A DNA stretch of 33,891 nucleotides from an uncultured Spirochaetaceae bacterium (GCA_944389055.1 CALXKY010000004.1:1-33891), one strand, 5' to 3'; shown: positions 1-33,891, counted from the stretch's first letter. The notes: generated by a model from the sequence alone, not told the origin. A program made the numbers and translations.

Positions 1-2
1 CT

Positions 3-245
3 CGTGTTGCGGGCGGGGAAAGATTCCTGCCGGGGGATCAGGTTAATTTTACGTTCGGGGGGGGGGGCAAGGATTATTTTCAGAATCTGACAGGAGATAG
101 GCTGCAGATGAAGCGATGCGTATGGGTTCGTGAAATATCAGCAGCGGGATGCTCGGCATCGGGCAGGCATGAATACGGGATGCATAATTCCCGGCTTATG
201 ACCGAGGTTCTGAATAAGCTTGATCGGAAGCAGATCTCCCGATGA
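3..245 (+). CDS. 3' end of an unrecognised protein (partial)
   Basis: An open frame enters from the left edge and runs 80 codons to a TGA just before the terminator hairpin at 253. I do not recognise the product. The visible part contains GERFLPGDQVNFTFGGGG early on and ends in NKLDRKQISR. The four glycines are written by an 11-base run of G at 57-67. The other two forward frames close early (at about 43 and 88), so this is the only open frame across the run. The coding call is uncertain: the stretch is short, has no start in the window, and a long G run invites length errors. Confidence 0.35.
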   Translation, partial: RVAGGERFLPGDQVNFTFGGGGKDYFQNLTGDRLQMKRCVWVREISAAGCSASGRHEYGMHNSRLMTEVLNKLDRKQISR

Positions 246-252
246 AGAAAGA

Positions 253-273
253 ACCAGCCTGCATGAGGCTGGT
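253..273 (-). terminator. Hairpin terminator between convergent genes
   Basis: ACCAGCCT and AGGCTGGT form a perfect 8-bp stem around the 5-base loop GCATG. On the minus strand it is followed at once by TCTTTCTTC, so it fits termination of darA. On the plus strand a T run sits 15 bases further on (288-293), so it may also serve the gene entering from the left. Confidence 0.7.
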
Positions 274-292
274 CCGTGCTTCCGGTCTTTTT

Positions 293-622
293 TCAGAACT
301 TCTGGGCTTTGTCTATGTCGAGGACGAATACTACGCAGCCGCCTGCTGGCACTTCGACCATGTTGGTGCCGGCAGCGCTGAACATCCTCATATCCGCGCC
401 GGAAACGGGGCTGAGCTGCATCCTGTGTCCTGCATACTTCTTGAGCACATCTATGACGGAGTCGACTTTGTCATCATCGGTTCCGATGAGAAGCGTAGTG
501 TTCTTTGCTTTCAGGAATCCACCTGTGGTGGAGAGCTTGGTAACGAAGAATCCCTTCTTATTGAGTTCCTGTACTGTGTCTGTCTCGTCTGCAGACTGTA
601 TGATTGAAAGAATCAGCTTCAT
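293..622 (-). CDS. darA: Cyclic-di-AMP receptor, DarA/PstA (PII-like) family
   Basis: A 109-residue protein of the DarA/PstA (formerly YaaQ) family: small PII-like trimers that bind the second messenger c-di-AMP in Firmicutes. The start MKLILSIIQSADETDTVQEL, the core TKLSTTGGFLKAKNTTLLIG (residues 28-47) and the following DDDKVDSVIDVL are the family signature; the TTGGFL-x-x-x-NTT segment lies in the ligand pocket. Length is normal. The start is set by GAGGAGA eight bases upstream. It is a single gene with its own promoter and terminator. What it regulates is not known from the sequence. The family call is secure; c-di-AMP binding is inferred. Confidence 0.9.
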   Translation of the reverse strand: MKLILSIIQSADETDTVQELNKKGFFVTKLSTTGGFLKAKNTTLLIGTDDDKVDSVIDVLKKYAGHRMQLSPVSGADMRMFSAAGTNMVEVPAGGCVVFVLDIDKAQKF

Positions 623-644
623 CGCTTTTCTCCTCTTTCATGGA

Positions 645-674
645 ATTATAGCATGCAGATGCTTATGCAAGCAA
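645..674 (-). promoter_or_regulatory. Sigma-70 promoter of darA
   Basis: Read on the minus strand, TTGCTT (674-669) and TATAAT (650-645) are 18 bases apart and end about 22 bases before the darA start codon. The -10 is a perfect consensus match. Confidence 0.7.
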
Positions 675-685
675 TCTTTGCATGC
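651..685. repeat. Nested inverted repeat over the darA promoter
   Basis: The outer arms GCATGCA (651-657) and TGCATGC (679-685) and the inner arms TGCTT (660-664) and AAGCA (669-673) nest around the same centre, with GAT/ATC also partly paired. The 35-bp element spans the -35 and spacer of the darA promoter, where a repressor or activator dimer could bind. Confidence 0.5.
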
Positions 686-746
686 GTTTCCTTAAAAATC
701 CCGTGCATCGCTTCCTGAGGCCCGGAAGGCTCAGTATCCTTGCAGC

Positions 747-1178
747 ATGGCGAAGAAGGAAATGGTGAAGCTCGGAGCAGCTATCCTGATATCATTCACG
801 CTTGTTTCTGCTATGGCTGTCTTCTTCATCAGGCTCTCTGAGGCAGGAAGGCCTGCCACGCCTTCCTCGGATATCCGCGATACCGTGATTGCCCTTGACG
901 GAAGCGTATGGCAGACGGATAAGGATGGGCGCAAGCTCTTCGCGGAGGCGTTCGGACACCGCACGGACGGGAGCCTCTCCATCAGGAGGTCAGGCGATGA
1001 TACGCTCATCTTCAGCTTCGGTTCCGTCTCCGTGGCTGCAGGCTTCTGCGATGGCTATCTTTCCGGATTCCTGGGAGACAGCCTGTTCACCGTGCATATC
1101 TCAGAAAGCCGTACCGGAGAAGGGGAGTCGCTCTCCATCCTCTCCGGTGAGACCGTCATCGTCTATTCGGCCAAGTGA
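747..1178 (+). CDS. Small membrane-anchored protein of unknown function
   Basis: A 143-residue protein I do not recognise. Residues 7-29 form one hydrophobic segment after a short lysine-rich start, which predicts a cytoplasmic N-terminus, one membrane helix and an external domain of about 110 residues rich in beta-type segments ([35 protein letters not shown]). No lipobox is visible. The last 16 bases overlap the 3' end of pyrG on the other strand. There is no Shine-Dalgarno sequence; TATCCT lies exactly six bases before the ATG, so the mRNA may be leaderless. A later ATG at 762 follows AAGAAGGA but with a spacing of only one base. Coding is likely but not certain. Confidence 0.6.
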
Positions 1179-2770
1179 TTCTCCAGGGCCGCATGCACAA
1201 ATGCCTGGAAGCACGGATGAGGCCTGTTCGGGCGTGACTTGAACTCAGGGTGGAACTGCACGCCGAGGAAGAATGGATGATCGGGGATCTCCACTGCCTC
1301 AACAAGACGGCCGTCAGGACTCGTGCCCGCGATCATCATCCCATGCGACTCGAATTCATCCCTGTACTCATTCGTGAATTCGTATCTGTGCCTATGGCGC
1401 TCGCTGATGCTGGTCGTTCCATAGGCTTTCTCCATTATCGAGCCTTCCGTGATCCGGCATGGGTATGCACCGAGCCTCATCGTTCCTCCGAGCGGTATGT
1501 TTCCCTTCTGGTCCGGCATCAGCGAGATCACGGGATGCCTGGTATCAGGAGAGAATTCCGAGGAGTCAGCATCTGCGTATCCGAGCACATCGCGCGCGAA
1601 TTCTATGACGGCTGTCTGCATTCCCAGGCAGATGCCGAGGTAGGGTATCCTGTTCTCCCGTGCGTACTTCGCGGCTTCGACCTTTCCCGGTATTCCCCTC
1701 GAACCGAAGCCTCCGGGAACCAGGATTCCCGAGACATTCCCGAGAAGGGATGGGGCTGTATTCTCATTGAGATCCTCCGCATCGATCCAGTCAATCGAAA
1801 TCTGGGTGCCCTCAGCCCAGCCGGCATGCTTGAGAGCTTCTATCACCGAGAGATATGCATCATGCAGCTGTATGTATTTGCCGACGAGCGCGATCCTGAC
1901 AGTTTCCCTGCTTTCCTTTGCCCTCCTGAGCATCTCCTTCCAGTCTTCCATGTCCGCAGGCTGGGTGCTGAGCCCGAGTTCGCGGCATACGATGGTATCG
2001 AGATTCTCGTTCTGCAGCATCACGGGAGCTTCGTAGAGGATAGGGACAGTCGCATTCTCGATGACGCAGTCGCGCTTCACATTGCAGAAGAGCGCTATCT
2101 TCTGCTTCACCGATTCCTCTATCGGTTCATCCGCGCGGCATACGATGATGTCCGGGAAGAGCCCGGCATTCATCATCTCCTTCACGGAGTGCTGGGTAGG
2201 CTTTGACTTGTGCTCGCCTGAGGAGCGGATATATGGTACCAGCGTCACGTGTATGAACAGGCAGTTCTCCTTGCCGCATTCATGGGCAATCTGGCGTATG
2301 GCTTCCAGGAATGGCTGCGATTCGATATCTCCGATTGTTCCTCCGATTTCGGTTATCACGACATCGGCGCCGGTCTTCTCTCCGAGCGAGCAGATGAATT
2401 TCTTTATCTCATCGGTGACATGCGGGATGATCTGCACCGTCGATCCCAGATACTCGCCATTGCGTTCCTTATTCAGCACGCTCCAGAAAACCCTGCCCGA
2501 GGTGAGGTTCGAGAACTTGTTGAGGCTTTCATCGATGAATCTCTCGTAATGGCCGAGATCGAGATCCGTCTCCGATCCATCATCGGTGACGAAGACTTCT
2601 CCGTGCTGGAGCGGGTTCATCGTCCCTGGATCGACATTCATGTATGGATCCAGCTTCTGTGCTGCCACCTTGAGTCCCCGTGCTTTGAGAAGGCGGCCAA
2701 GGCTGGCTGCCGTGATTCCTTTCCCGAGTCCTGAAACGACTCCTCCAGTAACGAAGATATGCTTTGTCAT
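1163..2770 (-). CDS. pyrG: CTP synthase
   Basis: Makes CTP from UTP, ATP and glutamine, the last step of pyrimidine nucleotide synthesis. The 535-residue length is normal. The N-terminal synthase domain (about 1-265) opens with [20 protein letters not shown], the ATP-binding loop; [20 protein letters not shown] and GGTIGDIES follow. The C-terminal class I glutaminase domain has GICLGMQ with the nucleophile Cys and VQFHPEF with the catalytic His and Glu. GGAGGAAGGTG lies upstream of the ATG. The start codon overlaps the stop of the ANTAR gene by four bases (ATGA), so translation is probably coupled and pyrG is the third gene of a glnA operon. That placement is unusual and suggests joint control of glutamine supply and one of its consumers. 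Confidence 0.97.
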
Positions 2771-3339
2771 AAATCACCTTCCTCCAATCCGCGCAGCACA
2801 AGCATAGCGGCGCTGCGGAGCGTTATGCGCCTGTCCATTGCGAGGCGTTCTATCATCCTGTGGGATTCTTCCTCATCCATTCCCTTATTCAGTGCAAGGG
2901 CACACTTTGCCTTTCCGATTATCTTCAGATCCTCGATCCGTCCCTCAAGCGTCCTTATCTTCCTGAGGTTCTCAGCCTTCATTGTCCTGAGGCATGAGGC
3001 GAGCGACAGGGCAGATGAGAGGGAGGCGCGCAGCACGGGCTTCACAACAGTGAGCACACCGTCCTTTGAAAGCCTTTCCGCGTATGCCGCTGCCGCTTCA
3101 GCCCTCATGAGCATGATGACCGCGGCATCTGATTCCTCTGCTGCCATATGGGCGAGCTCCATTCCCGGTTCATCGCTGAGCGGGTAGCTGATGATGACTG
3201 CATCCCACTCCTCGTCCAGTATCCTCCGCCTTGCCGCCGCGGAAGAGGAAGCGAGAGAGACGGAAGCACCCTCATCAGTGATGAGGCTTCCGAGGATTTC
3301 CCTGCTTCTCTCCGACGAGGATACTGCGAGCACTTTCAC
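2767..3339 (-). CDS. ANTAR-domain RNA-binding regulator with degenerate receiver
   Basis: A 190-residue protein built as a receiver-like domain (about 1-120), a helical linker and a C-terminal ANTAR domain (about 128-188: [19 protein letters not shown], then [18 protein letters not shown]). ANTAR proteins bind paired hexaloop hairpins in nascent mRNA and prevent termination. In the receiver the usual phospho-aspartate position reads [11 protein letters not shown], with Ser or Tyr where Asp is expected, so control by phosphorylation is unlikely. Its start overlaps the glnA stop, and its stop overlaps the pyrG start, each as ATGA. ANTAR regulators beside glnA are known from Clostridium (NitR/GlnR). 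Likely targets are the leaders of glnA or glnN nearby. The fold call is firm; the target is inferred. Confidence 0.88.
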
Positions 3340-4601
3340 GTTACCAGGAACTCCATGTCGCGGGCAGTCACCTTCGGATAGCCGGAGTCTGCCGCAGTTT
3401 TCCAGTCAGTGCGCTTCGCTTCAAGGAAGCATCTGATGAGATGCTCTGGAAGCAGGGAGTGCACGAATTCCGAATCCTCTGCTTTCTCTATGGCTTCCTT
3501 GAGATTCTCCGGAAGCTTCTGTCCTTCCTCTATAACGCTGAGGCTGAGATTGTCCCTCATTCCCTCTGCTGCAGCGCTTGCGAGGAGAAGCAGCGCAAGG
3601 TAAGGGCTGCATGAAGGATCTGCCGATCTGACTTCGAGCCTCTTCGCGCTCTCATGCGCTGTCTCGGGCATGCGTATGAGAAGATTGCGGTTCCCTGTTC
3701 CCCAGCTGATGCTTCCCGGTGCCTCAAATGAGCCGAGCCGGTCGTATGAATTCGCTACAGGATTGAGGAATACCGTGATCTCAGGGATCCTCCTGAGGAT
3801 TCCCGCTGCCATGCTTTCCCTTACATCATCGAATGATCCACCGTTCCTGTGGCATGAGAGGCTGATATGGAATCCCGATCCGGATTCATCAAAAAGCGGC
3901 TTCGGAAGGAACGAGGCATAGAGCCCGGAGCGGTAGGCGAGCATCTTCACAGCCGATTTGAATGTGATGATGTCGTCAGCGGCGCTGAGAAGCCCAGATG
4001 GCCTGAATGCGACCTCATTCTGCCCTGGCCCCTTCTCGTGATGGCTCGTCTCGATGTATATGCCCATCTCCTCGAGTATCAGGGAAATCTCCCTCCTGAG
4101 GTTCTCTCCCTTGTCCATCGGCGCCACATCGAGGTAGCCGGCTCTGTCCATGGGGCTGAGCGTAGGATTGCCGCTGTCGTCCAGACCGAAGAGATAGAAT
4201 TCGCATTCGGTGCCTGCAAGCATCGGCATGCCGTCTTCCCTCAGCTTTCTCTCGAGATTCCTCAGCAGATAGCGTGCATCGCCCTCGAACGGGGTTCCGT
4301 CCGGATGCTTTATGCTGCAGTAGAGGCGTGTGACGCGTCCATGTTCCGTGGGGCGCCACGGAAGGACGGCAAGCGTCTCAGGGTCTGGGAAGAGAAGGAG
4401 ATCGGAGTCCTCGATGTTGAGGAAGCCGCGTATTGCGGAGGCATCGAACCTTATTCCTTCATCGAAAGCCCTCTCAAGCTCGCTGGCTGATATGGAGACA
4501 TTCTTAAGCTGTCCGAAGATATCACAGAAGGAGAGACGCACGAATCGCACGCTGTTCTCCCTTGCATAGGATAGGACATCATTCCTGCTATACCCGGTCA
4601 T
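3336..4601 (-). CDS. glnA: Glutamine synthetase, type I
   Basis: Joins ammonia to glutamate using ATP. From the chosen start it has 421 residues, slightly shorter than the usual 440-470. Visible motifs in order are the beta-grasp start with VRFVRLSFCDIFGQLKNV, GTECEFYLF (metal Glu), SHHEKGPGQNEVAF, ESGSGFHISLS (ATP-binding His), NSYDRL, RNLLIRMP and EVRSADPSCSPYLALLLL. Some positions differ from canonical enzymes (GSGFHIS for GSGMHxH, NSYDRL for NSYKRL), so it is a diverged member. No NLY adenylylation site is seen. The frame stays open to 4703, but I choose the ATG at 4601 because GAGGTG precedes it by a few bases and the family begins here. It heads the operon with the ANTAR gene and pyrG and is divergent from glnN. 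Confidence 0.92.
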   Translation of the reverse strand: MTGYSRNDVLSYARENSVRFVRLSFCDIFGQLKNVSISASELERAFDEGIRFDASAIRGFLNIEDSDLLLFPDPETLAVLPWRPTEHGRVTRLYCSIKHPDGTPFEGDARYLLRNLERKLREDGMPMLAGTECEFYLFGLDDSGNPTLSPMDRAGYLDVAPMDKGENLRREISLILEEMGIYIETSHHEKGPGQNEVAFRPSGLLSAADDIITFKSAVKMLAYRSGLYASFLPKPLFDESGSGFHISLSCHRNGGSFDDVRESMAAGILRRIPEITVFLNPVANSYDRLGSFEAPGSISWGTGNRNLLIRMPETAHESAKRLEVRSADPSCSPYLALLLLASAAAEGMRDNLSLSVIEEGQKLPENLKEAIEKAEDSEFVHSLLPEHLIRCFLEAKRTDWKTAADSGYPKVTARDMEFLVT

Positions 4602-4706
4602 AGCACCTCGCTTTGTGTGAAAGGCCTGGGAATCGCCGAGATTCCCTCCAAAGCACCGGATACCGGGAGAGAAAGGCCTCAGCTTCCCTGACGCCTTTGT
4701 CAACGG
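4602..4706 (-). promoter_or_regulatory. Structured 5' leader of the glnA operon
   Basis: About 105 bases lie between the likely transcription start (near 4706) and the glnA ATG. Read on the minus strand, the first element is TGAC-AAAGGC-GTCA (4702-4689), a 4-bp stem with a six-base loop carrying A at position 1 and G at position 4, which is the ANTAR hexaloop rule. Further on, GGGAATC-TCGGC-GATTCCC (4646-4628) is a 7-bp hairpin, and two copies of the self-complementary AGGCCT (near 4674-4679 and 4622-4627) could close a larger stem around it. I see only one clear hexaloop, not the usual pair, and no strong U run. Confidence 0.45.
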
Positions 4707-4712
4707 AATGAG

Positions 4713-4740
4713 AATATACGCATCGGTGCTGTTTCATCAA
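4713..4740 (-). promoter_or_regulatory. Sigma-70 promoter of the glnA operon
   Basis: On the minus strand, TTGATG (4740-4735) and TATATT (4718-4713) are separated by 16 bases. It is divergent from the glnN promoter about 20 bases away. Confidence 0.65.
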
Positions 4741-4757
4741 GTGCACGCTGCGTGATG

Positions 4758-4786
4758 TTGACTATATGAAATCTCTTGGATATAAC
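4758..4786 (+). promoter_or_regulatory. Sigma-70 promoter of glnN
   Basis: TTGACT (4758-4763) and TATAAC (4781-4786) are separated by exactly 17 bases, close to full consensus. Transcription should start near 4793, only about eight bases before the terminator hairpin. Confidence 0.8.
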
Positions 4787-4800
4787 AGATTCGTCAACAA

Positions 4801-4832
4801 GGGTGTTGCAGGGCGATGCAGCACCCTTTTTT
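4801..4832 (+). terminator. Intrinsic terminator (attenuator) in the glnN leader
   Basis: GGGTGTTGCA (4801-4810) pairs with TGCAGCACCC (4817-4826) over ten bases with one G-U pair, around the six-base loop GGGCGA, and is followed directly by six T. It sits between the glnN promoter and the glnN ribosome site, so it can only act as an attenuator or as a 5' stability element. The loop does not follow the ANTAR A-x-x-G rule. Confidence 0.8.
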
Positions 4833-4847
4833 GGTCAGGGAGGAGCT

Positions 4848-6932
4848 ATGGAGTCGGTTGCGGATTATTTCGGTTCTCTGGTATTCAACGATGATGTGAT
4901 GAGGGAGAGGCTCCCGAAGGATGTGTACAAAGCCCTCAGGCGCACTGTCGATGAAGGCAAGGATCTGGATATCAACATAGCCAATGCCGTTGCCAATGCG
5001 ATGAAGAACTGGGCAATCGAGAAGGGCTGCACGCACTACACGCACTGGTTCCAGCCGATGACGGGAATCACTGCGGAGAAGCATGAGGCTTTCATTGCTC
5101 CGGCTGCAGGCGGCAAGGTTCTCCTCGAGTTCTCGGGAAAGGAGCTCATAAAAGGCGAGCCGGATGCCTCATCATTCCCATCAGGAGGGCTCCGGGCAAC
5201 ATTCGAGGCGAGGGGATACACTGCATGGGACCCGACAAGCTATGCCTTCATAAAGGATGAGACCTTGTGCATCCCGACTGCTTTCTGCTCATACTCCGGC
5301 GAGTCACTGGACAAGAAGACGCCGCTTCTGCGGAGCATGGAGGCGATTTCCGCGGAGGCTCTGAAGATTCTCCGCCTCTTCGGGACGGATGCGAGGCGCG
5401 TCATAACGACTGTGGGCCCTGAACAGGAATACTTCCTCATCGACAAGAAGGATTACGACAGGCGCAAGGATCTGATCTACACTGGCCGCACTCTTCTCGG
5501 TGCCCGTTCCCCGAAGGGGCAGGAGATGGAGGATCACTACTTCGGTGCGCTCCGCACGCGTGTCTCGGAATACATGCAGGATCTTGACAGGGAGCTCTGG
5601 AAGCTCGGCATCTATGCCAAGACCTCGCACAATGAAGTTGCGCCATGCCAGCATGAACTGGCTCCCATCTTCACTACGACGAATATCGCGGTGGACAACA
5701 ATCAGCTCACGATGGAGATCATGAAGAAGGTTGCTGAGCGCCATGGATTTGCATGTCTGCTTCATGAAAAGCCATTTGCAGGGGTGAATGGTTCGGGAAA
5801 GCACAACAACTGGTCGCTCTGCACCGATAAGGGCACGAATATCCTTGAGCCGGGCGATAGCCCTAAGGATAATGCACAGTTCCTCCTCTTCCTTGTCGCG
5901 GTGCTCAAGGCTGTCGATGAGTATCAGGATCTGCTGAGGATGTCTGTGGCTTCTGCCGGGAATGACCACAGGCTTGGTGCGAATGAGGCACCTCCTGCCA
6001 TAGTCTCCGTCTTCCTCGGCGATGAGCTTACGGAGATTCTTGAGGCGATTGCGGAAGGCAAGCCCGTTGCCGGACGCACGAAGGAGCGCATGCAGCTGGG
6101 AGTCCATGTCCTTCCTGCCATTCCGAAGGATACCTCGGACCGCAACAGGACGAGCCCGTTCGCTTTCACGGGCAACAAGTTCGAATTCAGGATGCTCGGA
6201 TCATCATTCTCAGTGGCAGAGCCGAATACGGTCCTCAACACGATCGTGGCAAAGGAACTCAGGGAATTCCACCGGATCCTTTCATCAGCCACTGACTTCA
6301 CGGCCGCCGTCAATGACCTTGTCCGTGATACCTACATCAGCCACCGCCGCATCGTTTTCAATGGCAACAACTACTCGAAGGAGTGGGTGGAGGAGGCTGA
6401 GAGGCGTGGCCTGATGAATCTTGCTTCCGCTCCCGATGCCTACGATGCCATGCTTGCCCCGAAGAATATCGAGGTGTTCAGCGAGTTCGGAATCTATAGC
6501 TCGATTGAGCTCCATTCGCGTTCGGAGATCCTCAATGAGGAGTATTCGAAGACAATCCACATCGAGGCTCTTACGATGATCGATATGATCAACAGGCAGG
6601 TGATGCCTGCCGTTATAGGCTATTCTGCCAGGATCGCTTCATCGATAGCCGCGAAGAGGGCAGCGCTGCCTGAGATGAATCTCGACGCGGAGACGGACAG
6701 GCTTGCGGAGATAGGAGCGCTGGAGAATGATCTCCACCATGCGGTGAAGGAGCTTGAGAAGGCAGTGGCAATCGCCTCCGGTTATTCGGGCTCCCCGCTT
6801 GCGCATTATTACCGCAATACCGTTCTCCCTCTGATGGATGAGGTGAGGACGCACTGCGATGCGCTCGAACTCATCGTCGGGCAGAAGGACTGGCCGTATC
6901 CGACATACGGGGAAATGCTCTTCTACGTCTGA
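4848..6932 (+). CDS. glnN: Glutamine synthetase, type III
   Basis: A 694-residue GSIII, the large hexameric/dodecameric form of glutamine synthetase known from Bacteroides, Clostridia, cyanobacteria and spirochaetes. Visible motifs are GPEQEYFLID, TSHNEVAPCQHELAPIF, NGSGKHNNWSLCTDKG, GNDHRLGANEAPPAI and NRTSPFAFTGNKFEFRMLGSS, and the ending WPYPTYGEMLFYV is typical. An in-frame ATG exists at 4776, but it lies upstream of the predicted transcription start; the ATG at 4848 follows GGGAGGAGCT with ideal spacing and is chosen. It is divergent from the glnA operon, giving the cell two unrelated glutamine synthetases side by side. Expression is probably set by the terminator in its short leader. 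Confidence 0.96.
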   Translation: MESVADYFGSLVFNDDVMRERLPKDVYKALRRTVDEGKDLDINIANAVANAMKNWAIEKGCTHYTHWFQPMTGITAEKHEAFIAPAAGGKVLLEFSGKELIKGEPDASSFPSGGLRATFEARGYTAWDPTSYAFIKDETLCIPTAFCSYSGESLDKKTPLLRSMEAISAEALKILRLFGTDARRVITTVGPEQEYFLIDKKDYDRRKDLIYTGRTLLGARSPKGQEMEDHYFGALRTRVSEYMQDLDRELWKLGIYAKTSHNEVAPCQHELAPIFTTTNIAVDNNQLTMEIMKKVAERHGFACLLHEKPFAGVNGSGKHNNWSLCTDKGTNILEPGDSPKDNAQFLLFLVAVLKAVDEYQDLLRMSVASAGNDHRLGANEAPPAIVSVFLGDELTEILEAIAEGKPVAGRTKERMQLGVHVLPAIPKDTSDRNRTSPFAFTGNKFEFRMLGSSFSVAEPNTVLNTIVAKELREFHRILSSATDFTAAVNDLVRDTYISHRRIVFNGNNYSKEWVEEAERRGLMNLASAPDAYDAMLAPKNIEVFSEFGIYSSIELHSRSEILNEEYSKTIHIEALTMIDMINRQVMPAVIGYSARIASSIAAKRAALPEMNLDAETDRLAEIGALENDLHHAVKELEKAVAIASGYSGSPLAHYYRNTVLPLMDEVRTHCDALELIVGQKDWPYPTYGEMLFYV

Positions 6933-6941
6933 AAAGAAAAA

Positions 6942-6976
6942 ACCGGAGCTCTGAGGTGATCCTCATTGGCTCCGGT
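6942..6976 (-). terminator. Intrinsic terminator of the rubredoxin gene
   Basis: ACCGGAGC (6942-6949) and GCTCCGGT (6969-6976) form an 8-bp stem, with GAGG/CCTC pairing inside. On the minus strand it is followed by TTTTTCTTTTCA. On the plus strand there is no T run, though the stem may still help end glnN transcripts. Confidence 0.8.
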
Positions 6977-6981
6977 CCGGT

Positions 6982-7140
6982 TCATGCTTCCGCGAACTCT
7001 TCCTTGCCAGCGCCGCAGAGCGGGCAGACCCAGTCCTCGGGTACATCTTCCCACTTCGTTCCCGGTGCGATTCCGTTATCGGGATCTCCGGCAGCTTCAT
7101 CATAGACATAGCCGCAGAGATTGCAGACATACTTCTTCAT
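6982..7140 (-). CDS. Rubredoxin
   Basis: A 52-residue one-iron electron carrier of the cytoplasm, starting [20 protein letters not shown]. The two CxxC pairs, CNLC (residues 6-9) and CPLC (39-42), hold one iron, and [17 protein letters not shown] is the family core. Length is exactly that of classic rubredoxins. GGAGG lies seven bases before the ATG. It is a single gene with its own terminator, and a Fur-type palindrome overlaps its promoter, so expression is probably iron- or peroxide-responsive. Likely roles are oxygen or peroxide removal with rubrerythrin or flavodiiron proteins in an anaerobe, but no partner is in the window. Confidence 0.95.
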
Positions 7141-7154
7141 AATGTGCCTCCATT

Positions 7155-7173
7155 ATTGATAATCGTTATCAAT
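7155..7173. promoter_or_regulatory. Fur/PerR-type operator
   Basis: ATTGATAATCGTTATCAAT is an inverted repeat with 8-base arms. The core TGATAATCGTTATCA differs at one base from the Fur 7-1-7 consensus TGATAATNATTATCA. It sits just downstream of the rubredoxin -10 and upstream of the symporter start, so it could control both genes. Confidence 0.7.
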
Positions 7174-7202
7174 AAGGTACTCCATTTGCTTACAGCAGTC
7201 AA
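7174..7202 (-). promoter_or_regulatory. Promoter of the rubredoxin gene
   Basis: On the minus strand, TTGACT (7202-7197) and the weak -10 TACCTT (7179-7174) are 17 bases apart. The operator begins at the next base, the expected place for a repressor. Confidence 0.5.
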
Positions 7203-7258
7203 TTGCCGGAAATATATGGTATCATTGCATCGATAGCTAAATGGAAAAGGGGGATCCG

Positions 7259-8725
7259 ATGGAACTCAATACCGGAGCACTCATTATCGTTGCATGCTAC
7301 CTCATTGGCATGCTTGTAATCGGCTTCATTGTCGGCAAGCTCAAGATCAAGACCAGCAGTGATTACATGCTTGCAGGAAGAAGGATGGGCCTCTTCATGG
7401 TTGCCTTCTCGCTTTCGGCGAACAATATCGGAGGCGGTTCCACCACTGGCCTTGCCGATAAAGCCTTCGGATCATGGGGCCTGAGCGCTATCTGGTACGT
7501 GCTTGCTGCATCAATCGCGATGATCCCCCTTGCGTATTTCGCACCGCGCATCAGAAAGACGATGGCCGTGACGATTCCCGAGGTCATCGGCCGCAGGTTC
7601 GGCAAGGGAAGCTCCGTGTTCTCAGCGGTACTGAACATCCTTGCTCTTTTCTGCCTTACGTCCTCGCAGGTCGCTGCATCCGGTTCGGTCGTATCGACGC
7701 TCACCGGGATCCCGATGAATGTCTGCCTCGTCATCGCTGGCGTCATCATCATCCTCTATACGACGCTCGGCGGCATGATTGCAGACCAGCTTTCGGACCT
7801 TGACCAGTTCATCATCATCCTTCTGGGCCTTGCCATCGCAACGCCGATTGTCATCCATGGCTGCGGCGGCTGGGAGGCAGTCTCATCGAAGCTTCCTGGT
7901 GAGCAGCTCGATCCCACCAAGATAGGCTGGGTCGTAATCATCGGATACATCTTCAACTATTTCTGCACATTCCTCTCCGGCCCTGAGATGATCAGCCGTT
8001 TCGAGAGTGCGAAGGATGAGAAGACGGCTTTCAGCGCCTCCCTCCTTTCCGGCGTGCTCATGGCTGCCATGGCCATATTCCCGACGCTCCTCGGCCTTGC
8101 TGCGCTTGCCATGAGGGATCAGATTGCGGATATCACCGGCGCAACGGCTATGATGGTTGTCACCGAGCACTTCGCTCCTGCTGTCATCACAGGTCTTGTT
8201 TCCGCGGCCATCATCTCCGCTACGATGTCCTCTGCTGATTCCAACCTGCTCTGCATGTCGACGATGTTCATGAATGACATCATGATCCATTACAGCAGCA
8301 AGTGCAGGAATCTCTCAGACCGGCAGATGATCCTCTGGACGAGGACGTGCAACGTCATATTCTGTGCCATCGCCATGCTGATTTCCCTGCTGCAGATCAA
8401 CATCGTGACGATGAACACCTTCGCCTTTGCCATCCGCTGTGCAGGACCGTTCGCCGCCTATGGCCTTGGAATGGTCATTCCACGCGCTACGAAGCATTCC
8501 GGGCAGATATCCATCGTGACCGGAACGATCGGCGTCATATTCTGGCAGATTCTCTCAGGCGGTGATTTCTACCTCGGTATCCTGCCTGTCGTCTTCGGCT
8601 GCGCAGTCGGCACCGTGGCATTCTTCATCGTGAATGCAATCGAATGGAAGATCGGTATGGAACCTGCACCTTCGGCCTTCCTGACAGAGTCCGAGAAGAA
8701 GAAGCTGGCTGCTGAAGGGAAGTGA
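7259..8725 (+). CDS. Sodium:solute symporter (SSS family)
   Basis: A 488-residue inner-membrane protein with about 12-13 hydrophobic segments. It imports a small solute with sodium. Family marks are SSDYMLAGRRMG near residue 35, the small-residue run LSANNIGGGSTTGLADKAF, LYTTLGGMIADQLSDLDQ and IISATMSSADSNLLCMST, the conserved helix with the second sodium site. I cannot name the substrate. The ATG at 7259 is chosen over the one at 7241 because AAAGGGGG precedes it. TGGTATCAT at 7217-7225 resembles an extended -10. thpR follows after three bases, so the two are probably cotranscribed. The Fur-type site upstream may regulate it. Confidence 0.85.
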   Translation: MELNTGALIIVACYLIGMLVIGFIVGKLKIKTSSDYMLAGRRMGLFMVAFSLSANNIGGGSTTGLADKAFGSWGLSAIWYVLAASIAMIPLAYFAPRIRKTMAVTIPEVIGRRFGKGSSVFSAVLNILALFCLTSSQVAASGSVVSTLTGIPMNVCLVIAGVIIILYTTLGGMIADQLSDLDQFIIILLGLAIATPIVIHGCGGWEAVSSKLPGEQLDPTKIGWVVIIGYIFNYFCTFLSGPEMISRFESAKDEKTAFSASLLSGVLMAAMAIFPTLLGLAALAMRDQIADITGATAMMVVTEHFAPAVITGLVSAAIISATMSSADSNLLCMSTMFMNDIMIHYSSKCRNLSDRQMILWTRTCNVIFCAIAMLISLLQINIVTMNTFAFAIRCAGPFAAYGLGMVIPRATKHSGQISIVTGTIGVIFWQILSGGDFYLGILPVVFGCAVGTVAFFIVNAIEWKIGMEPAPSAFLTESEKKKLAAEGK

Positions 8726-8728
8726 GGC

Positions 8729-9250
8729 GTGCGCCTTTTCATAGCGCTGATGCTTGATGGAGATGCGGCAGATGAGCTTGCCGCACTCCGTGATTCACTC
8801 CATGACAGGTCATCCTCAGGATCCTTCGTTCCTAGGGAGAACCTGCACATAACGCTTGAATTCCTGGGAGAATGCACCGCTGCGGAGAGACGGAAGGCTG
8901 AGGAGGCGATGGACAGTATCGTGTTCAGGCCATTCAGGATCACGATGGATAAGCTTGGCTTCTTCTCCCGCCCTGATGGCAATACATGGTGGGCCGGCGC
9001 AGAGGAGAGCGCTCCGCTGATGAATCTCTCCCGTGATCTCAGACGAGAGCTGTCAGCGCGTGGATTCAGGCTCGAGAAGAGAAGATTCCGGCCGCATGCA
9101 ACGCTCGGAAGACGGGTTGTGACGGATGCGGCAGCAGGAAGCATCAGGCCTGTCTGCGCTTCCGCTGAGGCTATATCCCTGATGCTTTCAGAAAGAGGGG
9201 AGCGGGGTATGGTATACACCGTTCTCCATGAGAGAAGGGCCGGAGAATGA
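8729..9250 (+). CDS. thpR: RNA 2',3'-cyclic phosphodiesterase (2H family)
   Basis: A 173-residue member of the 2H phosphoesterase (LigT/ThpR) family, which opens 2',3'-cyclic phosphates on RNA ends. The two catalytic HxTL motifs are both present, HITL at 40-43 and HATL at 123-126, about 80 residues apart as expected, each in one lobe of the fold. The start RLFIALML is typical. GTG is the start codon, with GAGG just upstream overlapping the end of the symporter gene; the gap is three bases. The biological substrate of bacterial ThpR is not settled, and the pairing with a symporter is probably only operon sharing. Confidence 0.88.
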   Translation: MRLFIALMLDGDAADELAALRDSLHDRSSSGSFVPRENLHITLEFLGECTAAERRKAEEAMDSIVFRPFRITMDKLGFFSRPDGNTWWAGAEESAPLMNLSRDLRRELSARGFRLEKRRFRPHATLGRRVVTDAAAGSIRPVCASAEAISLMLSERGERGMVYTVLHERRAGE

Positions 9251-9251
9251 T

Positions 9252-9271
9252 GATGGCCCCGCAGGGCCATC
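9252..9271. terminator. Short hairpin between convergent thpR and aminopeptidase genes
   Basis: GATGGCCC and GGGCCATC form a perfect 8-bp stem around CGCA in the 23-base gap between two stop codons. T runs on either side are poor, so it is a weak intrinsic terminator serving both strands. Confidence 0.55.
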
Positions 9272-9273
9272 GT

Positions 9274-10581
9274 TCATCTGATTGACAGGAATGCGCTGTA
9301 GCAGTCCCTTGCTGAGATGATGTCGCTGGCTGCTGATATCTCCCAGGGGGCATGCATCGAGAGAAGAGCGACACCGCAGTCTATGACCTGCATCCCATAG
9401 TATGCAGCGAACTTCGCAATCGTCCCGCCTCCGCCGACATCGACCTTTCCCATTTCCGACATCTGGTACTTCACACCGTTGTCATCCATTGCCTTCCTGA
9501 GCGTTGCGATGAATTCGGCATTCGCATCCGAAGCGCCTGATTTCCCTCTTGATCCTGTGTATTTATTGAATACGACACCGCCTCCGAGACGGGATGCATT
9601 GTTCTTGTCGTAGAGTGACTGGTTGAGCGGGTCGAATGCCGCCGTGACATCGCTGGAGAGCATTATTGAGGAGCGGAGCAGCCTGCGGAGCCTGAGTCCG
9701 CTGTAGCCCCCATCCATCCTGGCCAGCACTTCCGATACGGCATTCTCGAGGAATGCGCTGTCCATGCCTGTGGATCCCGCCGATCCGACTTCCTCCTTGT
9801 CCACGAGGAGGCAGCAGGATGTCCTTGCCGGAGTTTCATGGGAGAGAAGCGCATCGAGGGACGTGAATGCGCATATCCTGTCATCCTGCCCATATGAGAG
9901 CACCATCGATCCATCGAATCCCATGAGCTTTGACCTGCCCGCAGGAACGATCTCAAGCTCGGCGCTCCTGAAATCCTCCTCAGAGATCCCGATCTCATCG
10001 CTGAGTATCGCGAGTATCCTCTTCTTTCCCTCGTCCTTCTCTCCTGTGCAGCTGAGCCCGACGATGAGATCGAGGCTCTCGCCTTCGATGAACTCCGAAG
10101 CGGTTTTCTTCATCTGCTCCTGCGCCATGTGTGGGAGAATATCGGAGATGCAGAATGCGCGCTCATCATCCTCTCCGATGACCACTTCCTTCTTCGTCCC
10201 GTCCTTCAGGACCACGACGCCATGGATGGCAAGAGGCGTTGTCACCCACTGATACTTCTTGATTCCGCCATAGTAGTGCGTGTCGAGGTACACCACGCCC
10301 TCGTTCTCGTAGAGCGGATTCATCTTCACATCGAGCCTGGGCGAATCAATATGCGCGCCGAGGATGTTCATGCCGCTCTCGATGCTTTCCTTGCCGATAT
10401 GGAAGAGCGCAATTGATTTCGCATACTGCACGTAATAGACCTTGCTGCCTGCACTGACTGAGGATACATCCTCGATATTCCTGTATCCTTCCTTCTCAGC
10501 GAGCTTTATTATCTCCTGGACGCATTCCCTCTCCGTCTTGCCGGAGTCGAGAAAAACCCTGTATCTCTGTATTTCGTTCAT
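9274..10581 (-). CDS. M18-family aminopeptidase
   Basis: A 435-residue cytoplasmic metallopeptidase that removes N-terminal residues from peptides; M18 enzymes are large dodecamers with two zinc ions. Metal-ligand regions are GAHIDSPRLDVK (His), YGQDDRICAFTSLDALL (bridging Asp), DKEEVGSAGSTGMDS (catalytic Glu pair), SSDVTAAFDP (Asp) and SMHAPWEISAASD (His). The frame is open to 10692, but GGAGG eight bases before the ATG at 10581 and the family's usual beginning (MNEIQRYRVFLDSGKTERE) set the start. It has its own promoter and is divergent from the YjdF-like gene. Confidence 0.93.
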   Translation of the reverse strand: MNEIQRYRVFLDSGKTERECVQEIIKLAEKEGYRNIEDVSSVSAGSKVYYVQYAKSIALFHIGKESIESGMNILGAHIDSPRLDVKMNPLYENEGVVYLDTHYYGGIKKYQWVTTPLAIHGVVVLKDGTKKEVVIGEDDERAFCISDILPHMAQEQMKKTASEFIEGESLDLIVGLSCTGEKDEGKKRILAILSDEIGISEEDFRSAELEIVPAGRSKLMGFDGSMVLSYGQDDRICAFTSLDALLSHETPARTSCCLLVDKEEVGSAGSTGMDSAFLENAVSEVLARMDGGYSGLRLRRLLRSSIMLSSDVTAAFDPLNQSLYDKNNASRLGGGVVFNKYTGSRGKSGASDANAEFIATLRKAMDDNGVKYQMSEMGKVDVGGGGTIAKFAAYYGMQVIDCGVALLSMHAPWEISAASDIISARDCYSAFLSIR

Positions 10582-10600
10582 CTTCTTTCCTCCACCACGG

Positions 10601-10628
10601 ATGATACAGCTTCGATGCCGGAGTGCAA
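10601..10628 (-). promoter_or_regulatory. Sigma-70 promoter of the M18 aminopeptidase
   Basis: On the minus strand TTGCAC (10628-10623) and TATCAT (10606-10601) are separated by 16 bases and end about 20 bases before the start codon. Confidence 0.65.
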
Positions 10629-10657
10629 AGAGATTGTTTCCATGATATGCTAGCGGA

Positions 10658-11488
10658 ATGAGCAGAAAGAACAGGAAAAGAATCCACACCATCTCACTCC
10701 GTGAACAGATAAAGCAGGCACCCTGGCTTTTCGCAGTCTATGTCTTCCTGAGTATTTCAGTTGTCGGAGTCATGATCGAACAGATATACAACAGGGACTG
10801 GCAGAGTGTCGCGATGTGCGTCCTTACGCTGTTCCTTTTCACGATCCCTTCATTCATCGAGCGCAACTGGCATATCGACATACCGAATACGCTTGAGGTG
10901 ATCATCCTGCTCTTCATATATGCCGCGGAGATACTCGGCGAGATAAGGGCCTTCTATGTCAGCGTCCCGGGATGGGATACGGCGCTCCATACGATAAACG
11001 GATTCCTCGCGGCTGCTGTGGGTTTTTCCCTTGTCGATATCGTGAACAGGAATGAGCACACGAAGTTCTACCTCTCTCCCGTCTATGTGGCCATCGGCGC
11101 ATTCTGCTTCTCGATGACCATCGGCGTGCTCTGGGAATTCTTCGAGTTCTCTGCCGACATGCTCTTAGGCCTTGATATGCAGAAAGATACCGTCGTGCAC
11201 AGCATCCATTCCGTCCTCCTGAACGAGGTCATGAACAACAGGCCCGTATCTATAACCGGCATCACCGAGACAGCCGTCAATGGCATTGAGCTTGGGCTTG
11301 GCGGCTATCTCGATATCGGGCTGATAGACACGATGAAGGATCTCTTCGTGAACTTCATCGGGGCGGTTGTCTTCTCCTTCATAGGCTTCTTCTATCTCAG
11401 AGGAAGGGGAAACGGGACATTCGCAAAGCGGTTCATCCCCAGTCTCATGAAGAAGAGGGAGGAGCTTGAGAAGGCTGAGAAGCGCTGA
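10658..11488 (+). CDS. YjdF/DUF2238-like integral membrane protein
   Basis: A 276-residue membrane protein with about seven hydrophobic segments after a basic N-terminus (SRKNRKR). The segment VPGWDTALHTINGFLAAAVGFSLVDIVNRNE and the later GVLWEFFEFSADMLLG resemble E. coli YjdF and DUF2238 proteins, whose function is not known. The resemblance is from memory of the family pattern. No Shine-Dalgarno sequence precedes the ATG; TATGCT lies six bases upstream, so a leaderless mRNA is possible. The gene ends directly against the metK stop on the other strand, with no base between; AGCGCT repeats at 11481-11486 and 11496-11501 could pair across the two stop codons and help termination. Confidence 0.7.
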   Translation: MSRKNRKRIHTISLREQIKQAPWLFAVYVFLSISVVGVMIEQIYNRDWQSVAMCVLTLFLFTIPSFIERNWHIDIPNTLEVIILLFIYAAEILGEIRAFYVSVPGWDTALHTINGFLAAAVGFSLVDIVNRNEHTKFYLSPVYVAIGAFCFSMTIGVLWEFFEFSADMLLGLDMQKDTVVHSIHSVLLNEVMNNRPVSITGITETAVNGIELGLGGYLDIGLIDTMKDLFVNFIGAVVFSFIGFFYLRGRGNGTFAKRFIPSLMKKREELEKAEKR

Positions 11489-12646
11489 TCAGAGCAGCGC
11501 TCTAAGGTCGTCGGCAGCTTCCTCGGACACTCCCTCCCAGGGCAGGTCGGCATCGGTCCTTCCGAACGCTCCGAATGATGCGGAGCTGCGGTAGATGGGC
11601 CTTCTGAGGGAGAATCGTTCGATCATGCCTTCGGGGCGGAGGTCATAGTGATCCTTTATCCAGCCTATTATCCTCTCCTCCGGAAGCTTTGCCGTGCCGA
11701 ACGCAGTCAATGCAAGCGAAACCGGCTCTGCAACGCCTATCGCATAGGCTGCCTGGAGCTCGCACTCCTCAGCTGCTCCTGCGCTGACGATGGTCTTCGC
11801 TATATTCCTCAGGGCCATAGCCGCAGTCCTGTCTACCTTCGTGGGATCCTTGCCTGAGAAAGCACCGCCGCCATGGTGGGCATAGCCGCCGTATGTATCG
11901 GCTATGATCTTCCTTCCAGTGAGTCCCGTGTCAGCCGCTGGACCGCCGAGAACGAAGCGTCCCGTAGGATTGATGAAGTATCCAGTGGAATCATCGAGAA
12001 GCGCTTCCGGAAGGGAAGGACGGATGATCCTCTCCATCAGAGCCCCGCGTATCTCTTCCAGGCTGATATCCTCATCATGCTGGGCGGAAAGGACGACAGC
12101 CGCGATCCTGACAGGTCTCCGGCCTTCATATTCAACGGTGACCTGGCTCTTCCCGTCAGGCCTCAGGAATGGAAGGGAACCATCTTCCCTGGCATCGCGC
12201 AGCGCTATTGCCATCTTCCTGGAGAGCATGAGCGCAAGCGGCATGAGCTCTTCCGTTTCCGATGTGGCATAGCCGAACATCATGCCCTGATCACCGGCTC
12301 CGATTGTCTTCGGATCATGCATCGAAGCATCCACGCCCATAGCGATATCGCCGGACTGATTGTGCACCGAGCATGTTATATCCGCGCTGTCATCGAATCC
12401 ATACTCCTTTCTTGTGTAACCGATGGAGCGTATCACGCTGCGTGCTATCCCCGTGAAATCGACGGAGGCTGATGATGTTATCTCTCCCATTATATGAACT
12501 GCGCCGGGCTCTGCTGTCACTTCGCAGGCACAGCGCGCAAGCTCGTCGCGTTCGAGAAGCGCATCGAGGATTCCGTCAGCTATCTGGTCGCAGACCTTGT
12601 CCGGGTGCCCGCAGGCAACCGATTCTGAAGTGAAAAGTCGTCTCAT
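11489..12646 (-). CDS. metK: S-adenosylmethionine synthetase
   Basis: Makes S-adenosylmethionine from methionine and ATP. The 385-residue length is normal. Motifs are FTSESVACGHPDKVCDQIAD (methionine/ATP site), GAGDQGMMFGYA (the conserved GAGDQG loop), FLRPDGKSQVTVEY and HHGGGAFSGKDPTKVDRTAA, the phosphate-binding glycine-rich signature. A TetR-family gene ends 30 bases upstream on the same strand. The ATG follows the perfect -10 TATAAT after only nine bases and there is no clear Shine-Dalgarno sequence, so the mRNA is probably leaderless or nearly so, which is odd for a housekeeping enzyme. No SAM riboswitch is visible. Confidence 0.97.
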   Translation of the reverse strand: MRRLFTSESVACGHPDKVCDQIADGILDALLERDELARCACEVTAEPGAVHIMGEITSSASVDFTGIARSVIRSIGYTRKEYGFDDSADITCSVHNQSGDIAMGVDASMHDPKTIGAGDQGMMFGYATSETEELMPLALMLSRKMAIALRDAREDGSLPFLRPDGKSQVTVEYEGRRPVRIAAVVLSAQHDEDISLEEIRGALMERIIRPSLPEALLDDSTGYFINPTGRFVLGGPAADTGLTGRKIIADTYGGYAHHGGGAFSGKDPTKVDRTAAMALRNIAKTIVSAGAAEECELQAAYAIGVAEPVSLALTAFGTAKLPEERIIGWIKDHYDLRPEGMIERFSLRRPIYRSSASFGAFGRTDADLPWEGVSEEAADDLRALL

Positions 12647-12655
12647 GGTTCCATG

Positions 12656-12661
12656 ATTATA
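12656..12661 (-). promoter_or_regulatory. -10 box nine bases before the metK start
   Basis: TATAAT on the minus strand matches the -10 consensus fully. The -35 region at 16-18 bases upstream is poor (TTGCAG lies 21 bases away). A start 6-8 bases downstream would leave zero to three bases before the metK ATG. Confidence 0.5.
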
Positions 12662-12676
12662 GCGGGTTTCCTTCTT

Positions 12677-13243
12677 TCATGCCTGCAATCTTCCGAGACA
12701 TGCGCCTGAGAATTTCAGCAGATCTGTTCTGTAGGAGAGAATGAATGCAACCGGATCCAGAGGCCGGGATGCTGCCACCCACTGGGAAAGCCTGTCGATG
12801 AAGACTGCTGCGGCAATCGAGCAGGATGGATCTCCCTGAGGGGCCATCAGGATCGAGCTCTCTGCTCTGATGATGGCGGGCATGATCAGTGCCCTGAGCC
12901 CATGGTATGAGCCTGCGGATCTGTAGAATGCCCTCCTTCCATGCATGCACCTGGCTATTGACAGCAGTACTTCCCACCCATTGCCTGCCTCCTCGCATGC
13001 TGCGATATCCTTCCTGACAAGATAGTCCAGCAGCTCATCCTTAGAGGCGAAATGATAGTAGAAGCTTTTGCGGGTGAGGCCTGAGGCGGCTGCTATCGAA
13101 CCGACATCTATCTTCGAGTACGATTTCCTTACCATGAGAAGACGCAGCGCGGAGGATAGCCTTTCCCTTGTCTTGTCATTAGCGGTTTCTGCGCGGCTGT
13201 CTTCTGTCAGAGCACAGGATGCCGCTTCCACCCTTTTCTCCAT
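12677..13243 (-). CDS. TetR/AcrR-family transcriptional regulator
   Basis: A 188-residue DNA-binding regulator. The N-terminal helix-turn-helix spans about residues 28-70 (TRERLSSALRLLMVRKSYSKI, then VGSIAAASGLTRKSFYYHFASKDELLDYL), the TetR hallmark. The C-terminal part (about 80-188) is helical and resembles the TetR-like C-terminal domains common in Firmicutes; the ligand is unknown. The frame is open to 13432, but the ATG at 13243 follows GAGGGGGTG and gives the usual length. It is divergent from threonine ammonia-lyase across a 245-base gap and sits 30 bases before metK, so it may act on either. Confidence 0.85.
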   Translation of the reverse strand: MEKRVEAASCALTEDSRAETANDKTRERLSSALRLLMVRKSYSKIDVGSIAAASGLTRKSFYYHFASKDELLDYLVRKDIAACEEAGNGWEVLLSIARCMHGRRAFYRSAGSYHGLRALIMPAIIRAESSILMAPQGDPSCSIAAAVFIDRLSQWVAASRPLDPVAFILSYRTDLLKFSGACLGRLQA

Positions 13244-13412
13244 ATTCACCCCCTCTTTATTGAATATCTTATCATCGGTACGTCGGTTTTTCCAGAAAGA
13301 AAAGATACAGCCGGATGAAAATGGACATTTTTCATCTTTGGTATCCTTTCGCCGGAAAACCTCTGCGCGATCCTCTTTCATGTTTTCCAATACGCACTGA
13401 GCCGCGCTTTCT

Positions 13413-13460
13413 GACAGCTGCTTCCAGAACAAGGCTGGAAGGGCCTGTCTGTCGTGACAG
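13413..13460 (+). other. Overlapping hairpins before the threonine ammonia-lyase promoter
   Basis: CTTCCAG (13421-13427) and CTGGAAG (13435-13441) make a 7-bp stem that GACAG (13413-13417) and CTGTC (13445-13449) extend. The next CTGTC (13449-13453) also pairs with GACAG (13456-13460) as a 12-bp palindrome over the -35. The rest of the 245-base gap (13244-13412) shows only T-rich DNA and no clear site. Confidence 0.4.
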
Positions 13461-13482
13461 AAAGAGGGTGAATACGTATTAT
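13454..13482 (+). promoter_or_regulatory. Promoter of threonine ammonia-lyase
   Basis: GTGACA (13454-13459) and TATTAT (13477-13482) are 17 bases apart. The -10 ends six bases before the start codon, so transcription would begin at or next to the ATG. Confidence 0.55.
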
Positions 13483-13488
13483 GGGAAC

Positions 13489-14685
13489 ATGCTGACGTTG
13501 GATACTGTCTATCAGGCTTCCTTTGCGCTCAAGGAAGCGGCAAGGGTCACGGATCTCATCCGTGCTCCGCGTATGTTCCCGTCCGATGAGGTATACCTCA
13601 AGACGGAGAACCTCCAGACGACTGGTTCGTTCAAGGTAAGGGGAGCTTATTACAAGATCTCGCGTCTTACCGATGAACAGAAGAAGAAGGGTGTCATTGC
13701 CTGTTCTGCAGGAAATCATGCCCAGGGTGTTGCTCTTGCTGCAGCAAGGCAGGGCATCGATGCTGTGATCTGCATTCCTGAGGGTGCTCCGATCTCAAAA
13801 GTCGAGGCGACAAGAGCCTATGGTGCAAGAGTTGAGCTCGTGAAGGGCGTCTACGATGATGCATACAACCGCGCGCTTGAGATCATGGAGGAGACCGGGC
13901 GCACGATGATACATCCGTTCAATGACCCTGATGTCATCGCGGGGCAGGGCACGATCGGGCTTGAGATACTCCAGCAGCTGCCCGATGTGGATACGATCAT
14001 CGTCCCTGTAGGCGGTGGCGGTCTCATTGCCGGCGTTGCATTCACAGTGAAGATGCTCAAGCCTGGCGTGAAGGTGTACGGAGTGCAGTCTTCCGGTGCG
14101 CCCTCGATGGTCTCTTCGCTCCATGACCACAGGGTCGAGGCTCTGGCATCCGTATCAACGATTTCCGATGGAATCGCGGTCAAATGCCCCGGAGATCTCA
14201 CATATTCGCTCTGTGAGAAGTATGTCGATGATGTCGTGACCGTTTCCGATGATGAGACAGCTGTCGCGATCCTTGACCTTATGGAGAAGCAGAAGCTCGT
14301 ATCTGAGGGGGCGGGCGCTGTCTCAGTAGCTGCTGCTCTCTTCCATAAAGTGCCGGCAAAGGGCAGGACGGTCTGCCTTGTGTCAGGAGGCAATATCGAT
14401 GTCACGATTCTCTCCCGCGTCATAAACAGAGCGCTCATCAAGGAGGGCAGGCTCGCTGATATCACGGTGGAGCTCCTCGATAAGCCCGGGCAGCTCGTGG
14501 AGGTTTCCTCGATCATCGCGCGTGCAGGTGCCAATGTCGTAGGTGTCTTCCATGACAAGACTGGCAATGAGAAGAATCTCAACAACTGCACGCTCCGTGT
14601 GACGATGGAGACAAGGGATTTCAGCCACATCAGCGAGATCAAGGAGAATCTCTCCGCCGCAGGCTTCCAGTTCGTAGGAGAGTGA
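13489..14685 (+). CDS. ilvA: Threonine ammonia-lyase (catabolic type, ACT domain)
   Basis: A 398-residue PLP enzyme converting threonine to 2-oxobutanoate and ammonia. The PLP lysine is in TTGSFKVRGAY (K49), GNHAQGVALAA binds substrate, VGGGGLIAGVA holds the PLP phosphate and SGGNID closes the site. One ACT domain follows (about 325-398: ADITVELLDKPGQLVEVSS). This layout matches shorter lyases of the TdcB/clostridial IlvA kind, so the role may be catabolic or biosynthetic; no other isoleucine genes are nearby. The frame is open upstream to 13315, but homology begins at MLTLDTVYQA. An in-frame GTG at 13468 is possible. No good ribosome site precedes 13489; TATTAT ends six bases before it. Confidence 0.92.
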   Translation: MLTLDTVYQASFALKEAARVTDLIRAPRMFPSDEVYLKTENLQTTGSFKVRGAYYKISRLTDEQKKKGVIACSAGNHAQGVALAAARQGIDAVICIPEGAPISKVEATRAYGARVELVKGVYDDAYNRALEIMEETGRTMIHPFNDPDVIAGQGTIGLEILQQLPDVDTIIVPVGGGGLIAGVAFTVKMLKPGVKVYGVQSSGAPSMVSSLHDHRVEALASVSTISDGIAVKCPGDLTYSLCEKYVDDVVTVSDDETAVAILDLMEKQKLVSEGAGAVSVAAALFHKVPAKGRTVCLVSGGNIDVTILSRVINRALIKEGRLADITVELLDKPGQLVEVSSIIARAGANVVGVFHDKTGNEKNLNNCTLRVTMETRDFSHISEIKENLSAAGFQFVGE

Positions 14686-14686
14686 G

Positions 14687-15497
14687 ATGCTTGATTTCTT
14701 CTTCGACATAGACGGGACGCTTCTCCCCTTTGGAAAACCCGCCCCAGATAGCGCTGTCAAGGCTATTGCCATGCTGAAGGAGGAGGGGCACAGGGGTATT
14801 CCTGGCTACTGGACGGAGTCCTGTGGAAGTGCCTGATTACGTGTGCAGCCTCGGCTTCAGGGATGGAGTGTTCTCGGCGGGAGCCTGCATCATCGCGGAT
14901 GGACGATGCATCTTCTCGAGCGCTTTCACTCCTGAGCAGAGAGCCGATGTCCTCGGCTACTGCAGGAGCGAGGGTTTCCGTCTTCTCGTGCAGACAGCCG
15001 CCGGTACCTATGCAAGTGCAGAGGATTATGATTTCTGGCTGGACCGGATGAGGCGCTATGCCGGTTCAGAGATCCAGCTTTCTTCGATGGTCATCACTCC
15101 GGAGCTTCCTTCGGATGCTGTGATCCGCAAGGTTCTCTATGTTACGGAGCACAAGGAGCTTGAGGATGTGAGGCAGGACCTGAAAGGCCGGTTCGATGTA
15201 GTCGACAATACGGTAGGGCTTCCTTCTGATATGATGGGCGAGATCGTCCTTCCATCCATCACGAAGGCCAGCGGGATCGATAGGATCATAGAGCACTACG
15301 GGGATGATATCGGCAGGACCGTTGCCATAGGCGACGGGGCGAATGATATCGAGATGGTCGAACATGCCGGCCTCGGGATCGCTATGGGAAATGCCGATGA
15401 ATGCCTCAGGAAAGCGGCAGCGTGGATAGCTCCTCCGATTATGGAGGATGGACTTGCCGCTGCTATACGGTATGCGCTGAATCTCATGGAAAACTGA
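14687..15497 (+). pseudogene. Cof-type HAD phosphatase with a one-base frameshift
   Basis: Read with one correction this is a 269-residue Cof/YbjI-type HAD hydrolase, a phosphatase of sugar phosphates or flavin nucleotides. The first part begins MLDFFFDIDGTLLPFG, with the catalytic DxD. After KEEGHR the frame runs into GIPGYWTESCGSA and a stop at 14836. Skipping one G in the run 14793-14796 restores VFLATGRSPVEVPDYV, the expected motif II region, and continues to GDGANDIEMVEHAGLGIAMGNA, motif IV. Everything after the shift is intact, so the break is recent or a sequencing error. The ATG is one base after the ilvA stop with GGAGAG upstream, so it is the second gene of that operon. Confidence 0.85.
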
Positions 15498-15602
15498 GCA
15501 TCTTCGTGGGATTTCAGGGAATCTGCCCGCAGTTTGCGAACAATTTTCTTTCATTCAGTAACAATCCATACTAAACTGAAATACATACAGGGGAGGCAGA
15601 GT

Positions 15603-16214
15603 ATGGAGGAGAAGAAACGAACGAAGGCCGAATACCGTAGCTCGCTGAGATCCAAGCGCCTCATTCGCGAAGCGCTTATTACCATGATGCGCGAGAAGCC
15701 ATTCGAGAAGATCACAATTACCGATATCGTGAAGACAGCTGATATAAACAGAGGTACGTTCTATGCCCATTATAAGGATATCGGGGAGGTCCTCAGCTCG
15801 ATCAAGGAGCTCGCGATTGCAGAGCTTTCCGCTGCTTTCGACGGAATGACGCCTGATATCATCCTGGCTAATCCACGGCCGCTCTTTGATTCGCTTACGG
15901 CGCTTCTGATGAAGGACAGGGAGTACTACAGGCTGATCTTCGCGGTTGAGGAATTCCGCGAGTCTGTCATGGAATCGAGATTCCGCATCGCGGACTATCT
16001 GATGAAATCGACATCGGTCCAGCATCTGGCAACGGACTCTTCACAGCGGGCGAAGCTTACAGGATCGCTTGATTTCCTTCTTTCCGGGATCATCGATCTC
16101 TATACCGATGTGCTCTGCGAGAAGGTCCCGCTCGATCTTGAGTCGCTCCCTGAGATCATGACGAAGCTTTCCGGAAGCGTAGTGAAGCAGCTGACCGAGC
16201 AGTCTGTCAGATGA
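15603..16214 (+). CDS. TetR/AcrR-family transcriptional regulator
   Basis: A 203-residue regulator. The helix-turn-helix domain covers about residues 15-65 (RLIREALITMMREKPFEKIT, then DIVKTADINRGTFYAHYKDIGEVLSSI). The C-terminal helical domain (about 75-200) resembles the TetR-like C-terminal domain of DhaS-type proteins. The ligand and targets are unknown. The frame is open to 15534, but GGGAGG seven bases before the ATG at 15603 sets the start. TTCATT and TAAACT (about 15552-15579) are a weak possible promoter. It stands alone, and its last eight bases overlap the 3' end of the J-domain gene on the other strand. Confidence 0.85.
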   Translation: MEEKKRTKAEYRSSLRSKRLIREALITMMREKPFEKITITDIVKTADINRGTFYAHYKDIGEVLSSIKELAIAELSAAFDGMTPDIILANPRPLFDSLTALLMKDREYYRLIFAVEEFRESVMESRFRIADYLMKSTSVQHLATDSSQRAKLTGSLDFLLSGIIDLYTDVLCEKVPLDLESLPEIMTKLSGSVVKQLTEQSVR

Positions 16215-16809
16215 TGCAGCAGCAGGGGAAGAACGGGAAGCAGCAGGGGAAGAATCCCGTGCTTATCCCGCCGAATGAGCGCGAGTAGTCCTCATAAGCG
16301 GATCGCCTGCCTGTGAGCCTGTCACGGAACGCGAGGTATGTCCCGTTTCCAGGTTCCTTTGAAATCGCGGTATTTATATCATTGAGAGCCCCTACCGTAT
16401 CTCCGGTATGGGCTTTTGCGTATGCTGAGAGGTAGTACCAGCGTCCGGAACGCCTTTCTGGCGCAACCGATCTGAGCGCATTCAGTGCCTCGACGAAACG
16501 GCGTGCGTTTATGTATGCAACTGCCGCGCGGAGCTCTATCGGCTCCTCCTGGCTGCTGCCGGGATATCCTCCGTATCCGTAGCCGAAGCCATATCCCTGG
16601 CTCTGCTGGCTGCCGTATGAAGAGAAGCTTTCCTTATGGTTTATGATCTGGTCATAGGCAGCGTTGATTTCCTGCATCTTCCTTGCGGCCTCAGGGCTGT
16701 TGCCAGCCACATCGGGATGGTATTTCTTCGCAAGTGTCTTATATGCTTTCTTCACCTCGTCATCGGAGGCATCCGGCCTCAGACCGAGAACGCTGTATGG
16801 ATCGTTCAT
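16207..16809 (-). CDS. J-domain protein with TPR-like region and Cys-rich tail
   Basis: A 200-residue protein, third in an operon with a zinc-ribbon membrane protein and a DUF5685 protein. Residues 3-60 are a J domain with HPD at 31-33, which should stimulate an Hsp70 (DnaK). A Gly/Tyr/Ser-rich linker follows (65-88), then a helical, TPR-like segment (90-165). The last 16 residues (STGFFPCCFPFFPCCCII from 183) hold five cysteines among Phe and Pro and end CCII. The tail could insert in the membrane, bind metal or carry lipid. The start overlaps the DUF5685 stop as ATGA, with AGGA upstream. It is not DnaJ itself: the zinc-finger and substrate domains are absent. The client is unknown. Confidence 0.85.
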   Translation of the reverse strand: MNDPYSVLGLRPDASDDEVKKAYKTLAKKYHPDVAGNSPEAARKMQEINAAYDQIINHKESFSSYGSQQSQGYGFGYGYGGYPGSSQEEPIELRAAVAYINARRFVEALNALRSVAPERRSGRWYYLSAYAKAHTGDTVGALNDINTAISKEPGNGTYLAFRDRLTGRRSAYEDYSRSFGGISTGFFPCCFPFFPCCCII

Positions 16810-17603
16810 TTCCTGTTTTCCTTGAATTTTGACCAGATTCCACTGTATAGGATATTCCTCAGAATGAAAACATGCTGATCGAGAGGCAGACGCTCGAACG
16901 CAGCTGAGGCAGCCGAGGCGGCATCGAGGAGCATCTGGCGCATGTTCTCTTCGCTGATATCCTCCGGAAGCGGGTTGTATGAACCGGATCTGGCATCCTT
17001 CTTTCTGTCGCACCAGGCATCCATGAGGTAGATGAAGCGGCCGAGCCCGCAGCCGAGGCTCCTGAGATCATCCCTGAAGAAAGATGTGTCATCGTATACG
17101 AAGACCTCTCCGAGGATCGTTCCGAAGAGAAGAGACATCCTTTCCGCATCGCGCGAGTTCTCCTTTTCTCCTGCCGTGATCGCCTCAAGCCCTTCCCTGA
17201 CGGCGGCAGCGATTCTCGGATACTTCTCCTCAAGGCGCGGGAGGAGTGCGCGCATCTTCTTCTCCTCTGCCTTTCCCTTTCCTTCATCATTCACCTTGTC
17301 GAGGAGGGAATAGTAGCCCAGCAGCATCTGCATGTCCGCAGCATAGGCTGTGAATGGAGTCACGGTATAGGCATGTTCCCTGACTGGATGCGGAACGCAT
17401 CTCTCCATCCCCTTCGTCTCTTCTGAATCCGTGAGATCCGAAAGCGTCATCTCGAGGAATACCATATCGTAGGAGAGGGCGAGCATGGCCTTCTGGCCAT
17501 AGTTTCCCCTCAGCACCCTGCAGAGCCCGCAGTAGTGGGCCTTGTATTCTTCCTTCTCCTCCTTTGAAAGCGAGGAGGCATTGGCAAGCACATAGCCGAA
17601 CAT
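16806..17603 (-). CDS. DUF5685-family protein
   Basis: A 265-residue, mostly helical protein. It matches my memory of DUF5685 proteins of Clostridia: MFGYV at the start, then HYCGLCRVLRGNYG with the CxxC pair at 25 and 28, and LSYDMVFLEM. No function is known to me. Two acidic helices stand out: LLDKVND (D102, D106) and YLMDAWCDRKKD (D195, D199, D203), the latter followed by GSYNPL. Their spacing recalls the paired Asp motifs of all-helical terpenoid synthases, but that is inference only. It begins one base after the zinc-ribbon gene and overlaps the J-domain gene by four bases, so the three proteins are made together and probably act together. Confidence 0.8.
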   Translation of the reverse strand: MFGYVLANASSLSKEEKEEYKAHYCGLCRVLRGNYGQKAMLALSYDMVFLEMTLSDLTDSEETKGMERCVPHPVREHAYTVTPFTAYAADMQMLLGYYSLLDKVNDEGKGKAEEKKMRALLPRLEEKYPRIAAAVREGLEAITAGEKENSRDAERMSLLFGTILGEVFVYDDTSFFRDDLRSLGCGLGRFIYLMDAWCDRKKDARSGSYNPLPEDISEENMRQMLLDAASAASAAFERLPLDQHVFILRNILYSGIWSKFKENRK

Positions 17604-17604
17604 A

Positions 17605-18024
17605 TCATGTCCTCTTCACGAACTGATGCCCGCAGTGCGGACACGTTATCCTGATCTTGCCCTTTCCCTTCGGAACCCTCAGCTCCTTGCGGCATTCAGG
17701 GCAGCGGAAGTATGCATGTGTCTTCTCGTCTTCCTTCCGCGCGGCCTTTGCCTTCCTTTCCTCTTCCTTCTTCCTTGCTATCTCCGCATCGCGGCGGAAG
17801 AGGGAGAGGAACTTCTCATTCTCGGCACGCCGCTTCGCGGTGGACGTGCTGAGCATCCTCCAGGCAGCAACAGCGACCAGCACAAGGGCTGCCGCGCTTA
17901 CTATGATGCGTGCTGTCTCATCTGTCATTACCGAAGCAGCTGTGGCAAGCACAAGCGCCGCTGCTGTAAGGAATACGGATAGTGCATCGGAGCCATTGCG
18001 CCCCGAGAAGAAACCATTAGCCAT
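17605..18024 (-). CDS. Two-helix membrane protein with C-terminal zinc ribbon
   Basis: A 139-residue protein, first of a three-gene operon. It starts MANGFFSGRNGSDALSVFL and has two hydrophobic helices (about 15-32 and 38-57), then a long charged helix (65-100, rich in Lys, Arg and Glu) and a zinc ribbon with CPEC (108-111) and CPHC (129-132). Both ends should face the cytoplasm. Similar proteins occur beside DUF5685 genes in Clostridia as far as I recall. No Shine-Dalgarno sequence precedes the ATG; a strong promoter ends six bases before it, so the operon mRNA is probably leaderless. Function unknown; the layout suggests a membrane anchor that recruits a partner. Confidence 0.78.
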   Translation of the reverse strand: MANGFFSGRNGSDALSVFLTAAALVLATAASVMTDETARIIVSAAALVLVAVAAWRMLSTSTAKRRAENEKFLSLFRRDAEIARKKEEERKAKAARKEDEKTHAYFRCPECRKELRVPKGKGKIRITCPHCGHQFVKRT

Positions 18025-18030
18025 AGAATG

Positions 18031-18059
18031 AATATCGCAATCAGAGGAAGAGTTGTCAA
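18031..18059 (-). promoter_or_regulatory. Sigma-70 promoter of the zinc-ribbon/DUF5685/J-domain operon
   Basis: On the minus strand TTGACA (18059-18054), a perfect -35, lies 17 bases before GATATT (18036-18031). Six bases later the ATG begins, so transcription starts at or beside the start codon. Confidence 0.75.
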
Positions 18060-18100
18060 ATATCTTGCCACATGAGGGCGCAGGGTTTAATCATTGGGGT

Positions 18101-18820
18101 ATGGAAATCATTGCACACAGAGGTTACAGCGGGAAGTATCCCGAGAATACGATGCTCAGCTTCCGCAAGGCTGTCGAAGCCGGGGCTGATGGCATTGAGC
18201 TCGATGTTCATCTCTCACGCGACGGGGAGGTCATGATCATGCATGATGAGGCGCTGAAGCGCACAGCCGGACGTGAGGGGTACATCTGGGATTACACCAG
18301 AGCGGAACTTGAGGGAATCAGTGCGGGGAAGACGAAGGATGACAGCTATGGCTTCACCCCCGTACCGTCACTCGAGGAATATCTTTCGATGATAAAGCCG
18401 ACGGGACTCTATACGAATATCGAGCTCAAGACAGCTCCCGTGTACTATCCGGGAATAGAGGAGAAGACGCTGGAGCTTGTCAGCCGCTTCGGTCTTCTGG
18501 ACAGGATCATATTCTCATCATTCAACTGGCTTTCGGTGTTCCGTATCCGCCAGCTCTGTCCTGAGGCTGTGACAGGGCTTCTCTTCGATGGCATGAAGCT
18601 TGTGAACATAGGATCATGCATCCATGCATCCGGAATAGATTGCTATCATCCGTCATACAAGCTCCTGGATGACGGAGCAGTGGGAGAGCTTAAGGAAAGC
18701 GGAGTCCGCATCAATGTATGGACCGTCAATGAGCCAGGAGAGATGCTTCAGTGCAAGGCATGGGGAATCGACGGGCTCATCACGAACGAACCTGAGAAGG
18801 CAAGGGAGATCTGCGGGTAG
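18101..18820 (+). CDS. Glycerophosphodiester phosphodiesterase
   Basis: A 239-residue GDPD-family enzyme that splits glycerophosphodiesters from phospholipids into glycerol 3-phosphate and an alcohol. Family motifs are IAHRGYSGKYPENTMLSF (catalytic HRG, then the E of PENT), GADGIELDVHLSRDGEVMIMHDE (metal ExD and catalytic His), NIELK and the closing NVWTVNEPGEMLQCKAWGIDGLITNEP. There is no signal peptide, so it acts in the cytoplasm. The frame is open to 18053, but the family begins at MEIIAHRG. The only SD-like bases are GGGG directly before the ATG; TTTAAT lies nine bases upstream. Promoters here and of the minus-strand operon are back to back. Confidence 0.9.
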   Translation: MEIIAHRGYSGKYPENTMLSFRKAVEAGADGIELDVHLSRDGEVMIMHDEALKRTAGREGYIWDYTRAELEGISAGKTKDDSYGFTPVPSLEEYLSMIKPTGLYTNIELKTAPVYYPGIEEKTLELVSRFGLLDRIIFSSFNWLSVFRIRQLCPEAVTGLLFDGMKLVNIGSCIHASGIDCYHPSYKLLDDGAVGELKESGVRINVWTVNEPGEMLQCKAWGIDGLITNEPEKAREICG

Positions 18821-18849
18821 TTGACTCTCTTGAAAATGGGAATTATTCT
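18821..18849 (+). promoter_or_regulatory. Sigma-70 promoter of the zur-znu operon
   Basis: TTGACT (18821-18826), directly after the preceding stop codon, and TATTCT (18844-18849) are 17 bases apart. The zur ATG follows the -10 after nine bases (CACTTTCCG) with no ribosome site. Confidence 0.75.
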
Positions 18850-18856
18850 CACTTTC
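18832..18856. promoter_or_regulatory. Zur-type operator over the zur promoter
   Basis: A 25-bp palindrome: GAAAATGGGAAT (18832-18843), one central T, and ATTCTCACTTTC (18845-18856), with 10 of 12 bases matching between arms. It covers the spacer, the -10 and the likely start site, where a zinc-loaded Zur would block transcription of its own operon. Confidence 0.7.
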
Positions 18857-18858
18857 CG

Positions 18859-19242
18859 ATGAGTCAGTACAATACAAGGCAGAAGAGCAGGGTCATTTCC
18901 TTCTTCGCATCGGCAAGCAGCCGTGCATTCACTCCGGAAGAGGTGGCAGCGTCATTGCCCGATGTCCCGAAATCGACTGTCTACAGGATCATGAAGCAGC
19001 TTTCTGATGATGGCTGCCTGAGGAAGACGGGTACAAGCGGCAGGAGCGCTGTCTATCAGTATCAGGGGAAGGACTGCACGAGCCATATGCATATCAGATG
19101 CAAGGCATGCGGGCGGACCGAGCATCTCGATGCAGCCACGACAAGGCAGATTGAGGCCCTCGTATTCACCGATTCAGGCTTCGAAGCCCTTGATTCCACC
19201 GTTTTCGAAGGCCTCTGCAGTGAATGCAGGAGGCGCGGATGA
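18859..19242 (+). CDS. zur: Fur-family zinc regulator (Zur)
   Basis: A 127-residue Fur-family repressor. The winged helix occupies about 1-70, with the recognition helix in VPKSTVYRIMKQL. The dimerisation part has the structural zinc site of two CxxC pairs, CKAC (81-84) and CSEC (120-123), and the metal-binding stretch SHMHIRCKACGRTEHLD. Family members sense iron, zinc, manganese, peroxide or haem; zinc is inferred from the znuACB genes that follow. It is slightly short at the N-terminus. The promoter lies nine bases before the ATG with no Shine-Dalgarno sequence, so zur is probably translated from a leaderless mRNA, and a palindrome over that promoter points to self-repression. Confidence 0.88.
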   Translation: MSQYNTRQKSRVISFFASASSRAFTPEEVAASLPDVPKSTVYRIMKQLSDDGCLRKTGTSGRSAVYQYQGKDCTSHMHIRCKACGRTEHLDAATTRQIEALVFTDSGFEALDSTVFEGLCSECRRRG

Positions 19243-20171
19243 GACTCTTTGCCATCATCATGATTGTCATTTCACTCTTCTCCTCCTGCTCGCGGAGCAG
19301 CGGAGAGGAGACCGGCTTCTCGATTGTTGCCGCTGACTTTCCCTCCTACGATGCCGCGCGGGCGGTGCTCGGGGGGACTTCCGGTCTGACGATGCTCCTT
19401 CCTCCAGGTATGGAGAGCCACAGCTATGATCCGACGCCCCGCGATATGGTCCGTCTCTCCGGATGCGATCTGGTGGTGTATGCTGGAGGCCCTTCGGATG
19501 AATGGGTGCGCACGATACTCTCATCCCTCGAGGATTCTCCTTCCTCATTTGCGCTCACCGACCAGGTGGAGCTGCTCTCTGAGGAACGGCGGGAGGGCAT
19601 GGAGGCGGAGGAGCATGACCATGATCATGATCATGCTGCGCACGATATCGACGAGCATGTCTGGACGAGTCCCGTGAATGAGATCGCGATCGTGAGGAAT
19701 CTTGCGGCGCTCATTTCATCGCTCGATCCCGATAATGCAGATAATTACATGGCGAATGCGGATGCATATACCGAAGCAATCAGTGATATCGACAGAAGGA
19801 TAAGGGAGACTGTGGAGAACGCAGAGCGCAATACGCTCATCTTCGCTTCGCGCTTTCCTCTTCTCTATTTCGTGCGTGAATACGGGCTCGATTACTATGC
19901 GGCCTTCCCGGGCTGCGCTGAAGAGACGGAGCCGAGTGCAAGGACTGTCGCGTTCCTCATAGACAAGGCCAGGGAAATGGATGTTCCATGCATCCTCAGC
20001 ATCGAGATGTCGTCACCGCTCATTGCGGAGGTGATTGCCGATGAGGCGGGGTGCGGCGTGCGCGTTTTCTATACGATGCACAATGTCACCGCCGCGGATT
20101 TCATGAGCGGCAGGAACTATATTGATTTCATGGAGGAGAACATCGATGTTCTCTCGGAGGCGCTGAATTGA
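19239..20171 (+). CDS. znuA: Zinc ABC transporter substrate-binding lipoprotein
   Basis: A 310-residue cluster A-I binding protein for zinc. The leader MRLFAIIMIVISLFSSC places a lipobox Cys at 17. Expected ligands include H61 (GMESHSYDP) and H140 (DEHVW), with a His/Asp-rich loop (126-140, EEHDHDHDHAAHDIDEH) typical of zinc transporters. Where classic ZnuA has a third His before the GYF motif, this protein reads ASRFPLLYFVREYGLDYYAAFPG, with Arg instead; clostridial relatives I recall share RFPF here, so it is a distinct subfamily, with MHNVT perhaps giving another ligand. The start overlaps zur as ATGA with AGGAGG upstream. Confidence 0.9.
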   Translation: MRLFAIIMIVISLFSSCSRSSGEETGFSIVAADFPSYDAARAVLGGTSGLTMLLPPGMESHSYDPTPRDMVRLSGCDLVVYAGGPSDEWVRTILSSLEDSPSSFALTDQVELLSEERREGMEAEEHDHDHDHAAHDIDEHVWTSPVNEIAIVRNLAALISSLDPDNADNYMANADAYTEAISDIDRRIRETVENAERNTLIFASRFPLLYFVREYGLDYYAAFPGCAEETEPSARTVAFLIDKAREMDVPCILSIEMSSPLIAEVIADEAGCGVRVFYTMHNVTAADFMSGRNYIDFMEENIDVLSEALN

Positions 20172-20878
20172 CGCTTATAGAAGGAAAGGATCTAACTCTC
20201 GGCTACGAGGGGCAGGGTATAATCTCGTCGCTTTCATTCTCCGTCGGGGAGGGTGATTACCTCTGCATAGTCGGTGAGAACGGTTCAGGTAAGAGCACAT
20301 TCGTGAAGACGGTTCTGGGACTTGTCGAGCCGCTCAGGGGGGATATCATCTATTCAGGCGGACTGAGGAGGAATGCAATAGGGTATCTTCCGCAGGTTTC
20401 AGGCATCCAGCGGGATTTCCCGTCATCGGTGATGGAGGTCACGCTCTCCGGGTGCCTTGGCAGGCATCGCCGGCTCTTCGGATACTCAAGCGCGGAGAAG
20501 CAGCGTGCGCTTTCCATACTCGGAAGCCTCGGAATGGGAGATAGGATCTCCGCCTCATTCCAGGAACTTTCCGGAGGACAGCAGCAGCGCACGCTTCTTG
20601 CAAGGGCGCTCATGGCAACGGAGAAGCTTCTTTTCCTGGATGAACCATCAGCAGGCCTTGATCCCCGGACATCCAGTGAGCTCTATTCGATACTGCGGGA
20701 CCTCAATGCTTCGGGCATCACGATCATGATGGTCACGCATGATATCCATCCTGCCCTCAACGATGCACGCACGATACTCCATCTCTCACATGGCCGGTAT
20801 TTCTTCGGCCCGAAGGAGGCATATTTCGCTTCGGATATGGGAAAGGAATTCCTGAAGGAGGCCGGCCATGATAAGTGA
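20168..20878 (+). CDS. znuC: Zinc ABC transporter ATP-binding protein
   Basis: A 236-residue ATPase powering metal import through ZnuB. Walker A is GENGSGKST (37-45), the Q loop is YLPQVSG, the signature is LSGGQQQR, Walker B is LLFLDEP and the switch His is in VTHD. Start codon TTG overlaps the znuA stop (TTGA) with GGAGG eight bases upstream, so translation is coupled. It overlaps znuB by 11 bases. No other operon role is needed to explain it. Confidence 0.93.
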   Translation: MTLIEGKDLTLGYEGQGIISSLSFSVGEGDYLCIVGENGSGKSTFVKTVLGLVEPLRGDIIYSGGLRRNAIGYLPQVSGIQRDFPSSVMEVTLSGCLGRHRRLFGYSSAEKQRALSILGSLGMGDRISASFQELSGGQQQRTLLARALMATEKLLFLDEPSAGLDPRTSSELYSILRDLNASGITIMMVTHDIHPALNDARTILHLSHGRYFFGPKEAYFASDMGKEFLKEAGHDK

Positions 20879-21695
20879 GATGCTTTCGTATCCGTTCATA
20901 GTCAGAGCGCTTCTGGCTGGTCTTTTCGTCTCCGTGGCCGCCTCGCTTCTCGGCGTGAGCCTCGTGCTTCGCCGATTCTCGATGATAGGGGATGGGCTGT
21001 CCCATGTGGGCTTCGGAGCGCTGGGCATTTCCGCATTGCTGTCACTCCAGCCTATGGCCGTGACGATTCCGGTTGTGATCGTATCCGCCTTCGTCCTTCT
21101 CCATATCTCGGGGAAATCCAGAAGCGGCGGGGACAGTGCAATCGCGCTCATATCATCATCGGCGCTCGCACTCGGGGTCATTGCAGTCTCTGCAGCAGGG
21201 GTCAATACCGATCTCAATGCATTTCTCTTCGGATCGATTCTCTCCGTGTCCCGTACCGATAGCCTGATAGCCGCAGCAGTCTCCGCTGCGACAATCTTCT
21301 CATATCTTGTCTTCTACCATCAGATATATTCCACGACATTCGATCCCTCATTTGCCAAGGCGACCGGAATCAGCACAGGCCGCTATACTTCGCTTCTGGC
21401 ACTGCTCACGGCGCTTGTGATCGTTGTCGGGATGAGGATCCTGGGCTCCCTTCTGATCTCAAGCCTGATCATATTCCCTGCAGCGATCGCCATGAAGCTG
21501 ATGCGGAGATATGCCACGGTTTCCATTGCCGCTGCAGCGGAAGCCGTGCTTGCATTCATCGCAGGCTTCGTGCTCTCATACGCGTTCTCGCTCCCCACCG
21601 GAGCCAGCATCGTTGCTGTCCATATGGTTATCTATCTTACGGCATCTGCAGCAAGGTCCATCATCATACTTGCGAGGGAAAGGAGGGCACCATGA
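20868..21695 (+). CDS. znuB: Zinc ABC transporter permease
   Basis: A 275-residue membrane permease of the ABC-3 family with about eight hydrophobic segments. Family marks are LLGVSLVLRRFSMIGDGLSHVGFGALG near the N-terminus (the LRR..M.GDGLSH stretch contacts the ATPase) and GMRILGSLLISSLIIFPAAIA later. It forms the channel of the ZnuACB importer. AAGGAGG precedes the ATG; the gene overlaps znuC by 11 bases and the flavodoxin gene by four. Confidence 0.93.
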   Translation: MISEMLSYPFIVRALLAGLFVSVAASLLGVSLVLRRFSMIGDGLSHVGFGALGISALLSLQPMAVTIPVVIVSAFVLLHISGKSRSGGDSAIALISSSALALGVIAVSAAGVNTDLNAFLFGSILSVSRTDSLIAAAVSAATIFSYLVFYHQIYSTTFDPSFAKATGISTGRYTSLLALLTALVIVVGMRILGSLLISSLIIFPAAIAMKLMRRYATVSIAAAAEAVLAFIAGFVLSYAFSLPTGASIVAVHMVIYLTASAARSIIILARERRAP

Positions 21696-22150
21696 GAACG
21701 CTTACGGCATATTTCTCATATACAGGCAGAACCGCGGAGCTTGCGGAAAGGATCAGGGAGCTCACAGGCTCGGATATCTTCCGCATCGAAGCAGAAGAAC
21801 CTTATCCGCGTTCATACAGGGACACGATAGAACGTGCGAAGGAAGAGTGGCAGGCAGGTGCATTCCCGCCTCTTGCAGAGGATGCGGATGTCTCTGCATA
21901 CGATGCTATCTTCCTTGGCTTCCCTGACTGGTGCGGCACGATGCCCCGCCCCGTTTTTACATTCCTCCGCAGCCATGATTTCTCAGGTAAGCGCATCTTC
22001 CCGTTCTGCACCTCAGGCGGAAGCGGCCTTGGATCATCCATCAGCGACATAAAGGCAACAGCTCCCGGAGCAGATGTATCCGAAGGTTTCCATTCATCAG
22101 GACATGCTGATGATGAGGATCTTATCAGATGGATTGAGAGCCTTTCCTGA
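21692..22150 (+). CDS. Flavodoxin-like protein in the zinc operon
   Basis: A 152-residue FMN protein of the flavodoxin fold. The phosphate-binding loop is near the start (AYFSYTGRTAELAERI, residues 6-21), and FLGFPDWCGTMPRPVFTFL and FPFCTSGGSGLGSSI give the other FMN loops, as in the flavodoxin_4 group of small NAD(P)H-independent redox carriers. The start overlaps the znuB stop as ATGA with AAAGGAGG upstream, so it is the fifth gene of the zur operon. That suggests it is made under zinc shortage, perhaps replacing a zinc-dependent redox protein; this is inference. No terminator hairpin follows. Confidence 0.88.
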   Translation: MRTLTAYFSYTGRTAELAERIRELTGSDIFRIEAEEPYPRSYRDTIERAKEEWQAGAFPPLAEDADVSAYDAIFLGFPDWCGTMPRPVFTFLRSHDFSGKRIFPFCTSGGSGLGSSISDIKATAPGADVSEGFHSSGHADDEDLIRWIESLS

Positions 22151-22159
22151 TTCTTGTCA

Positions 22160-22189
22160 TTGACATCCATATTACCTAACGGGTAATCT
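22160..22189 (+). promoter_or_regulatory. Promoter and operator of the higBA genes
   Basis: TTGACA (22160-22165) and TAATCT (22184-22189) are 18 bases apart. Inside, ATTACC (22171-22176) and GGTAAT (22182-22187) form a perfect inverted repeat around TAACG and overlap the -10, as expected for self-repression by the antitoxin. Confidence 0.65.
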
Positions 22190-22207
22190 ATATTCAGGGA
22201 TTGCAGT

Positions 22208-22579
22208 GTGAAGATTGTTTACGCAGATGCAAAGACTGAAGAGTGCTGCGAGTCAATGAGGAAAGCGGAAAAATTCTTCGGAGGCAATAGGGCCCTGGCT
22301 CTTAGCCTTCATGCCAGGATCAATGCGCTGAGGAATGCAGTTACCGTAAGGGATATAATCGCTCAGCCGAGTTTCCGTTTCCATAAGCTCAATGACTCCA
22401 GAAAGAAGAAGCTGAACGGATGCTTTGCTATCGATGTGAAAACAAGACGTGAACCTTGGCGTCTGATACTGCGGCCGCTTGACCCGGATATGAAGCCATT
22501 CGTTCCATGCAATATCGATGAGATCCCCGCGTCTGTCAGGATCGTGAGAATCGAGGAGGTAAGCAATCACTATGAGTAA
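22208..22579 (+). CDS. higB: HigB-type toxin (RelE superfamily)
   Basis: A 123-residue protein resembling HigB/RelE-type mRNA endonucleases that cut mRNA on the ribosome. The core KLNDSRKKKLNGCFAIDVKTRREPWRLILRPL carries the basic residues and the beta-strand pattern of HigB. Start codon is GTG with CAGGGA seven bases upstream. Its last eight bases overlap the antitoxin gene, and toxin-first order fits the hig type. It is a little longer than usual (about 90-110). Activity is inferred from the family and the pairing. Confidence 0.78.
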   Translation: MKIVYADAKTEECCESMRKAEKFFGGNRALALSLHARINALRNAVTVRDIIAQPSFRFHKLNDSRKKKLNGCFAIDVKTRREPWRLILRPLDPDMKPFVPCNIDEIPASVRIVRIEEVSNHYE

Positions 22580-23651
22580 TTATACTGAATACAGGGACAG
22601 GGTCGCATTCCATCCGGGGTATTATGTAAATGAAGCCGTGGAGGCCAGCGGACTTACGCAGGCGGATTTCGCAAGGAGGCTGGATACGACACCGAAGAAT
22701 CTCAGCCTTCTGATAAGAGGGGAGCAGAGCCTGTCGCTTGACATGGCCATGAAGCTTTCACGGATGATGGATACAAGCGTTGAGTACTGGATGAATCTGC
22801 AGATTGCATATGATGCGCTGATTGCGGCCTTCCGCTCGGATCAGGAACTTGAAAAGGAGCGTGAAGTATTCGCATCTCTCGACTATGGATATTTCCGGGA
22901 TAATTTCTGTCTCCCTGATCTTCCTCGCCGGGTGGATGAGCAGATCGCCCATGTCCGGAAATTCCTTGGCGTATCAACGCTGGCTGTGCTGAGGAACCGC
23001 GATCTGGCTGTCAGCTTCAGGTCTGCGGGAAGCGGGATGAGCGAAGGCAATATCATCAAGGCAAATGCAATGGTCCAGATTGCGATTAACAGGGCCCTGA
23101 AGACCGATTCCCCGAAATTCTGCAGAAGACGTTTCGAGGAAGCAGTGAAGCATGCGCTGACACTTACTGAATCGCATGATTCTTTCCTGCCGCTTGTATC
23201 TGATGAGTTCCTGGAAGCAGGGGTGAAGCTTATTATCCTGGAGAATATGCCAGGATCGAAAACAAATGGAGCTTCGAAGCCCGTAGGCGAGAGCATCCTG
23301 CTGATGATAAGCAGCAGGCGTCTGTACTCAGATACATTCTGGTTCACGCTTCTTCACGAGGCCGGCCATATCATGAACCATGATTTCGGCATCTCCTTCG
23401 AGAACGATGAGGGCAGGGAAGAAGAAGCGGCTGACCGCTTTGCTATGGATAGCCTCATTCCGCCTGAAGAATACAGAAAGTTCATCGGAGGGAATCGCTT
23501 CGGTCTTTCTGACATCCGCCGCTTCGCAAAAAGCATCGGCCGCGATCCGGCAATCGTGCTTGGCCGTCTTCAGCATGATGGCCTTGTCGGCTACAGTGAT
23601 CGGAATACGGGCGTTCTGAGGCGCAGATACCGCCTTCATAAGCAGTACTGA
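22572..23651 (+). CDS. higA: HigA-like antitoxin fused to an ImmA/IrrE-type metallopeptidase
   Basis: A 359-residue two-domain protein. Residues 10-80 are an XRE helix-turn-helix of HigA type (HPGYYVNEAVEASGLTQADFA, then LIRGEQSLSLDMAMKLSR). Residues 180-340 are an ImmA/IrrE peptidase domain with the zinc motif HEAGH (262-266) and a later Glu in EEEAADRFAMDSLIP. Classic HigA is only about 100 residues, so this is the long form. The peptidase could cleave its own regulator half or the partner under stress; that is unproven. It starts inside the toxin gene, GGAGG about 12 bases upstream. A hairpin follows the stop. Confidence 0.85.
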   Translation: MSNYTEYRDRVAFHPGYYVNEAVEASGLTQADFARRLDTTPKNLSLLIRGEQSLSLDMAMKLSRMMDTSVEYWMNLQIAYDALIAAFRSDQELEKEREVFASLDYGYFRDNFCLPDLPRRVDEQIAHVRKFLGVSTLAVLRNRDLAVSFRSAGSGMSEGNIIKANAMVQIAINRALKTDSPKFCRRRFEEAVKHALTLTESHDSFLPLVSDEFLEAGVKLIILENMPGSKTNGASKPVGESILLMISSRRLYSDTFWFTLLHEAGHIMNHDFGISFENDEGREEEAADRFAMDSLIPPEEYRKFIGGNRFGLSDIRRFAKSIGRDPAIVLGRLQHDGLVGYSDRNTGVLRRRYRLHKQY

Positions 23652-23656
23652 TTACG

Positions 23657-23682
23657 GCCCCTGCTTCTTATTCGGCAGGGGC
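23657..23682 (+). terminator. Terminator after higBA
   Basis: GCCCCTGC and GCAGGGGC form a perfect 8-bp stem around a 10-base loop, followed by TGTTTC and, further on, CTTCTTAATAATT. The T run is imperfect. Confidence 0.6.
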
Positions 23683-23766
23683 TGTTTCATGCCCTTCTTA
23701 ATAATTCCTTATCGATAAATAAATAACTATCATACATCCAGCCTGCGGTTATTCCGAAAATAAAAC

Positions 23767-23796
23767 TTGACAGATTATTAAAAGCGATTTTATAAG
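23767..23796 (+). promoter_or_regulatory. Sigma-70 promoter in an AT-rich gap before the phosphohexomutase gene
   Basis: TTGACA (23767-23772) and TATAAG (23791-23796) are 18 bases apart. The surrounding 100 bases are much more AT-rich than the genes on either side, with a 10-base palindrome TTATCGATAA at 23709-23718. The leader to the ATG is about 58 bases. Confidence 0.7.
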
Positions 23797-23860
23797 ATAA
23801 ATAATAAGTTTCGTATCGACGGGCTCCGCACATGCTGCTTGCCTGCTAGGGAGACATTAT

Positions 23861-25627
23861 ATGACTGGTTTCTGGCTGCTTGATGAACTTGAATGCCTTG
23901 AGAGTGATAAGCTCTCCGGGTTCTTCATGTGCCAGCCGGATGCAGAGCCTCTGCTTGAGGCTGTAAGATCGGTCCCGGAAGCGGAGTATGGTGCCATTCT
24001 TGATGCCCGCAAGCTCTCATTCCTCATCGGGCGCGGGGTTTCCGACCCTCATATTCTTTTCAGGAATGCCGCTTTCAGGCTTCAGGGTACTGATGGGATC
24101 AGAGGTATTTTCTCCGATGATGATGCAAGCGGGCTGGAGGCTGTCAGAAGCTTCATAGCGGAACGGAAGCTCACGCCAGGACTCGCAGAGCTCTATGTGC
24201 GTTCATTCATCAGCCTCCTTGATGAATCGGAGACCGGCTATGATACCACGGTTCTCCTCGGTGAGGATGGCCGTGACATGTATCTTGGCGGAACCCTGAA
24301 GAAGGCTGTCATCAAAGGCATAAGGGAGGCTGGCTGGTCCGTGCTCGATATGGGTACGCTTCCTACACCGGCACTTGTGTATGAGAGCGTGAGGTATTCG
24401 CTGCCTGCGGTGATGCTGACGGCATCCCACAATCCGGCGGAGTACAATGGCATAAAGCTCTTCATCGGAGGCAGCAAGCTCTATCCGGAAGGCAGGATGG
24501 GCGAATATGCTCTTACCGCCAGGATCTTCAGCGAAGCCATTGCAGGCAACAGGGCCGGAATCTGCGGTCATGTATCAGCGATCGCCCCTGCGCGTCCGGT
24601 CTGCGATTTCCTTGATTCAGTCCTCGATAAGGATCATCTCTGCAGCATCCTTTCTGGCAGAAGGATCTATCTTGATGCGGCAAATGGTGCCTATTCAGCT
24701 TCTGCGGCATCGTATCTTTCCTCGCTCGGGGCCGTGGTCATTCCATGTGCATGCAGCCCGGGAAAAGGCATGATCAATGCTGGCTGCGGTGTCGGTAACA
24801 TAGAGAACCTGCCGCCGTTCCCTGAACTGCAGATGGAGATGCCTTCCGTGCTCTGGTCGATGGCAGAGGATGACGGGGAGGGCAAGGAGCCTTTCGGCAT
24901 CGTTCTTGACGGAGATGGCGACAGGGCGTTCCTCATAAGGAAGGAAAACGGAAGACTTCATATACTCGATGGTGATTTCCTCGCTTCTTCTATCTGCCGT
25001 CTCCTTTCGGAAAACGGAAGGAGCGGCCTCTTCGTGTGCACGGTGGAAAGCGACCCGGCGCTCATTGAGTCGATACGCTCATCGGGCTGGGAAACGGAAA
25101 TGGTGTGCGTCGGGGACAGGTGGCTTCCTGAGGCGAGGCGAAGGCTCGGAGGCGAGGGCAGGGCATTCATCGGTGCTGAGCGTTCAGGACATGCCATCGT
25201 TCCGGCTCCAGCCGGAAAGCATGAGGTTCTTTCCGGAAACGGCCTTCTCACAGCGATTCTTGCTCTTGGGAAGATTGCTCTTACGGAACCGGGCTGGAGA
25301 CCGTTCGAGCCTGGTACAATAAAGCGTGCGGTATGGAGGAACATACCGATGGAAGGTTTCTTCCGCTCTTCCGATTCATGGAACAGGATACGGGAAGCAA
25401 TCCTGAGGGAATGCCCGTTTGTCTGCAGTGAGCGTGAGATGCCGCAGGAGCCCGATATGATGTTCTTCACGCTCTCCACCGGCAGCGGTACAGGGAATAT
25501 GTTCATGAGGCGCTCCGGAACCGAACCGAAGATAACGCTTACGGCTGCTGTACCTGAAGCGGAAGGTAAAGATGCGGAGGCATTCCTCGATAAGGTTGAG
25601 GGTGTCATAGGGGAAATCCTCCGCTGA
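23861..25627 (+). CDS. Phosphohexomutase (PGM/PMM family) with N-terminal extension
   Basis: A 588-residue member of the alpha-D-phosphohexomutase superfamily, which moves phosphate between C1 and C6 of a hexose. Active-site parts are TASHNPAEYNGIK (phosphoserine S189), DGDGDRAF (metal loop), GAERSGHAI (sugar loop) and RRSGTEPKITL (phosphate loop). The domain begins only at FRLQGTDGIRG (residue 73), so about 70 extra residues precede it; relatives usually have 440-550. I do not recognise the extension. AGGGAGA eight bases before the ATG supports the start. The sugar (glucose, mannose or glucosamine) cannot be fixed. It lies 58 bases before the ABC transporter genes and may be cotranscribed. 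Confidence 0.88.
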   Translation: MTGFWLLDELECLESDKLSGFFMCQPDAEPLLEAVRSVPEAEYGAILDARKLSFLIGRGVSDPHILFRNAAFRLQGTDGIRGIFSDDDASGLEAVRSFIAERKLTPGLAELYVRSFISLLDESETGYDTTVLLGEDGRDMYLGGTLKKAVIKGIREAGWSVLDMGTLPTPALVYESVRYSLPAVMLTASHNPAEYNGIKLFIGGSKLYPEGRMGEYALTARIFSEAIAGNRAGICGHVSAIAPARPVCDFLDSVLDKDHLCSILSGRRIYLDAANGAYSASAASYLSSLGAVVIPCACSPGKGMINAGCGVGNIENLPPFPELQMEMPSVLWSMAEDDGEGKEPFGIVLDGDGDRAFLIRKENGRLHILDGDFLASSICRLLSENGRSGLFVCTVESDPALIESIRSSGWETEMVCVGDRWLPEARRRLGGEGRAFIGAERSGHAIVPAPAGKHEVLSGNGLLTAILALGKIALTEPGWRPFEPGTIKRAVWRNIPMEGFFRSSDSWNRIREAILRECPFVCSEREMPQEPDMMFFTLSTGSGTGNMFMRRSGTEPKITLTAAVPEAEGKDAEAFLDKVEGVIGEILR

Positions 25628-25685
25628 TGCGATTGAAAGGAAACCGGTCAGCCGGATCCATATAGAAAAAAAGGAGTGAGAAATT

Positions 25686-26978
25686 ATGAAGAAGGAACGA
25701 AGGATTCTGGTTATGCTTCTTGTGCTTCTCGGCATGTGCCTCTCCCTGTTCGCAGGAGGTAAAGGGGAGGAAGAGACTGTTGATGACGGCGTGACAGAGA
25801 TCGTCTACTGGCAGTATTTCTACGAGACAAAGAAGAATCTCATCGATGAGCTGATCAAGGAATTCGAGGCAGCCAATCCTGATATCAGGGTTATCCATCA
25901 GACATTCCCGTATGAGAACTACAACACCAAGGTAGCTTCATCTGTACCAACCGGAGAGGGACCGAATGTCATCAACCTCTACTATGGATGGCTTCCGATG
26001 TACATGGATGCCGGATACCTCCAGCCGCTCCCGGAGGATGCATTCCCTCCAGAGGAGATCGAGGCTGAGTACTTCCCGCTCGTAGAGGCAGGAAAGTTCG
26101 ACGGCAAGTACTATGCCCTTCCGACAGCAGTGCGCTCTCTCGCGCTCTTCTACAACAAGGATCTCTTCAGGGAGGCCGGACTTGATCCAGATAGCCCGCC
26201 GGAGACTATGGAAGAGGCTCTCGAGATGGCAAAGAAGCTCACGAAGACCGATAAGGCCGGCAACTACCTCCAGGAAGGCTGGGGACTCCAGCTCAATGGC
26301 CAGATCCACCACTGGCTTCGCGAAATCCTCGTAAGGCAGTTCGGCGGACAGCCGTATTCCGATGATGGCAGGACCGTAACATACAACAGCCAGGCTGGAT
26401 ATGATGCTCTGAAGTACGCCACCGATTTCCAGCTTGTCCACCATGTCGGTATGCCGAACTTCATGACAGATGATGTCACGGCATTCAAGGCAGGTACGCT
26501 TGCGATGAACATCGACGGCTCGTTCAGGCTCGGCACGCTCGATGAGATCGAGGAACTTGATTACGGCGTAGCTGATATCCCGACACTCAATGGTGTTGCC
26601 TCCAACTTCGCGTCCTACTGGGCAAATGGCATCACCAGCACGACTACAGGCAAGGAGCTCGAGGCTTCCGTCAAGTTCCTGCAGTTCCTCCTCAGCGACG
26701 ATGTCCAGGCCCGCTGGCTCGAGGCTATCGGAGAGCTTCCGGCAAAGAAGGATATCGCACTCAGGCCTGAGTTCGTGAACGATCCGAAGTACGGCCCGTT
26801 CATCCGTGGTCTCGAGAATGCCCACGCGACGATGTTCGTCGATGAGACCGGGCAGCGCCAGGTATGGCTCGATGCATGGGATCAGGTTGTCCTGAACGGC
26901 ATGTCCGTTGAGGATGCCCTCAACCAGGCAGCAGAGACGGAGCAGGCGATACTCGACAGATACTACGAGGGTAAATAA
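25686..26978 (+). CDS. ABC transporter solute-binding protein (family 1, sugar type)
   Basis: A 430-residue secreted binding protein. The leader MKKERRILVMLLVLLGMCLS ends in LFAGGKGEE, a spirochaete-like signal peptide end; no good lipobox is present. The mature part has the family 1 pattern: EIVYWQYFYETKKNLIDELI, VNSQ-free GPNVINLYYGWLPMY, KYYALPTAVRSLALFYNKDLF and TLAMNIDGSFRLGT. Such proteins deliver oligosaccharides or polyols to MalFG-type permeases. AAGGAG lies upstream of the ATG. A hairpin after the stop may stabilise this transcript above the permeases. The substrate is unknown. Confidence 0.92.
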   Translation: MKKERRILVMLLVLLGMCLSLFAGGKGEEETVDDGVTEIVYWQYFYETKKNLIDELIKEFEAANPDIRVIHQTFPYENYNTKVASSVPTGEGPNVINLYYGWLPMYMDAGYLQPLPEDAFPPEEIEAEYFPLVEAGKFDGKYYALPTAVRSLALFYNKDLFREAGLDPDSPPETMEEALEMAKKLTKTDKAGNYLQEGWGLQLNGQIHHWLREILVRQFGGQPYSDDGRTVTYNSQAGYDALKYATDFQLVHHVGMPNFMTDDVTAFKAGTLAMNIDGSFRLGTLDEIEELDYGVADIPTLNGVASNFASYWANGITSTTTGKELEASVKFLQFLLSDDVQARWLEAIGELPAKKDIALRPEFVNDPKYGPFIRGLENAHATMFVDETGQRQVWLDAWDQVVLNGMSVEDALNQAAETEQAILDRYYEGK

Positions 26979-27020
26979 CCCTGGGTTTCCTGCGCTCCTA
27001 TAGGGCAGGATCGGAAACGG

Positions 27021-27045
27021 CTGCGGCAGCCCGGCGCTGCCGCAG
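27021..27045 (+). other. Intercistronic stem-loop between binding protein and permease genes
   Basis: CTGCGGCAGC and GCTGCCGCAG form a perfect 10-bp GC-rich stem around CCGGC. No T run follows; the next gene's ribosome site AAAAGGAGG begins 9 bases later. It resembles the stabilising hairpins after malE-type genes that raise binding-protein level over permease. Confidence 0.7.
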
Positions 27046-27070
27046 ATATCCAAAAGGAGGAGAACCGCAT

Positions 27071-27967
27071 ATGAGGAAACAGCGTACTCTTTCCCGCAGC
27101 AGGGAACTATGGGCATATGCATTTCTGGCAGTTCCGATTGTATTCTATGTGGTAGTCAGGTTCTATCCGTCTATCTTCGCATTCTATCTTTCGCTGACAG
27201 ATTGGGATATCGTTTCCCGTGACAAAGGGTTCGTCGGATTCGAGAATTACGCCAGGCTTTTCTCGGACAGCGTATTCAGGAAGACATTGTTCAACACGAT
27301 CCGTTATGTGGTCGTCGGGCTTCCCGCAAGCATGTTCCTCGGTTTCGTGCTTGCCTACAACATCAATAAGCTGACATTCGGTTCCAGCTTATACAAAACC
27401 GTATTCTTCATGCCTTATATCACATCAATGGTCGCTGTGGCATGGGTATGGCGCTGGCTGTATCAGCCGCCACCGGTCGGTGTGTTCAACAATATACTCG
27501 TTGCGATAGGGCTGCCGAGCCAGCAGTTCCTACGTTCAATAGGGCAGGCATGGATTTCCATCCTTGTGACTACTGTGTGGGCTGATCTCGGATTCCAGAT
27601 GATCATTCTCCTTGCCGGATTGAAAGGCATTCCCGATGAATACTATGAGGCTGCGAGGATCGACGGAGCCGGGAATATGCAGATACTGCGCAAGATAACG
27701 CTTCCGCTTCTGAAGCCCACCGCGATATTCCTTCTGATCTCCGGCACGATCAGATATCTGAGGATATTCACTCAGGTAATGAATATGACAAGCCAGGGAG
27801 ATGGCGGTCCGCTCAATTCCACGAAGCCTCTCGTTCTCTATATCTACGATACGGCATTCAAGAGCTTTGAGATGGGGTATTCGGCCGCGATGACGGTTGT
27901 GCTCTTCTTCATCATCCTTGTCATCACGCTTATCCAGATGAGGGTTACGAGAAGTGAAGATCAGTAG
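27071..27967 (+). CDS. ABC sugar transporter permease, MalF type
   Basis: A 298-residue inner-membrane permease with six hydrophobic segments. The EAA loop that docks the ATPase reads EYYEAARIDGAGNMQILRKI followed by TLPLLKP. The N-terminal part (AFLAVPIVFYVVVRFYPSIF) is typical of MalF/UgpA proteins without the extra periplasmic domain. AAAAGGAGG lies upstream of the ATG. It pairs with the MalG-type permease whose gene overlaps by 14 bases. No ATPase is encoded here, so a shared MsmK/UgpC-type ATPase elsewhere is expected. Confidence 0.93.
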   Translation: MRKQRTLSRSRELWAYAFLAVPIVFYVVVRFYPSIFAFYLSLTDWDIVSRDKGFVGFENYARLFSDSVFRKTLFNTIRYVVVGLPASMFLGFVLAYNINKLTFGSSLYKTVFFMPYITSMVAVAWVWRWLYQPPPVGVFNNILVAIGLPSQQFLRSIGQAWISILVTTVWADLGFQMIILLAGLKGIPDEYYEAARIDGAGNMQILRKITLPLLKPTAIFLLISGTIRYLRIFTQVMNMTSQGDGGPLNSTKPLVLYIYDTAFKSFEMGYSAAMTVVLFFIILVITLIQMRVTRSEDQ

Positions 27968-28769
27968 AATGCATATTGTGACACAGGCCGTCCTGCTCAT
28001 AACAGGACTGGCGATGCTCTTCCCGTTCTTCTGGATGATCGCAACATCCTTCAAGACCGGAAGGGAGGTTTTCAGCCTTTCGCTGATTCCGCAGAATCCG
28101 ACGATGGAGAACTACCAGGAACTCTTCACGAACAGCAATTTCCCGCTGTGGTTCCTCAATTCCGTTCTCTGCGGCTTCATCGTAACGCTTTCGACGCTGT
28201 TCTTCGATTCCCTTGTCGGATACACATTCGCGAAGTACAGGTTCAGAGGCAAGAAGCTCATATTCATCCTCATCCTCTCGACGATGATGATCCCGACCGA
28301 GATGCTCGTCATCCCGTGGTTCATAATGTCGAATGATCTCGGGTGGGCGAATACGTACTGGGGAATCATATTCCCTGGAATGATGTCAGGTTTCGGCACA
28401 TTCCTCATGCGTCAGTTCTTCGACAGCGTTCCGAACGATCTCATCGATGCCGGACGCATCGACGGACTCAATGAGTTCGATATCTGGCGGAGAATCTGCA
28501 TGCCGCTCGTGAAGCCTGCGCTGTCAGCGCTTGCGATCTTCACATTCGTCGGCAACTGGAATGCGTTCCTCTGGCCGCTCATCGTCATCAATGACATCTA
28601 CAAGTACACGCTTCCTGTCGGCCTCTCATTCTTCAACGGCGAGTTCCAGACGGAGTGGGAGATGGTCATGACAGGCGCTTCGGTTGCGACAATCCCTGTG
28701 CTCATCATCTATCTGATTTTCCAGAAGCAGATCATCAAGGGTATAGCGCTTACAGGAATAAAGGGCTGA
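27954..28769 (+). CDS. ABC sugar transporter permease, MalG type
   Basis: A 271-residue permease with six hydrophobic segments. LLITGLAMLFPFFWMIATSF opens the family and the EAA loop is DLIDAGRIDGLNEFDIWRRI with CMPLVKP. It forms a heterodimer with the MalF-type protein. The GTG at 27954 overlaps the previous gene; an ATG at 27969, two bases after that gene's stop, is an alternative start and neither has a strong ribosome site. Confidence 0.92.
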   Translation: MKISRMHIVTQAVLLITGLAMLFPFFWMIATSFKTGREVFSLSLIPQNPTMENYQELFTNSNFPLWFLNSVLCGFIVTLSTLFFDSLVGYTFAKYRFRGKKLIFILILSTMMIPTEMLVIPWFIMSNDLGWANTYWGIIFPGMMSGFGTFLMRQFFDSVPNDLIDAGRIDGLNEFDIWRRICMPLVKPALSALAIFTFVGNWNAFLWPLIVINDIYKYTLPVGLSFFNGEFQTEWEMVMTGASVATIPVLIIYLIFQKQIIKGIALTGIKG

Positions 28770-28793
28770 GCCCGGATCAAAAAGGAGGTAGCT

Positions 28794-29714
28794 ATGATCC
28801 AGAACGTTCCTATTTTCGATTCACATTGCCATTTCCCGATCAAGGGAGAGTGGTTCCCTGATTACCCGGAGGATGAGAAGGTTTCCTTCCCGGATAACGG
28901 CGGCCGCAATCATGGGGATATATGGCGCAAGGCATTCAATTTCCCCACGCGCGTTCCCGAGCTTGACGATGATGACGCGATGGCAGAAGCCTGGATAAAG
29001 GATATGGACAGCAAGGGCATCGAGAAGATCGTGTGGGTCAGCGGAGGCGGCAATGAGCGTCTTGCGAAGATTGTTGCAAAGTATCCCGGGCGCTTCTACG
29101 GCTATGCCCACAATAACCCTGAGAATGAGAATGCTGCCGATGAGCTTGAGCATGCGTTCCGTGATCTCGGGCTTTGTGGCTACAAGATCCTCGGTCCGGA
29201 TATCCAGACACCGCTCTCGGACAAGAAGTTCTATCCGCTGTGGGAAGTCTGCCAGGCATACGATGTTCCCGTCCTGATCCATTTCGGTCTTCTCGGAGCA
29301 GCTGGCGGAAAGCCTGACGGAGTCAACATCAGCCCGATGAGCATCGCGCAGGTTACAAGGAAATTCCCGAAGGTCAATTTCATCGTTCCCCATTTCGGAT
29401 GCACCTGCATGGGCGATCTTCTCCAGCTCTGCTGGACACGTCCGAATGTCTGGGTTGACACCTGCGGCTCAAACCAGTGGATCCGCTGGATGCCGTTCCA
29501 GCTCACGCTTGAGGACGTGATGAGGAAGTTCCTTGAGACTGTAGGTTCTGAGCGGCTGATATTCGGTACTGATTCAAGCTGGTTCCCGAGAGGGTTCGCT
29601 TATATCTATCTCGAGGAGCAGCAGAAGATAATGCGCTTCCTTGGACTTGGTGAGGACCAGATGCGTTCCGTTCTCTACGGGAACATCGCCTCGCTTCTCA
29701 AGGTAAGCGACTGA
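28794..29714 (+). CDS. Amidohydrolase-family protein (amidohydrolase_2 type)
   Basis: A 306-residue TIM-barrel hydrolase or decarboxylase of the amidohydrolase_2 group. The metal-binding HxH is in FDSHCHFP (H11, H13). Later barrel-strand residues are KILGPD, VLIHFGLLG (His), IVPHFGC (His) and FGTDSSWFPRGF (Asp). The group includes decarboxylases such as ACMSD, lactone hydrolases and amide hydrolases, so the reaction cannot be named. AAAAAGGAGG sits before the ATG, 24 bases after the permease stop, so it belongs to the transport operon. It probably acts on the imported compound. Confidence 0.85.
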   Translation: MIQNVPIFDSHCHFPIKGEWFPDYPEDEKVSFPDNGGRNHGDIWRKAFNFPTRVPELDDDDAMAEAWIKDMDSKGIEKIVWVSGGGNERLAKIVAKYPGRFYGYAHNNPENENAADELEHAFRDLGLCGYKILGPDIQTPLSDKKFYPLWEVCQAYDVPVLIHFGLLGAAGGKPDGVNISPMSIAQVTRKFPKVNFIVPHFGCTCMGDLLQLCWTRPNVWVDTCGSNQWIRWMPFQLTLEDVMRKFLETVGSERLIFGTDSSWFPRGFAYIYLEEQQKIMRFLGLGEDQMRSVLYGNIASLLKVSD

Positions 29715-29730
29715 GACCCGGAGGCATGCG

Positions 29731-31260
29731 GTGACTGGTATGAACTACAGCGAGATCCGTAAGGCGTATAAGGAGCGTGACGGGAAGTCATTCCCGGCAA
29801 AGCCATATTCCGACCTTGTGCTCGGACCCAACTACAGGCATTCTGCCGAGAATCATCTGTATGATATGAGACAGCTGAATATCGCGCATGTGATCATGCT
29901 TGAGAAGCAGGGTCTCATTCCCGCGGATCTTGCCTCGTCGATAATGGCTGCCATCCTCGATATCCCCTATGAGAGCTTTGAGGGAAGGGAGTACAGCGGC
30001 AGATCCGAGGATCTCTATTTCGAGATCGAGAAGGAGATAATCAGCAGAGTCGGACCGAAGGGAGGATTCGTCCATCTCGCCAGGAGCCGCAATGATCTGG
30101 GAGCAGCGATGCAGAGGATGCTCTTCAGACGGAAGCTTCTTGAGGCCATGGAAAGCCTGGTGGAGCTTTCATCCGTCGTGCTTGCTGCCGCTGAGGAATA
30201 CCGTGATACGCTCACGATCGCGCATACGCATTCCCAGCAGGCACAGCCGACGACGCTCGGGCATTATCTGATGGCCGTCTTCTACCTCCTGCAGCGCGAT
30301 TTCAGCCGCATGCAGCATGCCTATTCAGCGATCGACCTGTCTCCGATGGGAGCCGCCGCCATAACGACATCCGGCTTCCATGTGGACAGGAAGATGGTTG
30401 CAGAGCTTACGGGTTTCTCCCGTGTGCTTGAGAATGCCTATGATTCCATAGCGGGTGCCGATTTCATCCTTGAATACGCTTCTTCGATAGGCACATCCGC
30501 TGAGGATATCGGAAGGTTCACTGCGGATCTCATCATGTGGTCGACTCAGGAGTTCGGGATAATCCGCCTTGATGACTCGGTGATACAGATCAGCTCGATC
30601 ATGCCGCAGAAGAGAAACCCTGTCGCGCTTGAGCATACCCGTGCGCTTCTTTCACAGGTCTATGGCAAGGCGATCACGCTGAGCGTCATGCTCCACAATA
30701 CGCCCTATGGCGACATAAACGATTCGGAGGATGACGCTGCAACCGTTGCCTCGGAGATGGCCGGGACATACTGCGGAGTGCTCAGGCTGCTTTCTTTCCT
30801 GATAGCCACCATGAGCGTCGATACCAGTGTGCTGGAGAAGCGTCTGAAAGGCAGTTTTTCCGTCATAACCGAGCTTGCGGATACGCTTGTGCGGAATGAG
30901 GGGCTGTCGTTCAGGGAGGCTCATAGCGTTGCCAGCGCTCTCGTCTCCGGGTGCCTTGACAGGAAGATCATGCTGGACAGCGTTGACTATGACATGGTGC
31001 GCGCCTGCTATGAGAGGGTGACCGGAAGCAGCATGAAGAGTTCTGAAGCGGATATCTCAAGAAGCCTGTCGGCCCGGAACTTCGTGAATGTGAGGACAGC
31101 TGAAGGTGGTCCTGCTCCGGAGCCGATGGAGGCGATGCTGGAAGACGGCAAGCGCCTTCTTTCCGGTATGGAGGAGGCTGTCAGCGGGATAAAGGAGCGT
31201 ATCGGCAGGGCGGCAGAGGAATGCGAGAGAGAGGCTGCCAGGATGGCCGGACGGGACTGA
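29731..31260 (+). CDS. Argininosuccinate-lyase-like enzyme (fumarase/aspartase superfamily)
   Basis: A 509-residue lyase related to argininosuccinate lyase, longer than the usual 460. Family regions are HLARSRNDLGAAMQ (115-128), AHTHSQQAQPTTLGHYL (164-180) and the signature loop SSIMPQKRNPVAL (288-300). True argininosuccinate lyases read MPQKKNPD and HTHLQRAQP, so two substrate-side positions differ. With no arginine genes near and a catabolic operon around it, I infer a different substrate, perhaps an N-substituted aspartate or a similar compound from which an unsaturated acid such as fumarate is released. GTG with GGAGG about seven bases upstream sets the start; an ATG nine bases later is spaced too far. 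Confidence 0.82.
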   Translation: MTGMNYSEIRKAYKERDGKSFPAKPYSDLVLGPNYRHSAENHLYDMRQLNIAHVIMLEKQGLIPADLASSIMAAILDIPYESFEGREYSGRSEDLYFEIEKEIISRVGPKGGFVHLARSRNDLGAAMQRMLFRRKLLEAMESLVELSSVVLAAAEEYRDTLTIAHTHSQQAQPTTLGHYLMAVFYLLQRDFSRMQHAYSAIDLSPMGAAAITTSGFHVDRKMVAELTGFSRVLENAYDSIAGADFILEYASSIGTSAEDIGRFTADLIMWSTQEFGIIRLDDSVIQISSIMPQKRNPVALEHTRALLSQVYGKAITLSVMLHNTPYGDINDSEDDAATVASEMAGTYCGVLRLLSFLIATMSVDTSVLEKRLKGSFSVITELADTLVRNEGLSFREAHSVASALVSGCLDRKIMLDSVDYDMVRACYERVTGSSMKSSEADISRSLSARNFVNVRTAEGGPAPEPMEAMLEDGKRLLSGMEEAVSGIKERIGRAAEECEREAARMAGRD

Positions 31261-31328
31261 AGAGGGTAAGCATCTGCAGCATTTGGTGCAGAATTCTTAT
31301 ATAGAAGATAAAAATGGAGGAAAAATCT

Positions 31329-32450
31329 ATGCTTAAAGTCGGATTCGCGTTCAATTTCAACATCCAGAGATGCGAAATAGAAGTAGGAGATGAGGAACAG
31401 ATCATCAGAAAGGGATATGAGCAGCTTCTCAAGCTTTTCATCAAGCACAACCTGAAGGCTGACTGCTTCGTTTCCGGATTTTCATCGGAGCTTATCCAGC
31501 AGATGGCTCCCGATGTGCTTCAGCTGATGAAGGAGAATAACGGGAAGCATTTCCACTATGGCACTTATACCTATACACATCCTATCCCGCAGCTTCTGAC
31601 GCATGAGGAGTTCTCCAATCAGATGGCATGGGGCATCGAGAGGGACAAGAGCATTCTCGGAATAACACCGCATGGATTCCTCCCTCCGGAGTTCGCATTC
31701 ACAAAGGACATGGGAAGGGTTCTCCGCGATCAGGGAATCAGATGGTTCATCGCGCTTGCTTCCCAGATAAAGCTGGGGCTCAAGGAAGCAGGAGAGGACT
31801 GCGATGCATATGGACCATGCCGCGTCGATCTCGGTGACGGCACATCTCTTATCGCGGTACCTGCCGCCTATGAGCTTCCGGACTGCCCGCCGCGCTATGA
31901 GAAGCTGATGATGAAGGGAGAGATTCCTGTGGATCAGGTCATCGGAGGCATAAAGAAATTCGCAGCGGAGCATCCCGATGGGCTTCTTCTCATCAAGCGT
32001 GATGCGGAGACGATCTTCATCGATGATTTCAACAGCGGCTTCCATGGTACATTCGGCGTTATGGATGAGTTCCTCGGCAAGCTCAGCAAGATCGAGGGTG
32101 TCGTGCCCGTATGGATCGATGAGGTCGTCGATGCAGCTGGCGAGATGCCGGAGATCTCTCTTCCTGATTATCTCGGCAACACGAAGATCGAGACATTCAC
32201 GGAGGGAGCTGCTGAGCCTATCTGGAACAAGACGAAGCTTGTACGCGAGAAGATATTCGAGGCAGAGAAGAACGGTACTGATCCTGCGAAGGTGGCGGAA
32301 GCCTGGAAGCATCTGCTTCTTTCCCACAACTCCGATGGAAGGATCGGATACTGGCATTCGAAGTGGAATCCTGGCGAGCATAAGGTCGCTCCGTCAAGAA
32401 GGAAATTCATAGAGGATAATCTCGACGAGGCTCTGAAGTGTCTTGAGTGA
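31329..32450 (+). CDS. GH57-like / polysaccharide-deacetylase-fold protein
   Basis: A 373-residue protein with the beginning MLKVGFAFNFNIQR, then a region like GH57 family motif 2 (HFHYGTYTYTHPIPQLL), GFLPPEFAF, which matches the GH57 motif holding the nucleophile Glu, and LLLIKRDAETIF, which fits the motif with the acid Asp. The first GH57 motif (HQP) is not conserved, so it may be an odd glycosidase, a transferase or a non-catalytic relative. There is no signal peptide, so it works in the cytoplasm on imported material. GGAGG seven bases upstream favours this ATG over the one at 31314. The 68-base gap upstream holds a weak repeat TCTGCA/TGCAGA (31273-31292) and TATATA at 31298. Confidence 0.7.
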   Translation: MLKVGFAFNFNIQRCEIEVGDEEQIIRKGYEQLLKLFIKHNLKADCFVSGFSSELIQQMAPDVLQLMKENNGKHFHYGTYTYTHPIPQLLTHEEFSNQMAWGIERDKSILGITPHGFLPPEFAFTKDMGRVLRDQGIRWFIALASQIKLGLKEAGEDCDAYGPCRVDLGDGTSLIAVPAAYELPDCPPRYEKLMMKGEIPVDQVIGGIKKFAAEHPDGLLLIKRDAETIFIDDFNSGFHGTFGVMDEFLGKLSKIEGVVPVWIDEVVDAAGEMPEISLPDYLGNTKIETFTEGAAEPIWNKTKLVREKIFEAEKNGTDPAKVAEAWKHLLLSHNSDGRIGYWHSKWNPGEHKVAPSRRKFIEDNLDEALKCLE

Positions 32451-32459
32451 CAGCACTAT

Positions 32460-32483
32460 CTGCAGAGGGGAAACCCTCTGCAG
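32460..32483 (+). terminator. Perfect GAAA-loop hairpin after the catabolic genes
   Basis: CTGCAGAGGG and CCCTCTGCAG form a perfect 10-bp stem capped by GAAA, nine bases after the stop. No T run follows, so it may be a Rho-type end, a 3' stabiliser or a processing site rather than a classic terminator. Confidence 0.55.
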
Positions 32484-32500
32484 TGCAACTGGCTATGGAA

Positions 32501-32545
32501 AGCATCCTGATTGCATGATATTCTATATATTGCTTTTTGGATGCT
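32501..32545. promoter_or_regulatory. Inverted repeat flanking the ROK gene -10 box
   Basis: AGCATCC (32501-32507) and GGATGCT (32539-32545) are a perfect 7-base inverted pair with centres 38 bases apart. TATATT at 32526-32531, a likely -10, lies between them. Two half-sites could be bound by the ROK protein itself. Confidence 0.45.
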
Positions 32546-32563
32546 GAATTATGGGAACGGCGA

Positions 32564-33754
32564 ATGAGAAACATTTCTACAAATAAATACCTGAAGATAG
32601 CCAATTCTACCAAGGTTTATTCTCTGATAAGGGAAAGGAAGGAGCTATCGAAATCACAGCTGTCGCTGCAGTCAGGCCTCAGTTTCTCCGCTGTTTCCAA
32701 GATCTGCAATTCCCTTGTGGACGAGGGGATGCTCATGGCATCGGAAACACTTGAATCAACAGGAGGCAGGAAAGCTGCCTGCATTGAGCTTGTTCCCGAT
32801 TACGCTTATACGCTTGCTATCGATCTCCATCATACGCGTCATGGCTACGTGGGACTCGTGGATATAGCCGGACGCATCAGCAGATCCGAGCGTTTCCCTG
32901 TCTTTCCGGATGATACCCTTGAAGCGATCCTGAACAGGATCAGCCTTGCAGCAAGCCATATAATGCCGGATCCCGAGCCGCGTTTCCTTGGTGTATGTGC
33001 CGGTGTATCGGCGGTAATCAGCAAGGACAGCTCTCTTGCCCAGCGGAGCAGCAATCCGGTCTATGATGGCGTCAATCTGCGCCGCCATATCGAGAATCTT
33101 TTTCCCGGCACGACCGTCATAGTCGATAACGATGCCAATCTCGCCGGGCTTTCCGAGATGACGCTGCATCCATCCGACAACAGGCTGTTCATATTCTTCA
33201 CGCAGGGCATAGGTCTGGGCATAACCATAAACAGTGAGCTCTACAGGGGCACTAACGGTTTCGCTGGTGAGTTCGGACATATGAAAGTCACAGGGAACGA
33301 CAGGCTCTGCAAATGCGGCAACCATGGCTGCCTCAGGACGGTTGCAACGCTTGAGTCGATAGCATCTGACCTCGGAGAGGAATCGCTTCTCGAGGGCGCA
33401 GCAACATCGACGGCCTATTCCGATGATCTTGCAGAGCGCTACAGTGCAGGAGAAGAGGCTGTTGTGAAAAGAGTTGATTATGCTGCCGAGAAGATCGGTG
33501 AAGCCATTGCAACGCTCTCCGATCTCTTCAATCCGCGTGAGATCGTCCTTGGCGGGAATCTTGGCAAGCTCTTCCCGCTCATAAGGCAGCAGATATGGGC
33601 TTCCTGCCGTGTATATTCAAAGCTTGCACGCTCAGTGGATGCTTCGATAAGAACCATAGAGGAACCTACGCATGAGCTTATAATGAGGGGCGCCGGAGAG
33701 CGCATGTTCGGCTACTGGCTGGAGCATTCCTTCATGGAAGGGCAGGATAACTGA
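32564..33754 (+). CDS. ROK-family transcriptional regulator (NagC/XylR type)
   Basis: A 396-residue repressor with an N-terminal winged helix (about 15-65: VYSLIRERKELSKSQLSLQS, then GLSFSAVSKICNSLVDEGML) and a sugar-kinase-like ROK domain. The latter has DNDANLAGLSE, GTNGFAGEFGHMKV and the zinc motif CKCGNHGCLRT. Such proteins release DNA when they bind a sugar or sugar phosphate, which suggests the upstream operon handles a carbohydrate. I choose the ATG at 32564 with GGGA about nine bases upstream; a TTG at 32537 is in frame but lies at the likely transcription start. It follows the catabolic genes in the same direction and is probably their regulator. Confidence 0.88.
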   Translation: MRNISTNKYLKIANSTKVYSLIRERKELSKSQLSLQSGLSFSAVSKICNSLVDEGMLMASETLESTGGRKAACIELVPDYAYTLAIDLHHTRHGYVGLVDIAGRISRSERFPVFPDDTLEAILNRISLAASHIMPDPEPRFLGVCAGVSAVISKDSSLAQRSSNPVYDGVNLRRHIENLFPGTTVIVDNDANLAGLSEMTLHPSDNRLFIFFTQGIGLGITINSELYRGTNGFAGEFGHMKVTGNDRLCKCGNHGCLRTVATLESIASDLGEESLLEGAATSTAYSDDLAERYSAGEEAVVKRVDYAAEKIGEAIATLSDLFNPREIVLGGNLGKLFPLIRQQIWASCRVYSKLARSVDASIRTIEEPTHELIMRGAGERMFGYWLEHSFMEGQDN

Positions 33755-33761
33755 GTCCTTT

Positions 33762-33784
33762 ATCCCGGCCCGTGCGGGCTGGAT
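33762..33784 (+). terminator. Possible terminator after the ROK gene
   Basis: GCCC-GTGC-GGGC with outer ATCC/GGAT pairing forms a short interrupted stem in the 77-base gap. It is followed by TGAAATAAAA rather than T's, so the call is weak. Confidence 0.3.
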
Positions 33785-33831
33785 TGAAATAAAACGCATC
33801 ATCATCGGCCGATGGCCTGAGGAGGAGAAGA

Positions 33832-33891
33832 ATGGACGAACTTGAGAAGAGGGCGCTTGAATACCATGAGGGAGGTACAGCAGGGAAGGTG
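33832..33891 (+). CDS. Probable malic enzyme, N-terminal fragment (cut by window end)
   Basis: The first 20 codons of a gene cut by the window edge: MDELEKRALEYHEGGTAGKV. The ALEYH-x-x-x-x-x-GK pattern resembles the start of NAD(P)-malic enzymes (ALEYHRxxxPGKIEV), which turn malate into pyruvate and CO2. GGAGGAG lies seven bases before the ATG, so the start is firm even though the family call rests on few residues. If right, its place beside an argininosuccinate-lyase-like gene would fit disposal of fumarate by way of malate. Confidence 0.5.
   Translation, partial: MDELEKRALEYHEGGTAGKV

Follow-up and report, generated by a model that had tools for sequence, protein, structure and literature searches.

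ComQ and PalQ are trans-isoprenyl diphosphate synthase (trans-IDS)-like enzymes that prenylate a tryptophan of a peptide (PMC5331326, PMC10853753). Protein prenylation on cysteine has been described for eukaryotes, and the bacterial peptide prenyltransferases covered in the literature searched modify tryptophan and other residues (PMC13290415, PMC5331326). In FTase, zinc coordinates the cysteine thiol that is modified (PMC9141697). Lipid modification is also known for J-domain proteins, i.e., the cysteine-string protein CSP (DNAJC5), whose string must be palmitoylated for the protein to reach the membrane (PMC4447612), and yeast Ydj1, an Hsp40 whose function and localisation need prenylation of its C-terminal cysteine (PMC9927470). 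These systems provide precedents for the C-terminal prenylation of the product of a neighbouring gene (ComQ and PalQ), for lipid-anchored J-proteins (CSP and Ydj1) and for Zn2+-thiol coordination (FTase). One paper names DUF5685 in passing, within a hypothetical protein of C. difficile R20291 (PMC9403866). No function of DUF5685 or of the operon described below, and no mention of PF18937, was found in the open-access literature.

The window analyzed here is a DNA stretch of 33,891 nucleotides from an uncultured Spirochaetaceae bacterium (GCA_944389055.1, CALXKY010000004.1:1-33891), and its source genome (Spirochaetota, 1.8 Mb) consists of 174 contigs. The window contains a minus-strand operon for a zinc-ribbon membrane protein (ZnR-TM), DUF5685 and a J-domain protein, in this order. 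All three open reading frames are present where an earlier sequence-only reading had placed them. The positions, counted from the first letter of the window, are as follows.

18031..18059, minus strand: promoter-like site TTGACA-17-GATATT, a consensus match only
17605..18024, minus strand: ZnR-TM protein, 139 amino acids (open reading frame call, hydrophobicity and zinc ribbon)
17845-17991, minus strand: hydrophobic segments of ZnR-TM, residues 12-35 and 35-60, two TM-like segments
17632-17703, minus strand: zinc ribbon CPxC...CPxC of ZnR-TM, C108-C131, cytoplasmic-type, after the TM-like segments
16806..17603, minus strand: DUF5685 (PF18937), 265 amino acids, predicted trans-IDS fold
16207..16809, minus strand: J-domain protein, 200 amino acids (PF00226)

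The ZnR-TM and DUF5685 genes are separated by 1 base, and the DUF5685 and J genes share an ATGA overlap. The spacing claimed in the sequence-only reading, one base and then a 4-base overlap, was exact when the coordinates were re-read on the minus strand, and the two TM-like segments with the cytoplasmic-type ribbon that follows them fit the claimed membrane anchor with a cytoplasmic zinc ribbon. As for the "one strong promoter", the site is real as a sequence pattern, with a 10/12 consensus match and a TG preceding the -10 element. The end of the -10 element is 6 bases upstream of the ZnR-TM ATG, and the transcript may therefore be leaderless. In the same window, genes for a Zur-like regulator and for zinc uptake (znu) begin at a distance of about 0.8 kb.

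DUF5685 was found in all 35 genus-mates searched, and the order ZnR-DUF5685-J, with ZnR upstream and J downstream, was observed in 29 of the 29 genus loci examined. Outside the genus, we used the best 80 DUF5685 loci in the GTDB genome collection, mostly from Clostridia, which, as the top matches to a single query, are biased to that query. A J-domain gene was located directly downstream of DUF5685 in all 80, as already detected with a model derived only from members of the window's genus and a single further spirochaete. The constant order within the genus and the constant pair in the 80 loci indicate that the arrangement is conserved and not due to chance. A ZnR gene was present in 56 loci, upstream in 34 and downstream in 22, and the retention of the association in spite of the shifted position argues for function over inertia. 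In the other 24 loci ZnR was not detected, some of these being on short contigs. An Hsp70 gene joins the operon in 10 of the 80 loci. No further conserved neighbour was found among the 80: DUF5685, J, ZnR and Hsp70 were the only recurrent genes, and two other large neighbour clusters corresponded to an antisense reading frame and to ABC-transporter-type ATPases.

The sequence-only reading had described a three-gene machine and had called for a check of whether DUF5685 stays together with adjacent J-domain and zinc-ribbon genes. The genes do occur together in other genomes (80/80 for J, 56/80 for ZnR). The DUF5685-J pair is constant, and all three genes are present in 56 of the 80 loci and in each of the 29 loci from the genus. 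An obligate three-gene unit was rejected, since ZnR is optional and also occurs without DUF5685; the constant unit is DUF5685 and the cysteine-tailed J-protein. An anti-phage defence system was rejected as well, because neither DUF5685 nor the J-protein matched the PADLOC defence models; the zinc ribbon gave one weak match.

DUF5685 of the window matched PF18937 with an E-value of 3.4e-77 (259.9 bits against a gathering cut-off of 26.7). Apart from this match, searches of Pfam, NCBIfam and PDB by sequence gave no significant relatives. The PF00348 profile did not match any of 74 DUF5685 members at E-values up to 10, and in a sequence-profile search against the PDB the top row, a trans-hexaprenyltranstransferase aligned at the second Asp motif, was non-significant (E 0.49). 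The AlphaFold2 (AF2) model of DUF5685, made without templates from 74 homologues, had a pLDDT of 95.2 and a pTM of 0.92. Its best match in VIA-align was the S. solfataricus hexaprenyl-PP synthase with a Z of 18.1 over 230 of the 265 residues, where helical bundles reach about 14 through chance resemblance according to the tool's own note. All 50 top PDB entries listed by VIA-align were trans-IDS-fold proteins, and the match spans residues 7-264. Foldseek gave E-values of 2e-3 or weaker, yet pointed to the same trans-IDS family. In the alignment against PF00348 by hhalign, for which local mode alone was informative and no accuracy cut was applied, both Asp motifs of DUF5685 fell on the FARM and SARM of PF00348 (P 0.0036), with YYSLLDKVNDE paired with YSLIHDDLPCMD and LGRFIYLMDAWCD paired with LGLAFQIKDDILD. 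Computation thus supports a predicted trans-IDS fold for DUF5685. The "helical protein of unknown function" of the sequence-only reading is more than that, with the predicted fold and motifs of a trans-IDS relative. The conserved sites of DUF5685 are listed below.

17520..17531, minus strand: invariant pair C25xxC28, candidate metal or thiol site together with C69
17388..17399, minus strand: C69 and H72; C69 is invariant, conservation of H72 is confined to the main lineages
17286..17300, minus strand: first Asp motif D102xxxD106 (FARM position), by conservation and hhalign
16995..17021, minus strand: second Asp motif D195xxxD199xxxD203 (SARM position), then N210, by conservation and hhalign

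Every complete DUF5685 copy, including the very divergent ones, retains Y24, C25, C28, C69, D102, D106, D195, D199, D203 and N210. The acidic motifs are at positions equivalent to FARM and SARM and are reduced to DxxxD and DxxxDxxxD, as compared with the classic DDxxD. The IPP-binding GGKRxRP and the RRG after FARM are strongly conserved in the PF00348 set, whereas neither has a counterpart among the DUF5685 invariants; some other Arg/Lys columns of DUF5685 are more than 80% conserved. The missing GGKRxRP counterpart argues against IPP as the acceptor. The CxxC...C triad (C25, C28 and C69) may form a zinc site.

The J-protein matched PF00226 with 65 bits (E 6.8e-18). In the J-proteins, a low-complexity linker and a TPR-like repeat lie between the J domain and a C-terminal tail (AF2 pLDDT about 50). 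The following parts were located in the protein of the window.

16639..16803, minus strand: J domain with HPD (PF00226; HPD at 16711-16719)
16273..16539, minus strand: TPR-like helical repeat (residues 91-179), modelled with confidence
16210..16272, minus strand: C-terminal cysteine tail GGISTGFFPCCFPFFPCCCII, low-confidence model, probably disordered

The class A/B DnaJ features, i.e., the DnaJ zinc finger and the C-terminal substrate-binding domains, were not found, the matches being limited to the J domain and, weakly, to TPR. Neither the cysteine-rich C-terminus (GFFPCCFPFFPCCCII) nor the fold of DUF5685 had appeared in the sequence-only reading. In 78 J-proteins, cysteine accounts for 15.5% of the last 40 residues versus 0.22% of the rest, and it is the final residue in 52 and within the last two residues in 65. 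Of the last 28 residues, 22% are Cys, 2.4% are acidic and 5.1% are basic. The tails of the main lineages are hydrophobic and contain 2-10 cysteines with variable spacing and a cysteine at the very C-terminus. The tail is hydrophobic enough for membrane insertion in 15 of the 78 proteins, and a TM-like segment outside the tail was found in none of the 78. The tails have no common CaaX box, their endings being CC, CCC, CxC or other. The conserved tail residue is Cys and not Trp, and one tail cysteine is aligned in 30 of the 30 rows of an alignment of the repeat and tail (A7). The tails of divergent clades are more polar, and some follow a His run (YYDHHHHSDGCSACD; HHHHDCCCDCC).

The distribution of DUF5685 and the tail was analyzed in 398 Bacillota genomes, which were drawn evenly. 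DUF5685, counted above the cut-off, was present in 44 of them (about 11%). The DUF5685 gene adjoins a protein with both a J domain and a cysteine tail in 34 of the 44 cases, and a cysteine-tail protein without a J domain in four (L188 and L193-L195). In one further case (L187), the cysteine tail is fused to DUF5685 itself, and a polyprenyl synthase is encoded one gene away. No cysteine-tail partner was detected beside DUF5685 at the other 5 of the 44 loci, and those genomes had no confident tail-domain match. When the 398 genomes were searched with the A7 model, all 32 confident matches (E below 1e-10) were in DUF5685-positive genomes and adjoined DUF5685, and five other matches were weak and ended before the tail. 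Four Spirochaetota genomes have a divergent DUF5685 without an adjoining J gene, and each of them encodes a J-TPR-cysteine-tail protein on another contig (for example, CLDCLTCLCCFNCLCDSCS). In 41 spirochaete genomes, the tail protein was present in 11 of 11 with DUF5685 and in 0 of 30 without it (one weak partial match was ignored), although these counts are not independent events because the genomes are related. DUF5685 co-occurs strictly with the tail, not with the J domain, as supported by these computations. Thermotoga maritima, used as a control genome, also carries DUF5685.

A confident full-length ZnR was found in 30 of the 398 Bacillota genomes, 14 with DUF5685 anywhere in the genome and 16 without. 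At 6 of 14 ZnR loci away from DUF5685, in DUF5685-free Firmicutes, a nearby J-protein has a hydrophobic, membrane-spanning N-terminal half and no cysteine tail. The presence of ZnR beside these TM J-proteins suggests that ZnR goes with membrane-bound J-proteins, either TM-anchored or, presumably, cysteine-tail-anchored. The tail alongside DUF5685 looks as if it were a substitute for the TM anchor of the J-protein.

We propose, with slightly less than even confidence, that DUF5685 is a trans-IDS-fold transferase that attaches an isoprenoid to the tail cysteines and thereby anchors a membrane Hsp70 co-chaperone. Modification of the tail by DUF5685 is the simplest reading of the prenyl-diphosphate-type fold, the flexible thiol-rich C-terminus, the strict co-occurrence with the tail, the fusion in cis and the TM-anchored J-proteins elsewhere. 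In the mechanism that we infer, DUF5685 would hold a prenyl diphosphate via Mg2+ on D102xxxD106 and D195xxxD199xxxD203 and would pass the prenyl group to the cysteines of the J-protein C-terminal tail, and a Zn2+ on the Cys triad may activate the thiol that accepts it. Once modified, the tail would tether the co-chaperone to the inner membrane face. The tethered J-protein, together with the ZnR protein where present, would then steer DnaK to membrane clients, and in some species a dedicated Hsp70 encoded in the operon would act in place of DnaK. The non-classic Asp motifs, the lack of a PF00348 donor synthase in the window's genus, the polar or His-run tails of divergent clades and the 5 of 44 loci without a tail partner were counted against this proposal.

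The wider claim, which we make more tentatively, is that of a widespread bacterial protein-lipidation system, undescribed in the literature searched, in Clostridia, Spirochaetota and Thermotoga (one control genome). DUF5685 would be a cysteine prenyltransferase with the trans-IDS fold, perhaps assisted by zinc, and its S-prenylation of several cysteines in a dedicated J-protein would give a CSP analogue and a membrane-tethered Hsp70 pathway. If this is true, a dedicated chaperone-lipidating enzyme would add a protein modification to the approximately 11% of sampled Bacillota genomes (44/398) that carry it, DUF5685 would be assigned a function, and bacteria would have a convergent version of the neuronal cysteine-string chaperone. 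The data hint at a bacterial equivalent of the animal cysteine-string chaperones, which are lipid-anchored.

A close analogy in gene arrangement is with ComQ/ComX and PalQ/PalX, where an isoprenoid-synthase-superfamily enzyme is encoded beside a small protein substrate with its acceptor near the C-terminus; in DUF5685/J the acceptor is a candidate. Such an arrangement, a trans-IDS fold with a neighbouring gene whose product has a conserved C-terminal candidate acceptor residue, is present at the DUF5685 loci, and the Asp motifs of ComQ/PalQ and DUF5685 are both altered as compared with FPP synthases. However, the acceptor of ComQ and PalQ is a Trp of secreted or RiPP peptides, whereas the candidate acceptors for DUF5685 are several cysteines of a cytoplasmic J-protein. 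The invariant Cys triad is an added feature of DUF5685, and the likeness rests on the fold and the gene arrangement. DUF5685 shares with the PF00348 synthases the predicted fold and the positions of the two Asp motifs, but differs from them in the lack of a profile match, the reduced Asp motifs, the missing GGKRxRP, an extra beta-hairpin (residues 63-81) and the Cys triad. If the proposed mechanism is right, DUF5685 would resemble FTase and GGTase in placing a prenyl group on a thiol, perhaps with the help of Zn2+. Unlike these enzymes, it is modelled with a trans-IDS fold and not as an alpha/alpha-barrel, and neither a CaaX box nor an alpha/beta heterodimer would be needed. Ydj1 is prenylated at a CaaX box by the heterodimeric alpha/alpha-barrel farnesyltransferase, to which the DUF5685 fold is unrelated. 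CSP and the operon J-protein are both J-domain co-chaperones with a cysteine string. The string of CSP is not at the extreme C-terminus. CSP is acylated, lacks a TPR-like repeat and has no known DUF5685 partner, in all of which it differs from the operon J-protein, and the likeness is probably convergent.

The main rival to prenylation is a tail that serves as a binding site for a metal (Zn, Cu or Fe) or for an Fe-S cluster, with DUF5685 loading or maturing it and J/Hsp70 driving the transfer, as HscB/HscA do for IscU. The invariant Cys triad of DUF5685, the zinc-ribbon partner, the His-run and Cys tails of divergent clades and the Zur-like regulator and znu genes about 0.8 kb away all fit this reading. 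We nevertheless consider it unlikely, because the main-lineage tails, hydrophobic, 2.4% acidic and with 2-10 variably spaced cysteines reaching the C-terminus, are unlike a defined metal site, and because it does not account for a trans-IDS fold in which the positions of both Asp motifs are retained. The tail might also be lipidated or inserted by another route, S-acylation or unmodified hydrophobic insertion, with DUF5685 as a non-prenylating carrier or solubiliser of the lipid or the tail. The eukaryotic cysteine-string proteins are S-palmitoylated and not prenylated (PMC4447612), and 15 of the 78 tails are hydrophobic enough to insert. This alternative is distinctly unlikely in our judgement, as no acyltransferase gene recurred near DUF5685 among the 80 loci, and the strict conservation of Asp and Cys to very divergent homologues suggests catalysis over carriage. 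The least probable alternative, to which we give little credence, is that of the sequence-only reading, a machine of three parts for assembly or chaperoning at the membrane, in which DUF5685 has a structural or adaptor role. The membrane-linked Hsp70 co-chaperone that it includes is plausible. Hsp70 adjoins in 10 of the 80 loci, and all three genes are found in 56 of them and in each of the 29 genus loci. However, ZnR was undetected in 24 of the 80 (some on short contigs) and is present in at least 16 genomes without DUF5685, and the trans-IDS fold and conserved acidic motifs point to an enzyme.

DUF5685 could instead be a small-molecule isoprenoid enzyme, a prenyl diphosphate or terpene synthase, with the J-protein as its membrane regulator or chaperone and not its substrate. 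A PF00348 synthase was found in none of 48 genomes of the window's genus, which leaves the usual GPP/FPP donor unaccounted for in this genus, although UppS was present in all 13 of its genomes that were checked. The absence (48/48) had suggested DUF5685 as a stand-in for FPP synthase in the genus, a proposal that was weakened by the comparison with other lineages. Three sister genera without PF00348 and without DUF5685 keep UppS, indicating that DUF5685 is unneeded as a replacement, and Clostridia have both PF00348 and DUF5685. The small-molecule reading in general draws on the trans-IDS fold, the PF00348 synthases encoded near some DUF5685 loci and their absence from the window's genus. It is nonetheless quite improbable, since GGKRxRP and RRG have no counterpart among the DUF5685 invariants, the sister genera keep UppS without DUF5685, and the persistence of the tail without a J domain, or fused to DUF5685, is unexplained by it. 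The polyprenyl synthase genes are located near divergent DUF5685 loci, at L187, L189 and L192 as confirmed by PF00348 and at L190 by inspection of an incomplete open reading frame. For DUF5685 as a protein prenyltransferase, these neighbours would be compatible with a supply of the prenyl donor.

In the divergent DUF5685 loci, the cysteine tail, known as the Cys-rich C-terminus of the J-domain protein encoded beside DUF5685, was found in two other arrangements. A His- and Cys-rich C-terminal tail is joined to DUF5685 in a natural fusion at L187:3053-4183, and a PF00348 polyprenyl synthase lies one gene from this fusion. At L193-L195, the partner of DUF5685 is a protein of 123 aa, which consists of TPR and the cysteine tail without a J domain. 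The tail motif CCECMGGDFISCC is retained in this J-less partner, and it occurs on J-domain partners too.

At L189, L192 and L190, no cysteine-tail partner was detected on the same stretch as the divergent DUF5685. The stretches of L189 and L192 encode Hsp70 and a polyprenyl synthase of family PF00348, together with a membrane protein, which is DUF2232-like in L189. L190 has an ORF that resembles polyprenyl synthases, and a protein with weak similarity to DUF2232; Hsp70 was not seen on this stretch. In the genus of the window, PF00348 was found in none of the 48 genomes, and UppS (PF01255) was present in all checked members (13/13). Three sister genera likewise lack PF00348 and have UppS.

The zinc-ribbon membrane protein was also found in Firmicutes without DUF5685 (L213, L214, L216, L217, L220 and L222), with a membrane-spanning J-protein, its J domain C-terminal, encoded nearby. 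These two proteins constitute a second, undescribed membrane J-protein pair.

The following features lie at the start of the operon and beyond it in the window.

18024-18059, -10 element of the promoter-like site and ATG of the first gene
18859-21695, Fur-family regulator and ABC-type zinc uptake cluster with ZnuA, an ATPase and an ABC-3 permease

Only 6 bases separate the end of the -10 element from the first ATG, and therefore, the operon mRNA may be leaderless. The regulator and uptake cluster, about 0.8 kb from the operon, are transcribed away from it.
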